Positions 1 to 64,000 of a stretch of DNA of 64,000 bases are shown piece after piece. The notes under the pieces are model-generated. The model saw only the letters and a program-made list of their open reading frames with translations. It had not been told where the DNA came from and did no database searches. The position numbers and the translations under genes were made by a program. Source of the stretch: Pseudomonadota bacterium (GTDB lineage: Bacteria; Pseudomonadota; Alphaproteobacteria; Dongiales; Dongiaceae); the NCBI GenBank assembly GCA_021792365.1, contig JAJYUT010000002.1, positions 248,001-312,000 on the forward strand, in the 5' to 3' direction. The first letter of the stretch is position 1, and each line of letters opens with the position of its first letter.

Positions 1-423
1 GGGCACGGTTTCGGTCGCACCGGAGGCGGCTTCCTCGCCCTCCATCGGGATGTCGGGCACCACCTCGCCGTCCGCCAGCTTCAGCCCGCCTTCGCGGATC
101 AGCTTCTGGACGCCCTTGATGGTGTAGCCCTTGTCATAGAGCAGGCCCCTGATGGCCCGCAGCAGGTCGATGTCCTCCGGCCGGTAATAGCGCCGGCCCC
201 CGCCCCGCTTCAGGGGGCGGATCTGGGCGAACTTGGTCTCCCAGAAGCGCAGGACGTGCTGGGGCACTTCCAACTCGTCCGCCACCTCGGAAATGGTGCG
301 GAAGGCGTCGGCCGACTTCTCGACCCGCCGGGCCCGCGGCGACCCTTCCCGCGGCGCCGCCTGGGGCGTCTGCTGGGGCGTCTGCTGGACCTCCGGGCGG
401 GTTGCCTGCTTTGCGCCGCTCAT
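1..423 (-). CDS. MerR family transcriptional regulator (C-terminus beyond window)
   Basis: Minus-strand gene whose 3' end runs off the left edge; 141 codons are visible. After a Q/P-rich N-terminal tail of about 35 residues comes a MerR winged-helix domain, with the sequence [21 protein letters not shown] followed by a [14 protein letters not shown] wing and a helix resembling [14 protein letters not shown]. The recognition region has the Y-Y-R pattern usual in MerR proteins. The ATG overlaps the ihfA stop by four bases (ATGA), so the two are translated as one unit. A MerR gene directly after ihfA is a recurrent arrangement in alphaproteobacteria. The effector is unknown, and no metal-binding cysteines are visible in the part seen. 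Confidence 0.88.
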
Positions 424-722
424 GAGGCAATGCCCTTGTTGACCCGGTCCTTGAGTACGTGCGAGGCGCGGAACACCAGGACCCGGCGCGGCTTGATCGG
501 CACCTCCTCGCCGGTCTTGGGGTTGCGCCCGATGCGCTCGCCCTTCATCCGGACCAGGAAGGAGCCGAAGGACGAGATCTTCACGCTTTCGCCCCGCGTC
601 AGGGCGGCGGAGATCTCCTCGAGCACGGTGTCGACCAACTCAGCCGATTCGTTTCGAGACAGCCCAACCTCTTGGTAAACCGACTCGCTCAGATCGGCGC
701 GAGTGATGGTCTTTCCAGTCAT
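420..722 (-). CDS. ihfA: Integration host factor subunit alpha
   Basis: 100-residue HU/IHF family DNA-bending protein, starting [11 protein letters not shown]. The beta-arm carries the diagnostic [18 protein letters not shown] stretch with the intercalating proline, followed by VLVFRAS. Length matches the IHF-alpha family. An in-frame start lies upstream, but the chosen ATG is preceded by AGGGGGAC at good spacing, and the protein begins where family members begin. It forms a heterodimer with IHF-beta, which is not in this window, and acts in nucleoid structure, recombination and promoter activation. It is followed by the merR gene with an ATGA overlap and preceded by fabH, the standard order in this cluster. 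Confidence 0.95.
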
Positions 723-906
723 GCGCTTCGTCCCCCTGCGGATGTTGTCTGCGTCTTGCATCGCGCAGCTTGTCCGCGAGTCTCTCGTCATAAGCTGGAA
801 ACAAGCCTAACGAGTCACGATATATCAGTCAATTAAGGAACGATCTTAAGATGCGCCGCGGTGTCGATTGCACACTATGGTAAACGCGGCGTTGCAACCG
901 AGTCGT

Positions 907-1878
907 CTACCAGCGGACCAGGGCAGAGCCCCAGGTGAACCCGCCGCCCATCGCCTCCATCAGCACCAACTGGCCGCGCTTGACGCGCCCGTCATTCACC
1001 GCCTCTGCGAGAGCCAGCGGAATGGACGCCGCGGAGGTGTTGGCATGGCGGTCGACCGTGATGACGGCGCGATGCTCGGGCAGCTTCAGCCGGTGGCCCA
1101 TGCTGTCGATGATGCGACGGTTGGCCTGATGCGGCACCAGCCAGTCGACGTCGTCCGCGGTGATGCCGTTGGCCGCGATGGCGACGTCGATTGCGGCGGC
1201 GAGATTGACGACGGCGTGGCGGAACACCTCGCGCCCGTCCATCTTCACGTGGCCGGTGGTCTGGGTTGAGGATGGCCCGCCATCCACATAGAGCCGCTCG
1301 TAATGCGCGCCGTCGGAGAACAGGTGCGTGGACAGCACGCCCTGATCGGTGTTGTCGCCTTTTCCCTCGCTGGCCTGCAGCACAACCGCGCCGGCGCCGT
1401 CGCCAAACAGCACGCAGGTGTTCCGGTCCTTCCAGTCGAGGATGCGCGAGAAGGTCTCCGCGCCGATGACCAGCGCGTTCTGGGCCTGGCCCAGGCGGAT
1501 GAAATTGTCTGCGGCCGCCAGGGCGAACACGAAGCCCGAGCACACCGCGCCCACATCCATCGCGAAGCCCCTGGCGCCGAGCACGTGCTGGACCCGGGTC
1601 GCGGTGGCGGGAAAGGTGTGGTCCGGCGTGCAGGTGCCGAGGACGATGCAGTCGATGTCGCCGCCCTTCAGCCCGGCCTGCTCCAGCGCCTGGCGCGACG
1701 CGGCGAGGGCGAGGTCGGAGGTCAGCTCACCTTCCGCCGCGATGTGGCGCTGACAGATGCCCGTGCGCTGGCGGATCCACTCGTCGCTGGTGTCGATGGT
1801 CCTGGCCAGTTCGTCGTTGGTCACGATGCGGGCCGGCAGATATGAGCCGGCGCTGAGGACTCGGGAACGTGTGACCAT
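907..1878 (-). CDS. fabH: Beta-ketoacyl-ACP synthase III
   Basis: 323-residue initiating condensing enzyme of type II fatty acid synthesis, joining acetyl-CoA to malonyl-ACP. The catalytic triad is visible: Cys113 in GAVCSGF, His250 in VPHQANRR and Asn280 in HANTSAAS. The GxGAGAVV glycine loop lies near residue 160. Length is typical for the family. The start is an ATG with a GAGGT-like ribosome site nine bases upstream. It lies 12 bp downstream of plsX, so the two are co-transcribed, linking fatty acid initiation with phosphatidate synthesis. ihfA follows after about 180 bp. Confidence 0.97.
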
Positions 1879-1890
1879 GTCGATTCGACC

Positions 1891-2940
1891 TCAAAGCGAT
1901 GCGGCAGTCTGCGAAGCGGGCGGAGCGGCGAGTTCCGCGAATTCCTGCTGGATCTTCGCGATGGCGTCATTCCGCACCATGTCGACCGCGACGCCGATCG
2001 CATTGGCAAACCCGAAGGCGTCCGTCCCGCCGTGGCTCTTCACGCAGATGCCGTTGAGGCCCATGAAGATCGCGCCATTATAGCGCCGCGGATCGAGCCG
2101 CGCGCGCAGGGCGTTGAGGGCCGGCCGCGCCATCAGGTAGCCGATCCCAGCCATCGAGGAACTCTTGAAACTCTGGCGCAGGAACTGTCCATAGAGCTTC
2201 ACGGTTCCCTCGATGGTCTTCAGCGCGACATTGCCGGTGAAGCCGTCCGTGACGATGACGTCCACGGTCCCGCGCGCGATGTCGTCGCCTTCGATGAAGC
2301 CGTGGAACTTGCCGGGCACGTGCGCCGCCGAGCGCAGGATCTGAGCCGCGCCACGCACCTCCTCGTGGCCCTTCATCTCTTCGGTGCCGACATTGAGCAG
2401 GCCGATCGACGGCTCGCGCACGCCGAGGACGGTCCGGGCGAACACGCTGCCCATCACGGCGAATTGCACCAGGTTATTGGCGTCGCACTCGACGTTGGCG
2501 CCGAGATCCAGCATCACGCTCTCGGAGCGGATGGTCGGAAAGAACGAGGCGATCGCGGGACGGTCGATGCCCGGCAGGGTCTTCAGCACGAACTTCGCCA
2601 TCGCCATCAGCGCGCCGGTATTGCCGGCGGAAACGATGGCCGCCGCCTCGCCGTTATGGACGGCGTCGATGGCGTAGCGCATGGACGACTTGCGGCCGCC
2701 GCGGAGCGCCTGGCTCGGCTTGTCGTCCATCTTCACTTCGGTCTCGGCGTGGCGCACCGTGCTGACCGCGGCGAGGCCGGGCAGCCGGTCGATCATCGGC
2801 TTGATGCGCTGCTCGTCGCCGAAAAACAGGAACTGCGCCTCGGGGAAGCGCTGGCGAGCAATATCGGCACCCCGGATCACCATCTCCGGAGCGTTGTCGC
2901 CACCCATCGCATCCAGAGAGATTGCCAGGCTGGCGCTCAC
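1891..2940 (-). CDS. plsX: Phosphate acyltransferase PlsX
   Basis: 349-residue soluble enzyme that converts acyl-ACP to acyl-phosphate, the donor used by PlsY for glycerol-3-phosphate acylation. The family hallmarks are present: SLDAMGGDNAPE at the N-terminus, a SAGNTGALMA motif in the middle, VLDLGANVEC, and VTDGFTGNVALKTIEG near residue 230. The gene starts with GTG, not ATG, directly after a clear AAGGAG ribosome site. It sits between rpmF and fabH in the conserved order rpmF-plsX-fabH. Nothing unusual was seen. Confidence 0.97.
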   Translation of the reverse strand: MSASLAISLDAMGGDNAPEMVIRGADIARQRFPEAQFLFFGDEQRIKPMIDRLPGLAAVSTVRHAETEVKMDDKPSQALRGGRKSSMRYAIDAVHNGEAAAIVSAGNTGALMAMAKFVLKTLPGIDRPAIASFFPTIRSESVMLDLGANVECDANNLVQFAVMGSVFARTVLGVREPSIGLLNVGTEEMKGHEEVRGAAQILRSAAHVPGKFHGFIEGDDIARGTVDVIVTDGFTGNVALKTIEGTVKLYGQFLRQSFKSSSMAGIGYLMARPALNALRARLDPRRYNGAIFMGLNGICVKSHGGTDAFGFANAIGVAVDMVRNDAIAKIQQEFAELAAPPASQTAASL

Positions 2941-2997
2941 CCCCCGATCTCCTTCCTGGCCGGCCGTGACCCCCTAATCAGGTCGGCCGCCGTGACG

Positions 2998-3183
2998 TCA
3001 GGAGGCGCTGGTCGTCGGCGCAACTTCCCGGCCGTCATAATAGCCGCAGGCGCCGCAGACATGATGCGGGCGCTTCAACTCGCCGCAATTGGGGCACTCG
3101 CTGGCTTTCTGCACCGTCAGCGCATGATGGCTGCGGCGCATGTCGCGGCGCGAACTCGATACCTTCTTCTTTGGAACTGCCAT
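2998..3183 (-). CDS. rpmF: 50S ribosomal protein L32
   Basis: 61-residue ribosomal protein with the expected [13 protein letters not shown] start, the RRSHHAL segment, and a four-cysteine zinc ribbon at Cys30, Cys33, Cys43 and Cys46. This is the zinc-binding (C+) form, so no zinc-starvation variant is implied. It lies upstream of plsX with a gap of about 57 bp. A terminator-like hairpin stands 26 bp before its start codon (see 3201-3225), which would limit read-through from yceD. Confidence 0.97.
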
Positions 3184-3200
3184 GGTCCGGTCTCACTGCA

Positions 3201-3225
3201 AAATAAAAGGCAGCCTACCGCTGCC
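3201..3225 (-). terminator. Terminator or attenuator hairpin before rpmF
   Basis: Reading the minus strand, a six-base-pair stem (GGCAGC / GCTGCC) with a five-base loop is followed at once by TTTTATTTTG. It lies between the yceD stop and the rpmF start, in the same transcription direction. It could end the yceD transcript or act as an attenuator for rpmF-plsX-fabH. A promoter for rpmF would have to lie very close to or within this 134-bp gap. Confidence 0.7.
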
Positions 3226-3317
3226 GCCGAATGGCGGGTTCATAAACAATATCGCCCGTTCGCGCAAGGTGCGAGCACAGGGGGCCAGCCGATCCTCCGA
3301 CGCCGGGAGACCGTCGA

Positions 3318-3866
3318 TCAACCCTTCTTTTCCTTCAGCTTTCCTAGCACCGCAAAGGGGTTAGGGCGTTCCGCGGTAGCCGGCTCCTCGGCCGGCTCTG
3401 CCCGCCACGCGCCCGGAACCTCGGCGTCGGCCTTGCGCGGGTAGGGATCCAACGCCAAGCCAAGCTGCTCGGCGGCCAACTCGCCCAGGTCGATCCAGCC
3501 GGTGGGCGCAGGCTCCGGCGCCTCGGCCGCCTCGGCATCCAGCTCCAGGTCCGCAACCTGCGGCTGTGCGCCTTCCAGGAAGTCGACCTCGAATCGCTCA
3601 TCGATCCGCGCTGGGATTGGATCGAGCGTAACGACGCAGGCCTGCATCAGGTCCGCCGACACCCTGCCCTTCACGCGGACCAAATCCTTGCGCACGCGCT
3701 TGAGCGTGAAGCTGGCGGTGAGGGAGTCGAGGCTCACCAGGTCGAAGCGCCGCGCCAGATCGGCGCGCTCCTTGTCCGTCGCGCTGATCTCCTCCCGGTG
3801 CTGGGTCGTGCTGATGCGATCCAGGGCCAATGGGCGCGAGAATTCCACAGGATCAGCCGGTTGCAT
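3318..3866 (-). CDS. YceD/DUF177 family protein
   Basis: 182-residue protein of the DUF177 (YceD) family, seen next to rpmF in most proteobacteria and linked in plants and E. coli to 23S rRNA accumulation. The N-terminal PVEFSRPLAL, the VKGRVSADLMQACVVTLDPI core around residues 65-85, and the C-terminal NPFAVLGKLK tail are typical. The chosen ATG gives MQPADPVEF and overlaps the end of the upstream chaperone gene by 14 bases. An in-frame extension upstream would lie inside that chaperone gene and is not credible. Confidence 0.88.
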   Translation of the reverse strand: MQPADPVEFSRPLALDRISTTQHREEISATDKERADLARRFDLVSLDSLTASFTLKRVRKDLVRVKGRVSADLMQACVVTLDPIPARIDERFEVDFLEGAQPQVADLELDAEAAEAPEPAPTGWIDLGELAAEQLGLALDPYPRKADAEVPGAWRAEPAEEPATAERPNPFAVLGKLKEKKG

Positions 3867-4425
3867 TTCTAGCCTCCAGCGATGCCGGCGGTTCCGGCAG
3901 CAGCGGCATGACCCGCGCCGCGCATAGATCCTCGAAACTGGCCCGCACGAAGACCGGCCTGATGTTGCATAGATAGGCGGCCATCGCGCGCACCTGGTCG
4001 TCGTGCGGCGCCACGGTGCCATAGACGTTGCGCCGGACCGCTTCGGCAAGCTCTGTATCGCCGCCTGCCAGACCGCGATCATAGGCCTGGATGCGCCCAT
4101 TCAGCGCCTCGGTCATGGCCTTGATCCGGCGGCCCACGCCGAGGTCGGCGACCCCAAGCTCCCTCAGGGAACCGTCGAGATCGGTGAACATCGCATCATA
4201 GATCGCCTGCGAAAGAACCTCGGCGTCCGCTCCCTTGTCCTTCAAGCCGTGGAAAACGGCATAGGCGTGCAGGCACAGCATCTCGAACCTGCCGTCGATC
4301 GTGTCGGGGACACCGTACACCGTGTAGAAGACGGGGTTGCGCGCCCGCCCGGCGATCTGGCGAAAGATCGCCCGAGCTTCTGCCTGGAACCGAGGTGTCT
4401 TGAATAATCGCTTAAAAAACAACAC
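3853..4425 (-). CDS. Ubiquinol-cytochrome c chaperone (CBP3-like)
   Basis: 190-residue protein of the ubiquinol-cytochrome c chaperone family, the bacterial relative of mitochondrial Cbp3, which helps assemble the cytochrome bc1 complex. The stretch NPVFYTVYGVPDTIDGRFEMLCLHAYAVFHGLK and the later FTDLDGSLRELGVADLGVGRRIK region fit the family. I place the start at a GTG giving VLFFKRLFKTPRF, with AGGAT upstream; an ATG further up would overlap the divergent bamE start. It overlaps yceD by 14 bases. No bc1 genes are in the window. Confidence 0.85.
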   Translation of the reverse strand: MLFFKRLFKTPRFQAEARAIFRQIAGRARNPVFYTVYGVPDTIDGRFEMLCLHAYAVFHGLKDKGADAEVLSQAIYDAMFTDLDGSLRELGVADLGVGRRIKAMTEALNGRIQAYDRGLAGGDTELAEAVRRNVYGTVAPHDDQVRAMAAYLCNIRPVFVRASFEDLCAARVMPLLPEPPASLEARNATG

Positions 4426-4549
4426 GATAGCTACATCCTGGACCTTGACAGGCGCGCCCTCGGGTGCGATGGTCCGCGCGGGAAGGACGCCTCGCGCTGG
4501 GCATAGCGCCGACAGCGCGGCAACACAAGAGCACTCGGGATTTCCAGGC

Positions 4550-5023
4550 ATGATCCGGATCGGACGTTATCGCGGTACGCTGCTGGCTGCTGCCGGGTTG
4601 GCCGCAGTGCTCATGGCTGCGGCCTGCACACCGCGCATCGATCAGCGCGGCAACAAGCCGGACGAAGAGCAGGTGGTGCTGATCAATCCGGGCGTCGACG
4701 ACAAGACCCGCGTGGCCGAGCTGATCGGCACGCCCTCGGCAATCTCCACCTTCGACGACCGCACCTGGTACTACATCTCCAAACGCACTGAGACGACGGC
4801 GTTCTTCGATCCGAACGTGGTCGACCAGGAGGTGCTGGCGATCGCCTTCGACGAGAGCGGGATCGTGGAGAACATGCGGATCTACGGCCCGGAAGACGGC
4901 CGCACCATCGCCTATGTGGATCGCACCACGCCAACCGAGGGCAACGAGCTGACCTTGATGCAGCAATTGCTCGGCAACCTCGGCCGCTTCAACCCCGAGG
5001 GCGACGAGCGGCCGTCACAGTAA
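4550..5023 (+). CDS. bamE: Outer membrane assembly lipoprotein BamE (SmpA/OmlA)
   Basis: 157-residue lipoprotein of the BAM complex, which folds beta-barrel proteins into the outer membrane. An N-terminal hydrophobic segment ends in LMAAAC with Cys26 as the probable lipidated residue. The mature part holds the SmpA/OmlA pattern, with NPGVDDKTRVAELIGTPSAISTFDDRTWYYIS followed by VLAIAFDESGIV. The gene diverges from the cytochrome bc1 chaperone; the 124-bp gap between them holds both promoters. An upstream in-frame extension lacks a signal sequence at the right place and is rejected. Confidence 0.93.
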   Translation: MIRIGRYRGTLLAAAGLAAVLMAAACTPRIDQRGNKPDEEQVVLINPGVDDKTRVAELIGTPSAISTFDDRTWYYISKRTETTAFFDPNVVDQEVLAIAFDESGIVENMRIYGPEDGRTIAYVDRTTPTEGNELTLMQQLLGNLGRFNPEGDERPSQ

Positions 5024-5479
5024 GCGAAGGCGATCTGCCCTTCCCCCGCGCCTGGCCGTATAGGATGTGTCCAAACTCGCCCGGTCGCCTCAACTCGGGC
5101 CAGATCGCCCGCTGCGTCACAGGCAAGATTCGAGATGCAGCCTGAACGTGCGGATCATTGAAACCTGCGCGTCAGCTCCGGGGCACCTTGCCGCCACGAC
5201 GTCCCGGCGCCAATAGCCCTCGCCGACCCCTGGCGAGGCATCGCACGTCCGTATAGTCGCCGATTCATCCTGGGCGGCAATGCGACGCAGCTGGCGCAAG
5301 GCCTGCTCCAGCGTCTTCCACCTGATGTATTTTGCGGCCAAGGGCGCGCAGCAATCCGCGTTCCTGAGGCTTCATGATCCCAAATGGCATAGCCATCGCG
5401 GACCGCCCCACCGATAGGGGCCCAATAAAGAACCCCCGGCGCGACGGCCGGGGGTTCTGCGTTTTCAAGCCGGGGCGCG
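5024..5479. other. 456-bp intergenic region between bamE and hppA
   Basis: No convincing gene. Two short minus-strand reading frames exist (about 5117-5341 with a TTG start, and 5265-5468), but neither shows a ribosome site, a known motif or a convincing composition. The right end holds the hppA terminator. No tRNA or riboswitch-like fold was seen. Confidence 0.6.
5422..5457 (-). terminator. Rho-independent terminator of hppA
   Basis: A perfect 11-bp stem (GAACCCCCGGC paired with GCCGGGGGTTC, six-base loop) lies about 20 bp after the hppA stop. On the minus strand it is followed by TTTATT. Confidence 0.9.
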
Positions 5480-7570
5480 CTATGCCGCCAGCACAGCCAG
5501 CATCAGCAGCGCGACGATGTTGGTGATCTTGATCATCGGGTTTACCGCCGGCCCGGCGGTGTCCTTGTAGGGATCACCGACCGTATCGCCGGTCACCGCG
5601 GCCTTGTGGGCGTCGGAGCCCTTGCCGCCGTGATGGCCTTCCTCGATCAGCTTCTTGGCGTTGTCCCAAGCGCCGCCGCCGGAAGTCATCTGGATGGCGA
5701 CGAACAGGCCGGTCACGATCGTGCCCAGCAGCATCGCGCCCAGCGCCACGAATGCCTGCGCCTGGCCGGAGACCGCCCAGATCACGACATAGAGCAGGAT
5801 GGGTGCGAACACCGGCAGCATCGAGGGCAGGATCATCTCCTTGATCGCCGCCTGGGTCAGCAGGCTGACCGCTTTGCCGTATTCCGGCTTGGCCGTGCCT
5901 TCCATGATGCCCTTGATCTCGCGGAACTGGCGGCGGACCTCCACCACCACCGAACCCGCTGCGCGCCCGACGGCCATCATGCCCATCGAGGCGAACAGGA
6001 ACGGCAGCGCGCCGCCCAGGAACAAGCCGATGACCACGTAGGGGTCATTGAGCTGGAAGCTGATCTGCGAGCTCAGATTCGGGAAGTAGTGCTTCAGGTC
6101 CTCGGTATAGGCCGCGAACAGCACCAGGGCTGCGAGACCGGCAGAGCCGATCGCGTAGCCCTTGGTCACCGCCTTGGTCGTGTTGCCGACCGCGTCGAGC
6201 GCGTCGGTTACCTTGCGCACATCCTTCGGCAGGTCCGCCATCTCGGCAATGCCGCCGGCATTGTCGGTGACCGGGCCATAGGCGTCGAGCGCCACGATGA
6301 TGCCGGCGAGCGACAGCATGGTGGTCGCCGCGATCGCGATGCCATAGAGGCCGGCCAGGGCATAGGCGGCAACGATAGCGGCGCTGATCACGATCGCCGG
6401 AAGCGCGCAGGCTTCCATCGAGACCGCGAGGCCCTGGATGATGTTGGTCGCGTGGCCCGTGGTCGAGGCGGCAGCGACACTCTTCACCGGACGGAAGTTG
6501 GTCGCGGTGTAGTACTCGGTGATCCACACCAGCAGGCCGGTCACGGCAAGGCCGATCAGCGCGCAGACGAAGATCCCCATCCCGGTGACGGTCGCGCCCG
6601 TGCTGACCTGGATCGGCGTGCTGAAGCCGAAGCTCACCTGCACCATGATCGCGATCAGGACGGCCGAGACCACGCCCGTTGCGATCAGGCCCTTGTAGAG
6701 CGCGCCCATGATGTTCTGGCTCGCGCCCAGCTTGATGAAGAAGGTGCCGATGATCGAGCCTATGATGCTGACGGCGCAGACCAGCAGCGGGAAGAGCATC
6801 ATCTGCTCCTGCGCCAGACCGGTGAAGAAGATCTGGCCCAGCAGCATGGTCGCGACGACGGTGACGGCGAAGGTCTCGAACAGGTCGGCCGCCATGCCGG
6901 CGCAATCGCCGACGTTGTCGCCCACATTGTCGGCGATCACGGCAGGATTGCGCGGATCATCCTCCGGGATGCCGGCTTCGATCTTGCCCACCAGGTCGGC
7001 GCCGACATCGGCGCCCTTGGTGAAGATGCCGCCGCCGAGGCGCGCGAAGATGGAGATCAGCGACGCGCCGAAGCTCAGGCCCACCAGGGCCTCCAGCATC
7101 GGGCGCATCTCCACGCCCATGTTGCGCAGCAGGAGGTAATAGCCGGCGACGCCGAGCAGGCCGAGGCCCACCACCAGCATGCCGGTGATCGCGCCAGCCT
7201 TCGCGGCGATGGCGAGGGCCGGCGCCACACCCTGGCGCGCCGCCTCCGCGGTGCGCACGTTGGAGCGCACCGACACGTTCATGCCGATGTAGCCGGCCGC
7301 GCCCGACAGGACCGCGCCGATCACGAAGCCGATGGCCGAAAGCCCGCTCAGCGCCAGCGCCAGCACGATCGCGACCACGATGCCGACCACGCCGATATAG
7401 GTGTATTGCTTGTTGAGATAGGCGCGCGCGCCTTCCTGCACGGCGGCCGCGATCTCCTGCATGCGCTGGGTGCCGGCCGAAGCCGCCAATACTGATTGAG
7501 TGGCCCATACTCCGTAAACCAGGGCCAAGGCGCCGCACACGATGACGCCCCAGTAGTAAATCATGTCCAT
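5480..7570 (-). CDS. hppA: Proton-translocating membrane pyrophosphatase
   Basis: 696-residue integral membrane protein with about 16 hydrophobic segments that couples pyrophosphate hydrolysis to proton pumping. The substrate-binding aspartates are in [19 protein letters not shown] near residue 200 and in the C-terminal [10 protein letters not shown] and [15 protein letters not shown] motifs. The residue that separates the two classes is Lys in [11 protein letters not shown]+-dependent enzymes have Ala there, so this is the K+-independent proton-pumping type. It has its own terminator and stands apart from the upstream MFS gene by about 146 bp. The start is ATG, with a second ATG two codons on. 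Confidence 0.97.
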
Positions 7571-7716
7571 GTCAGATCATCCCCGTCTGAGAGTTCTTTT
7601 GGCCGCTCAAGGGTATGGAATCTCAAGAGAATCCCCGAGTCCGCCAGACTTTCGGGCGCGGAGCATAGGGAAAAGGGCGGAATGGCGCAACGGGCCGATT
7701 TCCGCCTCTCGCGGGC

Positions 7717-8910
7717 TCAAGCCGGAACGGGGCTGCGCTTCGCCAGGCGCGGCGCACCCCACAGCACCGCCGCCAGGATCAGGGTCGAGGGGACGAGCGA
7801 TCCCCACAGCACCGCGTTCCAGCCCCAGCTTTGCTCCACCGCGCCGGCGATGAACGAGCAGATCGCAACGCCCGTGAAGGTGAGGAAATCGTTGCTGCCC
7901 TGGACCTTGGCGCGTTCGGCGGGCCGGTAGCACCTGGTCAGCAGGCTGGTGCCGCCGACGAACAGGAAGTTCCAGCCCAGCCCCAGAAGCAGCAGCGCGA
8001 GCCAGAAGTGCAGGATGTCGACTCCCGCCAGTCCGACCACGACGGTCGCGGTCAGGCAGAAGGCGCCAGCCAACAGGACGTTGCGCTCGCCGAAGCGCCG
8101 GATGAGGTGCCCCGTGAAGAACGACGGCGCGAACATGCCGAGAATGTGGACCGAGAGCACCGTTGCGGTTTCGCCGATGCCGAAGCCGCAAAACTTCATG
8201 GCGAGGGGCGTCGCGGTCATGATGAAGATCATCGTGCTGTAGCCAAACATGGCGGCGCACAGCGCGGCGATCGCGGTCGGTTGCCGCAGGATCTCGAGGA
8301 TCGGCCGCTGCGGGCCCGAAGCCTCTTCCTCCGTCGGCCGCGCGAAGCGCACGGGAACCAGTGGTGGGATCATGGCCAGCGACAACAGCGCCACGAACAG
8401 GAAGGCGCCGGCGAACGTGAACGGCGCGAAGAGGTCCGTGCCGATGGTCGCGAGGCGTGGTCCGATGACCGCCGCCACGATTCCCCCCGCCAGCACCAGC
8501 GAGATGGCCTTGGGGCGAAAGGCCTCGTTGGACACCTCCGCCGCGGCAAAGCGCAAATGGAGGGCGGCGGCGTTGGATACGCCCATGACGGCATTGCCGA
8601 CGCAGAACAGTGCGAAGCTGTTCTGATAGATCGCCATCATGGCGAGTCCGCCGCCGGCCGCGCCGGCCAGGGCGCCGATGAAGAAGCCGTTGCGCCGGCC
8701 GAGCGAGCGCATCACGTGGGCGACGGGAATCGTCGCCGCCATGGTGACGACGAACTGCAGTCCGAGCGGCAGGGTCGCCCAGCGCGGGTCGGCGGCCAGC
8801 ATCTGCCCGGACAGGGCCGACACCGTCATGAACACCGACATGCAGGAATTCGCCAGCGCTTGCGCCACGGCGAGCAGGAAGACGGCACGGTATTGCGATT
8901 GGGTCGACAT
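7717..8910 (-). CDS. MFS transporter
   Basis: 397-residue major facilitator with about 12 hydrophobic segments and a short charged central loop (RFARPTEEEASGPQRP) between helices six and seven. A basic cytoplasmic loop, MRSLGRRNGF, lies between helices two and three at the place of the MFS A-motif, and GNAVMGVSNAAAL and RPAERAKVQGSNDF are further recognisable loop segments. The substrate cannot be read from the sequence. I chose the ATG giving MSTQSQYRAVF; a GTG four codons earlier is also possible, and neither has a strong ribosome site. It lies 55 bp downstream of the FliL-like gene in the same direction. Confidence 0.85.
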   Translation of the reverse strand: MSTQSQYRAVFLLAVAQALANSCMSVFMTVSALSGQMLAADPRWATLPLGLQFVVTMAATIPVAHVMRSLGRRNGFFIGALAGAAGGGLAMMAIYQNSFALFCVGNAVMGVSNAAALHLRFAAAEVSNEAFRPKAISLVLAGGIVAAVIGPRLATIGTDLFAPFTFAGAFLFVALLSLAMIPPLVPVRFARPTEEEASGPQRPILEILRQPTAIAALCAAMFGYSTMIFIMTATPLAMKFCGFGIGETATVLSVHILGMFAPSFFTGHLIRRFGERNVLLAGAFCLTATVVVGLAGVDILHFWLALLLLGLGWNFLFVGGTSLLTRCYRPAERAKVQGSNDFLTFTGVAICSFIAGAVEQSWGWNAVLWGSLVPSTLILAAVLWGAPRLAKRSPVPA

Positions 8911-8965
8911 GCGCCGCGACACTGGAGGATCGTGCCGCGCGCCACAAGGGCGAAATTGTCCTATT

Positions 8966-9406
8966 TCATTTCAGATCCATGCGTTCCATGGCGCGGATCG
9001 ACAGCTTGTAAATCTTGTCCTCTCCGATGCGCGCCTTCACGACCTTGTCGAGGCGCTGCCGGATCAACGGCTCCTCGAAGCCGCTCTGCTCCAACTGCTT
9101 GCGGCCCATCAGGTGGTGAAGCTCGGTCGTGACAGCGTCATACACGATGGGCAGGCTGTACTGCACCTGCCGCATCTTGAGCGGGTCGTCGAACATGAGC
9201 ACGATGCGGAAGAAGAACTGGTAGATCGGCTTGCCGTTGCGCACGACCGTGATCGGGATGGTCTCAAGCTCGATCTGCGAGAGCTGGGGAATCGCCGGGC
9301 CGGCATCCTCCGCGTCCGGCGCGCGGAAATAGAACCACCAAGCGGCGGCCCCGCCGCTGCCGCCAAGCAACAGAAGCAACACAAAGACGATCAGGAGCTT
9401 CTTCAT
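8966..9406 (-). CDS. Membrane-anchored FliL-like protein
   Basis: 146 residues: a short cytoplasmic start, one N-terminal hydrophobic helix (residues about 4-26), then a soluble domain. The pattern LETIPITVVRNGKPIYQFFFRIVLMFDDP, followed by a PIVYDAVTTEL helix and RLDKVVKARIGEDKIYKLSI at the end, resembles the periplasmic domain of FliL, which sits by the flagellar stator. The resemblance is in layout and hydrophobic spacing, not in strict motifs, so the assignment is tentative. No flagellar gene is next to it; it lies between thiL and an MFS carrier. motAB are elsewhere in the window, at 41342-43214. Confidence 0.6.
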   Translation of the reverse strand: MKKLLIVFVLLLLLGGSGGAAAWWFYFRAPDAEDAGPAIPQLSQIELETIPITVVRNGKPIYQFFFRIVLMFDDPLKMRQVQYSLPIVYDAVTTELHHLMGRKQLEQSGFEEPLIRQRLDKVVKARIGEDKIYKLSIRAMERMDLK

Positions 9407-9477
9407 CGCAACGCCAGCGCGACTCCTTCCGATCCGCGCATCCCGCGGGACTCTAGGAAGACTAGCGCCTGGATTGG

Positions 9478-10476
9478 TTAAAAGTGGGTAAAGCCCAGGC
9501 TTGGCAACGCAAGCGGCTGGCCGTCCCGATCGACGAACTGCACCGCCGGCGTGTGCGTGAACGCGCCGATATCGGCGAGCGGCGTGCCCGCCTTCCTCGC
9601 GGCCTCGCGCGCGGCCGCGACATTGCTCGGCGGCACAGCCAGCAGAAGCTCGTAGTCATCGCCGCCGGTCAGCGCCGACGCGATCAGGGCAGGGTTCTCG
9701 GCGACCAGTTCCGCGACCGGATCGGACACGGGGACCGATGCGATCTCCACGGTCGCGCCGCACCCGGACGCCTCGCAGATATGCGCAAGATCGCCAGCGA
9801 GCCCGTCGGAGATGTCCATGCCCGCATGCGCCACCCCCTGCTCCGCCAGCGCCGCGCCAAGCGCCATGCGCGGCTGCGGCAGCACATAGCGCTGCGCCAG
9901 AGCATGCCGCGCCGGCGCCGCCAGATCGGTCAACTCACCGCGATGGGCGGCGAGGCCGAAAATGCCGTCGCCGATCGTCCCGGTGACGAGGATGCGGTCG
10001 CCCGGCCGGGCGCCGCCGCGGCGCAATGCGCGGCCCGCCGGCACGGAGCCGATGAGAGTCGCGGTCAGGGCCAGCGGTCCCGGTGTTGCCGTGGTGTCGC
10101 CGCCCCATAGCGCAATGCCGTACTCCGCCTGGTCTTGCGCCAGGCCCTCTGCAAATTTAGCAATCCAGGCTTCATCGATCGCGTCATCGAAGGCTGTGGT
10201 CATCAAGTAGCCGAGCGGACGCGCGCCCTTGCCGGCGAGGTCCGACAGGTTCACCCGCAGCAGCTTGCGCGCGACCAGATCGGGCGGATCGCTGCGCAGG
10301 AAGTGAAGCCCGGCGGTCGCCGCGTCCGTCGTCAGCACCAGATCCATGCCGGTAGGCGGCGTGAACGCGAAGGCGTCGTCCCGCAGCCCCAGTGCGCCCG
10401 GCGCGTCCGCCGCGAGCGGCGCGAAATAGCGCGCGATGAGCTCGAACTCGCCCGGCAGCTTGCCTCGCGCGGTCAC
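9478..10476 (-). CDS. thiL: Thiamine-monophosphate kinase
   Basis: 332-residue enzyme that phosphorylates thiamine phosphate to the diphosphate cofactor. Family marks: GEFELIARYFAPLA at the N-terminus, LGLRDDAFAF and LVLTTDAATAGLHF (Mg and ATP-binding aspartates), KLLRVNLSDLAGKGARP near residue 80, WGGDTTAT, and GMDISDGLAGDLAHI near residue 210. The start is taken as GTG, giving VTARGKLPGEFE, only eight bases after the nusB stop. A longer frame runs back through nusB but has no family similarity there. It is last in the rib-nusB-thiL unit. Confidence 0.94.
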   Translation of the reverse strand: MTARGKLPGEFELIARYFAPLAADAPGALGLRDDAFAFTPPTGMDLVLTTDAATAGLHFLRSDPPDLVARKLLRVNLSDLAGKGARPLGYLMTTAFDDAIDEAWIAKFAEGLAQDQAEYGIALWGGDTTATPGPLALTATLIGSVPAGRALRRGGARPGDRILVTGTIGDGIFGLAAHRGELTDLAAPARHALAQRYVLPQPRMALGAALAEQGVAHAGMDISDGLAGDLAHICEASGCGATVEIASVPVSDPVAELVAENPALIASALTGGDDYELLLAVPPSNVAAAREAARKAGTPLADIGAFTHTPAVQFVDRDGQPLALPSLGFTHF

Positions 10477-10484
10477 GGGCAGGC

Positions 10485-10997
10485 TCAGTGACCGGCGCCG
10501 CCGGCGCCCATCTCGGCCGGACGCAATTGCCGGGCGAGCTGATCCAGGATGCCGTTGACCAGGCCGGTTTCCTTGGCGCCGAAGAAGGCGTCGCACACGG
10601 CAACGTACTCGGCGATCACCACGCGCGGCGGCACATCCTCGCGATGCGCCAGCTCGAACACGCCGCAGCGCAGGATGGCACGCAAGGTCGCCTCGAGCCG
10701 CTCGACGGTCCAATCCTCGGTCAGGACGGCGGCGATCATGTCGTCCAGTTCTGCGACATTGGCGGCGGCGCCGAGCATCACAATGGTGAAAAGCTTCAGG
10801 TCGGCCGGCGGCAGCGCGATGTCGTCCACCATTTCGCCCAGGCGATGATCGGCGAACTCCTTCACGATGGATTCCGCGCGTGCGCCGGTCGCCTCCCACT
10901 GATAGAGCGCTTGCACCGCCGCCAGGCGCGCATTGCTGCGGGTCAAGGCGAGGCGCTTGCCGCGCTCGGCGCGATCCTCGGGAAGCTTGCCCGCCAT
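10485..10997 (-). CDS. nusB: Transcription antitermination protein NusB
   Basis: 170-residue NusB, which with NusE binds boxA in rRNA transcripts. The RNA-binding arginine-rich start (ALTRSNARLAAVQALYQWE) and the helices around IAAVLTEDWTVERLEATLRAILRCGVFEL and PPRVVIAEYVAVCDAFF are clear, and FVNGILD-like LVNGILDQLAR lies near the end. Its ATG overlaps the ribH stop by one base (TGATG). The order ribH-nusB-thiL is common in proteobacteria. Confidence 0.95.
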   Translation of the reverse strand: MAGKLPEDRAERGKRLALTRSNARLAAVQALYQWEATGARAESIVKEFADHRLGEMVDDIALPPADLKLFTIVMLGAAANVAELDDMIAAVLTEDWTVERLEATLRAILRCGVFELAHREDVPPRVVIAEYVAVCDAFFGAKETGLVNGILDQLARQLRPAEMGAGGAGH

Positions 10998-11455
10998 CAC
11001 TCCAACCCCCAGCGCCGCTTGAGCGCAACCATGGTGAGGCACGCCTTGGCCGCGCCGCCGCCCTTGTCCTGCTCCTCGGGCTTGGCGCGCGCCCAGGCCT
11101 GGTCCTCGTTCTCGACCGTGATGATTCCGTTGCCGATCGCAAGATCGTATTGGACCGCGAGGTTCATCAGGCCGCGCGCGCTCTCCTGGCAGACGGTGTC
11201 GTAATGCGTGGTCTCGCCGCGAATGACGCAGCCGATCGCGACATAGCCGGCGAAGCGCCGCTCGAGCCGCCCGGCACAGCCAGCCTCGTGCGCGAACTTG
11301 ATGGCGCCGGGGATCTCCAGCGCGCCAGGAACGGTGACGATCTCGTAGGTCGCGCCGGCCTTGTCGAGGACGCGCTTGGCGCCCTTCAGCATGGCGTCGA
11401 GCAGGTCGTCATAGAAGCGTGCTTCGACGATGAGAATATGCGGCTTGTCAGTCAT
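10997..11455 (-). CDS. ribH: 6,7-dimethyl-8-ribityllumazine synthase
   Basis: 152-residue subunit of lumazine synthase, the penultimate step of riboflavin synthesis. Seen: [17 protein letters not shown] at the N-terminus, a [12 protein letters not shown] loop near residue 45, and the catalytic histidine in [12 protein letters not shown]. The C-terminal [14 protein letters not shown] segment is also typical. It is followed by nusB with a one-base overlap and preceded by the riboflavin synthase gene after 23 bp. Confidence 0.96.
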
Positions 11456-11478
11456 GTCGGATTATCTGTCCCTGCCGG

Positions 11479-12069
11479 TCACTGTGCCGGCGCAAGCAGG
11501 CGCGCAACATATCGCGCGATCAGATCGATTTCCAGGTTGACCCGGTCGCCTTCGCGCGCCCGGCCAAGATTGGTTGCGGTCTGCGTGATCGGGATGATGT
11601 TGACCCCGAACAGCGCGCCCTCGACCTCGTTGACGGTGAGCGAGATGCCGTCCACCACGATCGAGCCTTTGGGTGCGATCATGCGCGCCATCTCGGCCGG
11701 CGCTTCGATCGTCACGCGCAGGCTGCCGCCATCCGGCTTGATCGAGCGGATACGGCCCACGCCGTCCACATGGCCGGAAACAAGATGGCCGCCCAGCTCG
11801 TCGCCGAGCTTCAGCGCGCGCTCCAGGTTGACCGGATGGCCGACCGCCCAGTCAGGCATCGTCGTCTTGTCGAGGGTTTCGCGGCTGGCCTCGAACGCCA
11901 TCCAGCCCGGCCCCTTCTCCACCACCGACAGGCAGCAGCCGTTGCAGGCGATGGAGGCGCCGAGCGTGATATCGCCCGTATCATAGGCCGTCGCGATCTC
12001 CAGCCGCGTGGTCGGGCCGAACGCGATGCTCTTGACCTTGCCGAGGTCGGTGATGATGCCGGTGAACAT
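11479..12069 (-). CDS. ribE: Riboflavin synthase, alpha chain
   Basis: 196-residue riboflavin synthase that dismutates two lumazine molecules into riboflavin. It has the two repeated barrels of the family: MFTGIITDLGKV and CNGCCLSVVEKG in the first, and HVDGVGRI and DGISLTVNEV in the second. Length is slightly below the usual 200-215 residues but complete. It lies between ribD and ribH, all in one direction. I saw no FMN riboswitch before any rib gene here, which leaves their control to the operon promoter. Confidence 0.95.
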   Translation of the reverse strand: MFTGIITDLGKVKSIAFGPTTRLEIATAYDTGDITLGASIACNGCCLSVVEKGPGWMAFEASRETLDKTTMPDWAVGHPVNLERALKLGDELGGHLVSGHVDGVGRIRSIKPDGGSLRVTIEAPAEMARMIAPKGSIVVDGISLTVNEVEGALFGVNIIPITQTATNLGRAREGDRVNLEIDLIARYVARLLAPAQ

Positions 12070-12109
12070 GTCCGTCGCGAAAAGTTAACGCCGTGGATCG
12101 GGCGCCAAT

Positions 12110-13207
12110 CTAGGCAGGCCGGTCGTAGAGTTCCAGCACATCATTCCCGAATGCCCGGCGGTCCACGCAACGCAGCCCGACGCTCGCTGCAAGCCGGTCC
12201 ATCGCCAGCGGCCCGATCCCCGGCAGGCCGTCCCCGCCGATCACGATGGGCGCCCGGAACCAATAGAGGCGGTCCACCAGCCCCGCCTGCAAGAGCGCCG
12301 TAGCTAGCGTGGCACCGCCCTCGACCAGGATTCGCGTCAAACCGGCCCCGGCCAGTTCCCGAAGCGCTGCGGAGAGCCAGGCGCTCGAATCCCGATTTGC
12401 TTCAATTTCAATCTTCTGGACTGCCTTCTTCGCGGCTTGCAAGGGCGCGTGCCCGATTATCCAGGTAGGAGCAGCCTCCGATAGCACCTTGGCGCCGGCG
12501 GGGATACGACCGCGCCGGTCGAAAACCAGCCGCACCGGCGAGCGGTGCTCCAGCCCCTTCAGGCGGCAGGTCAGTTCCGGATCATCCGCGAGCACCGTTC
12601 CGGAGCCCACCGCGATGGCGTCGTGGGTGGCGCGCAGCATGTGGCCGAAGGCCCGCGCCGCCTCCCCCGTGATCCATCGGCTGTCGCCGGCCCGGGTGGC
12701 GATATGCCCGTCCAGCGACGTTGCCAATTTCAGGGCCACGAACGGCCGGCCCGCCGTGATCCGCGTCAGGAAGCCGATGTTCAGCGCCCTGGCTTGGTCG
12801 GCGCGCACGCCGGTCTCAATGGCGATCCCGGCCTGCTTCATCGCCGCCAGGCCGCGGCCAGAGACCCGCGGGTCGGGATCTTCGAGCGCCGCCACGCAGC
12901 GGGCGATGCCGGCCGAGACGAGAGCCTCCGCACAGGGCGGCGTCCTGCCGTGATGGGCGCAGGGCTCGAGCGAGACGTAGGCGGTGCCGCCCTTCGCCCG
13001 CGCGCCGGCCATCGCCAGCGCCTCGGTCTCGGCATGTGGCCGTCCGCCCGGCTGCGTGAAGCCGCGCCCGACGACGTGGCCCGCCTTATCGACGATGACG
13101 CAGCCGACCGCGGGATTGGGCCAGACCTGCCCCAGATTGCGCGCCGCCAGGGAAAGGGCAGCGCCCATGTGTTCGAGATCGGCGCTCCGCTGATCAGTCT
13201 TCGTCAC
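12110..13207 (-). CDS. ribD: Bifunctional riboflavin deaminase/reductase RibD
   Basis: 365 residues with two domains. Residues about 1-140 are the pyrimidine deaminase: [10 protein letters not shown], the zinc ligand HAE in [10 protein letters not shown], and PC...C in [12 protein letters not shown]. The remainder is the NADPH reductase, with [22 protein letters not shown] and [15 protein letters not shown] chose a GTG start that gives [14 protein letters not shown] and overlaps nrdR by 14 bases; an ATG 13 codons later would cut into the first helix. It is followed by ribE after 40 bp. Confidence 0.94.
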
Positions 13208-13652
13208 TGCCGAGCTTGCCGATGAACGTCTCGAAGTCCTTCGCCTCGCGGAAATTGCGGTAGACGGAGGCGAAGCGGACATAGGCGACCTTGTCCAGCG
13301 TGGCGAGCGCATCCATCACCGCCTCGCCGATATGCGTGGTCGGGATCTCGGTCTCGCCGGAGCTTTCCAGCCGCCGCACGATGCCATTGACCACGCGCTC
13401 CATCCGGTCCTGGTCGACGGGGCGCTTGCGCAGCGAGATCTGCATGGAGCGCAGCAGCTTCTCGCGGTCGAAGGGCTCGCGCGCGCCGTTGCTCTTCACC
13501 ACGACCAGCTCGCGCAACTGCACGCGCTCGAAGGTCGTGAAGCGCGCACCGCAATTGGTGCATTGCCTCCGCCTGCGGATGGCGGAGTTGTCGTCCGTCG
13601 GTCGGGAATCCTTAACCTGAGTATCCTCGTTTCCGCAAAACGGACAGCGCAT
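13194..13652 (-). CDS. nrdR: Transcriptional repressor NrdR
   Basis: 152-residue repressor of ribonucleotide reductase genes. A zinc ribbon is formed by Cys3, Cys6, Cys31 and Cys34, and the ATP-cone domain begins around residue 47 with [21 protein letters not shown]. Length matches the family. It sits between glyA and ribD, the order seen in many alphaproteobacteria. No ribonucleotide reductase gene is in the window, so its targets are elsewhere. Confidence 0.97.
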
Positions 13653-13676
13653 TCACGTCCCCCAAAAGCCTCGCTC

Positions 13677-14972
13677 TCAGTCCCCGTAGATCGGGAACCT
13701 CTTGCACAAAGCGCGCACTTCCTCGCGCACCTCGTGTTCAGTCCTGCTGTTGTCGGCGCCGTTGGCGGCGAGCCCGTCCAGCACGCGCACGATCATCTGC
13801 CCCACCTGCTTGAACTCGGCCGGCCCGAAGCCGCGGGTCGTCGCCGCGGGCGTGCCCAGTCGGACTCCGGAGGTGATCGCCGGCTTTTCCGGGTCGAACG
13901 GAATGCCGTTCTTGTTGCAGGTAATGCCGGCATGCTCCAGGCTCTGCTCGGAATCCCGGCCCGTCAGCTTCTTCGGGCGCAGATCGACCAGCATCAGGTG
14001 GTTGTCGGTGCCGCCGGTGGTGATGGCGAGGCCGCCCGCAACCAGCGTTTCGGCCAGCACTTTCGCGTTCTGTACCACCGTCTGTGCATAGACCTTGAAT
14101 TCCGGGCGCAGCGCCTCGCCGAACGACACGGCCTTGGCGGCGATCACGTGCATCAGCGGGCCGCCCTGTAGGCCGGGGAACACGGCGGAATTGATCTTCT
14201 TGCCGATGTCGTCGTCATTGCTGAGGATCATGCCTCCGCGCGGGCCGCGCAGGGTCTTGTGCGTGGTCGTCGTGACGATATGCGCGTAGGGCAGCGGGCT
14301 CGGATGCACGCCGCCGGCGACCAGGCCCGCAAAATGCGCCATGTCCACCATGAAATAGGCGCCGACCGAATCCGCGATCTCGCGGAAGCGCTTGAAGTCC
14401 CAGAAGCGCGGATAGGCCGAGCCGCCGGCGAGGATCAGCTTCGGCTTGTGCTCCTTCGCCAGCTCCGCCACCTGGTCCATGTCGAGTTGCTGGTCCTGCT
14501 GCCGCACGGTGTAGGGGATCGGCTTGAACCACTTGCCGGACTGATTGACCGGCGAGCCATGCGTCAGGTGGCCGCCCGCCGCGAGGTTGAGACCGAGGAA
14601 GGAATCACCCGGCTGCAGCAGCGCAAAGAACACCGCCTGGTTGGCCTGCGCGCCGGAATGCGGCTGCACGTTGGCGAAGGCGCAATCGAACAGCTTCTTC
14701 GCGCGGTCGATCGCGATCGCTTCGGCGATGTCGACGAACTCGCAGCCGCCATAGTAGCGCCGGCCCGGATAACCCTCGGCGTATTTATTGGTGAGGACGG
14801 AGCCCTGGGCCTCCAGCACCGCGCGCGAGACGATGTTTTCGGAGGCGATCAGCTCGATCTGGTCCTGTTGGCGATAGAGCTCCTTGCCGATCGCGCTGAA
14901 CACGTCCGGATCGCGCTCGGCCAAGCCGGAGCCGAAGAAACCAGGCATCGGGGTATAGGTCTGGGTCGTCAT
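13677..14972 (-). CDS. glyA: Serine hydroxymethyltransferase
   Basis: 431-residue PLP enzyme interconverting serine and glycine with tetrahydrofolate, the main one-carbon source. The PLP lysine is Lys239 in [14 protein letters not shown]. Other marks are [13 protein letters not shown] near residue 40, [13 protein letters not shown] near residue 67, and [10 protein letters not shown] near 138. It is followed by nrdR after 24 bp and preceded by rpiB after 35 bp. Length and start are usual for the family. Confidence 0.97.
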
Positions 14973-15007
14973 CTTGCAGGTCCTCTATCGCAGACGCATT
15001 GCGCTGT

Positions 15008-15448
15008 TCAGCACAGTTTGGCGACGCGATTTTCGTGACGGCCCCCCTCGAAATCTGTCGTCAAAAACACCTTGAGGCAATCCTTTGCGACATCGGCTCC
15101 GGTGAGCCGCGCGCCCAGGCAGAGCACGTTTGCGTTGTTGTGCAGGCGGGTCAGTCGCGCGCTGGTGACGTCGTGCACGACGGCGGCGCGCAGGTGGCGA
15201 TGGCGATTGGCCGCCATGGAAATCCCGATGCCGGTGCCGCAGACCAGGATCCCGCGGCTGGCCTTGCCCTCCTTGACGGCGGTGGCCAGCCGGTCGGCGA
15301 AATCCGGATAGTCGACCGAACTGGTGGAATCCGTCCCGAGATCCAGCGGCTCAAACCCCATCGCGGCCAGTTCCTGCTTGAGCTGAGCCTTCAGCTCGAA
15401 GCCGGCATGGTCGCTGGCGATGACGATGGTTTCCTTGGGTTCGGGCAT
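15008..15448 (-). CDS. rpiB: Ribose-5-phosphate isomerase B
   Basis: 146-residue sugar-phosphate isomerase of the RpiB/LacAB family, interconverting ribulose- and ribose-5-phosphate. It shows IASDHAGFELK at the N-terminus, the catalytic Cys70 in VCGTGIGISMAANR, and the HNNANVLCLGAR segment. The C-terminal FEGGRHENRVAK region is as expected. It is the first gene of the rpiB-glyA-nrdR-rib unit; a terminator of the upstream binding-protein gene stands before it. Confidence 0.96.
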   Translation of the reverse strand: MPEPKETIVIASDHAGFELKAQLKQELAAMGFEPLDLGTDSTSSVDYPDFADRLATAVKEGKASRGILVCGTGIGISMAANRHRHLRAAVVHDVTSARLTRLHNNANVLCLGARLTGADVAKDCLKVFLTTDFEGGRHENRVAKLC

Positions 15449-15536
15449 GGCTGTTCCGGCTCAGTGCTCTCCGGTTGCGCGAAGCGGGATACAATATCTC
15501 CGGTCCCCCGGTCCGCCAACCACAATCTATCGTCAA

Positions 15537-15566
15537 AGAAAAAGACCCGGGCGTAGACGCCCGGGC
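15537..15566 (-). terminator. Rho-independent terminator after the first livJ-like gene
   Basis: An 8-bp stem (CCCGGGCG / CGCCCGGG, four-base loop TCTA on the minus strand) is followed by TCTTTTTCTTT on the minus strand. It ends the gene at 15591-16739. It closely resembles the terminator at 16822-16851. Confidence 0.9.
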
Positions 15567-15590
15567 CTGAAATTGCTCGCGGAAAGTCGT

Positions 15591-16739
15591 CTATTGCTCG
15601 AGGTACGCTCTGCCACCATGCCAGACGTACCAGGCATAGACAGGCTGTTTCAAGTCGCCCTTGCTGTCCCACGACAAGCTGCCGATCACGGTCGGGATCG
15701 TGTTGCTGTGCAAGGCGTCCGCCACCTCGGGGCCACCGGTCGATTTGGCGATATTAGCCGCGGCGGCCCACGCCTGAACCGCGGCATACGCGCTAAGCGT
15801 GTAGCCCTCCGGCTCATGTCCGTGGGCACGGAGCTTCGAAACAACCGTCTTGGCGCTCTCCAGACCGACGGCGGAGGCAGCGTCTGTGTAGCGAACACCT
15901 TCCCCCGCCGGGCCGGCAATCGACCAGAACTCCGATGTATTCAGTGCATCGACGGAGGCGAACTCGCCAACAAATCCCTGCTCTCGCGCTTGCCGTACCA
16001 GCAGACCGATGTCGTCATGATAGCCGCCGACATACACGGCATCGATCTTCCTTTCCTTGAGTTCTGCGATGAGAGCGGTGAAATTGTTCTGGCGCTGAGT
16101 GTAAGTGTCGCGAAGCGTGGCCTTCAAACCACTGGCTTCCATGGTTTTCAAGGTCTCCTCGGCAACCCCACGGCCATAGGGTGATTGGTCGTCTAGAATG
16201 GCGACGTTCTTGCCGGCGTAGGTATTGGCGAGCCATCGACCAGCGTAAGTCCCTTGCCTATCGTCGCGGCCGGTTGCACGGAAGAGCGTCGTGACGCCTT
16301 TCGCCGCCGCCATTTCCGTCAGCTTCGGATTGGTGGAGGCTGGCGTCATCTGCACGATGCTCTCTTCGGCGTAGATTTCCGATGCTGGGATCGATGAGCC
16401 TGAGCAGAAATGTCCCGCGACGAATATAACCTGCTGCTTCACGAGATCATTTGCGACGCGCACGGCGCGACGGGGATCGCATTGGTCATCGCCTTCCACC
16501 AGCCGCACCTGCTTTCCCAATACGCCACCCTGGGCGTTCAGGTCATCTACGGCCTGCTGCGCGCCACGCCTGAGTTGCTCGCCAAATGGCGCCAGATCAC
16601 CGCTCATTGGACCGGCAACTCCGATCACGATTTCATTGCTGGCCGGCTGCGGCGCTCTGGATGTCTGCGTCCCGCCAGCACAAGCCGAAGCAAGCAGTGC
16701 CAGGAGCACACATGTCGGCCGGCATAAATCAGCCCTCAT
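15591..16739 (-). CDS. Branched-chain amino acid binding protein, probable lipoprotein
   Basis: 382-residue periplasmic binding protein of the LivJ/LivK type. The N-terminus MRADLCRPTCVLLALLASAC has a lipobox-like end with Cys20, so it is probably membrane-anchored, and a polar spacer follows. The mature domain matches its neighbour at 16873-18006 along its whole length, including IVIGVAGPMSGDLAPFGEQLRRGA, a conserved pair of cysteines in DDQCDP and GHFCSGSS, and VYVGGYHDD. The chosen ATG is preceded by GAGGGGG at good spacing. It has its own terminator. It is likely a second receptor for the Liv importer or for a related ligand. Confidence 0.88.
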   Translation of the reverse strand: MRADLCRPTCVLLALLASACAGGTQTSRAPQPASNEIVIGVAGPMSGDLAPFGEQLRRGAQQAVDDLNAQGGVLGKQVRLVEGDDQCDPRRAVRVANDLVKQQVIFVAGHFCSGSSIPASEIYAEESIVQMTPASTNPKLTEMAAAKGVTTLFRATGRDDRQGTYAGRWLANTYAGKNVAILDDQSPYGRGVAEETLKTMEASGLKATLRDTYTQRQNNFTALIAELKERKIDAVYVGGYHDDIGLLVRQAREQGFVGEFASVDALNTSEFWSIAGPAGEGVRYTDAASAVGLESAKTVVSKLRAHGHEPEGYTLSAYAAVQAWAAAANIAKSTGGPEVADALHSNTIPTVIGSLSWDSKGDLKQPVYAWYVWHGGRAYLEQ

Positions 16740-16821
16740 AATTTCCCCCTCATCATAATTTGGCAATCTTAGCGAGAATGACGCTACTGTATAGCGCGTG
16801 AAAATGACAGACGCCTGCAAG

Positions 16822-16851
16822 AAAAAAGGCCCGGGCGGCGACGCCCGGGCC
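16822..16851 (-). terminator. Rho-independent terminator after livJ
   Basis: A perfect 10-bp stem (GGCCCGGGCG / CGCCCGGGCC, four-base loop) is followed by TTTTTT on the minus strand. It shares its stem core and orientation with the terminator at 15537-15566, as expected if gene and terminator were duplicated together. Confidence 0.93.
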
Positions 16852-16872
16852 CCGAAACAACCGCCGGCGGTC

Positions 16873-18006
16873 TTAGTTCAGCGGCTCCTGCGCCGCCTTG
16901 CCATCGTGCCAGACGTACCAGGCGTAGTTAACCTTGGTCAGATCGCCCTTGTCGTCCCACTTGAGCTCGCCGATCACGGTCTGGATCGCATTGGCGTGAA
17001 GCGCCTCGGCCACCTTCTCGCTGTCGGTGGACTTGACCATGTTGGCGGCCTTCGCCCACGCCTCGATCGCGGCGTAGGAGTTCAGCGTGTAGCCTTCCGG
17101 CTCATAGCCGCCGGCCCGGAACTTCTCAACCACCGCCTTCGCGCTGTCGAGATTGACCGCAGAAGCGGCATCGCTGTAGCGCACGCCTTCGCCGGCCGGG
17201 CCGGAGATCGACCAGAACTCCGCCGTGTTCAGAGCGTCGGCCGAGATGAAGTCGGCATTGAAGCCCTGCTCGCGCGCCTGCCGCACCATCAATCCGACGT
17301 CGTCGTGATAACCGCCGATATAGACCACATCGACAGCGGCGCTCTTGAGCTTGCTAAGCAGCGCGGAGAAGTCTTTTTCCTTCGCGGTATAGGTGTCGCG
17401 GACGGCCGTCTTCAAGCCGCTCGCTTCCATGTTCTTCTGCGTTTCGTTGGCCAGACCCTGACCATAGGCCGTCTTGTCGTCGAGAATGGCCACCTTCTTG
17501 CCGGCATAGGTCTTCGCGAGCCACGGACCGGCAAACGAGCCCTGCGCGTCGTCGCGACCGCAGGTACGGAAAATCGTCTTGACGCCCTCAGCGGCCGGAT
17601 TGTCCGTGAACGCCGGGTTGGTGGAAGCCGGGCTGATCTGCAGGACGCCTTCCTCGATGTAGACTTCCGATGCCGGGATCGAAGAGCCAGAGCAGAAGTG
17701 GCCGGCCACGAAAGTCACGCCCTTTTGCACCAGGTCGTTCGCGACCTGCACGGCTTGCTTCGGATCGCACGCATCGTCGCCGACTTCGAGCGCCAGCTTT
17801 TCGCCGTTCACGCCACCCGCGGCATTGATATCCTGCACCGCCATCTCGGCACCGCGACGCAGCTGTTCGCCGAAGGCGGCCAAGCCACCCGTCATCGGGC
17901 CAGCGACCGCGATCGTGATGTCGGCGCTGGCAACAGTCGGCACTGCGAAAGAGCCGGCAGTAACCGCCGCGACGAGCGCAGTCGTCGAAAGCAACTTCTT
18001 GAACAT
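16873..18006 (-). CDS. livJ: Branched-chain amino acid ABC transporter binding protein
   Basis: 377-residue secreted binding protein that delivers leucine, isoleucine or valine to the LivHMGF complex. A Sec signal peptide (MFKKLLSTTALVAAVTAGSF...) ends near residue 28 at VASA. The mature sequence begins ITIAVAGPMTGGLAAFGEQL and holds the cysteine pair in DDACDP and GHFCSGSS. The chosen ATG has a strong AGAGGGAG site. It lies downstream of the livHMGF genes, with its own promoter candidate at 18068-18096, so it can be expressed above the level of the membrane parts. Confidence 0.93.
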   Translation of the reverse strand: MFKKLLSTTALVAAVTAGSFAVPTVASADITIAVAGPMTGGLAAFGEQLRRGAEMAVQDINAAGGVNGEKLALEVGDDACDPKQAVQVANDLVQKGVTFVAGHFCSGSSIPASEVYIEEGVLQISPASTNPAFTDNPAAEGVKTIFRTCGRDDAQGSFAGPWLAKTYAGKKVAILDDKTAYGQGLANETQKNMEASGLKTAVRDTYTAKEKDFSALLSKLKSAAVDVVYIGGYHDDVGLMVRQAREQGFNADFISADALNTAEFWSISGPAGEGVRYSDAASAVNLDSAKAVVEKFRAGGYEPEGYTLNSYAAIEAWAKAANMVKSTDSEKVAEALHANAIQTVIGELKWDDKGDLTKVNYAWYVWHDGKAAQEPLN

Positions 18007-18067
18007 GTCTCCCTCTCTAACGTGGTTTGTCACCCGGTTGGTGCTCCCAACATGCGGGCTTGGCGCA

Positions 18068-18096
18068 ATCTTCCTCCGCTTGCGCTGCCCGGTCAA
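18068..18096 (-). promoter_or_regulatory. Probable sigma-70 promoter of livJ
   Basis: Minus strand: TTGACC at 18096-18091, a 17-base spacer, then GAAGAT at 18073-18068. It lies about 60 bp before the livJ start codon in the gap after the small membrane protein gene. Confidence 0.55.
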
Positions 18097-18157
18097 TCCG
18101 CAATTCCGCGCAAATTAGCGTGAAATAGCCGGACGCCCCCTGGCCCGTTGGCTAGGC

Positions 18158-18499
18158 CTAAGCCGATGCCTTCTCCCGCCAGCTCAGCAAGCCGGCACGT
18201 TCATAGATCCATGGATACTGCGTGACGACCTTGCGGGCCAAGGTGACCCGGTGCGCGAACAGCGAGATGGCCATCAGGACGATCACGTTCAGAAGATAGT
18301 GCACCCAATTGCCCCAGCTGCCGCTGAACAGGGCGCAGTCGATGAAATGGTTGCCCGCCCCCAGGAGAAAACTGTAGGGCACGTTCTGCCAGGCCGGACG
18401 CCACGTGTCGGCGATCGCCTGCCCCATCATGAAAGCGCAACCACCGAACAGAACCACGGTGATGCCGAGGAACTCCCACCAATTGATCTCTGCGAACAT
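18158..18499 (-). CDS. Small membrane protein of the liv operon (DUF6867-like)
   Basis: 113-residue protein with about three hydrophobic segments (FLGITVVLFGGCAFMMGQAI, the centre around YSFLLGAGNHFIDCALF, and YLLNVIVLMAISLFA). I believe it belongs to the family now called DUF6867, which I recall next to branched-chain amino acid transporters in alphaproteobacteria; this needs a search to confirm. It follows livF by 30 bp in the same direction, so it is probably made with the transporter. No catalytic motif is visible. It might be an accessory subunit of the permease. Confidence 0.72.
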   Translation of the reverse strand: MFAEINWWEFLGITVVLFGGCAFMMGQAIADTWRPAWQNVPYSFLLGAGNHFIDCALFSGSWGNWVHYLLNVIVLMAISLFAHRVTLARKVVTQYPWIYERAGLLSWREKASA

Positions 18500-18529
18500 G
18501 ACCGACTTTCCTCCGCGCCGTTCGGCGGA

Positions 18530-19252
18530 TCAATGATGACCGCCTTCGAGGTAGGCGGCGCGCACCTCGGGGTTGGCGAGCAATTCGCCGCCGGCGCCGC
18601 TCAGGGTGATCTTCCCGTTCACCATCACGTAGCCGCGGTTCGCGAGCTTCAGCGCGTGGTTGGCGTTCTGCTCGACCAGAAGCACCGTAACCTTCTGCTG
18701 CCGGTTGATCTCGCGGATCACCTGAAAGATCTGCTTGACGATCAGCGGCGCGAGGCCGAGCGACGGCTCGTCCAGCAACAGCAGGCGCGGCCGGCTCATG
18801 AGCGCGCGCGCGATCGCCAGCATCTGCTGCTCGCCGCCGGACAGCGTGCCGCCGCGCTGGGCTTGCCGCTCCTTCAGGCGCGGGAAGATGGCAAACACCT
18901 TCTCGACGTCCTCGTCGAAATACTTCGGATCGCACGTGATCGCGCCCATTTTCAGGTTCTCGATCACCGACATGCGAGGAAAAATGCGCCGGCCTTCCGG
19001 CGACTGCGCGATGCCCTTGCGCATGATCTCGAAGGTTGGCTGCCGCGTGATGTTTTCGCCTTCGAACACGACGGACCCGTGGCGCGCCTGCGGCGAGCCG
19101 CAGACCGTCATGAGCAACGTCGATTTGCCGGCCCCGTTCGCGCCGATGATGGTGACGATCTCACCTTCCCCAACCTCGACGTCGATGCCCTTCAGAGCTT
19201 CGATATGGCCGTAGAAGGTGTGGACACCGGAGATCCTCAGCATCGCGGTCAT
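18530..19252 (-). CDS. livF: Branched-chain amino acid ABC transporter ATPase LivF
   Basis: 240-residue ATP-binding subunit. Walker A is GANGAGKSTL near residue 36, the signature is LSGGEQQMLAIARAL near 135, and Walker B is LLLLDEPSLGLAP. The form LSGGEQQML with GLAPLIV is typical of LivF. It overlaps livG by four bases (ATGA), and the GAGGAGGAGG before its start is a strong ribosome site within the livG end. Confidence 0.96.
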   Translation of the reverse strand: MTAMLRISGVHTFYGHIEALKGIDVEVGEGEIVTIIGANGAGKSTLLMTVCGSPQARHGSVVFEGENITRQPTFEIMRKGIAQSPEGRRIFPRMSVIENLKMGAITCDPKYFDEDVEKVFAIFPRLKERQAQRGGTLSGGEQQMLAIARALMSRPRLLLLDEPSLGLAPLIVKQIFQVIREINRQQKVTVLLVEQNANHALKLANRGYVMVNGKITLSGAGGELLANPEVRAAYLEGGHH

Positions 19253-20085
19253 TCCTCCTCCTCCTCGCCCAGATAGGCGCGGATGACCGCGGGATCGTTG
19301 CGCACCTCCGCAGGCGTGCCGTCGGAGATCTTCTTGCCGTAATCAAGCACGATGATGTGGTCGGAGATTCCCATGACGACGCTCATGTCATGCTCGATCA
19401 GGAGCACGCCGATTCCATACTCGTCGCGGATGGACAGAAGCAGCTGGTTCAATTCCGCCGATTCGCGCGGGTTGAGGCCCGCAGCCGGCTCGTCCAGGCA
19501 CAGCAGCGTCGGGTCGGTGCACATGGCGCGCGCGATCTCCAGGCGTCGCTGCGCGCCATAGGGCAGATTGCCGGCCGACATGTCGGCAAAATCGATCAAG
19601 CCGACACGCTCCAGCCAATGGACAGCCTTCTCCTGTGCCGCGCGTTCGGCTTTGCGATAGGCCGGCAAGCCAAGCACGCCGAAGATGGTGTAGCCCGATG
19701 CCAGCATCAGCTTGTTGTGCTGCGCCACCATCAGGTTCTCCAGCACCGACATGCCCGCGAACAGGCGGATGTTCTGGAACGTGCGGGCGACGCGCGCCTT
19801 CTGCCCGATCGCATAGCCCTCCATCTGCTCCAGCAGGTAGGCGACCTTGCCGTCCCTGAAGAGTTCGAGCCGCCCGACGGTGGGTTTGTAGAAACCGGTG
19901 ATGCAGTTGAACAAGGTGGTCTTGCCGGCGCCGTTCGGACCGATGATGCCGGTGATCTCGCGCTGGCGCGCGACGAAGCTCACATCATCGATCGCCACCA
20001 GCCCGCCGAAGCGCATGGTCAGATGGGTGACCTTCAACAGGCTCGTGTGATCCGGTTCGGCCATGGCGGCGGCGGTGACGCTCAT
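19249..20085 (-). CDS. livG: Branched-chain amino acid ABC transporter ATPase LivG
   Basis: 278-residue ATP-binding subunit that pairs with LivF. Walker A is [18 protein letters not shown], the signature region is [15 protein letters not shown], and Walker B is [15 protein letters not shown]; the [13 protein letters not shown] form is characteristic of LivG. A LivG-type insertion lies between the Walker A and signature motifs. It overlaps livM and livF by four bases at each end. Confidence 0.96.
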
Positions 20086-21653
20086 GTCGTAGCTCCCGCC
20101 TTTTGTGGCCGTTTCCCGCTGCCGCGGCGCAGGAGAATGGTCGGCTCGCGGTGGGCGAGCAGGCCGCGGGGACGCCAGAGCATTATCAGCACCATGACCG
20201 CGCCAAAGGCGAGCATGCGGTAGAGCGAAAGCTCGCGCAGCACTTCCGGCAAGCCGATCAACAATACCGCGGCAAGCGCCACGCCGACTTGGCTTCCCAT
20301 GCCGCCCAGAACGACGATGGCAAGGATCACGGCCGATTCAAGGAAGACGAAGCTTTCCGGGCTGACGAAGGCCTGGCGGACCGCGAAGAAGGAGCCAGCG
20401 AATCCGGCCAGCATGGCGCCGAGCGCGAAGGCCGTGAGCTTGGTGTTGGTCGGATTGATGCCGAGTGCGCGGCACGCCGTCTCATCCTCGCGTAGTGCCT
20501 CCCAGGCCCGGCCGATCGGCATCTTGCGCAATCGAATCGTGAGGAAATTGGTGACGAGCGCGAGTCCCAGGATCACGTAGTAAAGGAACAGGATCCGGTG
20601 CATCGTGCTGTATTCGAGGCCGAAGAGCGTATGGAAGCTCTGCGTGCCCTCCTCCGGAGTGCGGTCGAACGGCACCCCGAAGAAGGTCATGCGCGGGATG
20701 CCCGTGATGCCGTTCGGGCCGCCGGTGAAAGCCTGCCAGTTGATCAGCGTGATGCGGATCATCTCTCCAAAGCCGAGGGTCACGATGGCGAGATAGTCGC
20801 CTCGGAGCCGCAGCACCGGGAATCCAAGCACCACGCCGAAGAACGCCGCGAATGCGCCCGCAAGCGGGAGGCTTCCCCAGAAATCCAGGCCGAACTCGGT
20901 TGACAGCTTGGCATAGGAGTAGGCGCCAACCGCGTAGAACGCGACATACCCGAGATCGAGCAGACCGGCCAAGCCGACCACGATATTGAGGCCCCAGCCA
21001 AGCATCACATAAGTCAGGATCAGGGTCATGGTCTCGACCAGGACGCGATCCGACCAGGGGGTGAAGGGAAGCACCACCGCAAGCGCCAGCAGCGCCGGCC
21101 CAAGCACCAATGAGAGCTGCTTGGCGCGCGTCGCGCTGCGTGCCTCTTTCGCCTCGCGCTGCTCGAGGGTCAGTATCCCGTGCGCGGTGTGCCGCATCGT
21201 CTGAAGGGCGAGGATGACGAGGTAAAGCGCGCCAAGCCCGAAGACCCCGTCAACGATCGGGTCGGCGAAAGGCAGAGGAATCCCCGACGCGCCGGCCGCC
21301 TCGCCGAAATAATCGTTGAACGGTATCACCAGTACATCGAACAGGATCGCGACGAGGGCGCCGCCGAACAAATACACGAAGGCAAGTCCGCCGCCGATCA
21401 AGGCCGGCATCGGACGTCCGTGGCGGTTGTAGACCAGCAGAATGCGCCCGAGCGGCACAAGGATGATGCCCCATGCGATCGCGGCGAAGCGCGTCACATA
21501 GGACAGTTGCTGGCCCTGCTGCGCCTCCGTCCGGAAGCCGATCATCAGGAACGCGAGCATGAACACCAGGAAGGCGGTGAGGAGGGCTTCCTTGATCGCG
21601 ATCCGCGCTACGCTTTCCGCCGGCTTCGCGCCGGTCATGGTCGTGGCCGCCAT
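20082..21653 (-). CDS. livM: Branched-chain amino acid ABC transporter permease LivM
   Basis: 523-residue permease. The C-terminal about 320 residues are a standard LivM with [38 protein letters not shown] and the cytoplasmic [22 protein letters not shown] loop that contacts the ATPases. The first about 190 residues are an extension with several more hydrophobic segments, longer than the usual 350-420 residue protein, and of the kind seen in some alphaproteobacterial LivM. It overlaps livG by four bases and follows livH by four. Confidence 0.94.
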
Positions 21654-21657
21654 CGCG

Positions 21658-22575
<918 letters not shown>

Positions 22576-22825
22576 CGATCCCCCATCACCGCCGCGCTAG
22601 CCCCGTCAGCCGCGCGCCGGGCGCCGTCTCGTTCGTGATGACGTGCGTCGGCGCGCCGGTGCGGGCCGGTCGCGCCACAAAGCTGCATGAACGCAAAATG
22701 GAAATGCCAAAGCCCCCTGTTGGCCTGTCCCGGATCTCGCGCCCAAGTACCAGCCGCCAGCCACCGATTCTTAATGTGGCGCGGACCGTAGCCCAAGAGT
22801 TTAGCTGTCACAAGTCAAAAAATAT

Positions 22826-22837
22826 ATTGTATACAAT
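22826..22837. promoter_or_regulatory. Perfect 12-bp palindrome ATTGTATACAAT upstream of livH
   Basis: A symmetric site in an AT-rich patch of an otherwise GC-rich gap, about 250 bp before livH and 12 bp after the stop of the small gene at 22850. Its form, TTGTATACAA, is like operators of FCD-type GntR regulators. A TTGACT hexamer lies close by on the minus strand. No GntR gene is in the window. Confidence 0.5.
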
Positions 22838-22849
22838 CGGATGGGGGCG

Positions 22850-23047
22850 TTAAGCGCCACCCTTCCCGCTCCGCTTCGAAAGCACGTATTCAAGCTTCTT
22901 CACCGCCTGCCGCGTCAGGAATTCCCGGGAGTATTGGGCGCCACCCACGATCGACACCTCGGTCAGCGTTCTGGGATCGACCGCCGTCACCTTCACGCTG
23001 GTCCCGATCTGCGTGAACTCGATGATGTAGTTATCGGCGCCGGACAT
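22850..23047 (-). CDS. Small conserved protein of unknown function
   Basis: 65 residues: [52 protein letters not shown]. It has no signal peptide or membrane segment and looks like a small beta-rich domain with a basic helix at the end. I recall similar short proteins in alphaproteobacteria (perhaps the DUF6898 family), sometimes mis-named in databases. It is upstream of livH, in the same direction, and divergent from the acyl-CoA dehydrogenase at 23143. Function is unknown. Confidence 0.68.
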
Positions 23048-23142
23048 GGAGCTATGATATTCGGCCTCTGGCCTCGCTTAGCAGACATGCTATACGGCAC
23101 GCCGCCCGCAGGCCACGCCATATCGCGATCAGGAGCACGCCC

Positions 23143-24333
23143 ATGGATGCGAAGACCAGGAGCAAAGCCGAATTTCAATGGGAGGACGCGCTCCTGCTCG
23201 AGGATCAGTTGACCGGAGAGGAGCGCATGGTGCGCGACACCGCGCGCGACTTTGCCCAGGACAAGCTGATGCCGCGGGTGCTGGAGGCGAACCGGCACGA
23301 GATCTTCCATCGGGAGATCATGACCGAACTGGGCGAGCTGGGTCTGCTCGGCTCGACGATCGACGGCTATGGCTGCGCCGGCACCAACTACGTCTCCTAT
23401 GGCCTGATCGCCCGTGAAGTGGAGCGGGTCGATTCCGGCTACCGCTCCGCCATGTCGGTGCAGTCCAGCCTGGTCATGCATCCGATCCATGCCTACGGCA
23501 CGGAGGAGCAGCGCCAGAAATACCTGCCGCGCCTCGCGACCGGCGAGATCGTCGGCTGTTTCGGCCTGACCGAACCGGACCACGGCTCGGATCCCGGCGG
23601 CATGAAGACCCGGGCGAAGAAGGCGTCCGGCGGGTATGTGCTGACGGGCGCCAAGATGTGGATCACCAACGCGCCGATCGCGGATGTTGCGGTCGTGTGG
23701 GCGAAGACCGAGGACGACGTGATCCGCGGCTTCATCCTGGAGCGCGGTATGAAAGGCTTCTCCACGCCCAAGATCGAAGGCAAGTTCTCGCTGCGGGCCT
23801 CCGTCACCGGCGAGATTGTGATGGAGGACGTGTTCGTGCCGGAGGAGAACCTGCTGCCCAATGTCTCCGGCCTCAAAGGTCCGTTCGGCTGTCTCAACAA
23901 CGCGCGCTATGGCATCTCGTGGGGCGCGCTCGGCGCGGCGGAATTCTGTTGGCACGCGGCGCGGCAATACACGCTCGACCGCAAGCAGTTCGGCCGCCCC
24001 CTCGCCGCCAACCAGCTCATCCAGAAGAAGCTCGCCGACATGCAGACCGAGATCACCCTCGGCCTCCATGCATGCCTGCGCCTCGGCAGGCTGAAGGACG
24101 AAGGTCGCGCCGCGCCGGAAGCAATCTCCATGCTGAAGCGCAATTCCTGCGGCAAGGCGCTGGACATCGCCCGCGTCGCGCGGGATATGCACGGCGGCAA
24201 TGGCGTCGCCGACGAGTTCCATGTCATCCGCCACGTGATGAACCTGGAGGCCGTGAACACCTACGAAGGCACGCACGACATCCATGCCCTGATTCTGGGC
24301 CGTGCGCAGACAGGGATTCAGGCCTTCATGTAA
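23143..24333 (+). CDS. gcdH: Acyl-CoA dehydrogenase, glutaryl-CoA dehydrogenase type
   Basis: 396-residue FAD enzyme. The catalytic base is Glu375 in [24 protein letters not shown], which is the end sequence typical of glutaryl-CoA dehydrogenases. Other marks are [17 protein letters not shown] (FAD site), [16 protein letters not shown] and [21 protein letters not shown]. Such enzymes oxidise and decarboxylate glutaryl-CoA to crotonyl-CoA in lysine and tryptophan breakdown. AGGAGCACGCCC precedes the ATG. It faces the small gene at 22850 head to head and the AraC gene tail to tail. Confidence 0.92.
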
Positions 24334-24360
24334 GGCAGATGCGGCGCCCGGGCAGCTGCC

Positions 24361-25335
24361 TCAAGACGAGACGTTGCGGGCCGTATTCTGCCGGCGCCAT
24401 GTCGCGGGCGGTACGCCGTATTCGCGTTTGAACGCCCTGTTGAAGGCGACTTCCGAGTCGTAACCCACGTCGTGAGCAATCCGCGCGATCGGCTCGGCCG
24501 ACTCCCTCAACCGGGCCATCGCCTGCTCGAATCTTTGCCGTGCGAGGTAGCGCATCGGCGGCTCGCCAACAACACGTGTGAAGCGCTCCGCAAAGGCCGA
24601 GCGGGACATCGCGGTTTCCCGCGCAAGATCCGTCGTCGTCCACCGTCGGTCGATCTGACCGTGCAACAGTGCGAGCGCGCGCCCGACGGTCGGGTCATGC
24701 ATTCCCGCGGTCCAGGCAGTGGCGGTGGGCGGCAGGGCGGCGAAGTAGCGCCGGACCGCCTCGATGAAAAGAAGCTCGGCGACCTTGGCGAGAATCACGG
24801 GAGAGCTGACCTGCCCCTCGGACAATTCTTTCGCCGCAAAACGGAACGAGCTTTCGATCCAGCTTCCGGAGGCTCCATCCGCGACCTTCAGCCTCATGAT
24901 GCTCGGCAGCATCGCGATGAAGGCGTTGTGGGGGCGATCGTTGCTTAAAAAACCGCACAGGATCTGGGTGCGCTCTCCGCCACCGCCGTGCACGATCGTG
25001 GCCAGCCCGCCGCGCGAATCCCGCTGGACCAGATGCCTGGCCCCGACGGGCCGAGGCTGCATGTCGCTGCCGATGATGTGCTCGTCATTGCGCGGCAGAA
25101 CGACGATCTCCCCGGTTTCAACCCGTACCGGGACCTGACGGCCGGCTTTCAGAAGAAGGTGGCCGGCGGTAACATAATGATAGGCGATGACGTGGTGCGG
25201 CTGCGGCGTGGACAGGCCGCAATCCTCTGGTTCGACCTTCGCGGTCACGCACCACGGTGCGGTGAACTCCGCATTGAGAAAGATGCCGCCCGTGAAGCGC
25301 ATCGTCCGCAACATGCTCGACAAAGCGTCCGACAC
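24361..25335 (-). CDS. AraC family transcriptional regulator
   Basis: 324-residue regulator. Residues about 1-190 form an AraC-type cupin ligand domain (SDALSSMLRTMRFTGGIFLNAEFTAPW at the start), and the last about 100 hold two helix-turn-helix motifs: TTDLARETAMSRSAFAERFTRVVGEPPMRYL and IARIAHDVGYDSEVAFNRAFKREYGVPPATWRR. The start is GTG, with AGGGAG upstream. It diverges from the DsrE-like gene at 25485 across a 149-bp gap, the usual position of a regulator beside its target. The inducer is unknown. Confidence 0.9.
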   Translation of the reverse strand: MSDALSSMLRTMRFTGGIFLNAEFTAPWCVTAKVEPEDCGLSTPQPHHVIAYHYVTAGHLLLKAGRQVPVRVETGEIVVLPRNDEHIIGSDMQPRPVGARHLVQRDSRGGLATIVHGGGGERTQILCGFLSNDRPHNAFIAMLPSIMRLKVADGASGSWIESSFRFAAKELSEGQVSSPVILAKVAELLFIEAVRRYFAALPPTATAWTAGMHDPTVGRALALLHGQIDRRWTTTDLARETAMSRSAFAERFTRVVGEPPMRYLARQRFEQAMARLRESAEPIARIAHDVGYDSEVAFNRAFKREYGVPPATWRRQNTARNVSS

Positions 25336-25484
25336 GATAGCTCCCTAATAGCGGCGGATCGGTCAAGACTTCCGGCGCATCGCTCATTAACCCTGCCGCC
25401 GCGGCCATCTAACCTACCATCGAAATCACGGGCCGACAGCCGGGCCGTGAGGGTACCTGCGCCTGCAAAGATCGGAGTCTTACC

Positions 25485-25901
25485 ATGAAGCACCTCGCAA
25501 TCGTCGTGCGCGACGACGCCTATGACAAAATCCTCACACCGCTGACGTTCGCCTACACTCAGGCCCGGAACGGCGTGAAGGTCGACATGCTCTTTCTGCT
25601 CTGGGCCGTCAAGGCACTGACCAGCAAGGGAGCTGCCTCTCTCTCCATGGAGGGGCGGCACAAGGATGACGCCAACTGGTTGCGCGCTCGCTTGGTGGCG
25701 GACGGGGAACCGACGGAGATCGAAGACTTCCTGAAACTGCTCGCCGAAACGGGGAATGTCAGCCTGTATGGCTGCCGCTATGCTGCCCAGACGTTCGAGG
25801 TCGAGCCGACCGATCTCATTCCGGAGGCGGAGGGGATCGTAGATCCGGGCTGGTTCCTGACCGAGAAGGCCATTAAGGCGGACCACTGCCAGTATTTCTG
25901 A
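25485..25901 (+). CDS. DsrE/DsrF-like family protein
   Basis: 138-residue cytoplasmic protein that starts [36 protein letters not shown], a Rossmann-like DsrE fold beginning. Cys97 in [14 protein letters not shown] is at the position of the family's active cysteine, and a second, Cys135, lies three residues from the end. DsrE-like proteins relay sulfur or bind small ligands. GGAGTCTTACC precedes the ATG. It diverges from the AraC regulator, so it is likely induced by it. The exact role is not known. Confidence 0.78.
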
Positions 25902-26001
25902 CCGTCAGCCGGATCGGCCTCGCGCGGCGATCGCGGCGAACCCCAGGGATCGCTTATCGATAGCCGTGGGCATGACGGAAGATCGCAGGCAAAAATGGAA
26001 C

Positions 26002-26020
26002 GCGGGTCGCATTGACCCGC
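26002..26020. terminator. Hairpin between the convergent DsrE-like and MarR genes
   Basis: A 7-bp stem (GCGGGTC / GACCCGC, five-base loop). ATTTCG follows on the plus strand and GTTCCATTTTTG on the minus strand, so it may serve both genes. Confidence 0.6.
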
Positions 26021-26030
26021 ATTTCGTACG

Positions 26031-26483
26031 TCAGCGGGCCGCGTAGTTCATCGAGGTGCCCCAGAAGCGCTCCAGCCGGCGCAGCGTGCCGTTCGCGGTG
26101 TCGAGGTCGCTCTGGGTCGCTACCTCGGTCATGCTGCGCACGTGGCGGTCGTACATCTCGTGCATCTTCTCGCATACCGCCTGCGCCTTGGCCGAAAGCT
26201 TCACGTGGACGGCGCGGCGGTCATGAGGCGAGCGCTCCTGGATCAAGTAGCCGTTCTCCACCATCTTCTTCACGTTGTAGGAGACGTTGGAACCCAGGTA
26301 ATAGCCGCGGTTGGTCAACTCGCCGACCGACAGCACATCCTCGCCGATGTTGAACAGGATCATCGCCTGGACGTTGTTGAGGTCGCGGATGCCATGCCGA
26401 TCGAGATCGGCCTTGATGACCTCAAGGCACTCGCGGTGCAGGCGCTCGATCAGCGCGATCGTTTCCAGATAGGCCTTCTTCAC
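26031..26483 (-). CDS. MarR family transcriptional regulator (LdtR-like)
   Basis: 150-residue winged-helix regulator. The sequence LEVIKADLDRHGIRDLNNVQAMILFNIGEDVLSVGELTNRGYYLGSNVSYNVKKMVENGYLIQERSPHDRRAVHVKLS matches the alphaproteobacterial MarR group that includes LdtR, a regulator of an L,D-transpeptidase and stress functions in Rhizobiales. The start is taken as GTG (VKKAYLETIAL) preceded by GAGAAGGGGAA; a longer in-frame start lacks a ribosome site. It converges on the DsrE-like gene. Its regulon cannot be read here, though peptidoglycan genes at 61123 and 63270 are in the same window. Confidence 0.84.
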   Translation of the reverse strand: MKKAYLETIALIERLHRECLEVIKADLDRHGIRDLNNVQAMILFNIGEDVLSVGELTNRGYYLGSNVSYNVKKMVENGYLIQERSPHDRRAVHVKLSAKAQAVCEKMHEMYDRHVRSMTEVATQSDLDTANGTLRRLERFWGTSMNYAAR

Positions 26484-26629
26484 GTGGGTTCCCCTTCTCA
26501 GGTAACCGGCAAGTTCCGGGCGCCCGGATTGAGCGCCGCCCCCCAACGCTAGGCATTCGCTGTAAAAGAATGGTAAATGGCGGGTTATTAAAAAGGTGAA
26601 AACCGCCCAGGATTTCTATCCCCGCGCGA

Positions 26630-27517
26630 CTAGCGCTGGCGGATGGTCTGGATGATTGCCGAGAAATCGAGGTTTCCGGACCCATCCTGGACGAAGCGCT
26701 CGTAGAGCCGCTTGGCCAGATCGCCCAGCTCGATCGCCTTGTTGTGCTTCTCCGCGGCGTCAGTGGCGAGGCGCAGGTCCTTCAGCATCATCTTGGCGGC
26801 GAAGCCCGGCTGGTAGCCGCGGTTGGAGGGTGCGGCGGGCACCGGGCCTGGCGCCGGGCAATAGGAGGTGAGCGACCAGCACTGCCCGGACGAGGTCGAG
26901 GAGACGGCGAACAGCTTCTCGGCCGAAAGCCCAAGCTGCTCGGCCAGCACGAAGGCCTCGCAGACGCCGATCATGCTGATGCCGAGAATGAGGTTGTTGC
27001 AAATCTTCGCCGCCTGGCCGGAGCCGCTGGCGCCGGTGTGCACGACATTCTTGCCCATGGCCATGAGGATCGGCCGTGCGGCCTCCACCGCCGCGTCGTC
27101 GCCGCCGGCCATGAAGGTCAGGGTCGCGGCCTCGGCCCCGGCGACCCCGCCGGAAACAGGCGCATCCAGGAACTGCAGGCCGCGCTTCTTCGCGGCTTCG
27201 GCCACGGCGCGGGCGCTATCCACGTCGGTCGTGGAGCAATCGATCAGCAGGGCGCCGGCCTTGGCATGGGCCACCACGCCGTCATTGTCGAGATAGGCGA
27301 CGCGCAGCTCCCGGCCCGAGGGCAGCATGCTGACCACGACGTCGCTGGCGGCCGCCAATTCGACCAGACTCGCCGCCTGCTTCGCGCCGGCACTCGCCAG
27401 CGCTTTTGCATTCTCCGCGCTGGGGTCGAAGACCGTGACGGCATGGCCGGCCTTCATGAGGTTGCGCGCCATCGGGCCGCCCATATTGCCGACGCCGATG
27501 AAGCCGATGCTGGGCAT
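26630..27517 (-). CDS. mmsB: 3-hydroxyisobutyrate dehydrogenase
   Basis: 295-residue NAD-dependent dehydrogenase of valine catabolism, producing methylmalonate semialdehyde. The NAD site is IGFIGVGNMGGPMARNLMKAGH at the N-terminus. The substrate motif DAPVSGGVAGAEAATLTFMAGG is near residue 118, and the catalytic Lys is in AAKICNNL. It lies 29 bp downstream of the 3-hydroxyisobutyryl-CoA hydrolase gene, so two successive steps of the pathway are together. Confidence 0.95.
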   Translation of the reverse strand: MPSIGFIGVGNMGGPMARNLMKAGHAVTVFDPSAENAKALASAGAKQAASLVELAAASDVVVSMLPSGRELRVAYLDNDGVVAHAKAGALLIDCSTTDVDSARAVAEAAKKRGLQFLDAPVSGGVAGAEAATLTFMAGGDDAAVEAARPILMAMGKNVVHTGASGSGQAAKICNNLILGISMIGVCEAFVLAEQLGLSAEKLFAVSSTSSGQCWSLTSYCPAPGPVPAAPSNRGYQPGFAAKMMLKDLRLATDAAEKHNKAIELGDLAKRLYERFVQDGSGNLDFSAIIQTIRQR

Positions 27518-27546
27518 GGAAGCGCCTCCTTCGCGAAGGGACCGGA

Positions 27547-28566
27547 TCAGCCGAGCTTCAGGTCCAAATCCGGCTGGCCCGGCAGTTTCTCAAAGTACCG
27601 GTTAACATTCGCTTCCGAAACCGCTTGCGGGGTCGCGGGGTTCCACCTCGGCGCGTTGTCGCGGTCGATCAGCACCGCGCGGACGCCCTCGAAGAACTCG
27701 GTGCCGGCCATCATGTGCCGGCTGATACGCCAGTTCTCCTTGAGCACGTCAGCCAAGCTCTTGCCGCGCATCCGGCGCATGTGCTCGAAGGTCACCTTGA
27801 GGCTCGTGGGGGAGCCGCGGCGCAGCAGGTTGAGGCTGTCCTTCGAGCCCGGATCGTTGCGGTTCTCCAGGGCGGTGACGATGGCATCGAGCGAGCCCAG
27901 GCCGAAGCAGATGTCGATCGCCGGCTGGAGCTTGGCGATGTCGGCCGCGCGGGTTGCGACGTTGTTGACGGAGAGCGTCTCGGGCATCAGGTGCGCCAGC
28001 CGGTCGGCCGGGATCGTGTGGGTGACGAGGCCGCAAAAATGCAGCCCCGCCGTACGCAGGCGCAGGCCCGTCAAGGCGAGGAACATGCCGATCTCGCCCG
28101 GGCAGCGCTGCAGGAAGTGCGCGGCGCCGATATCCGGATAGAGGCCAATGGTGCATTCGGGCAGCGAGAACACCACCCGCTCGCTCGCCACCCGGACCGG
28201 CGCGTTGAGCCCGATGCCTGCCCCGCCTCCCATGGTGAGGCCGTCCATCACCGCGATCAACTGCTTGGGATAGGTCGCAATGCGGTAGTCCAGCCGGTAC
28301 TCGTGCCAGAAGAAGTCCGACAGCAGCGCGGAATTGCCGTTGTTCTTCGCGTCGTATAGCGCCCGGATGTCGCCGCCGGCGCAGAACGCCTTGTCGCCAG
28401 CGCCATAGATCATGACCGCGCGGATCGACTTGTCCGCGACCCACTCGACCAGCTTGTCGTCGAGCGCACGGATCATGTCGAGGGTCAGCGCATTCATCTG
28501 CTGGGGCCGATTCAAGGTGGCCTTGCCGACGCCGTCGGCGACCTCAAACAGCACATCGGTGAACAA
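27547..28566 (-). CDS. 3-hydroxyisobutyryl-CoA hydrolase
   Basis: 339-residue enoyl-CoA hydratase-fold enzyme. The oxyanion holes are in CAGGDIRALYD and MGGGAGIGLNAPVRVASE, and the acidic segment CTIGLYPDIGAAHFLQRCPGE is the one that separates HIBCH-type hydrolases from hydratases. The length of about 340 also fits. The start is a TTG (LFTDVLFEVADGVGKATLNRP) with GGAGG seven bases upstream; the frame continues further back but without similarity. It releases free 3-hydroxyisobutyrate for the next gene product. A divergent zinc-ribbon gene begins 73 bp away. Confidence 0.92.
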   Translation of the reverse strand: MFTDVLFEVADGVGKATLNRPQQMNALTLDMIRALDDKLVEWVADKSIRAVMIYGAGDKAFCAGGDIRALYDAKNNGNSALLSDFFWHEYRLDYRIATYPKQLIAVMDGLTMGGGAGIGLNAPVRVASERVVFSLPECTIGLYPDIGAAHFLQRCPGEIGMFLALTGLRLRTAGLHFCGLVTHTIPADRLAHLMPETLSVNNVATRAADIAKLQPAIDICFGLGSLDAIVTALENRNDPGSKDSLNLLRRGSPTSLKVTFEHMRRMRGKSLADVLKENWRISRHMMAGTEFFEGVRAVLIDRDNAPRWNPATPQAVSEANVNRYFEKLPGQPDLDLKLG

Positions 28567-28638
28567 GGGACTGCCTCCGCACCTGTTATTCGGCCGCTTC
28601 TTGAGGCAGGATCGCGCCGGCGTCAAGCGGAGAGGGCC

Positions 28639-28857
28639 ATGACCAATCCGGAGCGGATCTACAATTTCCTGAGAGAACGGACACCGGCGCCAGTATGTGA
28701 CGACTGCGTCGCTGGCCACGCCGAAGTCTCGCCGCGTCAGCAGGTGAATCCGGTCGCTGTAGCATTGGGCCTGACGACGGACTTCACCCGTGGAAGGGGT
28801 ACTTGCTCCATCTGCCAAGACGAAAAACTCGTCACGCGATCGCTGCGGCATTTCTAG
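28639..28857 (+). CDS. Small zinc-ribbon protein of unknown function
   Basis: 72 residues with two CxxC pairs, Cys20/Cys23 (PVCDDCVAG) and Cys56/Cys59 (GTCSICQDEKLVTR), joined by RQQVNPVAVALGLTTDFTRGRG. This is a credible zinc ribbon, perhaps nucleic-acid binding. A strong GGAGAGG precedes the ATG, which supports real translation. It diverges from the 3-hydroxyisobutyryl-CoA hydrolase gene; no partner gene follows before the SAM-II elements. Function not recognised. Confidence 0.7.
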   Translation: MTNPERIYNFLRERTPAPVCDDCVAGHAEVSPRQQVNPVAVALGLTTDFTRGRGTCSICQDEKLVTRSLRHF

Positions 28858-28906
28858 AGAGCGCCGGGCGACCGCTTGACAGCACCGCCCCGCCCTGCGA
28901 CAAACA

Positions 28907-28961
28907 GGGCGCGCCGATTTGAGCCTCAGCTTGCGGGCGCGTTACAAGTGCAGCTAAAGCG
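28907..28961 (+). ncRNA. SAM-II riboswitch-like element, first copy
   Basis: The segment has the layout of the SAM-II (metA) aptamer: a P1 stem of 28909-28915 (GCGCGCC) with 28936-28942 (GGCGCGT), the loop opening with GATTTGAG and closing with CTTGC, then TTACAAGTGCAGCTAAAG, where GCTAAA is the conserved pseudoknot strand. A terminator follows at 28970-29000. The downstream genes are osmC-metY, and SAM-II is known before methionine genes of alphaproteobacteria. A second, similar element follows at 29034. A covariance-model search would decide. Confidence 0.8.
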
Positions 28962-28969
28962 TGGGCGGG

Positions 28970-29000
28970 CCGCCCAGCTTGATCGCTGTGGCGGTTTTTT
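28970..29000 (+). terminator. Rho-independent terminator between the two SAM-II-like elements
   Basis: Stem CCGCCCAGC with GCTG-GGCGG (one bulged base, six-base loop) followed by TTTTTT on the plus strand. It begins nine bases after the first aptamer. The CCGCCC strand can alternatively pair with GGGCGG just upstream, which would disrupt the terminator, as expected for a SAM-controlled switch. It also ends any transcript from the zinc-ribbon gene. Confidence 0.82.
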
Positions 29001-29033
29001 CGTTTGGCGTCCTCGGCCGAGGCCGAGCGCGCC

Positions 29034-29080
29034 CGCGGGATTTGAGGGGCAGCTTGCACCGCGTCACCAAAGCTAAAGCG
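29034..29080 (+). ncRNA. SAM-II riboswitch-like element, second copy
   Basis: Repeats the pattern of the first copy: P1 is 29034-29038 (CGCGG) with 29059-29063 (CCGCG), the loop has GATTTGAGGGGCAGCTTGCA, then TCACCAAAGCTAAAGCG with the conserved GCTAAA. It has no terminator after it but lies 54 bases before the osmC start. The segment 29093-29098 (GCCCTC) is a perfect complement of 29122-29127 (GAGGGC), which covers the Shine-Dalgarno sequence, so control of translation is plausible. Confidence 0.75.
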
Positions 29081-29134
29081 CTGAAGGCGAAAGCCCTCTG
29101 CCCCGACTTCCGGGCGACAAGGAGGGCCCGCGCT

Positions 29135-29605
29135 ATGACCGATACACCCGACTCCCGCGTTGCGACCCAGCAGCAGGCGCTGGCCGCCGATCCCGACGCC
29201 GGCAGGATCACGCTGCATGCGGGCAGCGGCGACTGTCCCCTGCCCGGCAATCCCGATCTTCTACCGACCTTGCGCGTGCTGCAGGCTCTGGCCCAGTGCC
29301 ACGAGCAGACCTATCGCCTCTACGCCGAGGCCCTGGGCATCCCGCTGCAGGGCGTGCAGGTGCGGCTGCAGGCGGCCCTCGACCTGCGGGGCCTCTATGC
29401 CGCTGCCGACCGGATCCGCGCGGGCCTTGCCAATGTTCAGGCGACGGTCGAGATTTCCTCGCCGGCGGACATCTATGAGATCGAGCGCCTGCGGGTTACA
29501 GTCGAACGCCACGCCCCGGTCCTGGATATTGTCCGCAACGCGACGCCGGTCAGGATCGAGCTGGTCCTGACGCACAGCAACAACGCCGCGCCGATCGCGG
29601 CCTGA
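29135..29605 (+). CDS. OsmC-like protein lacking the second redox cysteine
   Basis: 156 residues with the OsmC fold pattern: NPDLLPTLRVLQALAQCHEQTYRLYAEALGIPLQGVQVRLQAALDLRG, then VEISSPADIYEIERLRVTVERHAPVLDIV. Cys55 is at the first peroxidatic position, but the second cysteine of the usual E-K-H-C-P motif is Ala127 here, so the classical hydroperoxide reductase cycle is unlikely. The ATG is preceded by AAGGAGG. It is cotranscribed with metY (24-bp gap) behind two SAM-II-like elements, which points to a role in sulfur or methionine metabolism; that is inference. Confidence 0.8.
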   Translation: MTDTPDSRVATQQQALAADPDAGRITLHAGSGDCPLPGNPDLLPTLRVLQALAQCHEQTYRLYAEALGIPLQGVQVRLQAALDLRGLYAAADRIRAGLANVQATVEISSPADIYEIERLRVTVERHAPVLDIVRNATPVRIELVLTHSNNAAPIAA

Positions 29606-29629
29606 ACCAAATCTGAGGGGAGCCTCGCG

Positions 29630-30943
29630 ATGCCATTCTCCAGCAAGCATCCGGAAACCATCGTCCTGCATGCCGGTCACCGGCGGGACAGCGCCACCAA
29701 CGCGGTCGCCGTCCCGATCTATCAGACGACGTCCTACCAGTTCGACGATACGGCACACGCTGCCGACCTGTTCGCGCTGAAGAAATTCGGCAACATCTAC
29801 ACACGGATCATGAACCCGACGACGGACGTGCTGGAGCAGCGCCTCGCCGCGCTGGAAGGCGGCGTCGGCGCGCTGGCCTTGAGCTCCGGCCAGGCCGCGA
29901 CCGCCTTCTCGATCCAGAACATCGCGCGGACCGGCGACAACATCGTCAGCTCGACCGATCTCTACGGCGGCACCTGGAACCTGTTCGCCAACACGATGAA
30001 GGACATGGGCATCGAGGTGCGTTTCGTCGATCCGGACGATCCGGAAGCCTTCGCGCGCGCGACCGATGACAAGACCCGCGCGTACTATGCCGAGACGCTG
30101 CCCAACCCGAAGCTCAAGGTGTTCCCGATCAGGGAAGTGGCCGACATCGGCCGCAAGCTCGGCGTGCCGCTGATCATGGACAACACCTCCTGCCCGGTCC
30201 TGTGCCGGCCGCTCGAGCATGGCGCGGCGATCGTCGTCTATTCGACCACCAAGTATGTCGGCGGGCACGGCACCTCGATCGGCGGCGCGCTGATCGACGG
30301 CGGCAATTTCGACTGGGAGGCGAACGCCGCGCGCTTCCCCGGCCTCAACAAGCCCGACCCTTCCTATCACGGCGCGATCTGGACGCAGGCCGTCAAACCT
30401 CTGGGGCCGATCGCCTATATCATCAAGGCGCGCACCACCCTGCTGCGGGACCTCGGCTCCTGCATGAGCCCGTTCAACGCATTCCAGTTCATCCAGGGCA
30501 TGGAGACCCTGCCCCTGCGAATGCGCGAGCATTGCCGCAACGCGATTGCGGTGGCGGACTTCCTCGGCAAGCATTCGGCCGTGACGAAGATCTACTTCCC
30601 CGGCGTGATGACGGGCGAAGCGAAGCGGCGCGCCGACGCCTATCTGAAGGGCGGCTATGGCGCGCTGATCGGATTCGAGATCAAGGGCGGGAAGGAAGCG
30701 GGGCGCAAGTTCATCGACTCGCTCCAGCTCTTCTACCATGTCGCCAATATCGGCGACGCCCGCAGCCTTGCCATCCACCCGGCGACCACCACCCATTCCC
30801 AGCTCTCGCCGGAGGAGCAGCTTGCGACCGGCGTGACCGACAGCTACGTACGTCTGTCCATCGGATTGGAGCATATCGACGACATCCTGGGCGATCTGTC
30901 GCAGGCGCTTGAGGCTGCCGCACCGGCAAAAGCGGCGGAATAG
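29630..30943 (+). CDS. metY: O-acetylhomoserine sulfhydrylase
   Basis: 437-residue PLP enzyme of the Cys/Met metabolism family, making homocysteine from O-acetylhomoserine and sulfide. The PLP lysine is Lys208 in YSTTKYVGGHGTSIGG. The motifs NIYTRIMNPTTDVLEQRLAALEGG and SSGQAATAFSIQNI, and the C-terminal HPATTTHSQLSPEEQLATGVTDSYVRLSIGLEHIDDI, are typical of MetY, as is a length well over 400. A GAGGGGAG site precedes the ATG. Position after a SAM-II leader supports methionine feedback control. Confidence 0.95.
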   Translation: MPFSSKHPETIVLHAGHRRDSATNAVAVPIYQTTSYQFDDTAHAADLFALKKFGNIYTRIMNPTTDVLEQRLAALEGGVGALALSSGQAATAFSIQNIARTGDNIVSSTDLYGGTWNLFANTMKDMGIEVRFVDPDDPEAFARATDDKTRAYYAETLPNPKLKVFPIREVADIGRKLGVPLIMDNTSCPVLCRPLEHGAAIVVYSTTKYVGGHGTSIGGALIDGGNFDWEANAARFPGLNKPDPSYHGAIWTQAVKPLGPIAYIIKARTTLLRDLGSCMSPFNAFQFIQGMETLPLRMREHCRNAIAVADFLGKHSAVTKIYFPGVMTGEAKRRADAYLKGGYGALIGFEIKGGKEAGRKFIDSLQLFYHVANIGDARSLAIHPATTTHSQLSPEEQLATGVTDSYVRLSIGLEHIDDILGDLSQALEAAAPAKAAE

Positions 30944-30958
30944 CCGATTAATGCGTAA

Positions 30959-32095
<1,137 letters not shown>

Positions 32096-32102
32096 CCGCG
32101 CA

Positions 32103-33164
32103 TCAGCCGTCCCGGCGCGCTTCCTTGTCCTTCATCACGCGCCTGGCCATCTTGCCGAAGGCCCGGTCCCTGGCGCGCCGCTCGGCGAGGCTTTCGGCGT
32201 TGTAGGCCTCCTCCGCCGCGAGCTTTCGCCACCGTTTGAAGCGCGCGGCCTCGATCGCGCCGGACTGCACCGCCCGTCGTATCGCGCATTGAGGTTCGCT
32301 CTCATGGCGGCAGTCGCCGAAGCGGCAGTCCTGCGCCAGGGCGACGAGATCGGCGAACACATTGTCCAGCCCCGATCTCACATCCACCAACTGAAGCTCG
32401 CGCATGCCCGGCGTATCCAGAAGCCAACCGCCCGCTGGTAGCCGGTGCAGCGCACGGGCGGTGGTCGTATGCCTGCCCCGATCGTCATCTGCGCGGACCG
32501 GCTGGATCGCAAGCCGCTCAATCCCCGTGAGCGTGTTGATCAGGGTCGACTTGCCGACGCCCGACGAGCCGACCAGAGCCACCGTCTGGCCCAGCCCGCA
32601 CCAGGCGGCAAGGCAAGCGGCGCTCTCCGGGACGCGGGCATCGATCGTCTCCACCAGCAAGCCCGGCAGCAATCTGGCCGCTTCGCGCGCGTAGCGCTCG
32701 GGCGCGTCGGTCAGGTCGGCCTTGGTCAGGACGACGACCGGGGTCACCTCCGCTTCACTGGCGAGCACAAGATAGCGCTCCAGCCGCGCCACGTTGAAAT
32801 CCTGGTTGCACGACGACACGATGAACAGCGTGTCCACGTTGGCGGCGATGAGTTGGAGCTTGTGCTCGCTTCCCGCCGCGCGGCGCTTGAACAAGCTCCG
32901 GCGGCGCAGCAGGCGCCGTGGCTTCCCGCCGCCTGGGTCGATCAACAGCCAGTCGCCGACGGTGGCGCAGGATCCCTCATCCTCTGCCATGCCGGCGAAG
33001 GGTGGAACGGTCCGATCCATCGCCGGGGCCATGACGTGGAGACAGTCGCGGTGGACGGCCATCACTCGCACGGGTGTCAGGTCGGTAAGGTCTTCGCCAT
33101 CAAGTTGAGAGTGGAAGAAAGCAGTCCAGCCGAAATTGGCCAGAGCGGAAAAATCGTGTGTCAT
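32103..33164 (-). CDS. rsgA: Small ribosomal subunit biogenesis GTPase RsgA
   Basis: 353-residue circularly permuted GTPase that checks 30S maturation. An OB-fold N-terminal part (VRVMAVHRDCLHVM) is followed by the permuted motifs: G4 VVLTKADL, then G1 GSSGVGKSTLINTL, the T-rich GRHTTT, and G3 DTPGMREL. The C-terminal zinc knuckle CRFGDCRHESEPQC is intact. The ATG gives MTHDFSALANFGW, the family's usual opening. Upstream, 265 bp contain no gene and probably hold the promoter. Confidence 0.94.
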   Translation of the reverse strand: MTHDFSALANFGWTAFFHSQLDGEDLTDLTPVRVMAVHRDCLHVMAPAMDRTVPPFAGMAEDEGSCATVGDWLLIDPGGGKPRRLLRRRSLFKRRAAGSEHKLQLIAANVDTLFIVSSCNQDFNVARLERYLVLASEAEVTPVVVLTKADLTDAPERYAREAARLLPGLLVETIDARVPESAACLAAWCGLGQTVALVGSSGVGKSTLINTLTGIERLAIQPVRADDDRGRHTTTARALHRLPAGGWLLDTPGMRELQLVDVRSGLDNVFADLVALAQDCRFGDCRHESEPQCAIRRAVQSGAIEAARFKRWRKLAAEEAYNAESLAERRARDRAFGKMARRVMKDKEARRDG

Positions 33165-33429
33165 TGGTCTCGCACCAGATTGCCTTCGCGCCGAGGGCGC
33201 GATCCACAGGGCGACGCCCCGCGCATGGCAGCGGCGTCCGGCTCTTGGCTGGGCTGAGACAGCAGGAACGAAGAATCCGCCGGCGGTGGACCCGCACGGG
33301 CGGCGATCGGACTTAGTTGCCTCGCCCAACCTGGTGGGACACAACGACAATCACACATGCCTCCTTCCGGTTGTCACTGGCTGGCGCGAGTATGCGCGCA
33401 CCGATTGGCCGGTGTCCAGGTGCGAAGCT

Positions 33430-34371
33430 TCAGCAGCGGGATTCGATGAAACGCAGCGCGACCTCGTCGTGCCACGGCCGCCTGAGGCCGAGCGCGTGGA
33501 AGCCGACATGGCCGCCGGACCAGGGCATCAGCAGGTGGACATGCCGGAACTGGTCCCAGGCGATGGCGCGGAAAACCTTTGACGGAATCCAGGGATCGTC
33601 AGCGGCGTGGATGACCAGGGTCGGCGTGCGGATTCCGCCGAGGCGGGGCCCCGCCGAGCATTGCGCGTAGTAGTCGAGCGCATCGCGGAAGCCGTTGGCC
33701 GGGGCCACCACGCGGTTGTCGAACTCCAGGATCGTGACGATGTCGTCCGGACAGGGCCGCTCGGCCCGCATCCGCGCGAGAAGGTACCGGTGATAGCGCC
33801 GATTGCGCCATTCCGCGATGCGTTGCTGCGCCGCGAGCAAATCGATCGGGGGGGACACCGCGATGGCGGCGCGCAGGTGCGAGAGGCCGCCGCGCTCCCC
33901 CAGGTATTTGAGCAGCACGTTCGCGCCCAGCGAATAGGCGATCGCCACGATGCCGTTGCGCGCCAGCGTGCCGCTCATGCTGCCGATGACGGCGGTCAGG
34001 TCGTCGCTCCGGCCCGCATGATAGAAGCCCTGGGTCTTGCCCAGGCTCGGCCCGGCGCCGCGCCAGTTGAGGCGAAGCACCGGATACCCGGCCGCCAGCA
34101 TCTCGCGCGCCGTCACCCGGACATAGGAACTGTCCTGGCAACCGGTCAGGCCGTGCAGCAGCAGGACCAGCGGCCTGCCTCGCTCTTCCGCCGGGCGATG
34201 CAACGTGCCAATCAGCTCGTCCCCCGTCCCGTCCTTCATGGCGAAATGCAGGGTTTCGCCCGGCCACTGCGCCAGGATGTCGTCGCGCGGCGGACGCAGG
34301 TGATTGCGCAAGGTCTGGAGATCGCCGCCGAACCAGGGCGGCAGCGGCACGAAACGCGGAGCCTTGATCAT
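33430..34371 (-). CDS. Alpha/beta hydrolase, YheT type
   Basis: 313-residue alpha/beta hydrolase of the YheT/ABHD group. The fold markers are LVLLLHGLTGCQDSSYVR and the nucleophile elbow AYSLGANVLLKYLGE, with the acid in VIHAADDPWIP and the histidine in GGHVGFHA. The elbow here reads Y-S-L-G-A rather than the more common F-S-L-G-G. The substrate is unknown. The ATG overlaps the stop of the next hydrolase gene by four bases, so both come from the same transcript as the ornithine decarboxylase type gene. Confidence 0.87.
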   Translation of the reverse strand: MIKAPRFVPLPPWFGGDLQTLRNHLRPPRDDILAQWPGETLHFAMKDGTGDELIGTLHRPAEERGRPLVLLLHGLTGCQDSSYVRVTAREMLAAGYPVLRLNWRGAGPSLGKTQGFYHAGRSDDLTAVIGSMSGTLARNGIVAIAYSLGANVLLKYLGERGGLSHLRAAIAVSPPIDLLAAQQRIAEWRNRRYHRYLLARMRAERPCPDDIVTILEFDNRVVAPANGFRDALDYYAQCSAGPRLGGIRTPTLVIHAADDPWIPSKVFRAIAWDQFRHVHLLMPWSGGHVGFHALGLRRPWHDEVALRFIESRC

Positions 34372-35222
34372 CTCTGTTCGGCGAGCCAGCTTTCGATTGC
34401 GGCGATCTGGTCCTCCGCCATCAGCGCCGGGGCATGGCCGATGCCGGGGAACGCCACGACGCGGGCGCGTGGACCGCGCCGCGTCATCTCCTGCGCGGTG
34501 ACTGCCGACAGCAGATCGGAGTCCGCGCCGCGGAACACCATGGTCGGCGCGGCGATGCGGTCCCAGAACGCCCACAGGTCGACATCGACCACGCCCTTCT
34601 TCACGTTGTCCGCGATTGCCGGGTCATAGGCGAGGCCATAGGTGCCGTCGGGCAGGCGCCGGTGGCCATGCCGCACCAGATGCGCCCACTGCGCATCGGT
34701 CAGCGGCCCAAAGGGCGCATGCACCTTGCGCATGTTGCGCTCGAGCGCCTCCAGAGAGGAGAAACGATTCTCGAGCCCGACATAATCGGCGATGCGCTGC
34801 AGCGCGGATTTGGGGATGATCGGCCCGACATCGTTCATGAAAAGCGACGCCAGCGGGCTGTTCGGGAGTGCCGCCAGGAACATGCCGATCAGACCGCCCA
34901 TCGAGGTGCCGATCCAATGCACGCGATCCACGTCCAGGCGCGAGATCAGGGCGTTCAGGTCGGCCTGGTATTGCGCATAGGTGTAGTGCGCCGAATCCTT
35001 CAGCCAGTCGCTGCCGCCGCGGCCCACGACGTCCACCGCGATCACGCGATAGCGTTGCGACAGCCGTTCGGCAAGCGGGTCGAAATCATGCGCGTTGCGC
35101 GTCAGCCCATGGACACAGACGACTGTCGGGCGCCCATCTTTCGCGCCCCATTCCAGATAGCGGATGCGGTGGAAGCCGGAAGGGCTGAGGCCGAGACAGT
35201 GGTGTTCGGCGAACGACACCAT
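34368..35222 (-). CDS. Alpha/beta hydrolase
   Basis: 284-residue hydrolase of the classical lipase/esterase kind: VVCVHGLTRNAHDFDPLAERL, nucleophile elbow GTSMGGLIGMF, acid in RGADSDLL, and histidine in FPGIGHAPALM. The substrate is unknown. Its ATG overlaps the upstream decarboxylase stop by one base (TGATG) and its stop overlaps the next gene by four. This tight packing suggests that the decarboxylase and the two hydrolases are expressed in fixed ratio. Confidence 0.88.
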   Translation of the reverse strand: MVSFAEHHCLGLSPSGFHRIRYLEWGAKDGRPTVVCVHGLTRNAHDFDPLAERLSQRYRVIAVDVVGRGGSDWLKDSAHYTYAQYQADLNALISRLDVDRVHWIGTSMGGLIGMFLAALPNSPLASLFMNDVGPIIPKSALQRIADYVGLENRFSSLEALERNMRKVHAPFGPLTDAQWAHLVRHGHRRLPDGTYGLAYDPAIADNVKKGVVDVDLWAFWDRIAAPTMVFRGADSDLLSAVTAQEMTRRGPRARVVAFPGIGHAPALMAEDQIAAIESWLAEQR

Positions 35223-36373
35223 CACTTCACATGCCCGATCGGATGGTCGTGCACGGTGATCCAGGTCTCCGGATAGAAGCCGTTGAACCGGGTCGCGTTG
35301 GCGTTGGAGTAGGCGCCGAGGTGGTCGATCTCGATCCAGTCGCCCTCCTCGATATCGGCCGGCAGCGGCGTCTTGTAGGGCAGGATGTCGAGGGAATCGC
35401 AGGTCGGCCCGGACAGCGCGAAGTCCTGGTATTCGCGCACCGGCTCGCCATTCAGGCGCCACATGCGGGCGGGCAGCTTCACGCCGCCCTGCACCGTCTC
35501 GCTGAGTGCGCCATAGATGCCGTCATTGATGTAGAGCTTGTCGTCCTTGCGAAGCTGCACCTGGGTCACCAGCGAGACGCCCGCCGCGACCAGAGCGCGT
35601 CCGGGCTCGCACATCAGCACGCAATCGCGCCGCAGCTTGATGCGCTTCGCTCCCTCCTCGATGGCGGCCATGTAATCCTCGAGCGCCGGCATGTTGGTGC
35701 CGACATACTTCGCCGGGAAACCGCCGCCGACATCGAGGGCGTGAATCTCCACCTTCGCTTTCTCGACCACCTGCCCCGCCAGATCGATGGCATTGCCATA
35801 GGCCTCCGGACTCAGGCATTGCGATCCGACATGAAATGCGATTCCGACCTGGCAGCCGCGCGACTTGGCTTCCCGCAGCATCGCGGCCGCCTCATCCACG
35901 CCGGCGCCGAACTTGGCGGCGAGGTGATAGAAGGTGCCCTCCACCGGAGGCGTCGCAATGCGGACGAAGATGGTCAGCCCCTCGCCCCCGCCGGTCTGGT
36001 CCAGGATCTTCTCCAGCTCCTTCGGGTGGTCGATCACGTAAGTGTCGACGTTATAGACCCGCGATGCCGTCCCGATCACCGCACGGCCCTTCACCGGATG
36101 CATGAAATAGCAGGCGGCATCCGGCAGCGTCTCGCGCACCAGCGCGATCTCCGGCAGCGAGGCGGTGTCGAAATGGCGGATACCGGCGCCATAGAGCGCC
36201 CGCAGCACCAGCGGATGCGGATTGCACTTGACGGCATAGAGCACCCGGCCTGGGAAAAGCTCCAGGAAGCGGCGCGCGGCCTCGGCGATCACGTGGGGCC
36301 GCAGGCAGAATACCGGATAGCTCGGCGTCAGCGCCCTGAGCATGGCCGGAACGTCGGCGAACTCCCTGGACAT
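35222..36373 (-). CDS. Ornithine/lysine decarboxylase, fold III type
   Basis: 383-residue PLP decarboxylase of the eukaryote-like ODC family. The PLP lysine is Lys49 in YAVKCNPHP, and further marks are HVGSQ (about 183), the glycine-rich DVGGGFP (215), EPGRALVA (256), and Cys325 in SGPTCDSLD at the second subunit's active site. It makes putrescine from ornithine or cadaverine from lysine; alphaproteobacterial members often use both. The gene is divergent from the CoA-transferase at 36500 and begins a unit with two hydrolases. A polyamine importer and N-carbamoylputrescine amidase lie elsewhere in the window. Confidence 0.92.
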   Translation of the reverse strand: MSREFADVPAMLRALTPSYPVFCLRPHVIAEAARRFLELFPGRVLYAVKCNPHPLVLRALYGAGIRHFDTASLPEIALVRETLPDAACYFMHPVKGRAVIGTASRVYNVDTYVIDHPKELEKILDQTGGGEGLTIFVRIATPPVEGTFYHLAAKFGAGVDEAAAMLREAKSRGCQVGIAFHVGSQCLSPEAYGNAIDLAGQVVEKAKVEIHALDVGGGFPAKYVGTNMPALEDYMAAIEEGAKRIKLRRDCVLMCEPGRALVAAGVSLVTQVQLRKDDKLYINDGIYGALSETVQGGVKLPARMWRLNGEPVREYQDFALSGPTCDSLDILPYKTPLPADIEEGDWIEIDHLGAYSNANATRFNGFYPETWITVHDHPIGHVK

Positions 36374-36499
36374 CGTGCTCCTCTCCGGCCGCGTTCTGCC
36401 GCGTTTTTAGCGGAACCGCCCGGCCTTGTCGATGCGAGCGGACTGGCTTCCAGCCGGCGATTCCGATATGAACCGACCGTGAAGGAATTTCGAGCGCGC

Positions 36500-37654
36500 A
36501 TGACCATCGCGGGACCGCTGTCCGGAATCGTCATCGTCGATCTGACCCGGGTTCTCGCCGGCCCGTTCTGCACGTTGCTGCTCGCCGACCTCGGAGCGCG
36601 CGTCATAAAAGTGGAACAGCCCAGCAAGGGTGACGATTCGCGCGCCTACGGCCCGTTCATCAACGGCAAATCCGGCTATTTCGTGGCGCAGAACCGTGGC
36701 AAGGAATCGATTGCGCTCGATCTCAAGGCCCGCGAGGACGTCGCCATCCTGCACCGGCTGCTGCGCAAGGCCGATGTGCTGGTGGAGAATTTCCGTCCCG
36801 GCACCATGGATCGGCTCGGACTCGGCTGGGACGCGCTGAAGGAGCGCTACCCGCGCCTCGTCTACGCGGCTACCTCCGGGTTCGGCCGGACCGGACCCTA
36901 TGCGCAGCGCCCCGCCTATGATGTGATTGCGCAGGCCATGGGCGGCATCATGAGCCTCACCGGGCATGAGGGCGGCCCGCCGACGCGCGTCGGCTCCTCG
37001 GTCGGCGATCTCGGCGCGGGGCTGTTCACCGCCCTCGGCATCGTCTCGGCGCTGCACGACCGGAATCGCACCGGCGAGGGCATGCTGATCGACGTGGCGA
37101 TGCTGGACAGCCAGATCGGGCTGCTGGAGAACGCCGTCATCCGCTATTACGCGACCGGCCAGTCGCCGAAGCCCGCCGGGGCGCGCCACTCCTCCATCGC
37201 GCCGTTCGAGCCGTACCGCGCCCGCAACGGCCACATCGTCATCGCCTGCGGCAACGACGAACTGTTCCGCCGGCTGGCCGCCTGCCTGGGCCGCCCTGAC
37301 CTCGCGCTGGATCCGCGCTTCTCGGAGAACGCGCATCGCAGCGATCATGTACTGGCGCTCAAGGACGCGCTGGAGGAGATCCTGCTGCCGCAGGATGTCG
37401 AGCATTGGCTGGACGTGCTGGGCGCCGCCGGCATTCCCTGCGCGCCGATCAACGATATCGCCCACGCCTGCGCCGATCCGCAGGTGAAGGCCCGCAACAT
37501 GATCGTGCCGATCGAGGATGAGACCCTGCCCGGCGTCCGGATCGCCGGCCTGCCCATCAAGATGTCGGCCTATCCCGATCGTGACCGGCGGAGCGCGGCG
37601 CCGGATCTGGACGCGGATCGCGCGCGCATCCTGGCGGACTTCCCCGAGCAATGA
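36500..37654 (+). CDS. CaiB/BaiF family (class III) CoA-transferase
   Basis: 384-residue CoA-transferase. The N-terminal GIVIVDLTRVLAGPFCTLLLADLGARVIKVEQP, the VENFRPGTMDRLGLGWDAL segment, SGFGRTGPYAQRPAYD, and the nucleophilic Asp170 in SSVGDLGAGLF are as in formyl-CoA transferase. The acyl donor is unknown. The ATG lies after GAAGGAA; a longer reading frame extends far back through the complement of the decarboxylase gene and is not real. It overlaps the penicillin acylase gene by four bases (ATGA). Confidence 0.92.
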   Translation: MTIAGPLSGIVIVDLTRVLAGPFCTLLLADLGARVIKVEQPSKGDDSRAYGPFINGKSGYFVAQNRGKESIALDLKAREDVAILHRLLRKADVLVENFRPGTMDRLGLGWDALKERYPRLVYAATSGFGRTGPYAQRPAYDVIAQAMGGIMSLTGHEGGPPTRVGSSVGDLGAGLFTALGIVSALHDRNRTGEGMLIDVAMLDSQIGLLENAVIRYYATGQSPKPAGARHSSIAPFEPYRARNGHIVIACGNDELFRRLAACLGRPDLALDPRFSENAHRSDHVLALKDALEEILLPQDVEHWLDVLGAAGIPCAPINDIAHACADPQVKARNMIVPIEDETLPGVRIAGLPIKMSAYPDRDRRSAAPDLDADRARILADFPEQ

Positions 37655-39990
37655 AGCCCCGGCCGGTCACTGATCCACACGTCGGCAGGTCGCGAGTAGG
37701 GCGCTGGATCGGACGCGGCGCGGTGGCCGTCCTTGCCCTCCTGGTCGCGGCGATCGGCACGGGGGCGTGGACGCTGCTGGATTCCCTGCCCAAGATCTCG
37801 GGCGAGGTCAGGGTTGCGGGCCCAGCCCTGTCCGCACCGGTCACCGTCGGCCGCGACAGCGCCGGCATCGTGACGATCACCGCGCAGAGCGAGGATGATT
37901 CCTATTTCGCGCTCGGTTTCGTCCATGCCCAGGAGCGGCTGTTCCAGATGGAACTGATACGCCGCGTGGGCACCGGCCGCCTGTCGGAGCTGTTCGGCCT
38001 GCGCACGCTGAAGACCGACAAGCTGATGCGCCTGCTGAACATCGCCCGGCAGGCGGAAGAGCAATATGCCGCAGCCTCCCCCGATCTGCGCGCCGCGCTC
38101 GAGGCCTACGCCGCCGGCGTCAACGCCTATCTGGAATGGCAGGGCTTCCCTTTGGCACCGGAATTCCTGCTGCTGCGATTCAAGCCGGAGCCCTGGCGTC
38201 CGGCCGACGGGCTGCTGTGGGGACGGATCATGGCATGGCAGCTCTCCGGCAATGCCGGCCAGGAGATCGAGAACGAGCGCATCCGCCGCGCCGTCAACGC
38301 GGACCTGCTGCCGCTGCTGCTGCGCGAGGAGAGCAGACAGGTCAGCCTGCCGGGCCTCACGCCGACGCGCAGCGCCTCCAACAACTGGGCGCTCTCGGGC
38401 GCGCGCACGGCGAGTGGGCTGCCCATCCTGGCCAACGATCCGCATCTCGGCCTGACGGCGCCCGCGACCTGGTACATGGCGCGGATCTCGACGCCGGACG
38501 GCGTGCGCGTCGGCGCGACGGTTCCCGGCATCCCGTTCCTGGTGATCGGCAGCAACGGCCATGTTGCCTGGGGCTTCACCACCACGCATAGCGACACGCA
38601 GGATCTGTTCGAGGAGCATCTCTCGCGCGATCTGCCGGGGCACTACGACACGCCCGAGGGTCCCGTGCCGTTCGAGGCGCGGCGCGAGATCATAAAGGTC
38701 AAGGGCAGGGCCGATGTCACCTTCAACGCGCGCTGGACGCGCCATGGGCCGCTGATCAGCGATCTCGAGCCTGAGCGCTATCTGCGGCGGCGCTTCTCGC
38801 TGGCCTGGACCGGCTTCCTGCCGGACGATCGCACGCCGGAATCCTTCCTGAAGATGAACCGGGCCCGGAACGCCGCCGAGTTCAAGGAGGCCTTGCGCGA
38901 CTTCCACACGCCGCAGCAGAACGTGGTCTTCGCCGACAGCACGGGCAGCATCGGTTTCGTGGCAGCGGGGCGCGTGCCGGTGCGGCGGAACATCGCGAAC
39001 GAATCGCTGTTCCCCGCGCCGGGATGGATCGAGGATTATGCCTGGAGCGGCACGCTCGCCTTCGACGAACTGCCGCAGATCGAGAATCCGCCCGACGGGG
39101 CGATCGTCACCGCCAACAACGACATCCGGCCGCCGCGCTACCTGTCGTTCCTCGGACGCAGCTTCGACCGGCCCTACCGGCGCGACCGCATCCAGTCTCT
39201 GCTGGCGGCAACGCCGAAGGCCACTTTGGAGGACACGCAGCGCATCCAGATCGATGATTTCTCCGGGCCGCTCTTCGGCTTCGTCAGGGCGCATTTCCCG
39301 GACATCGCGCCGTCGGTGCCGATCGACATCGCCGCGGCGATATCGAGCTGGGACGGTCGCATGGTGACGGACCGTCCCGAGCCGCTGATCGCGACCGCGT
39401 GGCTCTATGCCACTGCCCGGCGCGTCCTCGGCGACGAGATGGGCGCGGAGACATTCCGGAACTGGTGGTTCTGGCAGGTCGACATCCTGAAGGAAGTCAT
39501 GGTCACCGAGCGCTGGTGCGACGACCGCGAGACGCCGACCCACGAGAACTGCCGCGACATCACGCGCGCCGCCATGGCGGAGGCGCTCGAAGCGCTGCGC
39601 GGCCGCCACGGAGCGGACTGGCGCGCCTGGTCCTGGGGCGCAGCGCACGAGGTGACGTTCCGCCATCCCGTGTTCGCCGGGGTGCCTTACATCGGCGACT
39701 ACCTTGTGCCGAAGGTGGCGGCGCCGGGCGACCCGTTCACGATCAATCGCGGCGGCGTCTCGGTCAGCGCCGACGGCGCCCGCTTCGCCGACGTGCATGG
39801 ACCGGGCATGCGCATGGCGATCGACCTTGCGCGGCCCGCCGCGCCGGTCTTCAACCTGGCGGGCGGGCAATCGGGGCATCCGCTATCGTCACATTACAGC
39901 GACCTGCTGCCCGAATGGGCGGCGGGCACCTATAGGACGTTCCAGAATCCGGCCGAGGATGTCCTGATCCTGCGGCCGCAGCATCGTTAG
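37651..39990 (+). CDS. Penicillin acylase family protein
   Basis: 779-residue Ntn-hydrolase precursor. A hydrophobic N-terminal segment (about residues 18-45) can act as a signal or anchor. The spacer ends at the self-cleavage site, with Ser243 of SNNWALSG as the expected beta-subunit N-terminal nucleophile. PHLGLTAPATWYMAR and GATVPGIPFLVIGSNGHVAWGFTT follow as usual. Members cleave penicillins, N-acyl-homoserine lactones or other acyl amides; which one cannot be read. It follows a CoA-transferase with a four-base overlap and is followed 23 bp later by threonine dehydratase. Confidence 0.92.
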   Translation: MKPRPVTDPHVGRSRVGRWIGRGAVAVLALLVAAIGTGAWTLLDSLPKISGEVRVAGPALSAPVTVGRDSAGIVTITAQSEDDSYFALGFVHAQERLFQMELIRRVGTGRLSELFGLRTLKTDKLMRLLNIARQAEEQYAAASPDLRAALEAYAAGVNAYLEWQGFPLAPEFLLLRFKPEPWRPADGLLWGRIMAWQLSGNAGQEIENERIRRAVNADLLPLLLREESRQVSLPGLTPTRSASNNWALSGARTASGLPILANDPHLGLTAPATWYMARISTPDGVRVGATVPGIPFLVIGSNGHVAWGFTTTHSDTQDLFEEHLSRDLPGHYDTPEGPVPFEARREIIKVKGRADVTFNARWTRHGPLISDLEPERYLRRRFSLAWTGFLPDDRTPESFLKMNRARNAAEFKEALRDFHTPQQNVVFADSTGSIGFVAAGRVPVRRNIANESLFPAPGWIEDYAWSGTLAFDELPQIENPPDGAIVTANNDIRPPRYLSFLGRSFDRPYRRDRIQSLLAATPKATLEDTQRIQIDDFSGPLFGFVRAHFPDIAPSVPIDIAAAISSWDGRMVTDRPEPLIATAWLYATARRVLGDEMGAETFRNWWFWQVDILKEVMVTERWCDDRETPTHENCRDITRAAMAEALEALRGRHGADWRAWSWGAAHEVTFRHPVFAGVPYIGDYLVPKVAAPGDPFTINRGGVSVSADGARFADVHGPGMRMAIDLARPAAPVFNLAGGQSGHPLSSHYSDLLPEWAAGTYRTFQNPAEDVLILRPQHR

Positions 39991-40013
39991 GCAGCGAGCG
40001 AGGGGAAGCAGCC

Positions 40014-41252
40014 ATGACCGGGATCGCCAAGCCCACCATCGACGATCTGCGCCGCGCGGCGGAGGCGATCAAGGGCCACGTGGTACGCACGCCGTTCGTC
40101 TCCGCGCCGCGCCTCGCCAAGCAGCTCGGACTCGCCTCGCTGCGACTCAAGCTGGAGAACCAGCAATTCACCGGGTCCTTCAAGGATCGCGGCGCGTATT
40201 ACAAGCTGAAAAGCCTGTCGCTGGAGGACTCCAAGCGCGGCGTGATCGCGATGTCCGCCGGCAATCATGCGCAGGGCGTCGCCTATCACGCGCAGCGCCT
40301 CTCCATTCCGGCCACCATCGTCATGCCGGAGGGAACGCCCTTCACCAAGATCGAGCGCACGGCCAGCTTCGGCCCGCGCGTCATTCTCAAGGGCGACGGC
40401 ATCGACGCGGCGGCGATCTACGCGCGCGAGCTGGCAGCCAAGGAGAACCTGGTCTTCGTGCATCCCTACGACGATCCCTTCATCGTCGCCGGCCAGGGCA
40501 CCATCGGCCTCGAGATCCTGGAGGATGATCCCGATCTCGACTTCCTGGTGATTCCGATCGGCGGCGGCGGGCTGATCAGCGGCATCTCCACCGCCATCAA
40601 GGCGCTGAAGCCCGCGATCGAGATCTATGGCGTGGAGAGCGACCTCTATCCGTCCATGCATCACGCCCTCAACGAGATCCCTCCGGCGAACGGGGGACAG
40701 ACCCTGGCCGACGGCATCGCCGTCAAATCCCCCGGCGCGCTGACCCGCGCCATCGTGGAGGAGAATGTCCGCGAGGTCCTGCTGGTGGACGAGACGGCGG
40801 TGGAGCTTGCCGTCGGCATGCTGGTGGAGATGCAGCGCATCGTGGCGGAGGGCGCCGGCGCGGCCGGCATCGCTGCCATCCTCTCCCACCCGGGCGCGTT
40901 CAGGAATTGCAGGGTCGGCGTGGTGGTCGGCGGCGGCAATATCGATTCGCGGCTGCTGTCCCAGGTCCTGATGCGCGCTTTGGTGCTGGACGGCCGCATG
41001 GCGACCCTCCGGATCGAGATTGTCGATCAGCCGGGCGTGATGTCCACCATTACCAAGGTGATCGGCCAGACCGGCGGCAACATCATGGACATCACCCATC
41101 ATCGGATGTTCATCGACCTGCCCGTTAAGCGCGCCGAGGTCGACGTGCTGGTCGAGACCCGCAACGCCGGCCACGTGACAGAGATCATCGAAAGCCTTGA
41201 ACTGGCTGGCTTTTCCACACGCCGCCTGAGCAGCCGCTCAGGCGAAGGGTGA
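40014..41252 (+). CDS. Threonine dehydratase with C-terminal ACT domain
   Basis: 412-residue PLP enzyme that deaminates threonine (or serine) to 2-oxobutyrate. Lys57 in FTGSFKDRGAYYKL binds PLP, SAGNHAQGVAYHA is the substrate loop, and GGGGLISGI binds the phosphate. The last about 80 residues (MATLRIEIVDQPGVMSTITKVIGQTGGNIMDITHH) are an ACT domain, so an effector is likely. This layout fits the catabolic/TdcB-like form with ACT rather than the long IlvA. AGGGGAAG precedes the ATG. Confidence 0.93.
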   Translation: MTGIAKPTIDDLRRAAEAIKGHVVRTPFVSAPRLAKQLGLASLRLKLENQQFTGSFKDRGAYYKLKSLSLEDSKRGVIAMSAGNHAQGVAYHAQRLSIPATIVMPEGTPFTKIERTASFGPRVILKGDGIDAAAIYARELAAKENLVFVHPYDDPFIVAGQGTIGLEILEDDPDLDFLVIPIGGGGLISGISTAIKALKPAIEIYGVESDLYPSMHHALNEIPPANGGQTLADGIAVKSPGALTRAIVEENVREVLLVDETAVELAVGMLVEMQRIVAEGAGAAGIAAILSHPGAFRNCRVGVVVGGGNIDSRLLSQVLMRALVLDGRMATLRIEIVDQPGVMSTITKVIGQTGGNIMDITHHRMFIDLPVKRAEVDVLVETRNAGHVTEIIESLELAGFSTRRLSSRSGEG

Positions 41253-41341
41253 ATGGCAGCAGGCCTCACCTAACCAAGTGTTAACTAAGTGGCGGGCATG
41301 TTGCGGCGACGGTAAACGCTTGTTCCGGCTGGTCGTTCTGC

Positions 41342-42199
41342 ATGTTTGTCATCATCGGCGCCGTGGTGGTCCTGGTGTGCGTGTTCGGCGCATACTCGGT
41401 GCATGGCAATTTGCTGATCCTGATCCAGCCGCTGGAATTCGTCATCATCCTGGGCGCGGCGGTGGGCGCGTTCATCATCGGAAACACCAAGACCAACATC
41501 AGGCAGACCCTCAAGGGCGTCGGTCGCGCAATGAAGGGGCCGCGCTACAAGAAGGCCGACTATATCGAGCTTCTCAGCCTCCTCTACCAGGTCTTCAAGC
41601 TGGCCAAGACCAAGGGCATGCTGGCGCTGGAACAGCACGTGGAAAAGCCGGATGAAAGCGCGCTGTTCAACCAGTTCCCCAACTTCCTGAAGGATCACCA
41701 TGCGCTGGAATTCCTGTGCGACTACCTGCGCATGATGACGCTGGGGACGGAGAACGCCAACGAAGTCGAAACCCTGATGGATGCCGAGCTTGAGACGCAT
41801 CACCAGGAGCTGCACGGAGCTTCGCACGCCGTTCAGACCATGGCCGATGGCATGCCGGCGCTCGGCATTGTCGCCGCGGTGCTGGGCGTCATCACCACCA
41901 TGGGCTCGATCACCAAGCCGCCTCAGGTCTTGGGCGAACTGATCGGCGCCGCGCTCGTCGGCACCTTCTTCGGCGTCCTCATGTCCTACGGTTTCGTGTC
42001 GCCCCTTGCCAGCATCATCCGCGGCGTCGACGAAGCGGATGCGAAATACTACCAGTGCATGAAGGCCGGGCTGCTCGCCCATATGCAGGGCTATCCGCCC
42101 GCAGTCTCGGTCGAGTTCGCGCGCAAGGTCCTGCTCTCCACCGAACGGCCGAACTTCTATGAAGTGGAGCAGGCGGTGAGCGCGCTGCCGCCGGTCTAG
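41342..42199 (+). CDS. motA: Flagellar motor stator protein MotA
   Basis: 285-residue stator subunit with four hydrophobic segments: two N-terminal, and two after the cytoplasmic domain (MPALGIVAAVLGVITTMGSI and LIGAALVGTFFGVLMSYGFVSPL). The conserved prolines are in the ITKPPQVLGE loop. The charged cytoplasmic loop around residues 90-155 contacts FliG in the rotor. MotA and MotB form the proton channel of the flagellar motor. motB follows after 10 bp. No other flagellar genes are adjacent. Confidence 0.95.
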   Translation: MFVIIGAVVVLVCVFGAYSVHGNLLILIQPLEFVIILGAAVGAFIIGNTKTNIRQTLKGVGRAMKGPRYKKADYIELLSLLYQVFKLAKTKGMLALEQHVEKPDESALFNQFPNFLKDHHALEFLCDYLRMMTLGTENANEVETLMDAELETHHQELHGASHAVQTMADGMPALGIVAAVLGVITTMGSITKPPQVLGELIGAALVGTFFGVLMSYGFVSPLASIIRGVDEADAKYYQCMKAGLLAHMQGYPPAVSVEFARKVLLSTERPNFYEVEQAVSALPPV

Positions 42200-42209
42200 G
42201 GATCCGGCC

Positions 42210-43214
42210 GTGGCTGACGAACGCCCGATCATCATCAAGCGCATCAAGAAGGTCAGCGGCGGCCATCATGGCGGCGCCTGGAAGGTCGCCTATGCCGATT
42301 TCGTGACGGCGATGATGGCCTTCTTTCTGCTGCTGTGGCTGCTCAACGCGGTGACGGAGGAGCAGAAGAAGGGCATTGCGAACTATTTCCGCCCGACGCT
42401 GGCAGTGCAGAACACGTCCGCGACGTTCACCATTCTCGAGGGCCAGGCGCAGCCGATGGAGGACATGGCCGGCGGCGCCTCGGTGCAGTCCGACCTCGAC
42501 GACCCGGAACAGGCGGACATGACGCAGCCGGAGCCGGCGACCGGCGAAGGCAACAAGCCGCAGGACAAGGAGGGCCAGAGCCCCGACGCTGGCGAGGGTG
42601 AGAAGCCGGTGGACCTCCACGAGGCTCAGGCCGCGATCGCCGCTCACGAGCAGCAGCAGTTCGAGCAGATCAAGAGCGAGATCCAGAACGCGATCCGCGA
42701 AAGCCCGGAACTGAAGGAGCTGGAGAAGAACCTGCAGATCGACCAGACGGAGGACGGCATCCGCATCCAACTGCTCGATCGGGAGAAGATCTCCATGTTC
42801 CCCACGGGCAGCGCGGTGATGAACCCCCGCAGCAGGGAACTACTGGCCAAGGTGGCGCAGGTCGTCAGGACGCTGCCAAACAAGATCGAGATCTCCGGCC
42901 ACACCGACGCGCAGCCATATCCCGGCGGCCATAACTACACCAACTGGGAGCTTTCCGCCGACCGCGCCAACGCCTCGCGGCGCGTCCTGGTCGCAGCGGG
43001 TATCAAGCCCGACCGGCTCAAGAAGATCGAGGGCCGGGCGGATACCGACCCTTTCGTGGAGAAGGATCCGCTCGATCCGCAGAACCGGCGCATCAGCATC
43101 ATCCTGCTTCGGGAGCCCAAGCCGGAAGCGGCCGGCAGCGATCGCACCGAGATGCGTGGCACGCTTCCGGTCCCTGCCGCCCGCTCCGGGCCGCCGGCGG
43201 AATTGGTCCCCTAA
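42210..43214 (+). CDS. motB: Flagellar motor stator protein MotB
   Basis: 334-residue partner of MotA. The single membrane helix carries the proton-binding Asp30 in AYADFVTAMMAFFLLLWLLNAV. A long acidic linker (about residues 85-140) leads to an OmpA-like peptidoglycan-binding domain with KIEISGHTDAQPYPGG and NWELSADRANASRRVL. The start is GTG with AGGGAT before it. The linker, rich in E, D, Q and P, is longer than in enteric MotB, as often found in alphaproteobacteria. Confidence 0.95.
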   Translation: MADERPIIIKRIKKVSGGHHGGAWKVAYADFVTAMMAFFLLLWLLNAVTEEQKKGIANYFRPTLAVQNTSATFTILEGQAQPMEDMAGGASVQSDLDDPEQADMTQPEPATGEGNKPQDKEGQSPDAGEGEKPVDLHEAQAAIAAHEQQQFEQIKSEIQNAIRESPELKELEKNLQIDQTEDGIRIQLLDREKISMFPTGSAVMNPRSRELLAKVAQVVRTLPNKIEISGHTDAQPYPGGHNYTNWELSADRANASRRVLVAAGIKPDRLKKIEGRADTDPFVEKDPLDPQNRRISIILLREPKPEAAGSDRTEMRGTLPVPAARSGPPAELVP

Positions 43215-43325
43215 GCCTCTTGTCGGGCGCGTCACGCGCTCAACACTTTGTGGGCCCCCTTGTAAATGGCGGCATCCCCTTCAATATGAGGGGCCATTCA
43301 ACCCTTCGCTCGAAAGGCGGTCGAG

Positions 43326-43838
43326 GTGACGGAACGGAAGCTCCCGGCGATTGTCCTGGGCGGGTCCAATAGTGCTGGCGATGGCGCGATCCACGATCCA
43401 TTGCTGCATCCCGGGCTCTATGAGGGCGTGGCGCTGCGGCGGATGTTCGCCTTTTTCCTGGACCTGGTCCTGATGGGGCTCGTGCTGTTCGTAGCCTTCA
43501 TCGCCGCCGCGACCCTGTGGTTCGTGTCCTTCACCCTCATCACCATCCCGGTTGCGCTGGGCGCGCTGCTGTTCCTGGTGCTCTACGACGTCTTCACGAT
43601 CGGCGGCCCAAGCTCCGCGACGCCCGGGATGCGCGCGTTCGGACTCAAGGTCATCAGCTGGTCGGGCGGCAAGCCGGACAATATCCAGGCTCTGCTCATG
43701 TCCGCGTTGTTCTGGACCCTCTTCTGGCTGAGCGGGGGCTTGGCGGCCGTGGTGGTCTTCCTGAACCCGCGCTGGCGCGCGGCCCATGACTTCTTCGCGG
43801 GCATCGTTGTGGTACGGTCCCACGTGCCGGTCGGCTAA
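43326..43838 (+). CDS. RDD family membrane protein
   Basis: 170-residue protein with three hydrophobic segments and the family's R-D pattern in RRMFAFFLDLVLMGLVLF. TPGMRAFGLKVISWSGGKP and RAAHDFFAGIVVVR are the usual second and third marks. Some RDD proteins act as Na+/H+ antiporters or protein carriers, but function cannot be fixed here. The start is GTG after AAAGGCGG. It sits 59 bp upstream of the leucyltransferase gene. Confidence 0.85.
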   Translation: MTERKLPAIVLGGSNSAGDGAIHDPLLHPGLYEGVALRRMFAFFLDLVLMGLVLFVAFIAAATLWFVSFTLITIPVALGALLFLVLYDVFTIGGPSSATPGMRAFGLKVISWSGGKPDNIQALLMSALFWTLFWLSGGLAAVVVFLNPRWRAAHDFFAGIVVVRSHVPVG

Positions 43839-43897
43839 CCCAAAGAACACGTTACACCGCTGGCGCAACAAGCTGGAATTGCGGTATTTTGACCGCC

Positions 43898-44650
43898 ATG
43901 AGCGTTCTTGGCCGCGGCTTCCCGATTCCGTTCCTGGTCACCACCGAGGTGCCCTGCCCCTATCTGCCGGACCGGATGGAGCGGAAGGTCATCACCGAGC
44001 TCTCCGGCGGCAATGCGCCCGAGCTGTTCGAGCTGCTGTCCCATGCGGGCTTCCGCCGCAGCCACTCCATCGCCTATCGCCCAGCCTGCTCGGGCTGCCA
44101 GGCTTGCGTGCCGGTGCGCATCCCCGTAGGCGCGTTTGAGCCAAGCCGGACGCAGCGCCGCATCGCGCGGCGCAACGGCGACCTGGTGGCGCGCATTCGC
44201 GACAACGTGCCGACGCAGGAGCAGTTCGAGTTGTTCGTCCACTATCTCGAGGCGCGCCACGCGGATGGCGAGATGGTGGGTATGGGCCCTCAGGACTACA
44301 GCAGCATGGTGGCGGACAGCCCGGTGGATACGCGCATCATCGAGCTGCGCGACTCGAGCGGAAAATTGACGGCCTGCTGTCTGACGGACTGGAACACGGA
44401 CGGTATTTCCGCCGTTTACAGCTTCTACGAAACTGCGCGGCCGGATCTAAGCCTGGGAGTCTACGTGGTGCTATGGCTTGTCGAGGAAGCCAAGCGCCGC
44501 GAGTTGCCATACGTCTATCTTGGTTATTGGGTCGAGAACAGCCGCAAGATGGCGTACAAGTCCGGCTTCCGCCCGCTGGAAGGATATGGCCCGGAGGGGT
44601 GGCGGCGCCTGGAGCAGGGCGCGCCGAACTCGTCGATGGTCCGCGCGTGA
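43898..44650 (+). CDS. bpt: Aspartate/glutamate leucyltransferase Bpt (N-end rule)
   Basis: 250-residue aminoacyl-tRNA-protein transferase. The N-terminal cysteines are in TEVPCPYLPDRMERKV and CSGCQACVPVRIPV, and the acyltransferase core is in YSFYETARPDLSLGVYVVLWLVEEAKRRELPYVYLGYWVENSRKMAYKSGFRPLE. Bpt adds leucine to proteins with N-terminal Asp or Glu, marking them for ClpS/ClpAP. I chose the ATG giving MSVLGRGFPIPF over a TTG three codons earlier. Length fits the bacterial family. Confidence 0.94.
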   Translation: MSVLGRGFPIPFLVTTEVPCPYLPDRMERKVITELSGGNAPELFELLSHAGFRRSHSIAYRPACSGCQACVPVRIPVGAFEPSRTQRRIARRNGDLVARIRDNVPTQEQFELFVHYLEARHADGEMVGMGPQDYSSMVADSPVDTRIIELRDSSGKLTACCLTDWNTDGISAVYSFYETARPDLSLGVYVVLWLVEEAKRRELPYVYLGYWVENSRKMAYKSGFRPLEGYGPEGWRRLEQGAPNSSMVRA

Positions 44651-44779
44651 GAGGTCCCTTTCAGCCGGATGCGCCCTGCTCGTCTCGCGCCCGACGCGAC
44701 GTCGATGCGACATCCGGGCCGGGCGGCGGAGCAGCCGGTATTGGCGAGCATAAGTCCTGTTAATGTGAGGTCTTCGGAC

Positions 44780-45886
44780 ATGAAACGTCGCAAGTTCCTG
44801 ACCGGCGCCGGGCTGGCGGCGGGCGCGACCGCACTTGCATCCACCCTGGCCAAGCCCGCCATCGCCCAGGATCGCCTGGAGTGGAAGATGGTGACAGCGT
44901 GGCCCAAGGGCCTGCCTGGGCTGGGCACCGGCGCCGAGCGCCTGGCCGAGCGCATCACCAAGACCTCCAACGGACGCCTCAGCGTGAAGGTGTTCGCGGC
45001 GGGCGAGTTGGTCGGGCCGATGGGCTGCTTCGACGCGGTGTCGCAGGGCCAAGCGGAGATGGGCCACGACGCCAGCTCGTACCACATCGAGAGACTGCCC
45101 GCCGCCGGGTTCTTCAATGCCATGCCGATGGGGCTGACCGCTGGCGAACTCAACGGCTGGATCTATTTCGGCGGCGGCCAGGAATTGTGGGACGAGCTCT
45201 ATGCGCCCTTTAACGTGAAAGCGTTCCTGGCCGGAAATACGGGCGCCCAGATGGGCGGCTGGTTCCGCAAGGAGATCCGGTCGGTCGCCGATCTCAAGGG
45301 ATTGAAATTCCGCACGACCGGCCATGGCGCACTGGCGCTGGCAAAGCTCGGCGTCGAGATCGTGCCGCTGCCCAACGGCGAGATCTTCTCCAACCTGCAA
45401 TCCGGCGCGATCGATGCGGCGGAATGGGTCGGCCCGTACAACGACCTGTCGCTCGGCTTCTACAAGATCACCAAGCTGTATTACTGGCCGGGCTTCCAGG
45501 AGCCCGGCGCCGCTCTGCAGCTCATGGTGAACAAGGGCAAGTTCGAGGCCCTTCCGGACGAGCTGAAGCAGATCGTGGCGGTGTGCTGCGGCGCGGAGAA
45601 CGACTTGATGCTGGCGGAGTTCAACGGCCGCAGTCCGGCGGCGCTCGCCTCCCTCATCAACGAGCACGGCGTCGAGCTGAAGCAATTCCCGCGCGATGTG
45701 CTGGTCGCCGTCGGCGACGCTTCGGGCGACGTGCTGCAGGAGTTGCTCGAGCAAGGCGACGAGATTACCCGCCAGATCGCATCCTCGTATCTGCGATACC
45801 GGCAGGACGCGATGCGATACACGCGCATCGCGGACGCCGCCTTCGCCGCCGCCCGCTCCCACAAGTTCGATTTTCCGAAGGGCTAG
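44780..45886 (+). CDS. TRAP transporter substrate-binding protein, TakP-like
   Basis: 368-residue periplasmic binding protein. The twin-arginine motif MKRRKFLTGAG and a cleavage site near residue 29 (KPAIAQ) indicate Tat export. The mature protein follows the alpha-keto acid binder TakP of Rhodobacter: WPKGLPGLGTGAERLAERI, GWIYFGGGQELWDELY, GNTGAQMGGWFRKEI, and AAEWVGPYNDLSLGFYKITKLYYWPGFQEPG. The ligand is therefore likely a monocarboxylate or 2-oxo acid. No DctQ or DctM membrane gene is beside it, so its partners are encoded elsewhere. Confidence 0.9.
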   Translation: MKRRKFLTGAGLAAGATALASTLAKPAIAQDRLEWKMVTAWPKGLPGLGTGAERLAERITKTSNGRLSVKVFAAGELVGPMGCFDAVSQGQAEMGHDASSYHIERLPAAGFFNAMPMGLTAGELNGWIYFGGGQELWDELYAPFNVKAFLAGNTGAQMGGWFRKEIRSVADLKGLKFRTTGHGALALAKLGVEIVPLPNGEIFSNLQSGAIDAAEWVGPYNDLSLGFYKITKLYYWPGFQEPGAALQLMVNKGKFEALPDELKQIVAVCCGAENDLMLAEFNGRSPAALASLINEHGVELKQFPRDVLVAVGDASGDVLQELLEQGDEITRQIASSYLRYRQDAMRYTRIADAAFAAARSHKFDFPKG

Positions 45887-45898
45887 ACTGGCCAAGCG

Positions 45899-45920
45899 AC
45901 GATCAAGCTGAATGATCGTT
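45899..45920. promoter_or_regulatory. Inverted repeat and TGAATGATCGTT motif before the first polyamine-binding gene
   Basis: ACGATCA and TGATCGT (45899-45905 and 45913-45919) are a perfect 7-bp inverted repeat with a 7-base spacer. The right half lies in TGAATGATCGTT (45909-45920), which begins exactly 150 bp before the GTG at 46059 and differs by one base from a motif at the same distance before the second binding-protein gene. A TTGACA hexamer follows at 45934-45939. Confidence 0.5.
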
Positions 45921-46058
45921 AACGAGCCTGCAGTTGACAGCCTCGAAATCGCTGGAGAGACTGGATCGCGTTACAACAAGAAGGCTTTCACGCGACCCCT
46001 TCCGGGCCGTCTGGAAAAGAGAAGCTTTGAAAAACTCACGCGTCAGTTGGAGGTAATT

Positions 46059-47288
46059 GTGAAACTAGCACGTTTCGGCGTGGTCGCGTTCGTGTCGGCA
46101 TTGCTGCTGGCCGGCTGTGGCGAAGAGAAGCAGGAGGAGCAGGCGGCGGCGCCGGCTCAGGAGCAGCCGGCCGAGGAGCCCGCCCAGGAGGCGGCACAAC
46201 CCGCGGAGCCGGCCCAGGAGCAGACCGCGAGCACCGAGCAACCTGCGGCCGCGGCGGGATCCGGCGGCGAACTCAATGTGTACAACTGGTCGGACTATAT
46301 CGGCGAGACGACCATCGACGACTTCCAGAAGGCAACCGGCATCACCGTCCGGTACGACGTGTATGACTCGAACGAGACGCTGGAAGCCAAGCTGATGGCC
46401 GGCAACACGGGCTATGACATCGTGGTGCCGAGCGGCTCGTTCCTTGGCCGACAGATCCAGGCAGGCGTCTACCAGGAGATCGACAAGTCCAAGCTCAAGA
46501 ACTACGGGAACCTCGATCCGCAGATCCTGCAGGCGCTTGAGCCGTTCGATCCGGGCAACAAATACGGCGTGCCATATTTCTGGGGCACGGTCGGCATCGG
46601 TTTCAACATCGACAAGGTGCAGGAGCGGCTCGGCGAAAACGCCCCGGTCGACAGCCTCGACCTGGTGTTCAAGCCGGAATATGCCTCCAAGCTGCAGGAT
46701 TGCGGCATCGCGATGCTCGACGCGCCGTCGGACATGTTCCAGACGTCGCTGAAGTATCTGGGCAAGGACCCGCACTCCAAGTCCGAGGAGGATTACGCCG
46801 CGGTCGAGCAGATGTTCGCAGGCATTCGCCCGTACGTGAAGTACTTCCACTCTTCGCAATACATCAACGACCTGGCGAACGGCGAAGTCTGCGCGGTCAT
46901 CGGCTGGTCAGGCGATGTGTTCATCGCCCAGGCACGCGCGGACGAGGCTCAGAACAACGTGCAGATCGATTACCGCATCCCGAAGGAGGGCAGTCTGCTC
47001 TGGGTCGACTCGCTGGTCATCCCCAAGGACGCCAAGAACGCCGAGAACGCGCACAAGTTCATCGACTACCTGATGGATCCGCAGGTCGCCGCGAACGGCG
47101 TCAATTATGTGAGCTACGCCAGCCCCAACATCCCTGCCCTGCAGTTCGTAGACGCAGAGATCAAGGACAACCCGGCGATCTATCCGACCGAGGAAGTCAA
47201 AAAGAACCTGTTCCCGGACGTGCAAGCTGATCCGGAACTGGAGCGCCTGCGCACGCGGACCTGGACCAAGATCAAGACGGGCCAGTAA
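46059..47288 (+). CDS. Polyamine ABC transporter binding lipoprotein with acidic Pro/Ala/Gln-rich linker
   Basis: 409-residue PotD/PotF-type binding protein. The start is GTG with GGAGG five bases upstream. The signal ends LLLAGC, with Cys20 the lipidated residue. Residues about 21-70 are a low-complexity linker of A, E, Q and P, holding the receptor away from the membrane. The mature domain begins LNVYNWSDYIGETTI and has YDIVVPSGSFLGRQI, YGVPYFWGTVGIGFN and VIGWSGDVFIAQARADE. A hairpin at 47314 follows, then a second paralogue. It likely serves the PotABC complex at 48685-51649; the specific polyamine cannot be read. Confidence 0.9.
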   Translation: MKLARFGVVAFVSALLLAGCGEEKQEEQAAAPAQEQPAEEPAQEAAQPAEPAQEQTASTEQPAAAAGSGGELNVYNWSDYIGETTIDDFQKATGITVRYDVYDSNETLEAKLMAGNTGYDIVVPSGSFLGRQIQAGVYQEIDKSKLKNYGNLDPQILQALEPFDPGNKYGVPYFWGTVGIGFNIDKVQERLGENAPVDSLDLVFKPEYASKLQDCGIAMLDAPSDMFQTSLKYLGKDPHSKSEEDYAAVEQMFAGIRPYVKYFHSSQYINDLANGEVCAVIGWSGDVFIAQARADEAQNNVQIDYRIPKEGSLLWVDSLVIPKDAKNAENAHKFIDYLMDPQVAANGVNYVSYASPNIPALQFVDAEIKDNPAIYPTEEVKKNLFPDVQADPELERLRTRTWTKIKTGQ

Positions 47289-47313
47289 AGCCGCCGCCTG
47301 GGATGAAATCTCG

Positions 47314-47344
47314 ATGGGCCCCGCCGGTAGGCGGGGCCCATTTC
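47314..47344 (+). terminator. GC-rich hairpin after the first polyamine-binding gene
   Basis: Perfect 12-bp stem ATGGGCCCCGCC / GGCGGGGCCCAT with a GGTA loop, followed only by TTCG. The weak T-tract suggests an mRNA-stabilising or partial terminator role. Confidence 0.7.
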
Positions 47345-47356
47345 GCATGCTTTCGT

Positions 47357-47371
47357 TGAATGAACGTTCAA
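47357..47371. promoter_or_regulatory. Operator-like palindrome TGAACGTTCA before the second polyamine-binding gene
   Basis: TGAACGTTCA at 47361-47370 is a perfect palindrome inside TTGAATGAACGTTCAA. Its first part, TGAATGAACGTT (47357-47368), begins exactly 150 bp before the ATG at 47507 and differs by one base from the motif at 45909. The form suggests a TetR-type operator. No such regulator is in the window. Confidence 0.5.
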
Positions 47372-47399
47372 ATTCTGATGTCCGCAGCCGGCGCGGCGG

Positions 47400-47429
47400 T
47401 TGACAGCCCGGATGGGCCGCCGCCATAGT
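47400..47429 (+). promoter_or_regulatory. Probable promoter of the second polyamine-binding gene
   Basis: TTGACA at 47400-47405, an 18-base spacer, then CATAGT at 47424-47429. It lies about 80 bp before the start codon and 29 bp after the palindrome. Confidence 0.55.
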
Positions 47430-47506
47430 TACAAAAAACACATAACGGGCCGGGCCGGACAAGGCGGCACACCGCCACCCGCCGGCGCAAGAAAGGGGAG
47501 AGGTGC

Positions 47507-48625
47507 ATGTCTGGACGCTCGGCAAAGCCGGCGCTGGTGGCGCTTGCAGCCATCTCTGTCGGCACCCTTACCGCAACTTGGCTGTCACCGCACGCCTTCG
47601 CGGAAGGGGAACTCAACGTATACAACTGGTCGGACTATATCGGCGAGAACACGATCGCGAACTTCGAGAAGGAGTACAACGTCAAGGTCCGCTACGACCT
47701 CTATGACGGCAACGAGACCCTCGAAGCCAAGCTCGCGGTGGGTAACACGGGCTACGATATTGTGTTCCCCTCCTCCGGGTTCTTCGCCCGGCAGATCAAG
47801 AGCGGCTTCTACATGCCGCTCAATCGCTCCAAGCTCACCAACTGGAGCAACCTCGATCAATGGATCCTGCAGCAGCAGGCGGGCTCCGACCCGGGCAACG
47901 TCTATGCCGTGCCATATATGTGGGGCACCAACGGCTTCACCTACAATGTCGACATGGTCGAGGAGCGTATGCCCGACGCGCCGGTCGACAGCCTGCGCAT
48001 GATCTTCGACCCGGAGATCGTCTCCAAGTTCCAGGATTGCGGCGTCAGCCTGCTCGACTCGCCTGAGGACGTGATCCCGCTCGCCCTCGCCTATATGGGC
48101 AAGGACCCGACCTCGCAGAGTGCCGATGACATCGTTGCGGCCATCGACATGCTGATGAAGATCCGCCCGTACATCCAGGTCTTCGACTCGCAGCAATACC
48201 TGAACGCCTTGCCGAACGGCGACCGATGCATCGCCATGACCTGGTCGGGCGATTATGCCGTCGCGGCGGCACGGGCCGAGGAAGCGGGCCTGGACATGAA
48301 CCTCACTTACACCGTGCCCAAGGAGGGCAGCAACATCTGGTTCGACGCCATGTTGATCCCGAAGGATGCGCCGAACCCGGAGAACGCGCACCTCTTCCTG
48401 AACTACATGCTTCGGCCTGAGGTGATCGCCGAATGCACGAACTACACGTATTATGCCAACGGCAACAAGGCGTCGTGGCCCCTGGTCCTGGAGGAGATCC
48501 TGGAGGATCCGGCGATCTATCCGGACGCGGAAACGCAGAAGCGGATGTTCCCCAGCGTGGTGCGCGACGAGGAGATCCAGCGCGTGATCACGCGGGAATG
48601 GACGCGGCTGAAGACGGGCCAGTGA
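47507..48625 (+). CDS. Polyamine ABC transporter binding protein (secreted)
   Basis: 372-residue PotF-type periplasmic binding protein. A Sec signal peptide ends near residue 32 (SPHAFA). The mature part starts LNVYNWSDYIGENTIANFEKEYNVKVRYDLYDGNETLEAKL and follows its neighbour at 46059 throughout, with YAVPYMWGTNGFTYN and AMTWSGDYAVAAARAEEAG. Aromatic residues around the cleft (NWSDY, W of PYMWGT) fit a diamine ligand such as putrescine. It is a paralogue of the preceding lipoprotein without the linker. RBS GGGGAGAGG. potA follows 59 bp later. Confidence 0.92.
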   Translation: MSGRSAKPALVALAAISVGTLTATWLSPHAFAEGELNVYNWSDYIGENTIANFEKEYNVKVRYDLYDGNETLEAKLAVGNTGYDIVFPSSGFFARQIKSGFYMPLNRSKLTNWSNLDQWILQQQAGSDPGNVYAVPYMWGTNGFTYNVDMVEERMPDAPVDSLRMIFDPEIVSKFQDCGVSLLDSPEDVIPLALAYMGKDPTSQSADDIVAAIDMLMKIRPYIQVFDSQQYLNALPNGDRCIAMTWSGDYAVAAARAEEAGLDMNLTYTVPKEGSNIWFDAMLIPKDAPNPENAHLFLNYMLRPEVIAECTNYTYYANGNKASWPLVLEEILEDPAIYPDAETQKRMFPSVVRDEEIQRVITREWTRLKTGQ

Positions 48626-48629
48626 TGGA

Positions 48630-48660
48630 CCGGTTGACCGCGGCGGGCGCCGCCGACCGG
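48630..48660 (+). other. GC-rich stem-loop between binding protein and potA
   Basis: CCGGT pairs with ACCGG at the base and GCGGCG with CGCCGC above it. No T-tract follows. Such hairpins after a binding-protein gene often stabilise its message and lower expression of the downstream transporter genes. Confidence 0.55.
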
Positions 48661-48684
48661 GGGAAATGAGGGGTTAGGAGTATC

Positions 48685-49845
48685 ATGGTCGCAGTCGAGA
48701 AGCCGACGAAGCAACCTCAGAACAAGCACATTAGTGCCCCCTGGACCGATCCAAAGGCGGAGCCTTATATCCGGATCGAGAACGTCACGAAGAAGTTCGG
48801 CGAGTTCGTCGCGGTCAACAACGTTTCCCTCAACGTCTATCGGGGGGAGTTGTTCTCGCTGCTCGGCGGCTCGGGCTGCGGCAAGACCACGCTGCTGCGC
48901 ATGCTCGCCGGCTTCGAGAGCCCGACGGCGGGCAAGATTTTCATCGACGGGGTCGACATGGCGGGCATCCCGCCATACGACCGGCCGACCAACATGATGT
49001 TCCAATCCTACGCCCTGTTCCCCCACATGACGGTTGAGCAGAACGTCTCGTTCGGGCTCAAGCAGGACAAGTATCCGGAACCGGAGATCCGCCAGCGCGT
49101 GGCGCACATGCTGGAAATGGTGCAGTTGACGCCCTTCTCCAAGCGCAAGCCCCACCAGCTCTCCGGCGGGCAGCGCCAGCGCGTGGCCCTCGCCCGATCG
49201 CTGGTCAAGCAGCCGAAGCTGCTGCTGCTCGACGAGCCGCTGGGCGCGCTCGACAAGAAGCTGCGCGAGGCCACGCAGTTCGAGCTCATGAACATCCAGG
49301 ACCGCCTCGGCATCACCTTCATCGTGGTCACCCACGACCAGGAGGAGGCGATGACCCTTTCCACCCGCATCGGGGTCATGAACGCCGGCCAGATCGTGCA
49401 GACCGGCACGCCTCAGGAAATCTACGAGTATCCGCAGAACAAGTTCGTGGCCGACTTCATCGGATCGGTGAACCTGTTCGAGGGCCATATCGTTGAGGAC
49501 GAGCAGGACCACGTGCTGATCCGTTCCGACGAGGCGGGCGGCGACATCTACATCGATCACGGCATATCGAGCGCGCCGGGCGCCCGGGTTTGGGTCGCCA
49601 TCCGCCCGGAGAAGATCCAGCTCACCAAGCAGGCTGTGAATGAGCGGCACAATTGCCTCAGCGGCATCGTCAAAGGTATCGCCTACATGGGCAATCTTTC
49701 GATCTATCTGGTGCAGCTCGACAGCGGCAAGCAGATCAAGGTCACCATGCAGAACCAGGTGCGCGCCTCAGAATTCATGATCGATTGGGATGACCGCGTC
49801 ACCGTCACCTGGCACGCCAACAGCCCCGTCGCGCTGCTGAGCTGA
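48685..49845 (+). CDS. potA: Spermidine/putrescine ABC transporter ATPase
   Basis: 386-residue ATP-binding subunit. Walker A GGSGCGKTTLLRMLAGFE, signature LSGGQRQRVALARSL, Walker B LLLLDEPLGALDKKLRE, then a C-terminal TOBE-type region from about residue 270 (FIGSVNLFEGHIVEDEQDHVLIRSDE). The length and FQSYALFPHMTVEQNV are typical of PotA/PotG. AGGAGTATC precedes the ATG. It is followed by the two permeases; the order SBP-potA-potB-potC is that of putrescine importers. Confidence 0.95.
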   Translation: MVAVEKPTKQPQNKHISAPWTDPKAEPYIRIENVTKKFGEFVAVNNVSLNVYRGELFSLLGGSGCGKTTLLRMLAGFESPTAGKIFIDGVDMAGIPPYDRPTNMMFQSYALFPHMTVEQNVSFGLKQDKYPEPEIRQRVAHMLEMVQLTPFSKRKPHQLSGGQRQRVALARSLVKQPKLLLLDEPLGALDKKLREATQFELMNIQDRLGITFIVVTHDQEEAMTLSTRIGVMNAGQIVQTGTPQEIYEYPQNKFVADFIGSVNLFEGHIVEDEQDHVLIRSDEAGGDIYIDHGISSAPGARVWVAIRPEKIQLTKQAVNERHNCLSGIVKGIAYMGNLSIYLVQLDSGKQIKVTMQNQVRASEFMIDWDDRVTVTWHANSPVALLS

Positions 49846-49853
49846 GACGCTTC

Positions 49854-50801
49854 ATGGCCGCCACAGACATCGCCCGCCCCAGCCGGTTGCCGGCATCGGG
49901 CTGGATCGGGATCCTGCTGCACCGGCTCGGCATCAGCGGCCGGAGCCTGGTCATCGCCATTCCGTTCCTGTGGCTGCTGCTCTATTTCTTCCTGCCGTTC
50001 CTGATCGTCCTCAAGGTCAGCCTGGCCTTCATCACGATCGCGCAGCCGCCCTACACGCATTTCGATTCGGCCGGCAACTTCGTGCTGAACATCGGCGACA
50101 GCTACGGACGGCTGGTCTCGGATGCGCTGTATATCAAGGCGTATCTGAACTCGCTGATGGTCGCGGCGATCTCGACCGTCCTGTGCCTGCTCATCGGCTA
50201 TCCGTTTGCCTACGGGATTGCGCGCAGCGGCCCGTCGATGCGCAACATCCTGCTGATGCTGGTCATCCTGCCGTTCTGGACCTCGTTCCTCATCCGCGTC
50301 TATGCCTGGATCGGACTGCTCAAGAACAATGGGCTGATTAACGATTTCCTGTTGTGGACCGGCATCATCGATTCGCCGATCGGCATGATGAACACCAACT
50401 TCGCCGTCTATCTGGGCATCGTCTATTCCTATCTGCCCTTCATGATCCTGCCGCTCTACGCCAACCTCGAGAAGATGGACGTGTCCCTGCTCGAGGCTGC
50501 GACCGATCTGGGCTGCAAGCCGCTGAAGGCATTCTTCCTCATCACGGTGCCGCTCAGCGTTCCGGGCATCGTGGCGGGCAGCATGCTGGTCTTCATTCCG
50601 GCAGTCGGCGAATACGTCATTCCGGAGCTGCTGGGCGGACCATCGAGCCTGATGATCGGCCGCGTCCTGTGGGGCGAGTTCTTCAGCAACCGCGACTGGC
50701 CGACCGCCTCGGCGGTGGCGATCGCCGTGCTGCTGGCGCTCGTCGTGCCTCTGATGCTCTATCAGAAGTATCAGGACAAGGAGCTGGAGAAGGAAGCATG
50801 A
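49854..50801 (+). CDS. potB: Polyamine ABC transporter permease PotB/PotH
   Basis: 315-residue permease with six membrane helices after a cytoplasmic N-terminus of about 35 residues. The EAA loop is SLLEAATDLGCKPLKAFFLITVPLSVPGI, which contacts PotA. FLPFLIVLKVSL is the first helix and ILPFWTSFLIRVYAWIGLL is typical of PotB/PotH. It overlaps potC by four bases (ATGA) and starts eight bases after potA. Confidence 0.95.
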   Translation: MAATDIARPSRLPASGWIGILLHRLGISGRSLVIAIPFLWLLLYFFLPFLIVLKVSLAFITIAQPPYTHFDSAGNFVLNIGDSYGRLVSDALYIKAYLNSLMVAAISTVLCLLIGYPFAYGIARSGPSMRNILLMLVILPFWTSFLIRVYAWIGLLKNNGLINDFLLWTGIIDSPIGMMNTNFAVYLGIVYSYLPFMILPLYANLEKMDVSLLEAATDLGCKPLKAFFLITVPLSVPGIVAGSMLVFIPAVGEYVIPELLGGPSSLMIGRVLWGEFFSNRDWPTASAVAIAVLLALVVPLMLYQKYQDKELEKEA

Positions 50802-51649
50802 CCAACCGGCTCTCCTGGTTCATCATCTTCTGGCTGGTTGCGGTCTTCGCATTCCTCTACGCGCCGATCATCTCCGTCATCGTCTATTCCTTCAATTCGT
50901 CCAAGCTGGTGACGGTGTGGGCGGGATGGAGCCTCAAATGGTACGGCGAGCTGGCGAAGGATCGCCAGATCATCGACGCGGCCGTCTTGAGCCTCGAGAT
51001 TGCCGCCATCAGCGCCACCCTGGCGACCATCCTCGGCACCATCGCCGGATACGTGCTGGTGCGCTTCCCGAAGTTCCTGGGCCGCACCGCCTTCTCCGGG
51101 ATGGTCAGCGCGCCGCTGGTCATGCCGGAGGTCATCACCGGCCTCTCCATGCTGCTCCTCTTCATCTCGATGGAGCAGGCGATCGGCTGGCCCCAGGGCC
51201 GTGGCCTCACCACCGTCATCATCGCGCATACCACCTTCACCTTGTCCTATGTCGCGGTGGTGATGCGCTCCCGCTTCCTGGTCCTCGACCTGTCCCTGGA
51301 GGAGGCGGCGCAGGACCTGGGGGCGCGCCCGCTCAAGGTGTTCTTCGTCATCACCCTGCCAATCGTGGCGCCGGCGATCGTCTCGGGCTGGCTGCTCGGC
51401 TTCACCATTTCGCTGGACGACCTCGTCATCACGTCCTTCACCAACGGCCCGGGCACCAGCACCCTGCCTATGGTCGTGTTCTCGAAGGTGCGCCTCGGCC
51501 TCGATCCCAAGATCAACGCCCTCGCCACCATCATCATCGCCATCGTCTCGATCGGCGTGATCATCGCGATCGCCCACATGCGGCGCGTCGAGCGGCAGCG
51601 CCAGCGCGACGAGCAGATGGCTATCCGCGCCATTGCGGCGAAGGCCTGA
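50798..51649 (+). CDS. potC: Polyamine ABC transporter permease PotC/PotI
   Basis: 283-residue permease with six helices. It begins NRLSWFIIFWLVAVFAFLYAPIISVIVYSFNSSKL, and its EAA loop is LSLEEAAQDLGARPLKVFFVITLPIVAPAI. FTISLDDLVITSFTNGPGTSTLPMVVFSKVRLG is the standard PotC/PotI segment. The gene overlaps potB, and the amidase gene follows 19 bp later. Confidence 0.95.
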   Translation: MTNRLSWFIIFWLVAVFAFLYAPIISVIVYSFNSSKLVTVWAGWSLKWYGELAKDRQIIDAAVLSLEIAAISATLATILGTIAGYVLVRFPKFLGRTAFSGMVSAPLVMPEVITGLSMLLLFISMEQAIGWPQGRGLTTVIIAHTTFTLSYVAVVMRSRFLVLDLSLEEAAQDLGARPLKVFFVITLPIVAPAIVSGWLLGFTISLDDLVITSFTNGPGTSTLPMVVFSKVRLGLDPKINALATIIIAIVSIGVIIAIAHMRRVERQRQRDEQMAIRAIAAKA

Positions 51650-51668
51650 CCCCGCTAGAACAGCGCGC

Positions 51669-52574
51669 ATGAGCACCGGGAATCAATCGCGCCGGGTCAC
51701 CGTCGCCGCCACGCAGATGGCGTGCGACTGGGATATCGAGGCCAACATCGCGCGCGCCGAGCGGCTGGCCCGCAAGGCCGCCGACCAGGGCGCGCAAATC
51801 ATCCTGCTGCAGGAACTGTTCGAGACGCCCTATTTTTGCATCGAGCAGGATCCCAAGCATTTCGCCTTGGCGACCGCACCGCAAGAGAACCGCGCGATCC
51901 GGCACTTCCGGCCGATCGCGAAGGAGCTGAACGCGGTCATCCCCGTCAGCTTCTTCGAGCGCGCGAACCAGGCGTTCTTCAACACCACCGCCATCCTCGA
52001 CGCCGACGGCGAGGTGCTGGGCTTCTACCGCAAGAGCCACATCCCCAACGGGCCCGGCTACCAGGAGAAGCAGTATTTCAATCCCGGCGATACCGGCTTC
52101 AAGGTCTGGAACACGCGGCACGGGCGCATCGGGCTCGGCATCTGCTGGGACCAGTGGTTCCCGGAGACGGCGCGCGCCATGGCGCTCATGGGCGCGGAGC
52201 TTCTGCTGTTTCCCACCGCCATCGGCTCCGAGCCGCCGCCCTCTTTGCCCCACGAATCGCGCGAGCACTGGCAGCGCACACAGCAGGGCCACGCCGCAGC
52301 CAACATCGTGCCGCTCGTCGCCTCCAACCGCGTCGGCATCGAGCGCTCGACGCAGGACCCGGACGGTCTCTGGCTGCGCTTCTACGGCGCTTCTTTCATC
52401 GCCGATCACACCGGCGCCAAGATCGCCGAGGCGCCGCAGGACCAGGAAGCCGTCGTCACCGCCACCTTCGATCTCGCCGCAATCCGCGCCTATCGCGAGA
52501 GTTGGGGCCTCTATCGCGACCGCCGGCCGGACCTCTACAAGTCGGTCCTGACCCTGGACGGCGACGCGCGCTGA
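51669..52574 (+). CDS. aguB: N-carbamoylputrescine amidase
   Basis: 301-residue nitrilase-fold amidase that splits N-carbamoylputrescine into putrescine, CO2 and ammonia, the last step of the agmatine route. The catalytic triad is Glu49 (LQELFETPYFC), Lys122 (YRKSHIPNGPGYQEK) and Cys159 (GLGICWDQWFPE). The motifs YQEKQYFNPGDTGFKVW and ESREHWQRTQQGHAAAN are those of AguB rather than generic amidases. It is directly after potC, so import and synthesis of putrescine may be regulated together. No agmatine deiminase gene is in the window. Confidence 0.93.
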   Translation: MSTGNQSRRVTVAATQMACDWDIEANIARAERLARKAADQGAQIILLQELFETPYFCIEQDPKHFALATAPQENRAIRHFRPIAKELNAVIPVSFFERANQAFFNTTAILDADGEVLGFYRKSHIPNGPGYQEKQYFNPGDTGFKVWNTRHGRIGLGICWDQWFPETARAMALMGAELLLFPTAIGSEPPPSLPHESREHWQRTQQGHAAANIVPLVASNRVGIERSTQDPDGLWLRFYGASFIADHTGAKIAEAPQDQEAVVTATFDLAAIRAYRESWGLYRDRRPDLYKSVLTLDGDAR

Positions 52575-52579
52575 GCGCG

Positions 52580-53569
52580 ATGCAACCGCCGCCTGCCCTG
52601 CGCGAGGCCATCGGCCGGGAAGTGGAAGGCGTAGCGCTGCGCGACCTGTCGCGCGCGGCCGAAATGCTGTCCTGGCGCTATCGGGCCGAGATCCGCGACC
52701 ATCGCTTCCACGTCGACGATACGCTGGCCGCGCGTGCCTATCTGACGACCCGCTTGCCCGCCACCTATGCCGCGACCTCGCGCAGCCTGTCGGCGGTGAT
52801 CGCGGCCCGTCCGGATTTCGCGCCGCGCAGCCTGCTGGACGTGGGCGCCGGACCGGGCACCGCCACCTGGGCCGCCGCCGCGCAATGGCCCGGCCTCGAA
52901 GAGGCGCGCCTGGTCGAAGGCAGCGCCGCCATGCGCGCGATCGGCGCACGCCTGGCCGCGGCCCTGCCCATACGCGCGGATTGGACGGAGGCCGACATCG
53001 AGGCCGCCCTGCCCGGCTTGGCAGCACGGGACCTGGTGTTGATGGCCTATGTCCTCGACGAGCTTGCGCCGGATGCGCGCGCGGCGCTCATCCCGCGCCT
53101 GTGGCAGATGACGGGCGACGTCCTTGTCATCGTCGAGCCGGGCACCAGCGCCGGCTGGCAGCGCATCCTCGGCGCCCGCGATCAACTGATCGCGGCCGGC
53201 GCCCACATCCTCGCGCCCTGCCCGCATGCGCGGGCATGTCCGCTCCGCCCGCCCGATTGGTGCCACTTCGCCACCCGCCTCCCGCGCTCCCGCCTGCACC
53301 GCGAAGCAAAGGGCGGCACTGTCCCGTGGGAGGATGAGAAGTTCATCTATCTCGCCGTGTCACGGCGGCCCGGCATCCTGTCGGAGGCGCGCGTCATCGC
53401 GCCGCCGCGTGCTTCCAAAGCCGACCTGACGCTGAAGCTGTGCGAGCCGCACGGCACCGCTGCGGCCGTGATGGTCCCAAAGCGTGACAAGGAGCGCTTC
53501 AAGCGCGTGCGAAGGCTGGAATGGGGCGATTCCTGCCCGGCGACCCCTCAATCACCGCCCCAGGCCTGA
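52580..53569 (+). CDS. Rsm22-like (mitoribosomal) SAM-dependent methyltransferase
   Basis: 329-residue methyltransferase of the Rsm22 family. The SAM-binding segment is SLLDVGAGPGTATWAAAAQWP near residue 75, and a cysteine group typical of Rsm22 is in APCPHARACPLRPPDWCHF (about residues 212-230). RRPGILSEARVIAPPRASKADLTLKLC follows, as in other family members. Its target is probably rRNA. The ATG follows the aguB stop by five bases. The mitochondrial homologue assists ribosome assembly; the bacterial role is less studied. Confidence 0.85.
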   Translation: MQPPPALREAIGREVEGVALRDLSRAAEMLSWRYRAEIRDHRFHVDDTLAARAYLTTRLPATYAATSRSLSAVIAARPDFAPRSLLDVGAGPGTATWAAAAQWPGLEEARLVEGSAAMRAIGARLAAALPIRADWTEADIEAALPGLAARDLVLMAYVLDELAPDARAALIPRLWQMTGDVLVIVEPGTSAGWQRILGARDQLIAAGAHILAPCPHARACPLRPPDWCHFATRLPRSRLHREAKGGTVPWEDEKFIYLAVSRRPGILSEARVIAPPRASKADLTLKLCEPHGTAAAVMVPKRDKERFKRVRRLEWGDSCPATPQSPPQA

Positions 53570-53651
53570 CACGTCGCCGCACGCGCAAGCGAAAGTCCGC
53601 CCTCCCCGCATCCGGCGCGGCCGCTATTCCAAAAATGCTGAGCAGGCCGGG

Positions 53652-53667
53652 TGTGACGCGCATCACA
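53652..53667. promoter_or_regulatory. CRP-type site TGTGA-N6-TCACA
   Basis: TGTGACGCGCATCACA is a full match to the CRP consensus halves with a six-base spacer. It lies between the 3' ends of the Rsm22-like gene and eda, not before a start codon, so it may be chance or part of a local transcript. Low confidence as a functional site. Confidence 0.3.
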
Positions 53668-53751
53668 GACCCGAATCACGGGCTGGGTCTTAACTCCTTC
53701 ACCAGGCGGCGCTCACACCCATCCGTCCCCAATGGGCGTCGTCCTGGACCG

Positions 53752-53786
53752 GCGCCCGGAGCATCATCCCCTCCGGGCGCACTTTT
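53752..53786 (+). terminator. Hairpin between convergent Rsm22-like gene and eda
   Basis: Perfect 10-bp stem GCGCCCGGAG / CTCCGGGCGC with a nine-base loop, followed by ACTTTTCTC on the plus strand. It lies 20-50 bp after the eda stop as well and may act in both directions. Confidence 0.7.
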
Positions 53787-53799
53787 CTCCGCCCGATCT

Positions 53800-54450
53800 T
53801 CAGCACGCGGTGATGTTGTCGAGAGCGTCGGTGAAAGCCCGCGCGCGGCGCGCGATGTCCGCCCAGTCCTTGGCCTTGAGCGCGGCCGCGGGCATCATGG
53901 ACGAACTGCCGACCATGACGACATTCGGCAGCGCCAGGTAAGTCCCGGCATTCTGCGCGGTAATGCCGCCAGTCGGGCAGAAGCGGATGTCCGGGAACGG
54001 CCCGGCCCACGATTTCAGAACGTCGGGACCGCCCGCCGCCTCCGCCGGGAAGAACTTGAACTCGCTCCAGCCATGCTGCAGCCCCACCATCACATCCGAC
54101 GCCGTCGCCGTGCCGGGCAGATAGGGCATGTTGAGTTCCTGAGCGGCCTCCAGCAGCGCGGGCGTGATACCGGGACTGATGGCAAACCGTACGCCGAGGG
54201 CCGCGCAGGTCTTCATTTGCGCCGCGCTGACGACCGTGCCGGCGCCGATCAACAGCTTCGGCCGCTCCTTCTGCAGACGGGCGATGCCATCGAAGGCCGC
54301 CGCAGTGCGCAACGTCACCTCGATAGCCGGCATGCCGCCTTGCGCCAGCGCATCGGCCAGCGGCACGGCGTCCTCCACGGACTCGATCGCCACCACCGGC
54401 AGCGCGCGAATGCCGTCCAGCAGCTTGAAAACGGAGGTTGGTGCGGTCAT
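53800..54450 (-). CDS. eda: KDPG aldolase (Entner-Doudoroff)
   Basis: 216-residue aldolase that splits 2-keto-3-deoxy-6-phosphogluconate to pyruvate and glyceraldehyde-3-phosphate. The Schiff-base lysine is Lys132 in SEFKFFPAEAAGG, the general-base glutamate is in IEVTLRT (Glu44), and the phosphate-binding glycines are in CPTGGITAQNAG. It is last in the zwf-pgl-edd-glk-eda operon; its ATG overlaps the glk stop by four bases. Confidence 0.96.
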   Translation of the reverse strand: MTAPTSVFKLLDGIRALPVVAIESVEDAVPLADALAQGGMPAIEVTLRTAAAFDGIARLQKERPKLLIGAGTVVSAAQMKTCAALGVRFAISPGITPALLEAAQELNMPYLPGTATASDVMVGLQHGWSEFKFFPAEAAGGPDVLKSWAGPFPDIRFCPTGGITAQNAGTYLALPNVVMVGSSSMMPAAALKAKDWADIARRARAFTDALDNITAC

Positions 54451-55406
54451 GCTCCCTCCCGATCGAATTGCCGGCGCACGCCATAGAGCGCGGCGCGCTC
54501 CTCCAGGATCACCTGGACCGGCATGTCCTGCAGGATAGCGGCGACCCGGCCTTTGTCGAGGAACCGCTCGATGAACCTGCTTTGGCGCGCGAAATCGAGC
54601 AGCTTGGGCGTGATGCCGCCGCCGATATAGACGCCCGCGCGCGACCCGAAGGCGAGCGCCAGATCGCCGGCCACGCTCCCCAGCATGTCGAAGAACATTA
54701 GCACGGACGCCACCGCAACCTGCTCGCTGGCCAGGGCGCGGCGCGCGACCTCCGGCGCGTCGACCTCGCCCACCTGCTGTCCGGCCTCGTCCGCCATGAA
54801 GCGATAGACATTGACCAGCCCCGAGCCGTTCAGCAAGCGCTCGGCGGAAACCCGGCCGTATCTCTGGCGCATGCGCTGCCACAGGCGGATCTCGGCCTCG
54901 GTGTTGGGCGCGAAGCCGACATGGCCGCCTTCGCCCGAGATCACGGCCCACGCGCCCTTGCCCGCCGGCACATAGGCGCCGACGCCAAGGCCCGTACCGG
55001 GCCCGATCACCAGGCTGACGGAGGCCGGGTCAGGCGTGCCGGACCGCAGCTCGGCCAGTTGCGCGCCGGCGAGGATCGGCACCGAGGCGGCGAGCGCCTC
55101 GAAGTCATTGATGACGACGAAGCGCTCGAGTTGGAACTGCTGCCGCAGCTCGGCCTTGACGAAGCGCCAGGAGGAATTGGTCAGCTTGATTTCCGGCCCG
55201 CTCGCGGGACATGCGACGGCAAAGCAGGCCTGGGTCGGACGCGGGCGCTTCAGCTCCGCGAAATAGGCCGTGATCGCCTCGTCGATCTTGGGAAACTTGG
55301 CCGCGTGCAGGACGCGCGGCTCGTGCAGCGCGCCATCGGCGTCGCTGATGGCGAAGCGGGCATTGGTGCCGCCGATATCGGCGACCAGCAGATCCGCGCC
55401 CGCCAT
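54447..55406 (-). CDS. glk: Glucokinase
   Basis: 319-residue ATP-dependent glucokinase of the proteobacterial type. Phosphate-binding ADIGGTNARFAI at the N-terminus, catalytic NDFEALAASVP near residue 98, GPGTGLGVGAYVP, and GEGGHVGFAP with the sugar-contacting glutamate. It supplies glucose-6-phosphate to Zwf. The ATG lies two bases after the edd stop; the last bases overlap eda. Its place inside the Entner-Doudoroff operon implies that free glucose enters through this path. Confidence 0.95.
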   Translation of the reverse strand: MAGADLLVADIGGTNARFAISDADGALHEPRVLHAAKFPKIDEAITAYFAELKRPRPTQACFAVACPASGPEIKLTNSSWRFVKAELRQQFQLERFVVINDFEALAASVPILAGAQLAELRSGTPDPASVSLVIGPGTGLGVGAYVPAGKGAWAVISGEGGHVGFAPNTEAEIRLWQRMRQRYGRVSAERLLNGSGLVNVYRFMADEAGQQVGEVDAPEVARRALASEQVAVASVLMFFDMLGSVAGDLALAFGSRAGVYIGGGITPKLLDFARQSRFIERFLDKGRVAAILQDMPVQVILEERAALYGVRRQFDREGA

Positions 55407-55408
55407 CC

Positions 55409-57235
55409 CTACGCGGCTCCCAGCATCGTGATGGCGCCCTGCTCCGGCGTGGTCGCGGTGTGACGCATGGAAGCGAACAACTCGCGCCCGTGGCCATGGG
55501 CCGATTTGCGCGGATCGGGCCGCCAATGGGGGCGCGCGTTCCACTCGGCGTCCGGCACTTCCGCGGTCAGCGTCATCCTCTCGGAATCCAGCGCGACGAT
55601 GTCGCCTTCCCGCAGCCGGCCGATCGGGCCCTCGCCCGCCGCTTCCGGCGAAACATGGATGGCAGCCGGCACCTTGCCCGAGGCGCCGGACATGCGCCCG
55701 TCGGTCACCAGCGCCACCTTATAGCCGAGGTCCTGCAACACGCCGAGCGCGGGCGTCAGCTTGTGCAGCTCCGGCATGCCGTTGGCGCGCGGCCCCTGCC
55801 CGCGCACCACCACGATGGCGTCGCGATGCAGCTTGCCCTCCTTGAATGCGGTCAGCGCCTGGTCCTGGTCGTCGAAGATCGCGGCCGGGGCGCGCACCAC
55901 GCGGTGCGGCGGCTTCACCGCCGAGACCTTGATGATGGCGCGGCCGAGATTGCCGGTCAGCAGCCGGATGCCACCTTCGGAATCGAATGGATCATCGGCG
56001 GGACGCAGCACGTCGCGGTCGCCGCTCTGCGCCGGCGCGTCGCGCCAATCCAGCCTGCCGTCATTCAGCCACGGCTCGCGCGCATAGGCGGCAAGCCCCT
56101 TGCCAACCACCGTCGCCACGTCGCCATGCATGCGGCCGGCCGCTAGCAATTGCGCGATCACGAAGCCGGTGCCGCCCGCCGCCTGGAAGTGGTTCACGTC
56201 GGCCTGGCCGTTGGGATAGACCCGCGCCAGCAGCGGCGTCGCGCGCGAGATGTCGGCAATATCGGTCCAGTCGATGCGGATGCCGGCGATCGCGGCCATC
56301 GCCACCAGGTGGATGGTATGGTTGGTGGAGCCGCCGGTCGCGACCAGCGTCGCGATCGCGTTCACGATGGCGCGCTCGTCCACCATCTCGCCCATCGGGC
56401 GGTAGTCGTTGCCCTGTGCCGTGATCTGAGCGGCGCGCTGGGTGGCGGCGCGGGTCAGGGCCGCGCGCAGCGGCGTGCCCGGATTGACGAAGGCCGCGCC
56501 CGGCAGGTGCAGGCCCATCGCCTCCATCATCATCTGGTTCGAGTTGGCCGTGCCGTAGAAGGTGCAAGTGCCGGGCGCATGATAGGAGGCGGATTCCGCC
56601 TGCAGCAGTTCCGCGCGCCCGACCTTCCCTTCCGCGTAAAGCTGTCGGATGCGCGATTTCTCGGCGTTGGGCAGGCCGCTCGGCATCGGCCCGCCCGGCA
56701 CGAAGACCACCGGCAGGTGGCCGAAGGCAAGCGCGCCCATGAACAGCCCCGGCACGATCTTGTCGCAGATGCCGAGGCATAGGGCCGCGTCGAACATGCC
56801 GTGGGTCAGCGCGACCGCCGTCGACATCGCGATGACGTCGCGGCTGAACAGCGACAGCTCCATCCCAGGCTGGCCTTGCGTCACGCCATCGCACATGGCC
56901 GGCGTGCCGCCGGCGAATTGCGCGACCGCGCCGACCTCGTCCGCCGCCTGCTTGATCAGTGCCGGATACTCGCCATAAGGCTGGTGGGCGGAGAGCATGT
57001 CGTTGTAGGCCGAGACGATCCCGATATTGGGCGCCGTCCCGCTGGCCAACGCCTGCTTGTGCTGCGCGTCACAGGCCGCGAAACCGTGCGCCAGGTTCCC
57101 GCAGGAGAGGTGCGTGCGCTGCGGCCTCTGTTCGCGGGCGGCCTCGATGCGCGCGAGGTAGTCGCGGCGGCTGTCCGCGCTCTTCGCCTTGATCCGCTCC
57201 GTGACCTCCTGGATCGTGGCGTGCAACTGGGTCAT
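55409..57235 (-). CDS. edd: 6-phosphogluconate dehydratase
   Basis: 608-residue iron-sulfur enzyme of the IlvD/Edd family, producing KDPG. Cysteine ligands fall in [27 protein letters not shown] and [37 protein letters not shown] is the usual C-terminal part. Length of about 600 residues and the [20 protein letters not shown] segment fit Edd rather than IlvD. It is seven bases after pgl and two before glk, as part of one operon. Confidence 0.96.
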
Positions 57236-57242
57236 GAGGTGT

Positions 57243-57968
57243 TCACTCGGTCCAGAGGAATTCCAAATCGTCCTTGCGATGGGATAGCAACGTCGCGATC
57301 GGCGCGTCGGACGTGCCGGCCAGCGCCTGGAAGGCCACCGTCCGCTTGGGCCGCCCGGCGATCGCCACCAGGATCAGCCGCGAATGCAGCAGCGCCGTTG
57401 CGGTCAGCGACAGGCGCGCATAACCGTTCTGCGGCTTGTCCACCGCCACGCACAAGGCGGGGTTGCGGATGTCGAGCCCTGCCCGCGTCTCCGGCAGGCC
57501 CGGAAACAACGAGGCGAAATGCCCGTCTGTTCCCATGCCGAGCAGCACCACGTCGAAGGGGCGCGGCATGGAATTGAGCGAGCGCTCCGCCTCCGACAGC
57601 CCGCCGCTCGGCCGCGACCTGTTGCTGTAGAGCGAATGGAACTTTGCGACGCTGGCCTCGTTGCGCAGCAGTGCGTGCCGGACCAGATGCTCGTTGCTGT
57701 CCACATGGCTGGAACGGACCCAGCGCTCGTCGGTCAGGCCGACATGCACCTTTGCCCAGTCCAGCGGCATGGTCGACAGCCGGTCGAATATCGGCCGCGG
57801 CGTCGTTCCGCCGGCGACCACCAGGCTCGCGACGCTGCGCGAGGCGATGCTGGCATCGAGCAATTCGGCGATCTTGTCGGCCGCCCGGTCGGCCCAGCTT
57901 GCGCGGTCGGGACAATCGGTCCAGCGGACCTGTGTGCCACTCGGTGGTCTTTCAAGCATCGTCTTCAT
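57243..57968 (-). CDS. pgl: 6-phosphogluconolactonase
   Basis: 241-residue enzyme of the DevB/Pgl family that opens the lactone formed by Zwf. Seen: [15 protein letters not shown] near residue 55, [28 protein letters not shown], and [17 protein letters not shown] chose the ATG giving [11 protein letters not shown], which overlaps zwf by 17 bases; ATGs six codons earlier and three later are also possible. Position between zwf and edd is standard. Confidence 0.94.
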
Positions 57969-59457
57969 GCCAAGTCCGCCCGTCACGCTCGATCAGCGCG
58001 ATGGCGGCGCTCGGCCCCCAAGAGCCGGCGGTATATGGCCGCGCCGGCACATTCAGTTGCTGCCAGGAATCCAGGATGGAATCGGTCCAGCGCCACGCCG
58101 CCTCGACCTCGTCCACGCGCATGAACAGGGTCGGCCGGCCGCGGATCACGTCCAGCAGCAGACGCTCATAGGCGTCCGGGATGACCGTGCCGAACGTGTC
58201 GGCAAAGCTCAGGTTGAGGGCCGTCTGCTGCAAGCGCAATTCGCCCGGGCCGGGCCGCTTGTTCAGCATCTGGAACCGGACACCCTCGTTCGGCTGCAGG
58301 CGCATGATGAGGCGGTTGGACGGCGGCACCGCGCCATAGCTCGGATAGATGAAATGCGGCGGCGTCTTGAATTGCACCACGATCTCGGAGCATCGCTGCG
58401 GCAGGCGCTTGCCGGTGCGCAGATAAAACGGGACGCCGGCCCAGCGCCAGTTGTCGATCTCCGCCCGGATCGCGACATAGGTCTCGCGATCGCTCGTCCC
58501 CTTGGCGTCGGTCTCGTCAAGATATCCCGGCACCGGCCGGCCATCGATCGCGCCGGCGCGATACTGGCCACGCACCGTAGCGTTCGCAGCCTCTTGGCCG
58601 GCCAGCATGTTGAGCGACTTCAGCACCTTGACCTTCTCGTCACGCACTGAATCCGCGTCGAGCGAGATCGGCGGCTCCATTGCCGTGAGGCACAGGACCT
58701 GCAACAGGTGGTTCTGCACCATGTCGCGCAACGCGCCGGCTTGATCATAATAGCTCCACCGTCCGCCGATCCCGACCGTCTCCGCCACCGTGATCTGCAC
58801 ATGGTCGATATGCGTGCGGTTCCAAAGCGGCTCGAACAGCGAGTTGGCGAAGCGCAGCACCATCAGGTTCTGCACCGTCTCTTTGCCGAGATAGTGGTCG
58901 ATGCGGTAGATCTGCCGTTCCGCGAACACCGCGCCCACCGCCTCGTTGATGGCGCGCGAGGAGGCGAGGTCGTGGCCCAGCGGCTTTTCCAGCACCAGCC
59001 GCGCGTCCGGCGTCACCAGGTCTTTGCGGCCCAGATTGGCGGCGGTCGGCCCGAACAGGTCGGGTGCCGTCGCCAGGTAGAAAACGCGCACGACGGCCTG
59101 CCGGTCCTTCAACATCCCGGTCAGCGCGCCATAGGCATCGGGACTGGTCGCGTCCATGCCGGTATAGGAGAGCCGGCGGGAGAAGCGGGCCCATACGTTG
59201 GAATCGAGCGGCTTGCCCTTGGTCGAGAACTCGACGCAGGATTCCTCGACCAGCTTGATGAACGCCTCGTGGCTCATGTCGCCGCGCGAGACCGCGATGA
59301 TCCGGCCGTCCGGCGGCAGGCGGTTGTCCCTGTCAAGCTCGTAGAGGGCGGGCAGCAATTTGCGTTTCGCCAGGTCGCCGCGGCCGCCGAACACGACCAT
59401 GTCGAACGGCTCGCTGATCAGCGTGGTGCGTTGCGTGCTCGGCGTCGGCATTTCCAT
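57952..59457 (-). CDS. zwf: Glucose-6-phosphate dehydrogenase
   Basis: 501-residue enzyme oxidising glucose-6-phosphate to the lactone. The nucleotide site is VVFGGRGDLAKRKLLPALYEL; the substrate motif with the catalytic lysine is RIDHYLGKETVQNL; and PLWNRTHIDHVQITVAET and YEPYKAPY-type C-terminal segments are present in variant form. It is the first gene of the Entner-Doudoroff operon. An inverted repeat 47-62 bp before its start (59504-59519) may be an operator. Confidence 0.96.
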   Translation of the reverse strand: MEMPTPSTQRTTLISEPFDMVVFGGRGDLAKRKLLPALYELDRDNRLPPDGRIIAVSRGDMSHEAFIKLVEESCVEFSTKGKPLDSNVWARFSRRLSYTGMDATSPDAYGALTGMLKDRQAVVRVFYLATAPDLFGPTAANLGRKDLVTPDARLVLEKPLGHDLASSRAINEAVGAVFAERQIYRIDHYLGKETVQNLMVLRFANSLFEPLWNRTHIDHVQITVAETVGIGGRWSYYDQAGALRDMVQNHLLQVLCLTAMEPPISLDADSVRDEKVKVLKSLNMLAGQEAANATVRGQYRAGAIDGRPVPGYLDETDAKGTSDRETYVAIRAEIDNWRWAGVPFYLRTGKRLPQRCSEIVVQFKTPPHFIYPSYGAVPPSNRLIMRLQPNEGVRFQMLNKRPGPGELRLQQTALNLSFADTFGTVIPDAYERLLLDVIRGRPTLFMRVDEVEAAWRWTDSILDSWQQLNVPARPYTAGSWGPSAAIALIERDGRTWHEDDA

Positions 59458-59503
59458 GGTTCAAGTCATCGGCCCTACCGGTGCAAGGGTGCGCCATCCG
59501 CCT

Positions 59504-59519
59504 ATTGGAATTTTCCAAT
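59504..59519. promoter_or_regulatory. Operator-like inverted repeat ATTGGAA-TT-TTCCAAT before zwf
   Basis: A perfect 7+2+7 palindrome, AT-rich in a GC-rich gap, ending 47 bp upstream of the zwf ATG. It is the obvious candidate binding site for the regulator of the zwf-pgl-edd-glk-eda operon. I do not know which regulator; its form differs from the HexR site I recall from gammaproteobacteria. Confidence 0.55.
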
Positions 59520-59558
59520 GATCCGCGATGACCGCGGCTCGCCGGCACACGACTGTTT

Positions 59559-59690
59559 TCACCGGGGTGACCGATCGTCTCCCTTTCGTGGCAGTGGTCC
59601 AGGCGAACCATTACCGCAACCCGGCAATGGCCGCAAATAGACATGCCGACCCGTGACAAAAGGCCCGGTTTTGAAGCCTTTTTCACTCAT
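59559..59690 (-). CDS. Possible leader peptide or remnant upstream of zwf
   Basis: A 43-residue frame starting MSEKGFKTGPFVTGRHVYLRP, with a very good AAAGGAGAG site eight bases before the ATG. It ends about 100 bp before zwf. The peptide is basic and proline-rich near the end and matches nothing I know. It could be a translated leader, a small protein, or a degraded gene. The strong ribosome site is the main support. Confidence 0.35.
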   Translation of the reverse strand: MSEKGFKTGPFVTGRHVYLRPLPGCGNGSPGPLPRKGDDRSPR

Positions 59691-59845
59691 GCGATTCTCT
59701 CCTTTGGGTGAGATTGGCCACTCCCCACCCGTGGGGAGCGATGAGCGGCTTGGCAATTGCAACGGTTTCCGGCGCTGCCGCTTGCGTGCCTGGATCATGA
59801 CATTCGTGCGGCGATCGGCTGAGGGAGCGAAACTCCGGGACACGA

Positions 59846-60856
59846 TCACTCCGAGCGCGTGACCTTGGTGCTGCGCAGTGGAACGCCGACATCCGAGACG
59901 CGCTGGCCGGCGAGGCCGATGGCGAGGCGTTGCGCGGTCGGCAGCATCGACAGGGCAGCGGCGATTCCCGTCGCCTTCGGCAACCGCAGGATGAGATCGG
60001 CGCGTACGTCTTCGGAACCCGACGTGTCGAGCACGACGGTGGGCGAGCCGCTGGCCACGGTATCGCGCGCCAGGCCCGCCACCAGCGGCGCGGCCGGCTC
60101 ATCCGCGCAGAAATGGACCACGCCCAAATTCGGCCCCAGCATCTCCAGCGGCCCATGGCGCAGTTGCCCGCCCTCCAGGGCATAGGCCGGCATGCGCGCC
60201 AGCTCCATCGTGCTCAGTGCTACCGCTTCCGCCACGCCGCGCAAGGAACGCGCGGAATAGACTATGGCGCCGCAGCGCTTGAACAGCTTTACCGCCTCGA
60301 TCACGTCGAGCCGCGGCCGTGTGCGCAACGCCTCCAGCGCGGTCGACGCCTCCAGCCCCAAGGCCGCGAGCACGCCGAGATGCAGGGCCAGCGTGATCAT
60401 CAGGCTGCGGGTCGCGGCGAAGGCGTGCTCGGCGCCGCCCGCCCCGACCAGCGATGGCAGCGCTCCGGCGAGCGCCGAGTTCGGCTCCAGGGTCAAGCCG
60501 TAGACCCCCGACTGGCCGGCGAGGCCGGCCAGGATGCGATGCACCTCGGCCGACTCCCCCGACTGGGACGCGACGATGACCACCGACTCGCTCAGATCGA
60601 GCGGCGAATAGAGCTGCTCCGACAGCGAGAGCGCGACGGCCTGGATGCCGAGCGCGCGATACTCGATTTCGGCTATGCGATTGACGGCGTGGGAACCGCC
60701 CATGCCCAGCAGGATGAGGCGCCGGCGCTGGCGCAGCGAGTCGGCGATGCGCGCCGCCAGATCCGCCGCCCCGTTGAAGGACGCCAAGGCATCGTCGTGC
60801 TGGCGCACCATTTCCCGGTCGATCGCCAGCAATCCCTCGGCCGTGATCTTGCCCAT
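59846..60856 (-). CDS. SIS-domain (GlmS isomerase-like) phosphosugar protein
   Basis: 336 residues forming two SIS (sugar isomerase) domains, like the C-terminal half of GlmS or AgaS. The first has LILLGMGGSHAVNRIAEIEYRALG and IVASQSGESAEVHRIL; the second has SARSLRGVAEAVALSTMELARMPAYALEGGQLRHGPLEML. There is no glutaminase domain and no RpiR DNA-binding domain, so it is neither a full GlmS nor a HexR-type regulator. It may be a sugar-phosphate isomerase or deaminase. The start MGKITAEG has AAAGGA upstream; an ATG two codons earlier is also possible. It lies upstream of zwf, same direction. Confidence 0.85.
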   Translation of the reverse strand: MGKITAEGLLAIDREMVRQHDDALASFNGAADLAARIADSLRQRRRLILLGMGGSHAVNRIAEIEYRALGIQAVALSLSEQLYSPLDLSESVVIVASQSGESAEVHRILAGLAGQSGVYGLTLEPNSALAGALPSLVGAGGAEHAFAATRSLMITLALHLGVLAALGLEASTALEALRTRPRLDVIEAVKLFKRCGAIVYSARSLRGVAEAVALSTMELARMPAYALEGGQLRHGPLEMLGPNLGVVHFCADEPAAPLVAGLARDTVASGSPTVVLDTSGSEDVRADLILRLPKATGIAAALSMLPTAQRLAIGLAGQRVSDVGVPLRSTKVTRSE

Positions 60857-60919
60857 GCTCATCCTTTGACGCCTCGCGTGGACCCTGCTTTGGCTGTGGC
60901 CGGTGATCGACACCGTCCT

Positions 60920-60955
60920 GATTCGAATCCCATGATTCGGCCGCGGCAGTGATTC
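60920..60955. promoter_or_regulatory. Cluster of four GANTC (CcrM methylation) sites
   Basis: GATTC at 60920, GAATC at 60925, GATTC at 60934 and GATTC at 60951, with a fifth at 61062, in the gap between the divergent SIS-domain and D,D-carboxypeptidase genes. The first two form the palindrome GATTCGAATC. TGATTC repeats three times. In many alphaproteobacteria GANTC is methylated by CcrM and marks cell-cycle promoters. Confidence 0.5.
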
Positions 60956-61122
60956 AGGCCTTGCGATCAAACCATAGTGCGCGTTGCGTCCGCCCGCGAG
61001 GCAGGCCATGCGCCTGCGAGGGCTCTGGCGTGCCCCAAGCGCGACTTGTCACAGCTTTATCGATTCTCGCTCACCGCGCGGTTCCCTACAGTCCGGCATC
61101 GGTTGGCGACGATCGGACTGAA

Positions 61123-62340
61123 ATGCTGAGCGTGCGCGCAAGGGGGGTGGGCATCGGTATCATCCTCCTGCTGCTGATCGGCATGCCGTTCGGCGCGACG
61201 CGCGGCGCATCCGCAGCCAACATCGTGGTCGATGCCGAGAGCGGCACGGTGCTCGCGGCCGACGCGCCCAACCATCTCTGGTATCCCGCCTCCCTCACCA
61301 AGCTGATGACCGTCTATGTCGCGCTGGCGGAAATCGAGGCCGGGCGCCTGCGCTTCGAGGACTCGATCTCCGTCACGCGCCACGCGGCCGCGCAGCATCC
61401 GGTCAAGTTCGGGCTGCGCGCAGGCCAGATCATTACGGTGCGCGACGCAATCAACGCCGCGATCGTCGCCTCCGCCAACGATGCCACCGTCGCGCTGGCG
61501 GAGAGGATCGCCGGGAGCGAGCAAGCCTTCGCGACGCGCATGACCGGCATGGCGACGGAACTCGGCATGGTGCGCACCGTCTTCCAGAATGTCAGCGGCC
61601 TCCCCGCCGATGGGCAAGTGACCACCGCGCGCGACATGGCGATCCTGGCCCAGGCCTTCCTGCGCAATTTTCCGCAGCACTACGAGCTGTTCAACCAGCG
61701 CAGCGTCACGATCGGCGGGCGCAGCCGCGGCACGGTCAATTCCATCCTCGGCGCCTACGAGGGCGCGGACGGGATGAAAACCGGCTTCACCTGCGCCTCG
61801 GGATACAACATGGTTGCGTCGGCCCGACGCGACGGCCGACGCCTGATCGCAGTCGTGCTCGGGAGCCGCAATGGCGGGGCGCGCACGCTGGAGATGAAAC
61901 GGTTGCTGGACCTAGGATTCTCCGGCGTTGCAGCACCCGCCATCGACCTGGTCGCCCTCGCCGAGCAGCCGGTCGAGCCGGGCGCCGGCGCGCCGCCCAC
62001 CATCCTGGCCGGCAGCCATTGCGCCACGCCGCAACTGGTCGGCAGCAGCCTCATCGAATCTCCGGACGAATTGACCGGCTGGGCGGTGGCGCTGGGCAAT
62101 TACCGCACCCGCACCAAGGCGCAGAAGGCGCTGCAGGAGGCGCAGAGCAAGCTCGGCGCCGCCGCGCGCGGCCGGCCCGCCATCCTCAAGCAAGGCGCGA
62201 ACGGCCTCGCGCGCTACAGCGTGCTGTTCGCCGGCCTCGAGCAATCCTCGGCCCGGGAGACCTGCGTAACCCTGTCGGGCAAGGGCGGCTATTGCGTCAC
62301 GCTCAGCCCCAAGATCATCGCGAACCGCTTCGCGCGATAG
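61123..62340 (+). CDS. D-alanyl-D-alanine carboxypeptidase with SPOR domain
   Basis: 405-residue penicillin-binding protein of the DacA/DacF class. A signal sequence ends near residue 31 (GASAAN). The catalytic motifs are Ser57 and Lys60 in PASLTKL, SAN in IVASANDATVALAE, and KTG in GADGMKTGFTCASGYN. The last about 85 residues (WAVALGNYRTRTKAQKALQEAQSKLG ... YCVTLSP) form a SPOR domain that binds denuded glycan at division sites. This pairing is typical of alphaproteobacteria. It trims peptidoglycan pentapeptides. I chose the ATG giving MLSVRARGVG. Confidence 0.93.
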   Translation: MLSVRARGVGIGIILLLLIGMPFGATRGASAANIVVDAESGTVLAADAPNHLWYPASLTKLMTVYVALAEIEAGRLRFEDSISVTRHAAAQHPVKFGLRAGQIITVRDAINAAIVASANDATVALAERIAGSEQAFATRMTGMATELGMVRTVFQNVSGLPADGQVTTARDMAILAQAFLRNFPQHYELFNQRSVTIGGRSRGTVNSILGAYEGADGMKTGFTCASGYNMVASARRDGRRLIAVVLGSRNGGARTLEMKRLLDLGFSGVAAPAIDLVALAEQPVEPGAGAPPTILAGSHCATPQLVGSSLIESPDELTGWAVALGNYRTRTKAQKALQEAQSKLGAAARGRPAILKQGANGLARYSVLFAGLEQSSARETCVTLSGKGGYCVTLSPKIIANRFAR

Positions 62341-62400
62341 CCGACATTGTCAGGATAGCGCCCGCATGCCAGGATCGCCCCCGGTCAATGGGGAGATTCG

Positions 62401-63273
62401 ATGGCAGCGATCGACGTGGCGCGGGCTTTGCCGTGCTGGAAAGGCAAGGTCGAGCCGAAGCCGATCAAGGGCGGCATCACCAATGCCAATTTCCTGGTGG
62501 AGGATGCGGGCCAGCGCTACTTCGTGCGCGTGGGGGAGGACATCCCGATCCACGGCGTGATGCGCTTCAACGAATGCGCCGCGAGCCGTGCCGCCGCCGC
62601 CTGCGGCCTTTCGCCGGATCTGCTCTACCAGGCTCCGGGCGCGCTGGTCTTCCGTTACATCGAAGCGAGGACGCTGAGCGAAGAGGATGTGCGGCCGCGC
62701 GCCATGCTGGAGCGCATCCTGCCGCTGCTGCGCACCTGCCATCGCGAGATGCCGAAGCATGTGCGCGGGCCGGTCCTGATCTTCTGGGTGTTCCATGTCG
62801 TGCGCGACTATGTCCACACGCTGAAGGCCGGCAACAGCGCGCATCTTGCCGACATTCCCTATCTGCTCCGCATGGCGCAGGATCTCGAGCAGGCCGTCGG
62901 ACCCGTCGGTATCGTGTTTGGCCACAACGACCTGCTGCCCACCAACTTCATGGATGACGGCAAGCGCGTGTGGCTGATCGACTGGGACTATGCCGGATTC
63001 AACTCGCCTCTGTTCGACCTCTCCAACCTCGCCTCCAACAACGGCGTGGCGGAGGCCGATGAGCGCTGGCTGCTCGAGAGCTATTTCGAGCGCCCGCTGA
63101 CGCCCGCGCTGTGGCGCAGCTACCGCGCCATGAAATGCGCCTCCCTGCTGCGCGAGACCATGTGGAGCATGGTGCAGGAGATCCATTCCGAGCTCGACTT
63201 CGACTACCCCGCCTACACCGCCGAATACCGCGGCCGCCTGGAGCGGATGTATACGGAGTTCAAGGGCTCTTGA
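62401..63273 (+). CDS. Choline/ethanolamine kinase-like phosphotransferase
   Basis: 290-residue protein of the aminoglycoside phosphotransferase/choline kinase fold. It has KGGITNANFLVEDAGQRYFVRVGED near residue 24, the catalytic Brenner motif VFGHNDLLPTNFMDD, and the metal-binding IDWDYAGFNSPLFDLSNLASNN. These are closest to bacterial LicA/choline kinase-type enzymes. The true acceptor (choline, ethanolamine, thiamine or a sugar) cannot be decided. GGGGAG precedes the ATG. Its stop overlaps the start of the next gene. Confidence 0.87.
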   Translation: MAAIDVARALPCWKGKVEPKPIKGGITNANFLVEDAGQRYFVRVGEDIPIHGVMRFNECAASRAAAACGLSPDLLYQAPGALVFRYIEARTLSEEDVRPRAMLERILPLLRTCHREMPKHVRGPVLIFWVFHVVRDYVHTLKAGNSAHLADIPYLLRMAQDLEQAVGPVGIVFGHNDLLPTNFMDDGKRVWLIDWDYAGFNSPLFDLSNLASNNGVAEADERWLLESYFERPLTPALWRSYRAMKCASLLRETMWSMVQEIHSELDFDYPAYTAEYRGRLERMYTEFKGS

Positions 63274-64000
63274 CGGGCTCGAGCGTGCTCGTGCCGCGGC
63301 GGCTGCGGGCCGGCGATAAGGTCCGCTTCGTGTCTCCGGCGAGCACGCCGGACCGGGAAGCGGTCCTTGCGCGCGCGGCCATTCTCGAGAGTTGGGGCCT
63401 AGAGGTCGATTTCGGGGAGCACGCCTTTCGGAAGACCTGGTATCTGGCGGGCACCGACGAGGAGCGCTTGGCCGATCTCAACGCGGCGCTGCGCGATCCC
63501 GCTGTTCGCGCCATCTTCGCGACACGCGGTGGCAAGGGATCCTACAGGATCGCGGACCGATTGGACTTCGAAGCCGCGCGCGGCGATCCGAAATTCCTCG
63601 TCGGCTTCAGCGACATCACGATCCTCCATCTCAGCCTTTGGAAGCACTGCCGGTTGATGGGGTTGCACGGCGCGCTGGCGGATGAGGACGGCCGATTCAT
63701 CGAGCAGAACTGCGCGGCGCTTCGGAGCGCCCTCATGACCTCCGGCGCGATCCGCATCCAGGCGCGGGCGGAGGAGCCGACCGCCGAACTGACCACCGAC
63801 GGGACAGCCACGGGGCGGCTGATCGGCGGCAATCTCGACATGGTGTCGACCGCGGCCGGCTGGGCCTTGCCCGACCTCACCGGGGCGATTCTGCTGCTCG
63901 AAGCCGTCGCCATGCATGTAGGGCAGGTCGACCGGCAATTGACCATGCTCCGCAAGGGCGGCCACCTGGCGGGCCTTGCCGGCATCGCGATCGGTCAGTT
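63270..64000 (+). CDS. LD-carboxypeptidase (peptidase S66), C-terminus beyond window
   Basis: Visible 243 codons of a murein tetrapeptide carboxypeptidase of the LdcA family, which removes the terminal D-alanine during cell-wall recycling. Marks: LRAGDKVRFVSPASTPDREAV at the start, AIFATRGGKGSYRIADRLDFEA, the nucleophile serine in KFLVGFSDITILH, and GRLIGGNLDMVSTAAG. The start is uncertain: a TTG at 63270 overlaps the kinase stop (TTGA), and GTG codons follow at 63285 and 63291. The catalytic His/Glu may lie beyond the window edge. Confidence 0.88.
   Translation, partial: MTGSSVLVPRRLRAGDKVRFVSPASTPDREAVLARAAILESWGLEVDFGEHAFRKTWYLAGTDEERLADLNAALRDPAVRAIFATRGGKGSYRIADRLDFEAARGDPKFLVGFSDITILHLSLWKHCRLMGLHGALADEDGRFIEQNCAALRSALMTSGAIRIQARAEEPTAELTTDGTATGRLIGGNLDMVSTAAGWALPDLTGAILLLEAVAMHVGQVDRQLTMLRKGGHLAGLAGIAIGQ

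Follow-up and report, generated by a model that had tools for sequence, protein, structure and literature searches.

Architecture of the osmC-metY leader

The window, that is, the whole stretch of 64,000 nucleotides analyzed here, contains an osmC-like gene and metY downstream of it (Table 1). The leader of these genes begins at about 28905, extends up to the osmC start codon at 29135, and carries two SAM-II signatures, GAUUUGA...CUUGC...GCUAAAG, indicated here as copy 1 and copy 2. An initial annotation had proposed two SAM-II-type aptamers in tandem before osmC-metY, and this proposal is in agreement with sequence, homology, and conservation. The three motifs it listed as shared were all located twice, GATTTGAG at 28916-28923 and 29039-29046, CTTGC at 28930-28934 and 29053-29057, and GCTAAAG at 28953-28959 and 29072-29078. 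The 7-bp P1 it gave for copy 1 was right with one G-U pair, the stem being CGCGCC/GGCGCG (28910-28915/28936-28941) extended by one or at most two G-U pairs, and the 5-bp P1 of copy 2, CGCGG/CCGCG, was confirmed. Covariation between the copies stands as a comparison of paralogues but not within the family Dongiaceae, where P1 of each copy barely varies.

Transcription probably begins close to where copy 1 starts, behind a promoter candidate. The TTGACA box was present upstream of copy 1 in 12 family relatives compared by eye (TTGACT in L048), and the 17-nt spacer was counted in three of them (L036, L039, and L040), with TCTATA (L039) and CATTCT (L040) as −10-like sequences. A consensus promoter scan of 28750-29150 yielded no promoter at the candidate site. 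At the other end of the leader, the Shine-Dalgarno sequence (SD) is located downstream of copy 2, which agrees with the position of this copy near the ribosome site in the initial annotation.

Table 1. Features of the osmC-metY leader, its genes, and loci with a Cys-Cys ORF
Feature	Position	Strand	Description
Promoter candidate	28876..28904	+	TTGACA 28876-28881, 17-nt spacer, weak −10 GACAAA 28899-28904
Copy 1, predicted SAM-II aptamer	28908..28974	+	P1 28908-28915/28936-28943, L1 UUU 28918-28920, UUGC 28931-28934, GCUAAA 28953-28958
Candidate antiterminator hairpin	28962..28976	+	UGGGCG/CGCCCA, overlaps 3' strand of P2b and 5' arm of the terminator; fold of the truncated transcript
Intrinsic terminator of copy 1 (predicted)	28970..29000	+	Stem 28970-28994, U-run 28995-29000, fold −15.7 kcal/mol
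Copy 2, predicted SAM-II-type core	29034..29078	+	P1 29034-29038/29059-29063, UUU 29041-29043, UUGC 29054-29057, GCUAAA 29072-29077
Aptamer-loop strand	29046..29052	+	GGGGCAG, 7 bp possible with 29098-29104
P3 hairpin, weak in the window	29083..29098	+	GAAGGC-GAAA-GCCCUC (GGC/GCC, A-U, G-C, one A.C mismatch)
Putative SD sequestor	29093..29127	+	GCCCUCU 29093-29099/GGAGGGC 29121-29127, GCCC/GGGC 29100-29103/29112-29115; fold with the aptamer imposed
Putative alternative loop partner (anti-sequestor)	29098..29104	+	CUGCCCC; pairing statistics and SD accessibility
SD and osmC start	29119..29137	+	AAGGAGG 29119-29125, ATG 29135; sequence
osmC-like gene	29135..29605	+	PF02566, E 3e-10
metY, O-acetylhomoserine sulfhydrylase	29630..30943	+	TIGR01326, 612.6 bits, cut-off 495.1
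Cys-Cys ORF loci	L091, L129, L146, L148, L150, L151, L160, L164, L173, L182, L183, L186, L187, L191		After copy-2-type element

No Rfam family reached its gathering cut-off when the whole window was scanned; the host genome contains one more SAM-II, on a different contig, which was above the cut-off of RF00521 with 63 bits. A cmscan of 28600-29400 (801 bases) matched RF00521 to both copies over the full model, to copy 1 at 28901-28974 with 28.2 bits (E 3.1e-4) and to copy 2 at 29025-29097 with 21.1 bits (E 0.026). The Rfam search suggested in the initial annotation thus found both copies, but under the curated cut-off of 36 bits, which is a detection threshold and not a biological feature, and it found no SAM-V. 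The initial annotation had named scores below the family thresholds as speaking against its proposal; such scores were obtained for both copies with RF00521, and conservation and the covariance model R1 described below still support the two copies. Up to an E value of 10 in the same region, SAM-V (RF01826) and the SAM-II long loops (RF01726) were absent among the matches as candidates for copy 2. An antisense match of Bp2_287 over copy 1 (22.2 bits, cut-off 70) was dismissed as a chance match, and the remaining Rfam matches were far under their cut-offs.

Weak RF00521 matches with E values up to 1 occurred also in 10 of 14 control genomes, so that copy 2 could not be accepted on its Rfam score alone. 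The case for both copies as putative aptamers is carried by conservation and R1. Judged from sequence, both keep all 13 nucleotides of the SAM pocket that the text of PMC3764141 lists for the SAM-II crystal structure (U10-12, U20, U21, G22, C23, and G42-A47).

Copy 1 and the tandem in Dongiaceae

Copy 1 has in the window a P2 pseudoknot of GCUU/AAAGC. Its P2 pairs were numbered by continuing from G42-A47. Among 46 copy-1-type elements, the direct P2b pair 15-51 covaried, being formed in 31 compared to 20.3 after permutation, and so did pair 14-52, each with 0 of 2000 permutations; copy 1 of the window has U.U at 15-51 and C-G at 14-52. The initial annotation had placed a terminator after the first copy only, and a scan of 28750-29150 indeed revealed one terminator-like site, at 28981-28996 and thus at copy 1, versus 0.4 (sd 0.8) in shuffled sequences. 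A stem followed by a T-rich run was also seen by eye in the leaders of family relatives.

A hairpin following immediately after GCUAAAGC and reaching into the 5' arm of the terminator may act as antiterminator. It appeared when truncated transcripts of the window and of seven relatives (L036, L037, L038, L039, L048, L049, and L050) were folded, with both strands re-lettered in L039 (CGGUUC/GAACCG) and L049 (CGGUCG/CGACCG). The hairpin at the corresponding position of L040, L042, L044, and L046 stopped short of the terminator arm in the truncated folds; the truncation point was the first TTTT, which missed the terminator in L042, L044, L045, and L046, so that the truncated folds of these four loci are uninformative. 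The folding z values of the candidate were modest, −1.3 for the window, +0.5 for L040, and −0.2 for L038.

The family search comprised 17 Dongiaceae genomes, including that of the window, from a family placed by NCBI in the Rhodospirillales. By eye, the tandem was intact before an osmC-like gene in 13 of these 17, namely, that of the window plus 12 of 16 further genomes. Copy 1 of G009, G007, G002, and G004 was above the RF00521 cut-off with 36.2, 37, 41.1, and 41.5 bits, respectively. G003 lacks the 5' half of copy 1 and retains its GCUAAAG half, the terminator, and copy 2 before osmC. The loci L104 and L099 have no 5' half of copy 1 but keep a TTGAC box, the GCUAAAG half, the terminator, and copy 2, which represents a natural loss of copy 1. 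In G005, G012, and G016 (L204, L205, and L206), neither an osmC match beside metY nor a full-length R1 match was present in the 4.3 kb fetched; their metY orthologues are 84, 82, and 77% identical. In G009 (L036, 917-2401), osmC retains the tandem leader, and this genome yielded no metY match at E values up to 1e-100. The gene downstream of metY in the window, presumably hemB, directly follows osmC in G009. The patterns in these four genomes indicate that the tandem goes with osmC and not with metY in the family.

The copy-2 form: distribution and helices

In copy 2 and its homologues, the P3 hairpin sits between GCUAAAGCG and a short C-rich strand. The model R1 was built from 14 copy-2-type sequences, none of them from the 17 family genomes, although several seeds were metagenome bins that may belong to the family. 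It gave 71 bits (E 4.1e-14) for copy 2 of the window and 29.9 bits for copy 1. Since the 18-nt loop of copy 2 had served to choose the seed loci, the match of R1 over this loop is by construction. At the Rfam cut-offs, the copy-2-type element was called in none of 18 loci tried (of 44), and in L080 copy 1 was called. With E values up to 5, RF00521 matched the copy-2-type element in four of nine loci (L066, L069, L093, and L098; 25.3 to 32.1 bits), and in the other five the element was absent from the matches. RF01726, a published divergent form of SAM-II from Bacteroidetes and marine sequences with a model of 60 positions (text of PMC2864571), gave a single match over ten loci, L069 with 24.3 bits (cut-off 44). 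Because it is below the RF00521 cut-off and none of the 18 loci was called, copy 2 is termed SAM-II-type here and not a member of the family as defined by Rfam.

An exact scan for the 18-nt loop, with one genome per species and 84,980 species, identified 46 loci, in 44 of which GCUAAA continues the element; Kiloniellaceae, Thalassobaculum, Tistlia, Pelagibius, and Ferrovibrio are represented among the 46. R1 had matches at E values up to 0.01 in 84 of the 385 genomes of a class-wide sample, a number that includes canonical SAM-II and is not a count of the subclass. A script recognized 34 tandems, namely, the window, 20 of the 46 exact-loop loci (some of them Dongiaceae), 10 class-wide loci, and 3 family loci; it misses tandems with an off-pattern first copy, and 2 of the 34 contain no U-run between the copies. 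Outside the family, copy-2-type elements stand alone in many loci, and some are located directly before metY, such as in L074, L075, L080, L094, and L095.

Of 99 listed downstream ORFs, 72 were given to Pfam, and mostly short or frame-suspect ones were left out by eye. Those related to methionine or sulfur comprised 17 Cys_Met_Meta_PP, 15 OsmC, 9 CysG_dimeriser, and 4 NIL, plus one each of MetE N-domain, MetW, and HTS; not related to sulfur were 3 GCV_T, 2 LysR, 1 porin family, and others. The CysG_dimeriser hits, together with 10 NAD_binding_7, point to siroheme synthase-like genes after copy-2-type elements, assigned by eye from ORF starts to L058, L066, L098, L101, L113, L115, L127, L128, L132, and L138.

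A short ORF with adjacent cysteine codons (such as MIRTCIRKTRLCCCR or MTCCCP) follows closely behind 14 of 106 copy-2-type elements (Table 1). Over a wider stretch, 15 of 102 elements had such an ORF; the reverse strand gave 0, regions located further downstream 0 of 98, and shuffled sequences 0.7. The first long ORF behind it in L091 and L129 is metN-like (best NCBIfam TIGR02314, below cut-off). This Cys-Cys ORF resembles a leader peptide for the sensing of cysteine, placed here under a SAM riboswitch, a combination on which the literature search returned nothing.

For statistical evaluation of the helices, 156 elements were collected, 49 with a U-run and 92 without a U-run and with a recognized SD. 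After removal of near-duplicates, subsets of 75 or 85 elements served for the helix and accessibility tests, and 99 copy-2-type plus 46 copy-1-type elements for covariation; the copy-2 set includes a small number of copy-1 elements whose U-runs are unusual (L059, L113, and L195). Since the collecting regular expression demanded UUGC and GCUAAA, their invariance in 156 of 156 elements was not used as evidence. All permutation tests leave shared ancestry in place.

The P3 helix score of 85 elements was 16.0 versus 9.42 (sd 0.39) with the insert shuffled, and 70 of them reached the set threshold. R1 contains P3, so that elements found by R1 were selected for this helix; those from the exact-loop scan were not. 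The loop paired better with the post-P3 strand of its own locus than with that of other loci (70 elements, z 5.2, 0 of 10000 permutations), also for 24 loops without GGGC (z 3.6, 2 of 10000). In an earlier test over the whole stretch, pairing was significant for 75 elements (z 3.6, 1 of 5000) but not for 22 loops without GGGC (449 of 5000), which means that significance of the latter appeared only after restriction to the post-P3 strand. Examples of such helices are GGGC/GCCC, GAGC/GCUC, GACA/UGUC, CGGAA/UUCCG, GGAUUC/GAAUUC, and GAGGAUC/GAUCCUC. Pairing between the stretch preceding the SD and the SD region was better within a locus than after permutation among loci (z 5.8, 0 of 5000, 75 elements), for instance, as GCCCUCU/GGAGGGC in the window, GCGAUCUCCG/CGGAGAUCGC in L118, and CGAACUCCGUG/CACGGAGUUCG in L127. 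Concerning the direct P2b, pair 15-51 covaried in copy-2-type elements (92 of 99 versus 84.1 permuted, 0 of 2000), pair 16-50 was nearly invariant (98 of 99, 13 of 2000), and pair 14-52 was unsupported (68 of 99 versus 69.8 permuted).

In folds of the window, the mean accessibility of the SD was 0.26 with the aptamer imposed, likewise 0.26 without constraint, and 0.75 when six pairs of the loop helix were imposed; the respective means of 85 elements were 0.33, 0.35, and 0.46 (Wilcoxon p 1.4e-6, aptamer versus loop helix). Going from the aptamer to the loop helix, accessibility rose by more than 0.1 in 43 of the 85, fell by more than 0.1 in 10, and stayed within 0.1 in 32. Blocking of equal-length stretches elsewhere resulted in 0.366 compared to 0.459 for the loop pairing, with 11 of 85 in the opposite direction. 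In these models, the pattern fits a translational OFF switch. Without constraint, the SD of the window was already closed and the terminator already formed, with no switching visible, and for this reason switching is what we infer.

Proposed switching of the tandem, competing explanations, and meaning

Considering the sequence motifs, their conservation, the gene context, and the statistically supported helices, the leader is probably a bi-mechanism tandem SAM riboswitch of two coherent OFF switches, which would act first on transcription and then on translation, with a variant platform in the second; binding of SAM and the direction of both switches are presumed in this reading. When SAM is abundant, copy 1 would fold with P1 and the pseudoknot P2, and the terminator would end transcription. 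Copy 2 would be carried on those transcripts that escape the terminator. The text of PMC5352136 describes that the ligand of SAM-II favors the P2b/L1 triplex. With SAM bound to copy 2, the loop would be taken by P1 and P2, leaving GCCCUCUGCCCC free to pair with the SD region, which would block translation of osmC and perhaps also of metY behind it. When SAM is scarce, GGGGCAG of the loop would pair with CUGCCCC instead, and the SD would be exposed.

The opposite direction would result for copy 2 if the pairing of loop and post-P3 strand were part of the SAM-bound aptamer, as a three-way junction in which P2 and P3 are joined by a displaced P2b. In that case, binding of SAM would release the SD, making copy 2 an ON switch. 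Statistical support was obtained for P3 as well as for the loop pairing, both involve the SD-pairing stretch, and the loop pairing spares the innermost P2 pairs in many loci of the GGGC/GCCC type, all of which could be accommodated by such a junction. An ON switch, however, would oppose copy 1, since copy 1 terminates and metY provides a precursor of methionine. Moreover, the direct P2b nucleotides of copy 2 are those of the loop/post-P3 helix, so that the covarying pair 15-51 of copy-2-type elements shares nucleotides with the loop pairing, and the 7-bp pairing GGGGCAG/CUGCCCC of the window takes G29052, a P2 nucleotide. Due to the covariation of 15-51, the overlap with P2, and the folds, the loop/post-P3 helix is preferably read as an alternative state and not as a displaced P2b, and an ON switch is unlikely.

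The low Rfam scores of both copies, and G003 with its intact copy 2 and the missing 5' half of copy 1, would also fit one copy being a decayed duplicate while only the other senses SAM. This is a little less likely again, given pocket motifs that are unchanged in both copies of 13 of the 17 family genomes and the solitary copy-2-type elements in many other loci. Close variants of SAM aptamers can switch their ligand, for example, a spermidine riboswitch (PMC10853860), so that one copy may sense a relative of SAM; with the 13 listed pocket nucleotides unchanged in both copies, this is very improbable. A mere chance resemblance of two G+C-rich hairpins might be suspected from the E value of copy 2 alone with Rfam and from the weak matches in the control genomes, and is hardly credible in view of the conservation in the family, the R1 score, and the gene context. 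The preferred reading is thus the tandem of two OFF switches.

The initial annotation had regarded a two-copy SAM-II arrangement as a rarity, which does not hold. The text of PMC9481103 reports 44 tandem SAM-II examples, some of them with a terminator first and control of the ribosome-binding site (RBS) second, so that tandem SAM-II with mixed platforms is not new. The leader in the window resembles these examples in its two SAM-II aptamers, terminator and then RBS, as predicted here from sequence and folding. The passages of PMC9481103 compared here describe no extra hairpin in the second aptamer, and the main text does not contain “osmC”; the loci of the present analysis may nevertheless be among the 44. 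In Candidatus Pelagibacter ubique, a terminator-type SAM-II is likewise followed by a translational SAM aptamer, which is located before bhmT, and both osmC and metY are found downstream of SAM riboswitches, according to the texts of PMC5069961, PMC2704228, and PMC11508383. The second aptamer there is, as described in these texts, a SAM-V, by which the RBS is occluded and in which the last 3' pairing element of SAM-II is missing, whereas the window has no SAM-V match, a P3, and a putative separate sequestor. The translational SAM-II elements in the text of PMC9373788 (the Sargasso Sea element and S. meliloti metA) share with copy 2 the SAM pseudoknot and a predicted translational OFF switch; their SD is inside the P2 pseudoknot, whereas in copy 2 a C-rich post-P3 strand complements a separate downstream SD. 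SAM_alpha occurs, following the text of PMC4239095, only in Rhizobiales and Rhodobacterales and in none of the 9 Rhodospirillales genomes surveyed there. The literature searched, with subscription papers and supplements outside its reach, contained no description of the P3 form of SAM-II, and laboratories with their own SAM-II models may already know it. Novelty is in the form and platform of copy 2 and not in the presence of two copies.

On balance, and with less assurance than for the tandem itself, copy 2 appears to be the type of an undescribed alphaproteobacteria-wide subclass of SAM-II. In this subclass, P3 would follow GCUAAAG, the loop would choose between P2b and the post-P3 strand, and the P3/post-P3 strand between P3, the loop, and the SD, which would yield a translational OFF switch missed by Rfam at its cut-off. 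Part of the subclass would regulate a Cys-Cys leader peptide ORF, with SAM and cysteine read by one leader.

Control by SAM at two levels is a known design, here conserved in a family of the Rhodospirillales. Because the copy-2 form was under the Rfam cut-off in the loci tried, annotation of alphaproteobacterial SAM regulons may be incomplete; as canonical SAM-II is also present in these genomes, this form would account for only part of the gap. In the copy-2 form, different partners would compete for one strand, a switch that can be tested, and the form possibly includes a SAM-plus-cysteine leader. The association of the tandem with osmC rather than metY in the family is a hint of a role of OsmC in sulfur metabolism.
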